A stretch of 24,579 nucleotides of DNA from IMG/VR virus record IMGVR_UViG_3300046010_004078, positions 1 to 24,579 of that record. The stretch is one strand, 5' to 3'. The notes beneath the pieces are model-generated. The model did not search any database and was not told the origin of the DNA. It saw only the letters and a list, made by a program, of their open reading frames with translations. The DNA is from a virus. Below are positions 1 to 24,579 of this stretch, piece by piece (position 1 is the first letter of the stretch; the number at the start of each line of letters is the position of its first letter). Position numbers and translations under genes: made by a program.

Positions 1-179
1 GGGCGCTTGAGCGAGAACGACCAGCTGCCGGGCTCGAGCAGCTCGGTGCGGGCCAGGTCGTAGAAGGTGGCGCAGTGGCCCGCCTCGACGCTGCCATCGG
101 GTGGGCTGATGCTGGAGACGCGGGCCTCCGAGCCGATGTGGCTGAGGGCCATGTTGCAGATTTGAACGACTGAGGCCAT
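1..179 (-). CDS. Tail tubular / head-tail adaptor-like protein (partial, N-terminus only)
   Basis: The first 59 residues are visible; the rest lies beyond the left edge. The N-terminus starts MASVVQICNMALSHIGSEAR and continues with a segment holding FYDLARTELLEPGSWSF. The pattern 'A-N-x-A-L-xx-I-G ... Y...R..LL....W.F' is typical of phage tail tubular protein A (T7 gp11-like) and related adaptor proteins that join the portal ring to the tail. A GGAG ribosome site lies about 8 bases before the ATG, supporting this start. It is the last gene seen in the leftward structural operon, where a neck/tail component is expected. The adaptor role rests on this short stretch and on position. Confidence 0.7.
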   Translation of the reverse strand, partial: MASVVQICNMALSHIGSEARVSSISPPDGSVEAGHCATFYDLARTELLEPGSWSFSLKR

Positions 180-233
180 GGGGGTTCTCCAATGGGGGCG
201 AGTGTAGAAGGCGTCCCCTGCCCCACGGACACG

Positions 234-326
234 TCAGCGTCGACGCCGACGCCGTAGAAACACCACCAGCCCGCCGCTGACAACGACGGGCGGGGTGCCC
301 GATCCTTTGAACAGCAGCAGCAACAT
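234..326 (-). CDS. 30-residue hydrophobic mini protein with arginine tail
   Basis: A very short reading frame reads MLLLLFKGSG at the N-terminus, then a Pro/Val/Gly segment, then a hydrophobic run (GGLVVFL) and ends in six arginines. It starts three bases after the stop of the 56-residue gene upstream, so it could be translated by coupling. A hydrophobic start followed by a strongly basic end suggests a membrane-associated peptide. Similar tiny 'MLLLLF'-type proteins are often annotated between neck genes in podophages. No function is known; the only support is operon spacing and composition, so it may be a chance frame. Confidence 0.45.
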   Translation of the reverse strand: MLLLLFKGSGTPPVVVSGGLVVFLRRRRRR

Positions 327-329
327 GGG

Positions 330-500
330 TCAGGGCAGCGTCAGCAGTTGGTTCAGCGTGGCCTGGGTTTCGGCCGCCTTGGCGTCGATGTCGGCGACCT
401 GCTCGACGTCCCCCAGCCGCTCGGCGCTGGTGCGCAGCGATGACAGTTGCACCAACTGCGCCCGGCACATCGCGATCAGGCTGGAGATGTTCATGTTCAT
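330..500 (-). CDS. Small helical protein, 56 aa
   Basis: The ATG overlaps the stop of the upstream 478-residue gene in an ATGA junction, which implies translational coupling. A second in-frame ATG lies two codons later. The protein is mostly amphipathic helix, with the central part SLRTSAERLGDVEQVADIDA and a Gln/Leu-rich end. There are no membrane segments or cysteine motifs apart from one Cys. Small helical proteins at this place in podophage operons are usually unannotated. The gene is placed by tight packing and sensible composition; no function is assigned. Confidence 0.6.
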   Translation of the reverse strand: MNMNISSLIAMCRAQLVQLSSLRTSAERLGDVEQVADIDAKAAETQATLNQLLTLP

Positions 501-1933
501 ATCACCATTTGCCGAAGCATCACTGTGGAGGTGTTCAGGATCATGTAGACGTAGTTGATGTCGACCGCGCCGTCGTGGTAGGTGACATCAAACGCGGTAT
601 CGCCCAGCACGGCCGCGCCCTGGGTGTAGGTCATGGTGCCAAAGCCGTCTTGCTCATGAGTCGGCACGTTGAACCGGAACCAGCGCCCGGTGGCGTCTTT
701 CTGGCTATAGATGTAGTTCCCCGTGTAGACGTGCTTGGTGCCGGTGGTGAAGGTCTCCACCGCAGGGGCGTAGGTGATGGCGGCCCAGGTGTTGAGCGCG
801 ATGTCGTAGCGGTCCAACAGGGCGCCCGCGCTGCCCCGGAAGCTGTAGATGTAGCGGCCCTGCTTGATGTCGTTTTCGACGTTCCAGTCGGCCGCGGTGG
901 TGCCCCACACCCAGTGCGCCGACAGGCCGGTGCCCGGCGCCCCGCCCCGCGCCACACCGGGGGTGAGCGTGGTCCAGGTGCCGGCGCTGATCGAGTAGCG
1001 GAACAGGGTCACGGCGCCGCTGCCCATGTAGTAAATGTAGTCGTCGTTGCCCTCGATGGCATAGACGCTGGTGGCGTCCGGCGTGGTGGTCCAGGTCGGC
1101 ACCGTCAGCGTGGTGGCGGTGTTGCTGGTGATGCTGCGCACCTGGCCGGCGCCTGTGCCTGCGGTGATGCGAACCTGCGAGTTGGCCCACTGGTTGACCG
1201 TCCAGGCCTTGCCGCTGTTGACCAGCGTGGTGGCGGTGGCGCTGGTGGCGGTGCCGGTGGCAAAGGCAACGAAGCCCTCGTCCAGCCAAGAGGGTGTCGC
1301 CACCAAACGGCCATCGGTGCCGATGACGGCCGCAGGCGCAATGCCGTCGGTGGCGCCGGTTTCAGCCGCCGCCCAGGTGTTGGTGGCGAGATCGTAGAAC
1401 CGGAACACGTTGGCGGTGGTGGTGCCGGCGGCCGTGATGGCGTTCAGCACATAGAACCGGGGCGTCATCAGCCGGTAGGTGCTGGCAACGGTGAAGGCGC
1501 TGGCCTGGGTGGCGACCGTGATGACCGCATTGGCGCCGATGGTGTTGCTGACGATGGGCAGCACCGCGCCAGCATTGGGCCCGCCTGTGATGTGGATGCT
1601 GTAGCCGCGCAGGTCACGCGCCAGGGTCAGGTTGGTGGTCAGCGTGCTGGTGGTGCCCGCTGTCGCCGTGCCAGTAGGGCCGACGCTGACGCTGGTGCCG
1701 CAGGCGCCGGCCGCAAAGGCGCCGGCCAACGCGGGCGATGGCAGTTGGGTCCAGCCGTCTTCAGCAGGGTGGTACAGGTAGGCCACGGTCGCGCTGGCGA
1801 CCAGCATCTGCTGCTGCCGGTAGTGGCGGCTGCTGACCACAAAGGCGGCAGCGGCGGTAGCGACCGGCGAGGGGGTGCAAAACTCCCAGCGCTTCAGGTC
1901 CAGAATCTTGCGGTTGCCGTTAGTGGTTGCCAT
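497..1933 (-). CDS. Virion structural protein with repeated beta-strand (propeller-like) segments
   Basis: This 478-residue protein is rich in Thr, Ala, Gly and aromatic residues and has almost no charged helical stretches, as in all-beta tail or head-decorating proteins. Two internal segments share a pattern: residues about 105-155 (ITGGPNAG...IVSNT...) and about 235-280 (ITAGTGAGQVRSITSNTATT). Several blocks of the form 'YDLATNTWAA', 'YSISAGTWTTLTPG' and 'YDIALNTWAAITYAP' resemble kelch-type blades ('Y.....W..L'). This points to a beta-propeller-like fold. It starts two bases after the upstream gene ends, inside the structural operon. It is probably a particle surface or tail-associated protein; receptor binding is possible but not shown. 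Confidence 0.8.
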   Translation of the reverse strand: MATTNGNRKILDLKRWEFCTPSPVATAAAAFVVSSRHYRQQQMLVASATVAYLYHPAEDGWTQLPSPALAGAFAAGACGTSVSVGPTGTATAGTTSTLTTNLTLARDLRGYSIHITGGPNAGAVLPIVSNTIGANAVITVATQASAFTVASTYRLMTPRFYVLNAITAAGTTTANVFRFYDLATNTWAAAETGATDGIAPAAVIGTDGRLVATPSWLDEGFVAFATGTATSATATTLVNSGKAWTVNQWANSQVRITAGTGAGQVRSITSNTATTLTVPTWTTTPDATSVYAIEGNDDYIYYMGSGAVTLFRYSISAGTWTTLTPGVARGGAPGTGLSAHWVWGTTAADWNVENDIKQGRYIYSFRGSAGALLDRYDIALNTWAAITYAPAVETFTTGTKHVYTGNYIYSQKDATGRWFRFNVPTHEQDGFGTMTYTQGAAVLGDTAFDVTYHDGAVDINYVYMILNTSTVMLRQMVI

Positions 1934-1935
1934 GG

Positions 1936-2361
1936 TCAGCTTGTGGTGATGTTGCGGCGCGCACTGTCGGCGCCAAGTCGCATCAGCGACGGGATGTGCT
2001 CAGTGGCTGCCAAACCGCCGATCTGCGTCTGGTTGGTCAAGGTGGTGACGATGGCCAAGGTCTGGTTGGCCGCCAGCGAGGCGGTGACGGCGCCGGTTTC
2101 GACGTTGACCCGCATACGCCCAGCGGTGTCCGGCATGGCCTGGCCGATAGTGCGGGTCAGTGACGCAATCGCCATGCGCATCGCCTCCAGCGCCTCAATC
2201 AGCTCGCCATACGCCGCCATCGGCAGCGGGGCGGCGGTGGACACCTGGGTGGCCTCGCCGTCCGCACCATAGGCCTGCTTGACGATCTGGAACTGACGCC
2301 CGCCGACGTCGTCGGTCGCAATGACCGCGCCATCACCGGGGAGGGTGACGTCATCGGCCAT
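1936..2361 (-). CDS. Conserved phage structural protein (minor head/neck type), 141 aa
   Basis: The N-terminus MADDVTLPGDGAVIATDDVG followed by QFQIVKQAYGADGEATQVS matches a pattern often found in phage virion proteins encoded between capsid and tail genes ('adDigGvqyQrvKlalGadG'). A central amphipathic helix (about residues 50-75) is followed by a Thr-rich strand region. It lies three bases downstream of a coiled-coil gene in the structural operon. The exact role is unknown; the likely position in the particle is inferred from gene order. Confidence 0.8.
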   Translation of the reverse strand: MADDVTLPGDGAVIATDDVGGRQFQIVKQAYGADGEATQVSTAAPLPMAAYGELIEALEAMRMAIASLTRTIGQAMPDTAGRMRVNVETGAVTASLAANQTLAIVTTLTNQTQIGGLAATEHIPSLMRLGADSARRNITTS

Positions 2362-2364
2362 GGA

Positions 2365-2838
2365 TCAGCCCTCGAGCAGCTTGGCGATCTGCGTCTTGGC
2401 TTTGTCGATCTTCGCTTCGAGGGCGGCCAGTTCGCGCTGGGCCTGGTCGCGTGCGACCTCCGCCTCGCGGGCGGCGAGATCGGCGGCGGCGGCCTTCTGT
2501 TCCAGGGTGGCCACGGCGGCCTCGTTCTTGGCGAGCAGCTGGGCGGCTTTCTTGGCGGCCTCGGTGCGCAGTTTGGCGGCAGTGTCGCCCGCCTCGGCCT
2601 CGGCCTGGGTGGCCTGTGCCTTGGCGCTGTCGACCCGCGCCGCCAGGGCGGCGAGTTCGGCGGCACCGGCCTCGAGGGCGGCGGCGTGCTCGAGTTTGAG
2701 TTTGGCCAGGGCGGCGTGCAGTTCCTTCTCGTTCTGCTCGAGGCCTTCGAGGTAGACCGCGGCCTGCTCGGCGTGCTCAAAGGCCTTGAACACGCGCAAG
2801 CCCTTGCGCAATTCGGTCAATGCTTCCTGTGTCTTCAT
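2365..2838 (-). CDS. Long coiled-coil protein, 157 aa
   Basis: After residue about 25 almost the entire protein is Ala/Glu/Lys/Gln/Leu in heptad-like order, with stretches such as LKLEHAAALEAGAAELAALA and KAAQLLAKNEAAVATLEQKA. This predicts one long alpha-helical coiled coil. No catalytic motif or membrane segment is visible. It lies between two structural genes with 3-base spacings, so a virion or assembly role (spacer, fibre stalk or internal head protein) is plausible but unproven. The composition makes homology searches prone to false hits with other coiled coils. Confidence 0.8.
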   Translation of the reverse strand: MKTQEALTELRKGLRVFKAFEHAEQAAVYLEGLEQNEKELHAALAKLKLEHAAALEAGAAELAALAARVDSAKAQATQAEAEAGDTAAKLRTEAAKKAAQLLAKNEAAVATLEQKAAAADLAAREAEVARDQAQRELAALEAKIDKAKTQIAKLLEG

Positions 2839-2841
2839 GGA

Positions 2842-3207
2842 TCAGCCCCGAACAAAAAGGATGGCGGTGATCGCCGTGGTGCCATCGCCGCCGGTGACGA
2901 CGGGCCGCACAAAGCGGGTGGCCTCGGTGACCGCCTCGATCGAGGCGCTGGTCTTGGTGATCGCGTTGCCCTGCAGGTCGGTCAGTACCGCGTAGTTGAC
3001 GCCGTCGTTGGAGCCCTGCAGCGCCACGGTGCCGCCGCTGCCGAACACGCCCGCGAACTGGATGCTGCGGTCGGTGAAGGCGCCGTACTCAACGGCGGCG
3101 CCCTCGTCCCCGTTGGCCAAGGCGGCCCAGGTGAAGGCGGCGCTGTCGCCGGGGAAGGAGGCGTCGATCGGCCGTCGGCCGGCCACGGTGGGGGCAATGG
3201 TGGGCAT
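2842..3207 (-). CDS. Predicted beta-sandwich virion protein, 121 aa
   Basis: The sequence has the pattern 'DRSIQFAGVFGSGGTVALQG ... SNDGVNYAVL ... TRFVRPVVTGGDGTTAI', seen in phage decoration or tail-associated domains that resemble carbohydrate-binding beta sandwiches. The ATG is preceded by CTGAAAGGGACC, a ribosome site shared with the capsid and cement genes nearby. It follows the 76-residue gene in the head operon. A decorating or neck role is inferred from fold pattern and order. Confidence 0.8.
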   Translation of the reverse strand: MPTIAPTVAGRRPIDASFPGDSAAFTWAALANGDEGAAVEYGAFTDRSIQFAGVFGSGGTVALQGSNDGVNYAVLTDLQGNAITKTSASIEAVTEATRFVRPVVTGGDGTTAITAILFVRG

Positions 3208-3218
3208 CTGGGTCCCTT

Positions 3219-3449
3219 TCAGGCGATCGAGTTTTCGTGCACGTCGTTGAAGCTCTTGGCGTCATCGCGGTGCAGTTGTGAGAGGGCCCTGGGCTCGCTC
3301 TTGGCGGGCTTGACCTTGGTGGCTTTGGCCTCGATCGAGGCCACGGGCGTGAACCACGAGCCCGACGATCCTTGTGGGATGTCGAGCTCGTCGCCCACGC
3401 GCACGCGGCGCCCATCGAAAAACGCTGGCTTGATGGCAACGATTTTCAT
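3219..3449 (-). CDS. Small hypothetical protein, 76 aa
   Basis: The first half (KPAFFDGRRVRVGDELDIPQ) looks like a small SH3-like beta barrel: a 'fydG.rv.vGdel.vp' pattern common in short phage head-associated proteins. The second half is Lys/Ala/Ser-rich and likely disordered. It sits between the cement protein and the 121-residue protein and its stop overlaps the ribosome site of the latter. It may be a head-completion accessory; no direct evidence for function. Confidence 0.7.
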   Translation of the reverse strand: MKIVAIKPAFFDGRRVRVGDELDIPQGSSGSWFTPVASIEAKATKVKPAKSEPRALSQLHRDDAKSFNDVHENSIA

Positions 3450-3459
3450 GGGCTACCGA

Positions 3460-3930
3460 TCACAGCTGCCAGGGAGCGTCGAACGACTTCTGAGTCACGA
3501 TGTTCGGAGTCAGGAAGGCGTTGACCTTGCCGCTGGTGGTCGTGGTCGTGGCGGTCGTGCACAGGATGCCGAGGTAGCGCTCGTACTGACCCGCGGGCAG
3601 GGAGACCTGCATCAGGGTCTTACCAGCGGCCAAGGCAGCCTGGACGCCCGTGGCACCGGTGACCAGCGCGCCGGTCATCGAGTGCAACGTGCAGTTGGCC
3701 ACCACCCCGGCGCCCAGTGTCGCCAGGGAGTCCGACACCAGGAAGAACTGCACCGTACCAGCAGCGCTGGCGGTGAAGATTTCCGTGTCGACACTGATGA
3801 CCGCGTAGACGTTGTCGACGTAGTTGACACCGTCGGTGCCGAGGTCAATCACGTCACCGATCAGGGCGGTGCCGGCGGCAGCCGCCACCGTGACGGCGTC
3901 GGCAAATTCGTTTCGTTCGTCGAGAATCAT
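3460..3930 (-). CDS. Bbp16-type capsid cement protein
   Basis: This 156-residue protein starts MILDERNEFADAVTV and ends with NAFLTPNIVTQKSF, which matches the overall plan of Bbp16, the cement protein of Bordetella phage BPP-1 ('MILD....f..a..v......t..iDlG ... YlRl.yt.....ttG.f.AfL'). Bbp16 dimers lie on the outside of the head and clamp neighbouring capsomers. The middle (VYAVISVDTEIFTASAAGTV, FFLVSDSLATLG) forms the predicted beta barrel. The gene follows the major capsid gene as in BPP-1. A good CTGAAAGGACC ribosome site precedes the ATG. Confidence 0.82.
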   Translation of the reverse strand: MILDERNEFADAVTVAAAAGTALIGDVIDLGTDGVNYVDNVYAVISVDTEIFTASAAGTVQFFLVSDSLATLGAGVVANCTLHSMTGALVTGATGVQAALAAGKTLMQVSLPAGQYERYLGILCTTATTTTTSGKVNAFLTPNIVTQKSFDAPWQL

Positions 3931-3956
3931 GGGAAGGTCCTTTCAGTGTGCAGGGG

Positions 3957-4952
3957 TTAGACCACGCGGGTTTCGGTGTTGAGCAGCGCGTCGGTGCGAC
4001 GGACAGGGATGTCGTCGAACGTCATCACGCGTTTGCCTTCCACGGTTTCCCAGGTCAGGTTGCTGGAGATTTTCTCCAAGATGCCCAAGCGCAGCTTCTC
4101 GCGCAGGCCGCGGTTCAGGTAGAAGCAGGCACGACCCTTGCCCAACGCCGGGATGCGCTCGCTCGCCTGGATCATCCAGGTGATCAAGTTCTTGGTGTTG
4201 GCGAGCGTGTTGAGCTCACTGATGTCGATGTTCGCCACCCGCACGAAGTAGCGCCAGTCGCGGATCGACAGACCCGTGTCCATGCGGTAGTGGGTGCGGT
4301 AGCCTTCCATCCGGCCGCCGGCGCCGTCGACGTTCTCGATGGTCACCTGGCCCTTGTCGGTCATCTGCAGGCCGCCCTGGCTGCCCTTCGGGTAGATGCC
4401 GAAGCCGGTCTGCGGACCCCACACGCACAGCCAGATCGAGGTCAGATCACCACCGGAGCCCGAGAAGGCGTCGATGATGTTGTCCGAGTTCTGGGCGGAG
4501 AGCGAGTTGTAGCGCGGAGCGAGGCCGGTGAAGGCTTCTGGCTCGCTGCCCTCGTTGCCGTAGAACAGCGTCTGGGCGTGCTCCTGGGCCATGCCCTCGA
4601 TGTGGGCAGCGTCCTCGGAGAGGCGGAAGGCGGCGGTGTTGCCGTTCAGATCAGCCAGCGCCTTGTCGACCTCGGCGTAGGCTTCCAACATACCGCACGA
4701 GTCGGTGACCTGTGCGGTCGTAGACTTGCCGGGCTGCACGCCGCCGTAGAGCTTGCGCCAGGTCGGGGTGGGCAGACCGGTGCGGACGGTCGTCTTGTGA
4801 CCGGTGGCGAGGTTGCCCTCGACGAAGGTCATGTCCTGCAGGACTTCGTTCTGAGCCGCCAGCAGTTCGACGATGGAGTCGATCTTGCCGTTGGGGTCCA
4901 GACGCTTGGAGACGTCCAGCAGGGTGGGGTTGTTGCTTGCGAGGGTTGCCAT
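3957..4952 (-). CDS. Major capsid protein (BPP-1 Bbp17-like)
   Basis: The 331-residue protein has the length and features of the BPP-1 podophage capsid protein family: an N-terminal segment LLDVSKRLDPNGKIDSIVEL, an early E-loop-like stretch with TWRKLYGGVQPGKSTTAQV, and a helix-rich middle (SEDAAHIEGMAQEHAQTLFY). Further motifs are GLAPRYNSLSA and the late DIPVRRTDALLNTETRVV tail, typical of HK97-fold capsids. In BPP-1 this family shows an HK97-like fold with altered chain topology (known for the family, not visible here). It lies between the scaffold and cement genes, the expected order. The CTGAAAGG ribosome site overlaps the scaffold stop, suiting high expression. Confidence 0.9.
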   Translation of the reverse strand: MATLASNNPTLLDVSKRLDPNGKIDSIVELLAAQNEVLQDMTFVEGNLATGHKTTVRTGLPTPTWRKLYGGVQPGKSTTAQVTDSCGMLEAYAEVDKALADLNGNTAAFRLSEDAAHIEGMAQEHAQTLFYGNEGSEPEAFTGLAPRYNSLSAQNSDNIIDAFSGSGGDLTSIWLCVWGPQTGFGIYPKGSQGGLQMTDKGQVTIENVDGAGGRMEGYRTHYRMDTGLSIRDWRYFVRVANIDISELNTLANTKNLITWMIQASERIPALGKGRACFYLNRGLREKLRLGILEKISSNLTWETVEGKRVMTFDDIPVRRTDALLNTETRVV

Positions 4953-4962
4953 GGTTAACCTT

Positions 4963-5547
4963 TCAGTTCAAGTTGGGGAACATCTTCTTGGCCATATCGG
5001 TCTCGGGTCCTTTCGGGCTCCCAGACACAAAACGGTCGCCACTGATGGCCATGCCGGCTTTGTAGAAGGCCTTGATCACGGCAGGGTGGTTGCCGAATCC
5101 CGTCGCGTTCAGTACGTCCTTGAGTTCGGGCGTGCCAAACGTGTCGATCGCCTTCCGCGCAACGGCCAGGTTCTCTGCGAGTTTGTCGCCGCCGATTTCT
5201 TTGTCGGCCTTGACGCTCTCGACCCAGGACTCCACCAGCTGGAGGTGCGCTTCGGCCTGACGCTGGGCCATCTTGGCACCCACGTCGGCGACCTTCTGCG
5301 CGTCCGCCTGGTTGAGCTTGAGCTCCTTGGCAATCGCGGTGAACTCATCCGCTGCGGTCTTATCGAGCGCAACGCCTTCAGGCATCGTGAACTCGTAGCT
5401 GTCGGGCACGGCGGCCACGGGGGCCTGGGTGTCCGGTGCTGGCGCGTCCGTCGTTGCCGTCGTGGGGTCCACGGCAGTCACATCAGTTGTCTTCGGTTCC
5501 CCAGCGTCGGTGGTCGTTGTGCTGGCTTCCGCAGTCGTATCAATCAT
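4963..5547 (-). CDS. Putative head scaffold protein
   Basis: The first 45 residues are Thr/Ala/Pro/Asp-rich and likely disordered. They are followed by a helical, charged region (residues about 55-150; DEFTAIAKELKLNQADAQKV) and a short end with GSPKGPETDMAKKMFPNL. A disordered start plus long helices directly upstream of the major capsid gene is the usual plan of phage scaffolds; some relatives are annotated as capsid assembly or protease-like proteins. No protease catalytic triad can be recognised. The start overlaps the end of the Bbp19-like gene by 8 bases. Confidence 0.7.
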   Translation of the reverse strand: MIDTTAEASTTTTDAGEPKTTDVTAVDPTTATTDAPAPDTQAPVAAVPDSYEFTMPEGVALDKTAADEFTAIAKELKLNQADAQKVADVGAKMAQRQAEAHLQLVESWVESVKADKEIGGDKLAENLAVARKAIDTFGTPELKDVLNATGFGNHPAVIKAFYKAGMAISGDRFVSGSPKGPETDMAKKMFPNLN

Positions 5548-5869
5548 CTTTGCCCTGGTATTCTTTCAAGAGCTTGAAGTACCCCTCGGGGGCGGCTTGC
5601 AGCACTTCTGCCGTGAGGAACAGGCCGAGGTGTCGTCGCCCTTCGTTGAAGGCCATAACGCTGCCGCTATGGTTGAACGAGGTGCGGTTAACTCCAGCCT
5701 CCTCCAGCAGTCGACACACAATCCGTCGTCCTTGGGGGTGGGCCATCAGCCACTTGAGGTCCTCCAGTTCCTTGCGCCGCGTCTCGCGTGCCCCCAGCTC
5801 TTCGCTTTCGGCATCGCGTTCTTGGCTCTTCAGGTCGGTCGGGTCTCGCATGGTTGACTTAGGCGGCAT
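5540..5869 (-). CDS. Bbp19-like phage protein
   Basis: Residues about 35-100 show the Bbp19-like domain pattern: LEDLKWLMAHPQGRRIVCRL, then EEAGVNRTSFNHSGSVMAFN, then EGRRHLGLFL and a final helix. The family is conserved in podophages next to portal and scaffold genes and is named after a BPP-1 protein. The first 30 residues are charged and likely disordered. Position between staple-like and scaffold genes matches BPP-1 numbering (Bbp19, then Bbp17, then Bbp16). Its molecular role is not established. Confidence 0.85.
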   Translation of the reverse strand: MPPKSTMRDPTDLKSQERDAESEELGARETRRKELEDLKWLMAHPQGRRIVCRLLEEAGVNRTSFNHSGSVMAFNEGRRHLGLFLTAEVLQAAPEGYFKLLKEYQGKDD

Positions 5870-5901
5870 CGTAGGGGGTGCTCAGGCGATCACGGACACG
5901 C

Positions 5902-6153
5902 TCAGGCCATGCCTGGGTAGAGCACCGCGGCCATGCCGCCCTCTTTAATCTCGTGGGTGAGTTCGAGTTCTGCGAGCTCGAGTTCCACCGAGCCGTCGGG
6001 CGCCACACTCAGCACGGTGGCGTCGGCCTCCAGGCAGAACTCGGTGCCGGCGGGCGGTGGGCTCACATAGCCGAGCGCCTGCAGGGTGGCCGCATCCAGG
6101 CGGATGCGGGGTTGGGGCGCCTCGGGCACCTCCGGGTACAGCATGGATGGCAT
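5902..6153 (-). CDS. Small beta-rich capsid-associated protein (staple-like)
   Basis: This 83-residue protein contains IRLDAATLQALGYVSPPPAG, then a TEFCLEADATVLSVAPDGSVELELAEL-type beta stretch. The 'L...L..LGl...p..G......a.V.sv......v.LqI..L.l' pattern is shared with small phage proteins that have been annotated as capsid staple proteins near the portal gene. It starts one base after the portal stop, suggesting coupling. A head-stabilising role is inferred from pattern and place; the family match is weaker than for the portal or capsid. Confidence 0.7.
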   Translation of the reverse strand: MPSMLYPEVPEAPQPRIRLDAATLQALGYVSPPPAGTEFCLEADATVLSVAPDGSVELELAELELTHEIKEGGMAAVLYPGMA

Positions 6154-6154
6154 C

Positions 6155-7846
6155 TCAGACTCCAGTCATGGCGGGACTCGGGGTCCCGTAGCCCATCAGG
6201 CCGTTCATCACGTCCTGCACGCCCTGCACGTTCACATCGCCCGCGGTCTTGGCGCTCTCCACCAGCTGCGGCATGGCGGCGGCGGTCTGCGCGGCCTGGG
6301 CCGCCTGCGCCCGCTGCGCCCTGATCTGTGCCACCACGTTGTCGGGCACCACGATCTTGGGGTTGACCCCGTACATGTCGCCGTAGTCGTCGACCACCTG
6401 GTCGAAGTCGATCTTGTCGAGCACCTCGGGCTTGAGCGCCGCCAGGTTGCCAACGGTGCCGAGCAGGCGGTCCACGCCCTGGGCGGCCACGGCACGCTGC
6501 GCCTGCGCCAGCACGCTGATGAACTCGACCTTGAGGTCAGTGCCCTCGAGCTCACGCGGCGGGGGTGGCAGGATGCCGGCCTGGTTCGCGTAGTCGAACG
6601 CGATGTCGATCATCGGGCTCAAGAGTTCGTTCTGCAGTCGCTCGAGCACGGGGCCGAGCATGAGCAGCTTCTCCTCGTGGCGCTCGGCGACCTCGGTGGC
6701 GGTGATGCCGGAGCGGGTGTCGTTCGCCAGCATCATGAACAGGTCGGCGTAGTAGCTCGAGCGGATGCGGTCGCGCACGTCCTGGATGTCGACCATCAGG
6801 TGCTGCAGGTTCAGGTTCACCTCGAACGCGCTGCGCACCACCTGGTTGCTGCCCTGGCTGTCGACGTAGAACACCCCGCCAGGCAGGCGGGCCTTGGCGG
6901 CCTCGCGGTACTTGGTGGGCACCGTGAGCGGGGGGTTGACCTGGTAGTCGATCGCCTGCCCCTTGCGCAGCTGCTGGTGCTGCAGCTGCTTGACATCCCC
7001 TAAGCACTCCATGCCGGGGCTGGTGCCGTAGATGTCGTTGCCGGTCACCACCCAGCGGGGGGTGAGTGCGGGGAACGCGTCAAAGCCTGACTCGCTCAGG
7101 AACACGTCGAAGTTCTCGCGCCCGGGCTCCATGTAGCAGGAGGCAAAGCGCTTGTTCTTGCCGTCCATCTTGGTGTAGTCGCGCTCGCGGCGGGGCTCGA
7201 TCATGTGCACCACGTCCACCCAGCCGTCGAGCTGGCGGCGGTTGTAGAGGTTCTTGACCGTGTCGCTGCAGTTCTCCAGCCCGAACTGATCGACCAGCTG
7301 GCCGACCGTCATCTGGAACTCGCGGCAGAGGGTGTCGACGATCCCCTTCTGGTTGGTGCCGAGGGCGTACTCGCCCACCGTCAGGGGGTAGTGGTGCAGC
7401 ACGCTGTCGAAGTCGGGCAGCACGATGGTGGCGGCGGTGCCGAAGAGGCCGAGCTCCTCGTAGAGCGTGTGCAGGGCGCGGTAGGTGTTGGAGCCTGCGA
7501 AGATCGCCCGCAGCAGCACGGCGGTGTCGTGCAGCCAGGACTTGACGGCGCCCGCCTCCATGAGGTCCCTGTCCTGTATCTCGAGCCGGAACCAGGGGCG
7601 AGCGGGGCTCGTCATCCCCGACATCATGCCGGCGGCCAGGGTGCGGGAGCCGAACACGGCCGCGTTGTCGAGGATGTTGTTGGCGCGCTTGTCGCCCCGG
7701 TTGCGATCCGTGACGAAGAACCGACCCGCACGCGGCTGCTGGTAGTCGCTGATGTCGCGCCAGTGGTTGACCCAGCTCGAGCGCTCGCTCCACAGCGCCG
7801 CCTTGCGGGCGAGGATGCGCTGCCGCTTGTTGATCGGTTCGTCCAT
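6155..7846 (-). CDS. Portal protein (podovirus head-to-tail connector)
   Basis: The 563-residue protein has the signature regions of the T7/P22-like podophage connector family: KAALWSERSSWVNHWRDISD near the N-terminus and a stretch with RTLAAGMMSGMTSPARPWF at about residues 70-90. It also has ELGLFGTAATIVLPD (about 130-145) and YGTSPGMECLGDVKQLQ (about 270-290). The end is Ala/Gln-rich. Portals form the dodecameric ring through which DNA is packaged and to which the tail is joined. Its place after terminase and the proline-rich mini protein is standard. The start codon overlaps the preceding stop (TAATG-type junction). Confidence 0.93.
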   Translation of the reverse strand: MDEPINKRQRILARKAALWSERSSWVNHWRDISDYQQPRAGRFFVTDRNRGDKRANNILDNAAVFGSRTLAAGMMSGMTSPARPWFRLEIQDRDLMEAGAVKSWLHDTAVLLRAIFAGSNTYRALHTLYEELGLFGTAATIVLPDFDSVLHHYPLTVGEYALGTNQKGIVDTLCREFQMTVGQLVDQFGLENCSDTVKNLYNRRQLDGWVDVVHMIEPRRERDYTKMDGKNKRFASCYMEPGRENFDVFLSESGFDAFPALTPRWVVTGNDIYGTSPGMECLGDVKQLQHQQLRKGQAIDYQVNPPLTVPTKYREAAKARLPGGVFYVDSQGSNQVVRSAFEVNLNLQHLMVDIQDVRDRIRSSYYADLFMMLANDTRSGITATEVAERHEEKLLMLGPVLERLQNELLSPMIDIAFDYANQAGILPPPPRELEGTDLKVEFISVLAQAQRAVAAQGVDRLLGTVGNLAALKPEVLDKIDFDQVVDDYGDMYGVNPKIVVPDNVVAQIRAQRAQAAQAAQTAAAMPQLVESAKTAGDVNVQGVQDVMNGLMGYGTPSPAMTGV

Positions 7847-8040
7847 TACCCGCCCAGCAGGCTGGTCTTGCCGGTCATGGCAGGCATCACCCCCATCGGG
7901 CCGGTCAGCAGCGAGCCCCCACCCATGGCGGAGGTGTTGCGGTTGCGCTTCATGCCGGCGCTGACCGCCATCGAGTCAGGCTGCTTGATGGCCTGGGGCG
8001 GTGGGGGCGGCGGTGGGATGGACGGGCTAGAGAGGCACAT
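7846..8040 (-). CDS. Proline-rich mini protein between terminase and portal, 64 aa
   Basis: The chosen ATG gives MCLSSPSIPPPPPPPQAIKQ and ends in GGSLLTGPMGV...TSLLGG. Short proteins with a 'MC..sp..P.PPPP' start and '..G.LLTg..Gv.....TLLG' end are common just upstream of podophage portal genes. A GAAGGA ribosome site lies 8 bases before this ATG. An upstream GTG at 8100 would add 20 residues of unlike composition and was not chosen. The stop overlaps the portal start. It may be a minor virion or assembly peptide; the role is unknown. Confidence 0.7.
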   Translation of the reverse strand: MCLSSPSIPPPPPPPQAIKQPDSMAVSAGMKRNRNTSAMGGGSLLTGPMGVMPAMTGKTSLLGG

Positions 8041-8100
8041 GCTGCGATCCTTCGGGGAAGTTCGCGGCATTGTGGGGTGGGGAGGCGCCCACACGGACAC

Positions 8101-9432
8101 TCAGAGGCGTTTGTAGGGGTCGTAGTCCAGGCTGTTGGCCTCCTCGATCACCGGCAGCCCCATGGCCCGGGCGCGGGCCTGGGCGCTGTGATCGACGTAG
8201 ACCGGGAAGCTGAAGGTCAGCGCCAGCGCGTCGCCCAGGTCGGGGCTCGGCAGCCCCCGCCCCTTGATGTCGTCCTTGCTCTCGAGCTGTATCTTGTCGG
8301 CCGGCGTGAACTTGTAGGTCGGTGCCGCCAGGTCCTGCTTGAGGTCGACCAGGTCCGGGATCGCACCGCCTGCGCGCAGCCAGTCGCGCAGCTCGAACCA
8401 GATTTCAGCGCGCTTGTTGAGGTAGCGGGCGTTGCTGGGGGCGCCGCTGAAGTGCACCTCGATCACCTCGTGGTGCAGCTGGCGCAGGCGGTCGATCACC
8501 CCGGAGCCGTTGCCGGCGTCGATGAACACCGCATCGGGCCGGAAGCGCTCGATCTCCTGCGCCACCTTGTCGGCCAGCGTCATGTTGTCGATGCCCCGGA
8601 ACACCTTCGGCGCCATCGCGTAGAGCCCCTGGCGCGGGAAGATCACGCTGCGGTCATCGCCGAATCGAGCCGGGTCGACCCCCAGTATCTTGCTGGCGTA
8701 GGTGTACTCGTCCTTGCGCAGGTGGCGGCGGCTCGCCTCCTGCACGTCGGTCAGGCTCATCAGCTGGTCGTCGCCCGAGGCGGCGAAGTCGCACAGCATC
8801 TCGCGCTTGAAGGTGTTCTCGTCGACCGCCTGCCGGTAGCGCTCGACCTCGGTGGCGGCCAGCGCCTCGGTGTCGTACACCGTGTAGAGGGCGCTGTGCC
8901 AGTCGGGCAGGTCGCGGCCCTTGAAGAACAGTTCGCTGAAGAGGTTGATGCCGTGCGGTGTGCCGATGAACAGCGCCCACCCCAGCCGGTCGGCGAGCGC
9001 GGGCTGCAGCACCTCGCGCCAGGTCTCGGGCTTGATGTCGGCCACCTCATCGAGCACCACCCCGTCCAGGCGCACGCCCCGCATGGCCTCCGGGTTGTCG
9101 GCGCCGTACATGCGGATGATGGCGCCGTTGCTCTTGAGGCGCACCCACAGCTCGCTCTCGTTGACCTCGGCCAGGTTGTACATCACCAGCGGTGCGACGA
9201 TCTGCTTCAGCCGGGCCCAGGCGATCGCCTTGGCCTGCTTCAGGAGTGGTGCGACGTAGAAGAACAGGCCAAGCTCGAGCGGGCAACGCAGGGCGCTGTC
9301 AAGCAACTGGCGCAGCGCGAGCTCGGTCTTGCCCGCGCGCCGGTGCAGTGCCAGCACCGTGAAGCGCTTGCGGTTCAGGTGGCACTGGCGCTGCCACTCG
9401 CGTGGGCGGTAGCCCAGATCGATCGTGGTCAT
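8101..9432 (-). CDS. terL: Terminase large subunit (ATPase-nuclease)
   Basis: This DNA-packaging motor has the ATPase Walker A RRAGKTEL at residues 31-38, Walker B VVLDEV with D128 and E129, and coupling motif FIGTPHG at 155-161. The C-terminal RNase H-like nuclease has acidic residues D253 (GVDPARFGDD), D305 (FIDAGNGSG) and D398/D401 (SPDLGDALAL). It cuts concatemeric phage DNA and pumps it through the portal. At 443 residues it is normal for the compact podophage forms. It overlaps the small subunit stop by one base (TGATG), consistent with equal coupled synthesis. Confidence 0.95.
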   Translation of the reverse strand: MTTIDLGYRPREWQRQCHLNRKRFTVLALHRRAGKTELALRQLLDSALRCPLELGLFFYVAPLLKQAKAIAWARLKQIVAPLVMYNLAEVNESELWVRLKSNGAIIRMYGADNPEAMRGVRLDGVVLDEVADIKPETWREVLQPALADRLGWALFIGTPHGINLFSELFFKGRDLPDWHSALYTVYDTEALAATEVERYRQAVDENTFKREMLCDFAASGDDQLMSLTDVQEASRRHLRKDEYTYASKILGVDPARFGDDRSVIFPRQGLYAMAPKVFRGIDNMTLADKVAQEIERFRPDAVFIDAGNGSGVIDRLRQLHHEVIEVHFSGAPSNARYLNKRAEIWFELRDWLRAGGAIPDLVDLKQDLAAPTYKFTPADKIQLESKDDIKGRGLPSPDLGDALALTFSFPVYVDHSAQARARAMGLPVIEEANSLDYDPYKRL

Positions 9433-9836
9433 CAGGCCAGGTCGGTGTGGTCGCCCACCACCGGCACCCCGGTGGCGATCACCACCTGGGTCTGCACCGG
9501 GCCACCGTTGGCGCCGGTGAGTTCAACCTTGTTGTTCTCGCGGTAGTCGTCCGGGAAGCGTGCCGCCATCGAACGCGACCACAGCTGTGGGTTGAGCTTC
9601 TCACCCTCTGGGCTCTGCCACATGCCCATCTGCCCCTGATCCTCCCACCAGGCCATCGCCAGGTCCCTTGCGCGCGCGATGGCGATGCAAAACTCTTCGT
9701 GCTCATCGCACCAGCGGTTGATGCTGGCGCGGTCACATCCCAGGGCGGCCGCCATCTGCGCTTTGCTTTTCCCAAGTGCGCCAAGCTCCACCACGGTGGT
9801 GCAGAACGCTGGGTCGTATTTTGTTGGTCGTGCCAT
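9432..9836 (-). CDS. terS: Terminase small subunit
   Basis: The 134-residue protein opens with MARPTKYDPAF, followed by an HTH: GKSKAQMAAALGCDRASINR (about residues 22-41), then helices with WWEDQGQMGMWQ. The end contains RENNKVELTGANGGPVQTQV. This layout (N-terminal HTH for pac/cos recognition, oligomerising helices, 'K.e.tG..g' tail) is typical of terminase small subunits. It directly precedes and couples to the large subunit, which supports the call. Confidence 0.88.
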   Translation of the reverse strand: MARPTKYDPAFCTTVVELGALGKSKAQMAAALGCDRASINRWCDEHEEFCIAIARARDLAMAWWEDQGQMGMWQSPEGEKLNPQLWSRSMAARFPDDYRENNKVELTGANGGPVQTQVVIATGVPVVGDHTDLA

Positions 9837-9857
9837 GGTGTTTATCTTCCTGCTAAA

Positions 9858-10094
9858 TCATCGAGACACGGACACGCGCACCGTGCGCGCCACGACCTGC
9901 GATCGGCGACGGCCGGTGGCGATGTGCGCCACGCAGCTCTTGCTGACCTCCATCTTCTGCGCCACCGCCGCGTAACTCAGCCCCGAGTCCAGCAGGTCCA
10001 GCACCTGGTCGACCTCCCGGTCCAGCAGCTTGGCGCGCGGGTGCTCCTGGCCAATCCTTCGACCAGCCTCGTTGAGTGAGATCAGTTTCTGCAT
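9858..10094 (-). CDS. Small HTH DNA-binding protein, 78 aa
   Basis: The middle of the protein, LDREVDQVLDLLDSGLSYAA followed by VAQKMEVSKSCVAHIATGRR, is a clear resolvase/sigma-like helix-turn-helix of the kind found in short phage DNA-binding proteins. The segment GRRIGQEHPRAKLLD before it fits the common 'E.Gr.iGq.HprAkltd.eV' phage pattern. The gene follows the repeat-rich region at 10146-10254 and precedes the terminase genes, so it could bind that region or act as a late regulator. The target is not known. Confidence 0.75.
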   Translation of the reverse strand: MQKLISLNEAGRRIGQEHPRAKLLDREVDQVLDLLDSGLSYAAVAQKMEVSKSCVAHIATGRRRSQVVARTVRVSVSR

Positions 10095-10145
10095 TCCAGC
10101 CTCCTTGCAAAATTTTGCACGGTCAACCCTACAGCGGCCGATCCC

Positions 10146-10254
10146 ACCCTGAAACCCTGCAACTCTATAGAGCGTTGCAGGGTTTTCAGGGTATTTTGGG
10201 CTCTTCGCGACCCTAACTTTTCCTGTTTCAGGGTGCGTTTCAGGGTTTCAGGGT
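10146..10254. repeat. Iteron-like TTTCAGGGT repeats with long imperfect palindrome; candidate origin or regulatory region
   Basis: The 187-bp gap between the HTH and primase-helicase genes (10095-10281) carries the 9-mer TTTCAGGGT at 10184-10192, 10226-10234, 10238-10246 and 10246-10254, plus its complement at 10146-10154. An inverted repeat pairs 10146-10163 with 10174-10192 (one extra T), around the self-complementary centre CTCTATAGAG. No T run follows on either strand, so it is not a classic terminator. Iterons beside a primase-helicase gene suggest a replication origin or a binding site for an encoded HTH protein; this is inference. Confidence 0.5.
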
Positions 10255-10281
10255 GCCCTGAACGTGCAACGATTTGCGCGT

Positions 10282-12249
10282 TCACAGCGCTCCCACACAC
10301 TTGGTTTCGACGTCCAGCGTGTACATCTGCTTCTCGTTTTCTTCGCACAACGAGTTCAGCGCCTTGCGCACGCTCGTTCGGCAGTTGCCCTTCGGGTCCT
10401 TCTCGATGCCGTCACGGGCCATCACGCGGCGGGTCGCCTCCTCCACCACCGCCCCGACCTCGATGCCCTCGGTCTGCACCAGCAGCATCGACTGGATCAC
10501 ATCACTCACCACCTGCTGGTTCTTGTTCAGCTTGCGATCCGAGATGCCACCGACCGGCACCGCGGCCTCGATCACCACGCAGCTCGTGATCGGGTCCAAG
10601 TCCTCATCGACGCCGATCTTCACCACCTCGAGGTCAAACCCCCACACCATGCCGTCCTCGCCGTCCTTGCTCTTGGTCAGGCGCAACGTGCGGCCGGCGG
10701 CCTCGCGTGCCACCTCGAGCTCGGCGTCCGCGGCAGCGCGCAACCCCGACCAGCCCCGGGCCCCTTTGCTGGCGTCCTTGCCCGCGTGGTGGATCAGCAC
10801 GATCATGGCGCCGGTCGACTCGTGGATGCGCTTGCAGTGGGTGAGCGCCTTACCGACGTCATCGCCGGCGTTCTCGTTGGCGCCCGGCATGACCTGGGCA
10901 AAGGTGTCGACGATGATCACGTCGGCACCGCCCCAGGCCTTCACCGCCTTGGCCACGTCGACCGCGTCCTGTATCTGCATCATGTTGGGGGCGGCGTGGA
11001 TCACGCCCAAATCCATGCCAGCCAGGTCGAACTGGTTGTGCTGGCCGTAGGCCGTCAGCCGCTTACGAAAGCCGCCAGCGCCCTCAGCGGCGATGTAGGC
11101 CACCCTGCCCTTGCGAACCTTCTTGCCGCGCCACGGCACCCCCCGGGCGATCGCCGCCGCCATGTCGAGCGCCAGGAAGCTCTTGCCCGATCCGCTGGCG
11201 CCGTAGAGCACCACCAGCTCGGCCTGGGGCAGCACGTCCTTGATCACCCAGGTCGGTGCAGCGCCCTGCGAAAACTCGCTCGCGTGCATGACCTGAAACC
11301 GGTGGCCTGCTTCCGCCACTGTTGGCGCGTCCATCAGCACCTCGAACTCATCCGCGCTTGCAGGGCCGTTGACTGCCATGCCCGCCAACTTCATCGCCGT
11401 GCGGATCGTGACGGTGCGGTCGTGGCTCTTGCCAAACGACGACCACCGCTGCAGCAGCACCTCGCGCCCGGGGAACTTCGAGCCAAGCTCTGACCAGTCG
11501 CACCAGTAGTCAAAGCCCTCGCCCTGGGTCTCGTGGTGCAGGCCCATGCCGACACTGAGCCAGGGGTCGTGCGCCATGTCGGGGTCCAGCGCCAGCATCA
11601 GGGCCTCGATCTGCTGGGGCGTGAGCCCGACCGGCTCGCCGCCACTGACGTGCACCTCGGCGGCCGGCCGGGCGAAGCGCCTGGCGCAGAGCTCACGCAC
11701 CGGACCATCGAGGGTGGCGACGGTGTTCTCGTTGCCCAGGATGTCGACGATGTCGAGCCGGTTGCCGGTGACAGTGACGAACCCCTTGGATGAGAACACC
11801 TCGAACCCGTAGGGCTCGCCGCGGGCCTTGCTGTTGCCGTACTGGCCCTTGACGAAAGCGCGCACGCCGGTGCCGCTGGGGCTGTACTCGGCATACGTCC
11901 CGGTAACGATCGACTCGAGGTCAGGGTGCACCTGGCCGTTGGTGACGCAGTGGTCGAAGTCGAGCGCGCAGATGTTGAACTCAGGCATCGGCACGAAGCC
12001 GACACCGTCGAACCCACGGCGCGCGGCTGCGGTGCGGGCGGCGTCGAAGGTGGTCAGCTGTTGCAGGTCCTGGGGTGAGCCCTGCTTGCCGTGGCGCTTG
12101 CTGCCGGTGGTGTAGTAGGGAACCTTGCGGGGCTTGTCCTCGCCCTCGTGGTACTCGAAGCGCCACACCAGCCAGGCTGGCAGGTTGCGCATCTCGTCAG
12201 GGGCGACGATCGAGGAGATGTGGGGCTTGATGGTGGTGACCGCGTTCAT
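10282..12249 (-). CDS. Primase-helicase (AEP/PrimPol-like N-terminus, PriCT-2-like region, RecA-type helicase)
   Basis: The 655-residue protein joins three parts. Residues about 20-180 form a primase/polymerase-like domain with CALDFDHC (D97, D99) and YSPSGTGVRAFVKG (122-135), resembling archaeo-eukaryotic primases of the NrS-1/PrimPol type. Residues about 208-290 look like a PriCT-2 domain (TPQQIEALMLALDPDMAHDP, W..VGMGLHHET). Residues 340-520 are a RepA/AAA_25-type helicase with Walker A GASGSGKS (350-357), Walker B VIIVDT (444-449) and LIHHAGKD (485-492). It probably primes and unwinds the phage origin. It lies in the leftward arm, apart from the polymerase and SSB genes, and its start overlaps the upstream gene by four bases. 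Confidence 0.92.
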   Translation of the reverse strand: MNAVTTIKPHISSIVAPDEMRNLPAWLVWRFEYHEGEDKPRKVPYYTTGSKRHGKQGSPQDLQQLTTFDAARTAAARRGFDGVGFVPMPEFNICALDFDHCVTNGQVHPDLESIVTGTYAEYSPSGTGVRAFVKGQYGNSKARGEPYGFEVFSSKGFVTVTGNRLDIVDILGNENTVATLDGPVRELCARRFARPAAEVHVSGGEPVGLTPQQIEALMLALDPDMAHDPWLSVGMGLHHETQGEGFDYWCDWSELGSKFPGREVLLQRWSSFGKSHDRTVTIRTAMKLAGMAVNGPASADEFEVLMDAPTVAEAGHRFQVMHASEFSQGAAPTWVIKDVLPQAELVVLYGASGSGKSFLALDMAAAIARGVPWRGKKVRKGRVAYIAAEGAGGFRKRLTAYGQHNQFDLAGMDLGVIHAAPNMMQIQDAVDVAKAVKAWGGADVIIVDTFAQVMPGANENAGDDVGKALTHCKRIHESTGAMIVLIHHAGKDASKGARGWSGLRAAADAELEVAREAAGRTLRLTKSKDGEDGMVWGFDLEVVKIGVDEDLDPITSCVVIEAAVPVGGISDRKLNKNQQVVSDVIQSMLLVQTEGIEVGAVVEEATRRVMARDGIEKDPKGNCRTSVRKALNSLCEENEKQMYTLDVETKCVGAL

Positions 12250-12479
12250 GGCGCAATCCTTTGAACCACGGTGATATTGACCTCGAGCAGCTCAACCACT
12301 TCAAGCATCGGCCGATGCTGAAGGCACCGCTGGTGTTGAATGTTGCTGAGATATTTTTTGGCCTGGTTCCTGCTGGTGCCAAATGACGCGGAGAGAAGAA
12401 ACTCCTTGTCGTGGGCGTTCCTTACGAGGTACGCGAAACCGGTGTAATCGGCGTGAGTCATGTGGCGCTGAACTTTCAT
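12246..12479 (-). CDS. Small unknown protein upstream of primase-helicase, 77 aa
   Basis: The stop overlaps the primase-helicase ATG (ATGA), so the two are probably translated together. The sequence contains YTGFAYLVRNAHDKEFLLSA and SRNQAKKYLSNIQHQR, mixed charged and hydrophobic, without a recognised domain. It is less GC-rich than its neighbours. The ATG at 12479 has no clear ribosome site. The next in-frame ATG at 12461 is preceded by GAAAG at an 11-base spacing and could be the true start. Both lie inside the interlocked inverted-repeat structure at 12463-12560, so its expression may be controlled at translation. Confidence 0.62.
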   Translation of the reverse strand: MKVQRHMTHADYTGFAYLVRNAHDKEFLLSASFGTSRNQAKKYLSNIQHQRCLQHRPMLEVVELLEVNITVVQRIAP

Positions 12480-12560
12480 TAAACGAAAGCCAGGTGAGGG
12501 TCCGCATTCAGCGCCAACCGACCCGAACCTAAATACGGGAGCGGACCCTCACCTGGCTTT
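12463..12560 (-). promoter_or_regulatory. Interlocked inverted repeats (possible pseudoknot or switch leader) at the start of the gene before primase-helicase
   Basis: A perfect 20-bp inverted repeat pairs 12486-12505 with 12541-12560 around a 35-base loop. A perfect 10-bp inverted repeat pairs 12463-12472 with 12507-12516. Order on the leftward RNA is B', A', B, start codon, A, so the two helices are interlocked: they can form an H-type pseudoknot or replace one another. Helix A lies between the GAAAG motif and the ATG at 12461. The 20-bp stem could alternatively be a terminator, since T-rich tracts follow on both strands (GGCTTTT and GGCTTTCGTTT). Confidence 0.45.
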
Positions 12561-12572
12561 TCTAGGTTTTAA

Positions 12573-12608
12573 CTTACGGTTGGCCCGCAGACTGTAGCAG
12601 ACCGTAAG
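12573..12608. promoter_or_regulatory. 8-bp hairpin containing a CTGCTACA motif; possible leftward promoter
   Basis: CTTACGGT at 12573-12580 and ACCGTAAG at 12601-12608 are perfect inverted repeats around 20 bases. On the minus strand the loop reads TCTGCTACAGT, sharing CTGCTACA with the rightward promoter motif at 13907, 14954 and 24240. TACAGT (12596-12591) could serve as a -10 box for the leftward operon, starting RNA near 12585. A convincing -35 box is absent. Confidence 0.3.
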
Positions 12609-12611
12609 GCG

Positions 12612-12782
12612 CTACACCCGGGTGCCCCACCGGTGGAGCCAGGCGCTGCTGAAGTCGACCAGGCCCCGCTGGCGGGCCAGGATCGTGTACTCGCAGGTCC
12701 AGGTGCCACGCTCGCAGCGCAGCAAGACCACCACGTTGCCGCTGGGCAGCAGCACCCGCTGGCCGGCGCGCAGGGCGATCAT
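12612..12782 (-). CDS. Small beta-rich protein, 56 aa
   Basis: The chosen frame begins MIALRAGQRVLLPSGNVVVL and ends with FSSAWLHRWGTRV. The pattern 'G.rVlLPsGnvv.Ll........CeYt..AR..G.V.fs..wL..w' is that of a small beta-barrel protein seen in many Burkholderiales phages near HTH genes. The ATG overlaps the stop of the 29-residue membrane gene (ATGA), which fixes the start better than any ribosome site. Longer upstream extensions in this frame overlap the HTH gene and are low-complexity. Function is unknown. Confidence 0.65.
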   Translation of the reverse strand: MIALRAGQRVLLPSGNVVVLLRCERGTWTCEYTILARQRGLVDFSSAWLHRWGTRV

Positions 12783-12868
12783 TCGCGGGCGGCTGCCATC
12801 AAGGCAGCGGTGAAGAACCCTGCGAAGTAGCAGAGCCAGCAGAGCACGAGCACCTGCCACCAGGTCAT
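12779..12868 (-). CDS. 29-residue single-span membrane peptide
   Basis: This tiny frame reads MTWWQVLVLCWLCYFAGFFT and then a short Ala-rich end with RE. The whole body is one hydrophobic helix with Trp at its start, as in small inner-membrane peptides. Its ATG overlaps the stop of the HTH gene upstream and its stop overlaps the ATG of the 56-residue gene downstream. This double four-base overlap is strong context evidence that it is translated. Function is unknown. Confidence 0.58.
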   Translation of the reverse strand: MTWWQVLVLCWLCYFAGFFTAALMAAARE

Positions 12869-13194
12869 AGGGCAAGCTCCAGTTGGCGGGTGTCGACGAT
12901 GGGAAAATCACTGACCACGGCGCGGGAGCCCAGGCACTTGGCAGCGTACTGGCACGACCGGCAGGCCTCGCACAGGTCGGTGCGGTAGACCTTCGGCAGC
13001 CGGCCCTTGCTGAGGCGGTGCATCTCGGCGGTGGCGACCTCGATCGCTCCAGCGCGGGCGGCACTAGCATCGCGGTGGCCGCCGGCGTACTGGTACAAGT
13101 TGCCACGGGTGGTGCCCACGCGCTTTGCGAGGGCCTCCTGCTCTTCGGCCGTGGCCGCAGCCATCCAGGCCTTCATCGGGGTGATTGTTTTCAT
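12865..13194 (-). CDS. YdaS/Cro-like HTH regulator with C-terminal Cys cluster
   Basis: Residues about 17-55 (EEQEALAKRVGTTRGNLYQY, then GGHRDASAARAGAIEVATAEM) match Cro/YdaS-like helix-turn-helix proteins that end an operator-binding fold with an 'A..iE.At..m' helix. The second half has a Cys-rich stretch LCEACRSCQYAAKC (residues about 75-88) that may bind metal; such tails occur in HTH proteins of Burkholderiales phages. It is the first gene of the leftward control operon and faces the repressor-like gene at 13259. It probably acts as the Cro-type partner in a genetic switch; this is inferred from arrangement. Confidence 0.8.
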   Translation of the reverse strand: MKTITPMKAWMAAATAEEQEALAKRVGTTRGNLYQYAGGHRDASAARAGAIEVATAEMHRLSKGRLPKVYRTDLCEACRSCQYAAKCLGSRAVVSDFPIVDTRQLELAL

Positions 13195-13258
13195 GGCCGG
13201 ATTTTAGCAGGCTGTACAGCCCTTGCAGCAAGGTGCTACGTGCTGATACCCTGCCCTC
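13195..13258. promoter_or_regulatory. Divergent promoter/operator region of the regulatory switch
   Basis: Only 64 bases separate two divergent HTH genes. A perfect 12-bp palindrome GGCTGTACAGCC lies at 13210-13221. A second dyad AGCAAGGTGCT lies at 13227-13237 and is followed by TACGTGCTGATA. Rightward, TTGCAG (13223-13228) and TACCCT (13247-13252) are spaced 18 bases and could be the promoter of the 137-residue gene. Leftward, TAAAAT (13206-13201) could be a -10 box with a poor -35. The AGCA/TGCT half-sites recall the TAGCAnnTGCTA operators downstream. Confidence 0.5.
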
Positions 13259-13672
13259 ATGAAGTCCGTGTACGCCCTGCGACGTGAGAACCTGCGCGCC
13301 CTGATGCGCGAGTGGGGCGGCCCCACCTCGCTGGCGAAGAAGCTCGGCCACACGAACGGCAGCTACCTGGCCCAGCTGGTAGGTCCCCACCCCTCCCGTG
13401 AGGTGAGCGAGAAGGTCGCCCGCGAGATCGAGGGCAAGCTGGCGCTGCCGCTCGGGTGGCTCGACCAGGAGCACGACGGCCAGGGGCGCCAGATCGACGA
13501 CCAGGCCCTGGGCGAGTGCGTGAGGGCGGTCGCTGCTGCGATCCGTGACGCAGGTCTCAGACCCGACCCCGACACCTATGCGAACCTGGTCAGCCTTGCC
13601 TACGAGCACACGAAGCTCACCGGCCGTGTCGACGAACCCTACATCAACAGACTTGTGAGGCTCATACGATGA
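13259..13672 (+). CDS. HTH transcriptional repressor (CI-like, no peptidase domain), 137 aa
   Basis: Residues about 8-65 contain NLRALMREWGGPTSLAKKLG, then TNGSYLAQLVGP and SREVSEKVAREIEGKLALP, a lambda-repressor-type HTH common in Burkholderiales phages. The stretch LPLGWLDQEHDG closes the domain. The C-terminal half is helical and has no S24/LexA peptidase Ser-Lys pair, so self-cleavage during SOS is unlikely. It starts near a possible TTGCAG/TACCCT promoter and is coupled to a small membrane gene. Role as lysogeny repressor or early regulator is inferred. Confidence 0.85.
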   Translation: MKSVYALRRENLRALMREWGGPTSLAKKLGHTNGSYLAQLVGPHPSREVSEKVAREIEGKLALPLGWLDQEHDGQGRQIDDQALGECVRAVAAAIRDAGLRPDPDTYANLVSLAYEHTKLTGRVDEPYINRLVRLIR

Positions 13673-13836
13673 ACGATGAACAGCTCAAGCAGAGGATCGC
13701 CTACCTGGTCGAGCATGGCGGTATCTGCGACGACCCCCTAGTCGAGATACGCGCCAACATCCGCCGCCTGTACTGGCTCGGTGCCGTGGTCACCTTCGCC
13801 CTGGTGCTCGACATCGCGTTGCGCACTGTGCTCTGA
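13669..13836 (+). CDS. Small membrane protein, 55 aa
   Basis: The ATG overlaps the stop of the HTH gene (ATGA). The first 33 residues are polar and charged (MNDEQLKQRIAYLVEHGGIC), followed by one hydrophobic span WLGAVVTFALVLDIAL, then RTVL. This predicts a single transmembrane helix with the N-terminal domain probably in the cytoplasm. A strong terminator follows 26 bases after the stop, so it ends the regulator transcript. Function is unknown; small membrane partners of repressors and exclusion factors share this layout. Confidence 0.65.
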   Translation: MNDEQLKQRIAYLVEHGGICDDPLVEIRANIRRLYWLGAVVTFALVLDIALRTVL

Positions 13837-13861
13837 CCCCACCACCGACTGGTTGATGAAT

Positions 13862-13888
13862 ACCCCACCATCGTGTGGGGTTTTTATT
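13862..13888 (+). terminator. Rho-independent terminator
   Basis: ACCCCAC (13862-13868) pairs with GTGGGGT (13875-13881) around a 6-base loop, followed by TTTTATTT. It separates the regulator transcript from the next operon. Confidence 0.78.
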
Positions 13889-13916
13889 TGCGGTGTGTTT
13901 TAGCATCTGCTACAAT
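13888..13916 (+). promoter_or_regulatory. Promoter with overlapping TAGCA-CT-TGCTA operator
   Basis: TTGCGG (13888-13893) and TACAAT (13911-13916) are spaced 17 bases, a good sigma-70 promoter. The near-palindrome TAGCATCTGCTA (13901-13912) overlaps the -10 box, so a bound regulator would block RNA polymerase. It drives the early operon beginning at 13970. The 54 bases between the promoter and that gene show no other feature. Confidence 0.7.
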
Positions 13917-13969
13917 TTATCATCGCTTCAAATTCCTTGAGGTGAGCAACGCAGAGAAAGACCCATGCA

Positions 13970-14335
13970 ATGAGCTTCATCCTGAACATCGGCCTCGCCC
14001 GCACCGGCAACAGCAACATCGGTACCGGCACCGTCCTGCGCGAACTCTCCGCCGCCGGCTTCGACCTCCAGGCCTACAACATCCTCCAGAGCGACACCGA
14101 GATCACGGTTGTCGCCGAAGTCACCAACAGCTTCAGCGCCTCCCGCCCGCTTGAGGACCGCGTGTTCCACCTGGCCACCGTCCTCGGCCAGGACTGCATC
14201 GCGATCCATCAGCCCGTCGGTGGCCATGGCGCACTGATCGGCCCGAAGGCTGCAGACTGGGGCGAGTTCAACCCCGAGTTCTTCCTGCTGCTCGACGGCA
14301 GCCGCCTCGCCACTCCCCTGCAGGTGGCAGCATGA
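13970..14335 (+). CDS. Conserved hypothetical early protein, 121 aa
   Basis: The protein begins MSFILNIGLARTGNSNIGTG and contains an alpha/beta pattern with TEITVVAEV, HLATVLGQDCIAIHQPVGGH, then GALIGPKAADWGEFNPEFFL and LLDGSRLA. The 'GpnA..Wg.FNPeFFlllDG' end appears in early-region proteins of related phages. No catalytic motif is recognised. It is first in the operon after the promoter at 13888. The ribosome site is weak. Function is unknown. Confidence 0.75.
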   Translation: MSFILNIGLARTGNSNIGTGTVLRELSAAGFDLQAYNILQSDTEITVVAEVTNSFSASRPLEDRVFHLATVLGQDCIAIHQPVGGHGALIGPKAADWGEFNPEFFLLLDGSRLATPLQVAA

Positions 14336-14541
14336 GCGCCGGCTACCAGGGCCACCTGGCCGACGGCTCGTCGGTCCAGAAGCACAGCGCCGGCGGCATC
14401 TACCCCTACGTGCTGTACGCCCAGCAGGCCGGCGAGAAACTGCTCTACGGCTTGCTGTCCCCCTCTGGGCACACCGAGCTGTTTGAGACCTACGACGGCG
14501 CCCTGGCATGGGGCGTGCAACTGAAAGGGCTGACCGCATGA
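14332..14541 (+). CDS. Hypothetical protein, 69 aa
   Basis: The ATG overlaps the previous stop (ATGA). The sequence is Gly/Tyr/Ser-rich with beta potential (GIYPYVLYAQQAGEKLLYGL, then SGHTELFETYDGALAWGVQL). No known domain is seen. The ATGA junctions on both sides support real translation within the early operon. Confidence 0.68.
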   Translation: MSAGYQGHLADGSSVQKHSAGGIYPYVLYAQQAGEKLLYGLLSPSGHTELFETYDGALAWGVQLKGLTA

Positions 14542-14756
14542 GCGCCAAGGTCTCCCTCCTCGCGGTGGCGGCGATGGCCGCCGACCCTGAGCGCAAGCGC
14601 CAGGCCGACCGGGCCGAGCGCAAGAGCGCGAAGAACCAGGCCCGCTACTTCCTGAACCTGGTGGCCGAGACCGCCGGGGCGGACATCGACGCGTTCACCA
14701 CGACCGAGCTGCTGCAGGCTGCCGTGATGGTGTCCACCGGGGTGAAGTTCAGATGA
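14538..14756 (+). CDS. Hypothetical helical protein, 72 aa
   Basis: The start chosen is the ATG in the ATGA overlap at 14538; a GTG 30 bases upstream would add ten residues but lacks support. The first half is strongly basic and helical (DPERKRQADRAERKSAKNQA), the second more acidic and hydrophobic with a TTTELLQAAVMVSTGVKF end. It could bind nucleic acid through the basic helix; that is a guess from composition only. Confidence 0.68.
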   Translation: MSAKVSLLAVAAMAADPERKRQADRAERKSAKNQARYFLNLVAETAGADIDAFTTTELLQAAVMVSTGVKFR

Positions 14757-14950
14757 AGCCCAGCAGCACCGCCGCGATCCGCAAGGCCGACTGGATGGCC
14801 CGCTTCAGCGACGCCGTGGTGGCCCTGGCCCCACAGCACGCCGGGCGGATCGTCTGGGCCGATGCGACTCACCTGTTTAACAGCGGCTACACCCCAGGCC
14901 ACGCTGCCGAGCGCTACGTGGCAGCACAAAAAGTTTCCCGCAACCTGTAG
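14753..14950 (+). CDS. Hypothetical protein, 65 aa
   Basis: Coupled to the previous gene by an ATGA overlap. The protein is mostly helical (ADWMARFSDAVVALAPQHAG, then NSGYTPGHAAERYVAAQKV). No domain is recognised. Its stop codon TAG is the first three bases of the next TAGCGTCTGCTA operator, so the gene ends inside the following promoter. Confidence 0.65.
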   Translation: MKPSSTAAIRKADWMARFSDAVVALAPQHAGRIVWADATHLFNSGYTPGHAAERYVAAQKVSRNL

Positions 14951-14963
14951 CGTCTGCTACAAT
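14935..14963 (+). promoter_or_regulatory. Promoter with TAGCG-TC-TGCTA operator
   Basis: TACAAT (14958-14963) follows the dyad TAGCGTCTGCTA (14948-14959), matching the site at 13901. The -35 region is poor (TTCCCG at 14935-14940 with 17-base spacing). It lies just before the gene at 14993 and probably gives a second entry to the replication operon. Confidence 0.5.
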
Positions 14964-14992
14964 TTAGTTTTACAACCCTGAAAGGCAACCCC

Positions 14993-15403
14993 GTGATTCA
15001 AGTCACCCTCTCCTTCCCCGACCAGGCAGCCCTGGTCCAGTTCTTCACCTCGGTGAGCGCCCCGGCGCCGGTCAAGGTGGAAGCCCCAAAGTCCGTGAAG
15101 CCGGTGGCAGAAAAGCCTGCCCCCACTGTGTCGAAGCCGGCGGCTGTTGCAAGTGGCACGCCCCAAAACTCCGAGCAGTCCGTTGACCCAAAGCCCGAGC
15201 CGGAGGCTACGACCTCTTCGGCGAAGCCCTCCGCATCAGTCGACTATCCCACCCTGCAGAAGGCGGTCTTCGCTCTGGCCGGTAAGTCCCGCGAGTCGGC
15301 CGCTGCCGTGGCCGCCAGCATGGGCGTGAAGACGTTCAAGGAGCTGCCCGAGGCGCGCTGGGCCGAAGCCCTGGCCGCGGTCAACACTGCACTGGGTGCC
15401 TGA
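14993..15403 (+). CDS. Hypothetical protein with Pro/Ala/Lys/Ser linker, 136 aa
   Basis: Starts with GTG after a CTGAAAGG ribosome site. The N-terminal 24 residues (MIQVTLSFPDQAALVQFFTS) form a short beta-alpha unit. Residues about 25-85 are a Pro/Ala/Val/Lys/Ser linker, likely disordered. The C-terminus (about 88-136; DYPTLQKAVFALAGKSRESA, MGVKTFKELPEARWAEAL) resembles the small helical 'G...fkdLp...w..aLa.l' domain found at the ends of some phage SSB or accessory proteins. It directly precedes DUF2800 and SSB genes, so a role in replication or recombination is plausible, not shown. Confidence 0.75.
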   Translation: MIQVTLSFPDQAALVQFFTSVSAPAPVKVEAPKSVKPVAEKPAPTVSKPAAVASGTPQNSEQSVDPKPEPEATTSSAKPSASVDYPTLQKAVFALAGKSRESAAAVAASMGVKTFKELPEARWAEALAAVNTALGA

Positions 15404-15405
15404 TC

Positions 15406-16719
15406 ATGGCTGAAGCCGCTCACTCCAAGTGGTCGGCCTCGGGCTTCGAGCAGCGCATGCTCTGCCCAGGCTCCCACGTCCTGCAGGCTGGCCTGCCGGA
15501 TAGCACGAGCAAGTACGCTGCCGAGGGCACCGCCGCCCACCAGGTGCTGACCTGGTGTCTGCAGGCCGACGAGACGGTGATCCCTGCTGCGCGCTACATC
15601 GGCGCCGTGATCGAGGCCGACGGGTTCACGTTCGAGGTGGACGAGGACATGGCCCGCCACGTCCAGGTCACCCTCGACTACGTCGCCGACCTCAAGGGTG
15701 ACGACGGCATCGTGTTCGCTGACATCCGTGTCAACTACAGCTCGTACCTCGACACCCCCGAGGCGGAGGCCTGGGGCACTGCGGACGTGATCATCGCCCG
15801 CGGCACCGAGCTGATCGTGATCGACTTCAAGTACGGCATGGGCGTCGAGGTGTCGGCCGAGAAGAACCCGCAGATGTCGTTGTACGGGCTCGGAGCGCTG
15901 CAGGCCTACCACGGCCTGGTCGCTGACTTCGAGACCGTGCGAATGGCCATCAGCCAGCCGCGCATCCGCACGGCGCCCAGCGAGTACGACACCACCGTGG
16001 CCGAGCTCGAGACCTGGGGCCGCAGCACCGCCCGCAGCGCCGTGATGACCTGCATGAACGCGCAGAACATCAGCTACACCGGTGGTGCCGAGGCGGGCGA
16101 TGCCACATGGGAGCAGGTCTACCTGCGCCCCGGCGAGAAGCAGTGCAAGTTCTGCCGCGCCAAGGCTACGTGCCCGTCGCTGCGTGCTGAGGTTGCCACC
16201 GCCATGTTGGACGTGGGTTTCACCCCGGCAACACCCGACGAGTTTGCCGACGCAAACGTGGTCCCGGTTGAGGAGGCTGTCGCAACAGTCGACGACGCCG
16301 CCGACTGGCTGCGCGTGTCCCTGGACAAGGCCGACCTGATCGAGGACTGGTGCAAGGCGATCCGCGCTGAAGCAGAGAAGCGCTTGCTGGCTGGCGCCCC
16401 GGTGCCTGGCTACAAGCTGGTGCAGGGCAAGCGCGGTGCCCGTGCCTGGTCCGATGCGAAGGTCGCCGAGGAAACCCTCAAGTCGATGCGCATCAAGATC
16501 GAGGACATGTACGACTTCGAGCTGATCAGCCCGACCAGCGCCGAGAAGCTGGCCAAGGCCGAGGTCATCGGCAAGCGCCAGTGGCCGAAGCTGCAAGGAC
16601 TGATCACCCAATCCGAGGGCAAGCCACACGTGGCGCCCGTTTCCGATTCCCGCCCGGCACTGACAGTCACGCCGGTCGTCGATGACTTCTCCGACGTGAC
16701 TGTCGATTCTCTCGCTTAA
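15406..16719 (+). CDS. DUF2800 family PD-(D/E)XK nuclease with Cys cluster
   Basis: The 437-residue protein has the RecB/Cas4-like nuclease core: GTADVII with D127, then VIDFKYG with D140 and K142, then NPQMSLYGLGAL (the 'Q..lY' helix). One Cys near the start (C20, RMLCPGSH) and three in the C-terminal part (QCKFCRAKATC, about residues 247-257) match the four-Cys iron-sulphur pattern of Cas4/AddB nucleases. DUF2800 genes regularly sit beside DUF2815 SSB and PolA genes in phages, and the same order is seen here. A role in DNA end processing or recombination during replication is likely. The start is two bases after the preceding stop. Confidence 0.9.
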   Translation: MAEAAHSKWSASGFEQRMLCPGSHVLQAGLPDSTSKYAAEGTAAHQVLTWCLQADETVIPAARYIGAVIEADGFTFEVDEDMARHVQVTLDYVADLKGDDGIVFADIRVNYSSYLDTPEAEAWGTADVIIARGTELIVIDFKYGMGVEVSAEKNPQMSLYGLGALQAYHGLVADFETVRMAISQPRIRTAPSEYDTTVAELETWGRSTARSAVMTCMNAQNISYTGGAEAGDATWEQVYLRPGEKQCKFCRAKATCPSLRAEVATAMLDVGFTPATPDEFADANVVPVEEAVATVDDAADWLRVSLDKADLIEDWCKAIRAEAEKRLLAGAPVPGYKLVQGKRGARAWSDAKVAEETLKSMRIKIEDMYDFELISPTSAEKLAKAEVIGKRQWPKLQGLITQSEGKPHVAPVSDSRPALTVTPVVDDFSDVTVDSLA

Positions 16720-16738
16720 CCTAAAGGACTTTTCACCC

Positions 16739-17314
16739 ATGGCACAGACCCAACCCATCGGCCGCATCTTGTTGAAGAACGTGCGCCTGGCATTCCCCAA
16801 CCTCTTCGAGCCCACCACCGTGGCCGGCGAAGGCAAGCCCCGCTACAGCGCCTCGCTGCTGATCCCGGCGGACCACCCGCAGCTCGCGGAGATCAAGGCC
16901 GCCCAGCTCGCGATCGCCACCGCCAAGTGGGGCGCCAAGGCCGCCGCCATCGTCAAGGGCCTGGAAAAACAGGACAAGCTGGCGCTGCACGACGGCGACG
17001 TCAAGTCCAAGTACGACGGCTTCCCGGGCAACTTCTTCATCGCAGCCGCCGCCCAGGAAAACGCAGCGCCCACGGTCATCGACCGTGACCGCAGCCCGCT
17101 GTCAGCACGCAGTGGCCGCCCTTACGCTGGCTGCTTCGTCAACGCCAGCATCGAGCTGTGGGCGCAGGACAACAACTACGGCCAGCGCGTGAACGCCCAG
17201 CTGCGTGGCATCCAGTTCTACGCTGACGGCGACAGCTTCAGCGCTGGCCGCCCAGCCGACGCCGACGAGTTCGAGGAAGTCACCGAAGGCGCTGGCGCCG
17301 ACGACTTCGCCTGA
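16739..17314 (+). CDS. DUF2815 / Enc34-type single-stranded DNA-binding protein
   Basis: The 191-residue protein shows the family pattern: ILLKNVRLAFPNLFEP at the start, PRYSASLLIPADHP, then GNFFIAAAAQENAAP, a 'DRDRSPLSA...PYAGCFVNASIELWAQDN' stretch and QLRGIQFYADGD. The end is acidic (EFEEVTEGAGADDFA), as in SSBs whose tail recruits partners. The family is an OB-fold ssDNA-binding group typified by phage Enc34. It lies between DUF2800 and polymerase genes. AAGGA is placed about 10 bases before the ATG. Confidence 0.92.
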   Translation: MAQTQPIGRILLKNVRLAFPNLFEPTTVAGEGKPRYSASLLIPADHPQLAEIKAAQLAIATAKWGAKAAAIVKGLEKQDKLALHDGDVKSKYDGFPGNFFIAAAAQENAAPTVIDRDRSPLSARSGRPYAGCFVNASIELWAQDNNYGQRVNAQLRGIQFYADGDSFSAGRPADADEFEEVTEGAGADDFA

Positions 17315-17375
17315 TCACTGCGGGGGCATGCACTCTGCCCTTTGACTCACCCACAAGGGAAACAGCTGAAGATTA

Positions 17376-17415
17376 GGACCCCCGCCGCCCGCTCGTGATC
17401 CACGGCGGGGAGTCC
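17376..17415. other. Stable 12-bp hairpin in the polymerase leader
   Basis: GGAC plus CCCCGCCG (17376-17387) pairs with CGGCGGGG (17403-17410) and GTCC (17412-17415), with one bulged A at 17411 and a 15-base loop. No T run follows, so simple termination is doubtful. It is the first structured part of the 247-base non-coding stretch 17315-17561, which has no credible reading frame. Confidence 0.5.
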
Positions 17416-17469
17416 GAACAGGCCGCGCATGCCACGAATAGACAGCGGTTAATTTTCAGAACGGGTGAT

Positions 17470-17549
17470 TTTTGTTGAGGGCGTGAGGTGGATGTCGACT
17501 CACCGGTAAGCCTCTCCCAGCGTACCAAGCGCTGGCGCCCTCACCAAAA
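17470..17549 (+). ncRNA. Candidate structured RNA / cis-regulatory leader before DNA polymerase
   Basis: An outer helix pairs 17470-17483 with 17536-17549 (13 pairs, one T-C mismatch). A 6-bp helix with 7-base loop, CCAGCG (17517-17522) and CGCTGG (17530-17535), stacks directly on it. A third, weaker arm is possible at 17483-17503 (GTGAG/CTCAC or GGTG/CACC). The outer helix ends 12 bases before the polymerase ATG. The shape recalls the acceptor/T-arm half of a tRNA, including an A-CCA after the 7-bp GAGGGCG/CGCCCTC helix, but no anticodon arm can be drawn. It may regulate polymerase translation or be a separate small RNA. Confidence 0.42.
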
Positions 17550-17561
17550 CTGAAAGCACAC

Positions 17562-19652
17562 ATGACAATTCTCTGGCTTGACACAGAAACGTACAGCGAG
17601 TGCGACCTCAAGACCGCCGGTACCCACCGTTACGCCGAGCATCCCAGCACCGAGATCACCGTCGCCCAGTGGGCGATCGACGACGGCGAGCCGGTGGTGC
17701 TCGACTGCACCCTGCCTCCCCACGCGCAGGAGTACAAGCTCGACTACCTAAGCACATACCTCCGCACCCCCACTGTCACCGTCATCGCGCACAACAGCGC
17801 TTTCGACCGCACCCTGCTGCGCCACTGCTGGGGCATCGACGTGCCCGTGGAGCGGTGGCAAGACACGATGATCCAGGCGATGGCGCACGGCCTGCCCGGC
17901 GGACTGGATAAGATCGGCCAGATCGTCGGACTCGACGCGGACCAGGCCAAGGACAAGCGTGGCCGCGAGCTCATCCAGCTTTTCTGTAAACCCCGCCCGA
18001 AGGGCAGCACACTGAGGAGGGCCACCCGTGACACCCACCCCGAACAATGGGCTGAGTTTCTTACCTACAGCCGGCAGGACATCGTCGCCATGCGCGCCAT
18101 CGGCCAGCGCCTGCCCACCTGGAACTACAAAGCCGGTCACCCTGAGATGGCGCTCTGGCACCTTGACCAGCGTGTCAACGATCGCGGGGTGGCGGTTGAC
18201 CTTGAGCTGGCAAGGTCCGCGATTGACGCAGTGTCGGTTGAGCAGAAGCGACTGAAGGCCGCGGTCGTCGAGCAGACCGACGGCCTCGTCACCAACGCAT
18301 CGCAGCGCGACAACCTGCTGGCGTTCATCTGCGCCGAGTACGGGGTGGACCTCCCCGACATGAAGGCCGACACCCTGCGCCGCCGGGTGGAGGACCCCGA
18401 GCTCCCCGACGCGGTCAAGCTGCTGCTGTCGATCCGGCTCGAGGCCACCAAGACCAGCACCGCCAAGTACAAGGCCCTGGTCAACGCGACCAGCGCCGAC
18501 GGGCGCCTGCGCAACACCTTGCAGTTCGCCGGCGCCCAGCGCACCGCCCGCTGGGCCGGTCGCATCTTCCAGCCGCAGAACCTGCCACGCCCCGACATGA
18601 AGCAGGACCAGATCGACGAGGGCATCGACGCGCTGAAGGCCAACTGCGCCGACCTCTTCTTCGACAACGTCATGCGGCTGACCGCCAACACCGTGCGGGG
18701 CTGCATCGTGGCGCCCCCTGGCAAGAAGCTGGTGATCTCCGACCTCTCCAACATCGAGGGCCGCGGGCTCGCGTTCCTGGCTGGCGAGCGCTGGAAGCTC
18801 AAAGCCTTCGCCGAGTTCGACGCCGGCACCGGCGAGGACCTCTACAAGGTGGCCTACGGTCGCTCCTTCAACATCGACCCGAAGGAGGCCACCGGCCAGA
18901 AGCGCCAGATCGGCAAGGTCATGGAGCTGGGCCTCGGCTACGAGGGCGGCGTCGCGGCGTTCCTGACCTTCGCTGCCGTCTACCGGATGGACCTGTCGGA
19001 CCTGGCCAAGGCAGTGTGGGCCACCGCCAGCCGCGAAGCGCTCGAGGATGCGCTCGGCGTGTGGAAGTGGGCGAGCGGCAAGAAGCGCACGCTGGGCCTA
19101 CCCCAGGACGTGTACGTGGCCTGCGAGGTGCTCAAGCGCGCCTGGCGCGACGCCCACTCACAGACCACCGCGCTGTGGCGCGCCGCGGGCGACAGCGTCC
19201 GCGCTGCGATCCAGAACCCGGGCGAGACCTTCGACATCGGCCAGCACCTTAAAGCCCGCCGCGATGGCGCCTGGCTGCGCCTGCGCCTGCCCAGTGGCCG
19301 CTACCTCTGCTACATCAACCCGAAGGTCGACGACAGCGGCCAGATCAGCTACTTCGGCGTGAACCAGTACACCCGCCAGTGGGGGCCGATAAAAACATAT
19401 GGTGGTAAAATTTGCGAAAATGCAACCCAAGCATTTGCTCGGGACATTTTAGCGTCGAGCATGCCGGGCGTTGAGTTGCTTGGGTACCAGATCGTGCTCA
19501 GTGTGCACGATGAGCTGCTGACCGAGACACCGGACACTGACGAGTTCAGCGTCGAGCAATTAAGCGCGTTGATGTCAGAAGCCCCGCACTGGGCTAAGGG
19601 CATTCCGTTGGCGGCCTCAGGATTTGAAACTTACCGGTACAGAAAGGATTGA
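17562..19652 (+). CDS. Family A DNA polymerase with 3'-5' exonuclease
   Basis: The 696-residue protein is the phage replicative polymerase. The N-terminal proofreading domain shows DEDD residues D7 and E9 (LDTETYS), D82 (AHNSAFDRTL) and Y169/D173 (YSRQDIVAM). The polymerase domain has motif A VISDLSNIEGRGLA with D394, motif B KRQIGKVMELGLGYEGG with R448, K452 and Y460, and motif C LSVHDELL with H649-D650-E651. There is no 5'-nuclease domain, normal for phage PolA proteins. Codons about 610-630, around the conserved YGGKICENATQAFARDIL motif, are strikingly A/T-rich compared with the rest, just before the HNH gene. The long leader with structured RNA precedes it. Confidence 0.96.
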   Translation: MTILWLDTETYSECDLKTAGTHRYAEHPSTEITVAQWAIDDGEPVVLDCTLPPHAQEYKLDYLSTYLRTPTVTVIAHNSAFDRTLLRHCWGIDVPVERWQDTMIQAMAHGLPGGLDKIGQIVGLDADQAKDKRGRELIQLFCKPRPKGSTLRRATRDTHPEQWAEFLTYSRQDIVAMRAIGQRLPTWNYKAGHPEMALWHLDQRVNDRGVAVDLELARSAIDAVSVEQKRLKAAVVEQTDGLVTNASQRDNLLAFICAEYGVDLPDMKADTLRRRVEDPELPDAVKLLLSIRLEATKTSTAKYKALVNATSADGRLRNTLQFAGAQRTARWAGRIFQPQNLPRPDMKQDQIDEGIDALKANCADLFFDNVMRLTANTVRGCIVAPPGKKLVISDLSNIEGRGLAFLAGERWKLKAFAEFDAGTGEDLYKVAYGRSFNIDPKEATGQKRQIGKVMELGLGYEGGVAAFLTFAAVYRMDLSDLAKAVWATASREALEDALGVWKWASGKKRTLGLPQDVYVACEVLKRAWRDAHSQTTALWRAAGDSVRAAIQNPGETFDIGQHLKARRDGAWLRLRLPSGRYLCYINPKVDDSGQISYFGVNQYTRQWGPIKTYGGKICENATQAFARDILASSMPGVELLGYQIVLSVHDELLTETPDTDEFSVEQLSALMSEAPHWAKGIPLAASGFETYRYRKD

Positions 19653-19654
19653 CC

Positions 19655-20167
19655 ATGGAAGATTGGCGCGCGGTTGTCGGCTGGGAAGGCCGGTATGAGG
19701 TGAGCGACAAAGGTAGGGTCCGATCGGTTGAACGCACTGCGCACTTCTCAGACGGCCGGGTGCGCGTGTTTCCGTCGGTTATGCGCGCCACCCATGTCGA
19801 TACTTTTGGCTACGAAAAGCTCACGCTAAAACGCCCGGGGTGCCAAGAGCGGGTACCTGTTCACCACCTTGTCGCTGCCGCGTGGATAGGCCCCCGCCCA
19901 CCAGGGTGGCAGGTATGCCACGCCGACGGAAACTGCACAAACAACGGCGTTAGCAATCTGCGCTACGACACCGCGGCGGGCAACCGCGCCGACAGCATTC
20001 GCCACGGAACATCGGCAAGACCAACCACGCGCAAATTCTCCGACGAGGACATTGCCGGGGTTCGCGCGCTGCGCGGCATGCTGCCCCTGGCCGACGTTGC
20101 CGAGATGTACGGCATCAGCAAAACGCACGTCTGCAACATCCAACGAGGTAATAGACGCGCTGCTTAG
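19655..20167 (+). CDS. HNH homing endonuclease (NUMOD4-HNH-HTH)
   Basis: The protein (170 residues) begins with a NUMOD4-like region WRAVVGWEGRYEVSDKGRVR. A HNH_3-type core follows at about residues 70-110: VHHLVAAAWIG, then VCHADGNCTNNGVSNLRYDT. The C-terminus has an HTH (DVAEMYGISKTHVCNIQRGN) for site recognition. AAAGGA lies 7 bases before the chosen ATG; an in-frame TTG two codons upstream is less likely. Such free-standing enzymes cut a conserved sequence in an uninvaded relative and spread by gene conversion. It is less GC-rich than its neighbours and directly follows the polymerase gene, its likely target. Confidence 0.9.
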   Translation: MEDWRAVVGWEGRYEVSDKGRVRSVERTAHFSDGRVRVFPSVMRATHVDTFGYEKLTLKRPGCQERVPVHHLVAAAWIGPRPPGWQVCHADGNCTNNGVSNLRYDTAAGNRADSIRHGTSARPTTRKFSDEDIAGVRALRGMLPLADVAEMYGISKTHVCNIQRGNRRAA

Positions 20168-20190
20168 GGTTTTCCCTAGTAGGAGAACTT

Positions 20191-20206
20191 TAGCACGTGC
20201 TACAAT
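20191..20206 (+). promoter_or_regulatory. Promoter -10 with perfect TAGCACGTGCTA operator
   Basis: The perfect 12-bp palindrome TAGCACGTGCTA (20191-20202) runs into TACAAT (20201-20206), as at 13901 and 14948. No good -35 box is found 17 bases upstream. A small dyad TAGGG-tttt-CCCTA (20165-20178) just before it may weakly terminate the HNH transcript. The site precedes the gene at 20237 and probably restarts transcription after the homing gene. Confidence 0.6.
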
Positions 20207-20236
20207 TTAACCTTCATCAACTACTGAAAGCCCTTC

Positions 20237-20431
20237 ATGTCTCGTAAACCTACCTTCCTCGACTGCCCTCCCCGCTACACGCGGACACCCCGCCTCGACC
20301 AGTCCATGGCCGAGTACGCGGAGGCGATCGAGCGGGCCGACAGCGGCCACTTCTTCGGCTGGGGCGACGCCATCATGGCGGTCGCCATAGTCGCTGTGCT
20401 CTGGCTCATCACTTCCGTGGTGCTGGCGTGA
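20237..20431 (+). CDS. Small membrane-anchored protein, 64 aa
   Basis: The first 45 residues are polar (MSRKPTFLDCPPRYTRTPRL and a charged helix), followed by one hydrophobic segment AIMAVAIVAVLWLITSVVLA at the C-terminal end. This suggests a tail-anchored inner-membrane protein with its bulk in the cytoplasm. The leader carries ACTGAAAG, as before other genes here. Its stop overlaps the GTG start of the VRR-NUC gene. Function is unknown. Confidence 0.72.
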   Translation: MSRKPTFLDCPPRYTRTPRLDQSMAEYAEAIERADSGHFFGWGDAIMAVAIVAVLWLITSVVLA

Positions 20432-20736
20432 GAGAGCGCGACATCGAGGCACACCTCGTCAAGCGTGTGCGCGAGCTCGGCGGCGAGGTCCGCAAGGTCA
20501 AGTGGATCGGCCGCGTCGGTGCGCCCGATCGGCTGGTGATGTTGCCACCGCGGACTTTCATAACCGGCGGGGGTTTGTTCAACCACCCCCTGGACAGAAC
20601 AGCATGGGTCGAGCTCAAGGCGCCCGGCGAGAAGGCCAGGCCCAGCCAGGCGCGCGAGCACGAACGCATGCGCGCGATGGGCCAGCGCGTGGTGGTGATC
20701 GACAGCATCGAAGGCGTCGAGGAGCTGCTGGCATGA
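20428..20736 (+). CDS. VRR-NUC domain nuclease
   Basis: The 102-residue protein fits the stand-alone viral VRR-NUC family: N-terminal RERDIEAHLVKRVRELGGEV, then GAPDRLVMLP (D34) and WVELKAPGEK with E62 and K64, then a Q-x-x-E-H-E-R-M helix and VVVIDSIEGVEELL. These are the PD-(D/E)XK residues. Viral members act on structured or branched DNA. It starts at a GTG that overlaps the previous stop. In phages it is usually paired with an SNF2 helicase, as here. Confidence 0.9.
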   Translation: MRERDIEAHLVKRVRELGGEVRKVKWIGRVGAPDRLVMLPPRTFITGGGLFNHPLDRTAWVELKAPGEKARPSQAREHERMRAMGQRVVVIDSIEGVEELLA

Positions 20737-20828
20737 GTGTCTGGCCGTTCCCCACCGAGCTGCCCCCCGCCCAGCCGGCCAAGCCAATCCCCTTCAACCC
20801 AAACAATCACGAAGACGCACCATGGTAA
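20733..20828 (+). CDS. 31-residue proline-rich mini protein
   Basis: A short frame (MSVWPFPTELPPAQPAKPIP, then FNPNNHEDAPW) starts in an ATGA overlap with the VRR-NUC stop and ends seven bases inside the possible start of the HTH gene. It is extended and Pro-rich without helical parts. The double overlap favours real translation, perhaps mainly to couple the neighbours. No function is known and a chance frame cannot be excluded. Confidence 0.48.
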   Translation: MSVWPFPTELPPAQPAKPIPFNPNNHEDAPW

Positions 20829-21235
20829 GAACACCCCCCAACACGCGAGGCCGTCAGATGATCAAGGTCAATGCGTTGAGCTACGCCCAGCTGATCAAGT
20901 TCATGCTCGAGGGCATCTACTCCTGCGAGGAGCTCGCCGAGCACACTGGCCTGCACTACGTCACCGTCCTGCACTACACCCGCGAGCTCTACAAGGCCGG
21001 CGCCTGCTACGTCTCCAGCTGGGACAAGGACAGCCGGGGGCGTGACGCCGTCAAAATCTACAGCCTCGGCGCTGGCTTCGATGCGCCCCGCCAGAAGCGC
21101 ATGACGGCCGCCGAGCGCACCGCCCGCTACCGGGCGAAGCTCAAGGCCGGGCAGCTGGCCCAGGTCATGGGTGGGCAAGCCCAGTTTGTGCAGAGCGCCA
21201 ACGGTCGCCTGCGCTTCGAGGCGGCAGCAGCGTGA
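20822..21235 (+). CDS. Winged-HTH-like DNA-binding protein, up to 137 aa
   Basis: Residues about 20-60 (YAQLIKFMLEGIYSCEELAE, HTGLHYVTVLHYTRELYKAG) look like a winged helix, followed by WDKDSRGRDAVKIYSLG, a wing-like beta stretch. The C-terminus is basic (RMTAAERTARYRAKLKAG). Two starts are possible: the ATG at 20822, which overlaps the preceding mini gene, or the ATG at 20858, which has GAGG 8 bases upstream. Located between nuclease and helicase genes, it may help target the replication proteins or regulate the operon. Confidence 0.8.
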   Translation: MVRTPPNTRGRQMIKVNALSYAQLIKFMLEGIYSCEELAEHTGLHYVTVLHYTRELYKAGACYVSSWDKDSRGRDAVKIYSLGAGFDAPRQKRMTAAERTARYRAKLKAGQLAQVMGGQAQFVQSANGRLRFEAAAA

Positions 21236-21474
21236 GGCCCAACACCGAGGACGCCGTGCGCTCCACCCTGCGCCGCCACAGCGACGGCCTGACCCTGACC
21301 GAGATCGCACACCACAGTGGCGTTGAGTACCGCAAGGTGCACCGGGCCGTGACCAAGATGCCCGACGCCTACATCGACCGGTGGCAGCGCCCTGCAGGGG
21401 CCTACCCCTACCAGGCTGTCTGGTGCGTGGTTGTGCCCCCCGCCAATTGTCCGCACCCCAAAAGCGATGCGTAA
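21232..21474 (+). CDS. Small HTH protein, 80 aa
   Basis: Starts with GTG overlapping the previous stop (GTGA). The pattern AVRSTLRRHSDGLTLTEIAH, HSGVEYRKVHRAVTKMPDAY is a winged-HTH fold like those in MarR/DprA-type small phage proteins. A short aromatic beta part follows (YIDRWQRPAGAYPYQAVWCV). The stop overlaps the SNF2 helicase start by eight bases. It may be a paralogue in function of the preceding HTH gene, though the sequences differ. Confidence 0.75.
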   Translation: MRPNTEDAVRSTLRRHSDGLTLTEIAHHSGVEYRKVHRAVTKMPDAYIDRWQRPAGAYPYQAVWCVVVPPANCPHPKSDA

Positions 21475-22861
21475 GCCCTTCACCCCCCGCCCCTACCACG
21501 GCCTGGCGATGGAGCACCTGGCCAACGTGCCACGCTCGGCGATCTTCGCCAAGCCTGGCATGGGCAAGAGCGTGATGGCGCTGACGTTCCTCGACTACCT
21601 CCACAACGTGTGGGGCGAGAGCCGCCCGACCCTGGTGCTGGCCCCGCTGCGGGTGGCGCGTGACACCTGGGCCAACGAGGCGCACAAGTGGGGGCACCTC
21701 GCAGGGCTCGAGGTGGTGCCCATTGTAGGGGGCAAGGACCAGCGCCTCGCCGCCCTGCGCCAGCAGGCACCGGTCTACGCCACCAACTACGACAACCTGG
21801 TCTGGCTCAAGGATCACTACGAGGGCAAGGCCTGGCCCTTCGCCACCGTCATCGCCGACGAGAGCACCAAGCTCAAGAGCTTCCGCCTGCGCCAGGGTGG
21901 CGTGCGCGCCCAGGCCCTCGCCCAGGTGGCGCACAAGGACGTCGAGCGCTGGGTGAACCTCACCGGCACCCCGGCTTCCAACGGGCTCGAGGACCTGTGG
22001 GGGCAGACCTGGTTCCTCGACGCCGGCGTGCGCCTGGGTCGCACGTTCAGTGCATTCAGGGACCGCTGGTTCCGGCCGGTGAAGAGCGGCGACTTCCACA
22101 ACTACCGCCCCACCGACTACGCCCAGGCCGAAATCCAGGAGCGCATCGCTGACATCTGCCTGACGCTGGACCCCAAGGATTGGTTCGATCTCAAGGACCC
22201 GATCGTCAACGTGATCGAGGTCGAACTCCCCGCCAGCGCCCGCTCGAAGTACCGGGAGATGGAGCGGGAGCTCTTCACCATGATCGGCGACACCGAGGTC
22301 GAGGCCTTCAACGCCGCGGCCAAGTCGCAGAAGTGCCTGCAGATGGCCAACGGTGCGGTGTACCTGGAGGCCGAGCGCTACGGTGCAGGCACCTGGATCG
22401 AGGTGCACATGGAGAAGCTCGACGCCCTCGAGGAACTCATGGAGGAAACCGGCGATGACCCGCTGCTGGTGGCCTACCAGTTCCAGAGCGACCTGGCCCG
22501 CCTGCAGCGCCGCTTCCCCGACGCGCTGGTGCTGGCCACCCCCGAGGGCATGGCCGCTGCGATGGCAGGCCAGGGCAAGCTCTGGCTCGGTCACCCGGCA
22601 AGCATGGGCCACGGGGTCGACGGCCTGCAGTACCACTGCAACACGGTCGTCTTCTTCGCCCAGGACTGGAACCTCGAGTACCACGACCAGATGCTCGAGC
22701 GGGTCGGCCCCGTGCGCCAGCTGCAGGCCGGCAAGGACCGGGGCGTGTTTGTGCATTACATCGTGGCACGCGGCACGATCGACGAGCTCGTGATGGCTCG
22801 GCGAGAATCCAAGCGAAGTGTGCAGGACCTCCTGCTTGACTATTTGAAAGGTAAAAAATGA
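21467..22861 (+). CDS. SNF2/DEAD-like helicase
   Basis: The 464-residue protein has superfamily 2 motifs: RPYHGLAMEHL (Q-like), motif I AKPGMGKS (28-35), Ia LAPLRVARDTW (58-68), motif II IADEST (129-134), and motif III LTGTPASNGLEDLWGQ (165-180). C-terminal motifs V-VI are in GHPASMGHGVDGLQ and ERVGPVRQLQ. Compact SNF2 proteins like this are a constant part of phage modules with VRR-NUC, PolA, DUF2800 and DUF2815. It probably moves on duplex DNA to remodel forks or junctions. The ATG at 21467 was chosen because it overlaps the previous stop; an earlier GTG adds 12 unsupported residues. Confidence 0.93.
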   Translation: MRKPFTPRPYHGLAMEHLANVPRSAIFAKPGMGKSVMALTFLDYLHNVWGESRPTLVLAPLRVARDTWANEAHKWGHLAGLEVVPIVGGKDQRLAALRQQAPVYATNYDNLVWLKDHYEGKAWPFATVIADESTKLKSFRLRQGGVRAQALAQVAHKDVERWVNLTGTPASNGLEDLWGQTWFLDAGVRLGRTFSAFRDRWFRPVKSGDFHNYRPTDYAQAEIQERIADICLTLDPKDWFDLKDPIVNVIEVELPASARSKYREMERELFTMIGDTEVEAFNAAAKSQKCLQMANGAVYLEAERYGAGTWIEVHMEKLDALEELMEETGDDPLLVAYQFQSDLARLQRRFPDALVLATPEGMAAAMAGQGKLWLGHPASMGHGVDGLQYHCNTVVFFAQDWNLEYHDQMLERVGPVRQLQAGKDRGVFVHYIVARGTIDELVMARRESKRSVQDLLLDYLKGKK

Positions 22862-23211
22862 CGTCTATTTGTCCCGCGTGCGGTGTGCTTGGTGGCCACG
22901 AATCGCACTGCCCCTTCTTCCACCAGCAGAAGAGCTTCGAGAAGCGCGACGCCAAGGCGCCCCCCATGGTGGCCACCACTACCACTGTCAGCGCCTCCGC
23001 CCTGGCCAGTCAGGTCGCCGGCAACCACTACAAGGACAAGAAAATCCAGCCCGTGGAGTACATCCACGCCAACGGGCTGGGCTTCCTCGAGGGCTGCATC
23101 GTCAAGCGCATCACGCGCTGGCGCGACAAGCCGGCCGAGAGTCGCTTTCAGGACCTCGAGAAGATCAAGCACGAGGTCGACCTGCTGATCGAACTGGAGA
23201 GCCGCAAGTGA
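22858..23211 (+). CDS. DUF3310 protein with N-terminal Cys-rich segment, 117 aa
   Basis: Residues about 53-115 carry the DUF3310 signature: VAGNHYKDKKIQPVEYIHAN, then GLGFLEGCIVKRITRWRDK, then a helix with DLEKIKHEVDLLIELE. The first 22 residues (SICPACGVLGGHESHCPFFH) have a CxxC...C pattern plus His and may form a small zinc site. DUF3310 proteins are common in phage replication regions and sometimes called nucleotide kinase-like, without firm biochemistry. The ATG overlaps the helicase stop. Confidence 0.87.
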   Translation: MTSICPACGVLGGHESHCPFFHQQKSFEKRDAKAPPMVATTTTVSASALASQVAGNHYKDKKIQPVEYIHANGLGFLEGCIVKRITRWRDKPAESRFQDLEKIKHEVDLLIELESRK

Positions 23212-23408
23212 GCGACAACCTCGACATCGCCAGCGAGCGCGAGGAGCTCGCCCGCCAGGCCGCCATCACGACCAAGCGCCCCACCGGCCCGATGGCCACC
23301 GGGCGCTGCCTGCACTGCGACGAGATCGTGGGCGACACCCAGCGCTGGTGCGATGCGGAGTGCCGCGACGCCTGGCAGCGGAGCGCCGCGCGCCGGCCAA
23401 GTCATTGA
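23208..23408 (+). CDS. Small zinc-ribbon protein, 66 aa
   Basis: The GTG start overlaps the previous stop (GTGA). The first 35 residues are charged and helical (SDNLDIASEREELARQAAIT). Residues about 40-58, GRCLHCDEIVGDTQRWCDAE followed by C, show a CxxC...CxxxC zinc-finger pattern seen in short phage proteins with TraR/DksA-like or DUF2116-like fingers. It may bind nucleic acid or RNA polymerase; that is inferred from the zinc site only. It ends the tightly coupled replication cluster. Confidence 0.75.
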   Translation: MSDNLDIASEREELARQAAITTKRPTGPMATGRCLHCDEIVGDTQRWCDAECRDAWQRSAARRPSH

Positions 23409-23444
23409 CTCCCCGACACTTCAACCCTGAACGAAAGAACGATT

Positions 23445-23786
23445 ATGCGAACCGAGACTGCCACCGTGATAAGTATCTTGCCGACTCGAATCTGGGTTGA
23501 GAACGACATTATGGGTTCCCGTCACGTCGTTATGCATCACCAGGATTTTGGTGAACCGTTTACCTACGCGACCTTCCATTACAACTACACGTACACCAGC
23601 AACGCGGCCACCTGGGAGGCCGCGCACCGCCTTGCGTTGGCGCTGGGTGCGACAAAGCCCGTGGAGCAGCGGCAGCGTGAGTTTCATTGGCCGACCGCTG
23701 ATGAACTGCACGAACAGATCGCCAGCGCGCAGAAGATGCTGGCCGATCTCGGTGCGTCAAGTACACCCCCCACCCCTACCTTTTGA
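23445..23786 (+). CDS. Hypothetical protein, 113 aa (less GC-rich)
   Basis: The protein has an aromatic, beta-rich first half (RIWVENDIMGSRHVVMHHQD, then FTYATFHYNYTYTSN) and a helical second half (ADELHEQIASAQKMLADLG), ending in a Pro/Thr tail. No domain is recognised. A GAAAGAAC sequence before the ATG may serve as ribosome site. Codons use more A and T than in the replication genes upstream, and it is separated from them by 36 bases. It may be an accessory (moron-like) gene. Confidence 0.7.
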   Translation: MRTETATVISILPTRIWVENDIMGSRHVVMHHQDFGEPFTYATFHYNYTYTSNAATWEAAHRLALALGATKPVEQRQREFHWPTADELHEQIASAQKMLADLGASSTPPTPTF

Positions 23787-23797
23787 AGGGAACCGAG

Positions 23798-24124
23798 ATG
23801 GCGAAATATCGGCAGCTGATGGTGCAAGGAGAGACCGGCTGGCACCTGATGAGCCCGACTAACGCATGGGAGGCGCTGCGCATCGCCTGGATGATATGGC
23901 GATACCCTGATCGCGTTGCCGCGCTCGTAGGCGTCAGCCAGGAATACATGCTGGAGAACCAGGTAGCGGCGCAACGCCCCAGCAGCTTTGCCGGTCTGAC
24001 ACTCACCGAGGTGCGTGTGCCTTTTGGCATGACCGTCAGATTTGAGGGCGGCGCGCTCATCGTAGAAGCCGCTCAACATCTTGACGCCCACCCCCGCCCC
24101 AGTGCATCCTGCACTGGCTTCTAG
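23798..24124 (+). CDS. Hypothetical protein, 108 aa
   Basis: The ATG at 23798 was chosen because GAAGGGA precedes it; an in-frame TTG five codons upstream is unlikely. The protein contains YRQLMVQGETGWHLMSPTNA and an amphipathic helical part with WEALRIAWMIWRYPDRVAAL, then a beta-rich end (GMTVRFEGGALIVEA). No domain is recognised. Its stop TAG forms the first bases of a TAGCACCTGCTA operator-like dyad. Confidence 0.7.
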   Translation: MAKYRQLMVQGETGWHLMSPTNAWEALRIAWMIWRYPDRVAALVGVSQEYMLENQVAAQRPSSFAGLTLTEVRVPFGMTVRFEGGALIVEAAQHLDAHPRPSASCTGF

Positions 24125-24260
24125 CACCTGCTAGAACCGCATCGAGCGCGAAGTCCCCCTAGCGCTTTGGTGGCTTTACAATTTTGTAAGGTCACAATAT
24201 ACATTATGCGTACCAAATGGGGGTTTTGAAGTTGAGCATCTGCTACAGGTTTTTGTAGCA
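24122..24260. promoter_or_regulatory. Operator-dense region with sigma-70-like promoter
   Basis: The 190-bp gap before the last gene holds TAGCACCTGCTA (24122-24133), the dyad TTACAATTTTGTAA (24176-24189) and GAGCATCTGCTACA (24234-24247), whose TGCTACA pairs with TGTAGCA at 24254-24260. A promoter with TTTACA (24175-24180), 17-base spacer and TATACA (24198-24203) points rightward; the second dyad overlaps its -35 box. A short hairpin AGCGC/GCGCT lies at 24145-24166. No gene is seen in 24125-24298. Confidence 0.5.
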
Positions 24261-24313
24261 AAACGGACGCCCGCCCCCGTTTCAGTGGCGGCAATTTGAT
24301 GAAAGACCTGACC

Positions 24314-24579
24314 ATGACAACCGAACAAGAAACCAACTGGAGAGAGATCGCCCTGGCATTGGCGCAGCGGGTGAACTTCGCCATGACGAACTGTGACTGC
24401 AAAGGTGGCGGACTGCTGGACACGGAAACGATGGCGATTACTCCGTGGCGCGACTACCTGGCCGAAGCCATGGAGATGATCCCCGGCGTGGTGATCGACC
24501 GCGAGATTCTGGCGACGCTGTATCTGCCGCAAGCCAAGCGGCGCAAGGCACAGGCAGAGATCCGTGCGCGGCGCGCTTC
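24314..24579 (+). CDS. Hypothetical protein, partial (3' end outside window)
   Basis: The frame is open to the right edge. From the chosen ATG it reads MTTEQETNWREIALALAQRV, then NFAMTNCDCKGGG, TPWRDYLAEAMEMIPGVVID and a basic end (LPQAKRRKAQAEIRARRA). The 'W.dy.aE.LEMipGv..d...l..l.lp..kR' pattern resembles small unannotated phage early proteins. GAAAG eight bases upstream supports this ATG; another in-frame ATG at 24299 would add five residues. Function is unknown. Confidence 0.68.
   Translation, partial: MTTEQETNWREIALALAQRVNFAMTNCDCKGGGLLDTETMAITPWRDYLAEAMEMIPGVVIDREILATLYLPQAKRRKAQAEIRARRA

Follow-up and report, generated by a model that had tools for sequence, protein, structure and literature searches.

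A conserved pseudoknotted leader RNA upstream of phage primase-helicase genes and its candidate role in translational control

Gene setting and architecture of the leader

The stretch of DNA analyzed here (the window) is a 24.6-kb (24,579-nt) IMG/VR fragment of a tailed phage, for which a whole-window megablast against isolate phages gave no match. Genes for head, portal/adaptor and terminase proteins are read leftward in the window, and those for an exonuclease, a Gp2.5-like ssDNA-binding protein (SSB), a DNA polymerase and a helicase are read rightward. A CI-like repressor gene (13259–13672, plus strand; phrog_12107 transcriptional repressor, E = 2.9e-13) is divergent from the gene for a Cro/YdaS-like regulator (12865–13194, minus strand), whose matches to PF15943 and phrog_35 are weak, the Pfam match being below the cut-off. 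The latter is the first gene of a leftward operon, in which it is followed by the repeat region, a 71-aa leader ORF (12246–12461, minus strand, starting at 12461) and a 655-aa primase-helicase with PriCT_2 and AAA_25 domain matches (10282–12249, minus strand), and the stop of the leader ORF overlaps the primase start at 12249. The leader ORF had no Pfam or PHROGs match and a protein search returned no relatives; a small ORF homologous to it is carried by locus L058.

The operator/promoter TTACGGTCTGCTACAGT (12591–12607, minus strand) contains the extended -10 element TGCTACAGT at 12599–12591, and a box resembling an extended -10 is found upstream of nearly all copies of the RNA described below. 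The palindrome-like motif TTACNNNNTGCTANAGT (core TAGCA..TGCTA) has five matches with at most two mismatches in the window, where 0.29 are expected by chance. They are located at 12591–12607 and 13201–13217 (minus strand), 13900–13916 (plus strand) and 20187–20206 (both strands), among them sites immediately before the Cro-like gene and before a rightward operon. These sites are probably the operator set of the repressor and, given that the motif recurs in the window, the leader promoter would be under phage-repressor control. In a comparison of 12–13 phage records of 24–46 kb, a CI-like repressor was found in 10 of 13 RNA-bearing records. Integrase (tyrosine type) and ParA had no match in the 12–13 records and ParB had one sub-threshold match only; as none of these was convincing, they were dropped as evidence of lysogeny.

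An inverted-repeat search confirmed the two perfect repeats of the original prediction, one of 20 bp (12486–12505/12541–12560) and one of 10 bp (12463–12472/12507–12516). These interlock, and no other perfect inverted repeats of 10 bp or more do so within 110 nt in the window. In 60 dinucleotide-preserving shuffles, no interlocked pair arose under these criteria and repeats reached at most 13 bp. The interlocked repeats are thus beyond chance. The order GAAAG (12477–12473), 10-bp arm (12472–12463) and ATG (12461–12459) on the leftward strand was likewise as predicted. Although correct, that description was incomplete: an arm at the 5' end (12584–12577), which competes with the 10-bp helix for a shared central strand, was not part of it, nor were the loop pseudoknot, the inner hairpin and the adjacent upstream promoter. 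The repeats are part of a larger conserved element, a predicted RNA of ~125 nt on the leftward strand (12585–12459), which starts 6–7 nt downstream of the extended -10 promoter and ends with the ATG of the short ORF.

All features of this RNA are on the minus strand. The 5' arm of helix P1, GCCAACCG (12577–12584), would be at or near the RNA +1 and pairs with CGGTTGGC (12520–12513). The 5' strand of the loop pseudoknot (PK), AACCTAGA (12561–12568), pairs with TTTAGGTT (12533–12526), which lies inside the loop of hairpin P3 (5' arm CCCG, 12536–12539; 3' arm CGGG, 12525–12522). Helix A, formed by the 20-bp repeat, has its 5' arm at 12541–12560 and its 3' arm (A') at 12486–12505. The central strand CGGTTGGCGCTGAA (12507–12520) contains the P1 3' arm (12520–12513), which overlaps strand B (12517–12507). 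B pairs with B', TTCAGCGCCA (12463–12472), an arm of the 10-bp repeat, at about -18 to -20 kcal/mol. B' is located between the putative Shine-Dalgarno (SD) sequence GAAAG (12473–12477) and the ATG, which follows B' by 0–6 nt among the copies. GAAAG is present in nearly all copies; it is missing from L062, and L134 has GAGGA instead.

Distribution of the leader and compensatory change in its helices

Searching IMG/VR with the primase yielded 25 loci, and upstream of the primases a clearly related block of ~110 nt was found directly after a TGCTA[ACT]A[AG]T box and ending with GCGCCAA-ATG. Further copies were added by pattern scans and then by the covariance models R1 and R2. R1, although the window was not in its training set, gave the window a score of 40 bits (E about 1e-7), and R2 led to divergent copies adjoining other primases. 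About 45 distinct copies were found among IMG/VR phages, with one forward copy per genome record. Many of them were retrieved with patterns in which parts of P1, of B or of GAAAG were obligatory; such patterns played no part in finding the divergent copies or the copies reached through primase genes.

No credible match to the element was found among isolate phages by blastn or among GTDB genomes by the pattern used, and blastn of the primase returned only Caulobacter phages, without the element at that locus. The single match to a bacterial-genome contig, from Cedecea, was dropped because the covariance model did not confirm it. Rfam contained no matching family, with only miRNA-type and similar chance matches, and no description of the RNA was found in openly accessible papers, subscription papers being outside the search. 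The predicted structured RNA is previously uncatalogued and absent from Rfam 15. In a sister clade (L014–L020 and L022), the primases are 55–60% identical and the RNA is missing; several of its members have a Cro-like gene directly before the primase.

In the 33 copies examined, an ATG within a few nucleotides after B' opens a short ORF that is followed by a primase-helicase, with an overlap that is usually ATGA or GTGA. In three copies (L055, L064 and L023), translation probably starts at a codon other than the first ATG. The coupling of a small gene to the primase-helicase had been predicted, and the stop of the short ORF does overlap the primase start; this ORF is not, however, a fixed partner, as it ranges from 9–10 codons up to a methyltransferase. 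DNA methyltransferase-type genes are found between the RNA and the primase, in the leader-ORF position beside B', in L055, L064, L023, L006, L007 and L008. In many copies, the primase is provided with an SD-like sequence of its own, so that its coupling to the leader ORF may be partial. The downstream primases are of non-homologous types, i.e., AAA_25 (RepA-like), VapE, D5/DUF5906 and Prim-Pol, which argues that the RNA travels with a role rather than with one gene family.

The model alignment of 38 rows, one of which is a reverse-strand match of L023, was fitted to helix A and P3, without P1, PK and B-B' as pairs. In this alignment, 97.2% of the helix A and P3 cells were paired, compared to 72.4% after shuffling and only 41–54% in slid registers, and the covariation score was 0.662 versus 0.180 for the shuffled alignments. 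Double changes were seen in 21 of the 24 pairs and in 209 cells, i.e., in 18 of 20 pairs of helix A (96.7% of cells paired over 38 rows) and 3 of 4 pairs of P3 (100% paired). The 20-bp helix of the original prediction thus covaries among related phages. Given that G-U outnumbers A-C type mismatches in helix A by 39 to 1, the function is assigned to the leftward strand.

In the first MAFFT alignments, B' and the window class were out of register. P1, PK and B-B' were accordingly assessed for covariation by partner swaps, in which the duplex energies of own and swapped partners were compared for 16 representatives over 5000 permutations, phylogeny being ignored. For P1, for PK and for the central strand with B', 0 of 5000 permutations were as good as the own partners. 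Compensatory changes in the P1 5' arm are found in L127, L150, L100 and L131. The PK strands are replaced pairwise across copies (CTGTCC/GGACAG, CGTGT/ACACG, TTTGCA/TGCAAA and CGCAAA/TTTGCG), and B and B' change together in L109 (GGTTGGCAC/GTGCCAACC). Three-way co-changes are seen in L150 (central strand GGCTGGCG, 5' arm GCCAGTC, B' CGCCAGCC) and in L127 (central strand GGTGTGAG, 5' arm CTCACACC, B' TCTTACA), in the latter of which B/B' is TGTGAGA/TCTTACA. In divergent copies, both partners, at the 5' end and at the start codon, change along with the central strand.

These comparisons show, at the level of sequence, that helix A, P3, PK, P1 and B-B' are each kept by compensatory change. One central strand staying matched to two different partners is the hallmark of alternative or cis/trans pairing. 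Relatives retain both of the helices first noticed, and not only the 20-bp hairpin, and changes in the 10-bp arms are compensated (L109, L150 and L127). B-B' is weak or broken in a few copies (-6.1 kcal/mol in L023; no clear B' in L134). In the divergent L134 copy (1024–1130), helix A is followed by a U5 tract, and this copy may represent a variant of the terminator type.

A candidate switch at the start codon and its rivals

As both P1 and B-B' need the central strand, they exclude each other within one RNA. The original prediction had helix A and the 10-bp helix interlock in an H-type pseudoknot or alternate; both are indeed kept by compensatory change, as in an H-type pseudoknot leader, but the main alternation is not between these two. 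It lies in the central strand, which takes either the 5' arm (P1) or the start-codon arm (B'). The two energies are near balance in many copies, at about -10 to -17 kcal/mol for P1 and, in most cases, -11 to -22 kcal/mol for B-B', and because these ranges overlap, neither helix wins in all of them. Of the two PK strands, the 5' one directly adjoins helix A at its outer end, and the other is only a few nucleotides away from it at the inner end. With its strands at opposite ends of helix A, PK probably cannot coexist with a complete helix A.

We consider it fairly probable that this is a conserved leader RNA with two mutually exclusive folds that gate translation of a leader ORF coupled to the primase-helicase, and the RNA would then probably set when the phage starts making its replication enzyme. 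P1, P3 and PK use only sequence that is transcribed before A'. In the early state, these three would form during transcription and leave B' open (ON); in the late state, helix A and B-B' would form and close the start site (OFF). The repressor operator at the leader promoter would set the timing of RNA synthesis. The idea of a translational switch, raised in the original prediction, fits the data. If truncated or processed downstream of helix A, the leader RNA could also supply B in trans to other mRNA copies, as the P4 CI RNA or IsrK do.

The last step could instead be the main one. A terminated or processed RNA of ~100 nt, from +1 to just past helix A, would be a trans antisense (immunity) RNA of the C4 or P4 CI kind. 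Through its exposed B, it would bind B' (and the 5' arm) of other leaders and so silence the replication genes in cells that carry the repressor; pairing in cis would be secondary. The complementarity of upstream, central and downstream strands resembles that of seqA-CI-seqC in P4 (PMC4825925), the promoter is in the operator set beside the CI-like repressor, and U-runs of at least four directly follow helix A in about half of the copies. Cis B-B' is sterically tight as well. With the full 20-bp helix A in place, it is roughly estimated to require opening of 0–5 outer pairs (0 in the window), the linkers being only 4–13 nt long, and with linkers this short B-B' may be intermolecular. However, L109 and L150 have no U tract, B is hidden by P1 within the same RNA, and the searches for integrase, ParA and ParB above gave no convincing sign of lysogeny. 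We regard this alternative as possible but clearly the less probable one.

The fold could also be an operator RNA, bound by a phage protein such as the Gp2.5-like SSB or the primase, which represses translation of the leader ORF. A conserved, tertiary-looking fold and the Gp2.5-like SSB gene in the window are consistent with such a role, but the element precedes non-homologous primases, which makes autoregulation by the primase unlikely. Overall, we think a protein-binding operator doubtful.

An intrinsic terminator or attenuator, in which helix A and a U tract end leader transcription and the 10-bp match is incidental, had been named as the main alternative. This is not borne out. The GC-rich 20-bp hairpin is conserved and followed by U-runs of 4–6 in many copies, but a U tract directly after it is not a conserved feature: a good one is lacking in the window (TTTCGTTT), in the GCCAACC class and in L109 and L150. 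Moreover, a terminator scan confined to loops of 3–8 does not report helix A, and P1, PK and B-B' covary, which a terminator would not need. A terminator is accordingly improbable. That the functional RNA is the rightward (antisense) transcript is very improbable, as the reverse-strand covariance matches of 20–35 bits come from the palindromic helix A, the rightward U tract of the window is absent from relatives, the promoter, SD and ATG are all leftward, and the 39-to-1 excess of G-U favors the leftward strand. HDV-like and other self-cleaving ribozymes were considered and dropped on topology, as the loop pseudoknot pairs to the wrong strand and Rfam gave no match.

Comparison with known regulators

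Competition at the start codon can be compared with known systems. Asano and Mizobuchi (1998; cited in PMC10724649) reportedly described that an RNA pseudoknot and leader-peptide translation gate the replication initiator gene repZ of the IncI-alpha plasmid ColIb-P9. There, the countertranscribed RNAI inhibits and the pseudoknot activates. Compared by description, the two leaders share a pseudoknot and a leader peptide gating a replication gene; they differ in that the inhibitor of ColIb-P9 is countertranscribed, whereas the antisense strand of the present RNA is in the same transcript.

The original prediction knew of no described phage leader with this plan, which is partly right, as a related plan is found in P4 CI RNA, P1 C4 and Gifsy-1 IsrK. 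The CI RNA of P4 pairs with sequences upstream and downstream of itself, silencing replication genes (PMC4825925). In both RNAs, a central strand is complementary to upstream and downstream leader sites before replication genes, which in P4 include the alpha primase-helicase (PMC4825925; alpha gene in X51522). The P1 5' arm, central strand and B' correspond to seqA, CI (seqB) and seqC, with a primase downstream. In contrast to P4, the present RNA folds into a compact pseudoknot and has its downstream site between the SD and the ATG. Premature termination of transcription is how P4 acts; a U tract is found in only about half of the present copies. R2 had no match in positions 6500–9500 of X51522 (L086).

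C4 of P1 controls icd-ant under C1 (PMC8198154). C4 of P1/P7 (RF01695; c4-a1b1, RF03163) has its own promoter, which the phage repressor represses, complementary sites upstream and downstream, and a small ORF (icd) before the controlled gene (PMC8198154), and the plan here is similar. This likeness is by analogy only: the central strand has complementary sites upstream and downstream, the downstream one lying at a short ORF's ribosome binding site. The gene controlled by C4 is an antirepressor and that of the present RNA is a primase. RF01695 had no match at the gathering score in eight loci, nor at E ≤ 5 in the window, nor at E ≤ 1 in L058 and L004, whereas P1, as a positive control, scored 68.8 bits. 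The present RNA had no match to RF03163, and R1 found nothing in P1 loci. Homology of the window leader ORF to Icd was rejected, as comparison revealed no similarity.

In IsrK-orf45-anrP of Gifsy-1, two alternative structures gate translation and an AUGA overlap leads onto the next gene (PMC4825925). The Gifsy-1 IsrK leader thus shares with the present RNA a leader, a short ORF overlapping the next gene and two alternative structures. It differs in sequence and fold, its downstream gene is an antirepressor, and IsrK activates translation in trans. By analogy, the present RNA is read as working like the C4, P4 CI and IsrK regulators, and not as a member of the C4 family of Rfam.

We give an even chance to the broader proposal that this is a new RNA family in which the 5' end and the start-codon strand compete for the central strand in a pseudoknotted fold, as a portable on/off module for replication across non-homologous primase-helicases, possibly also acting as an immunity RNA in trans. 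If so, the onset of replication in a broad group of uncultivated phages would be set by a leader RNA, beyond repressor proteins alone, and RNA logic like that of P4 and C4 would have evolved separately around primase operons. The element would also be a new structured RNA family for annotating metagenomic phages. As the RNA is ~125 nt long and self-contained and has natural compensatory variants, the mechanism is directly testable with reporters. The GCCAACC-class RNAs of L032, L008, L029 and L036 are near-identical yet precede different types of primase-helicase, a pattern that suggests exchange of the RNA as a module.
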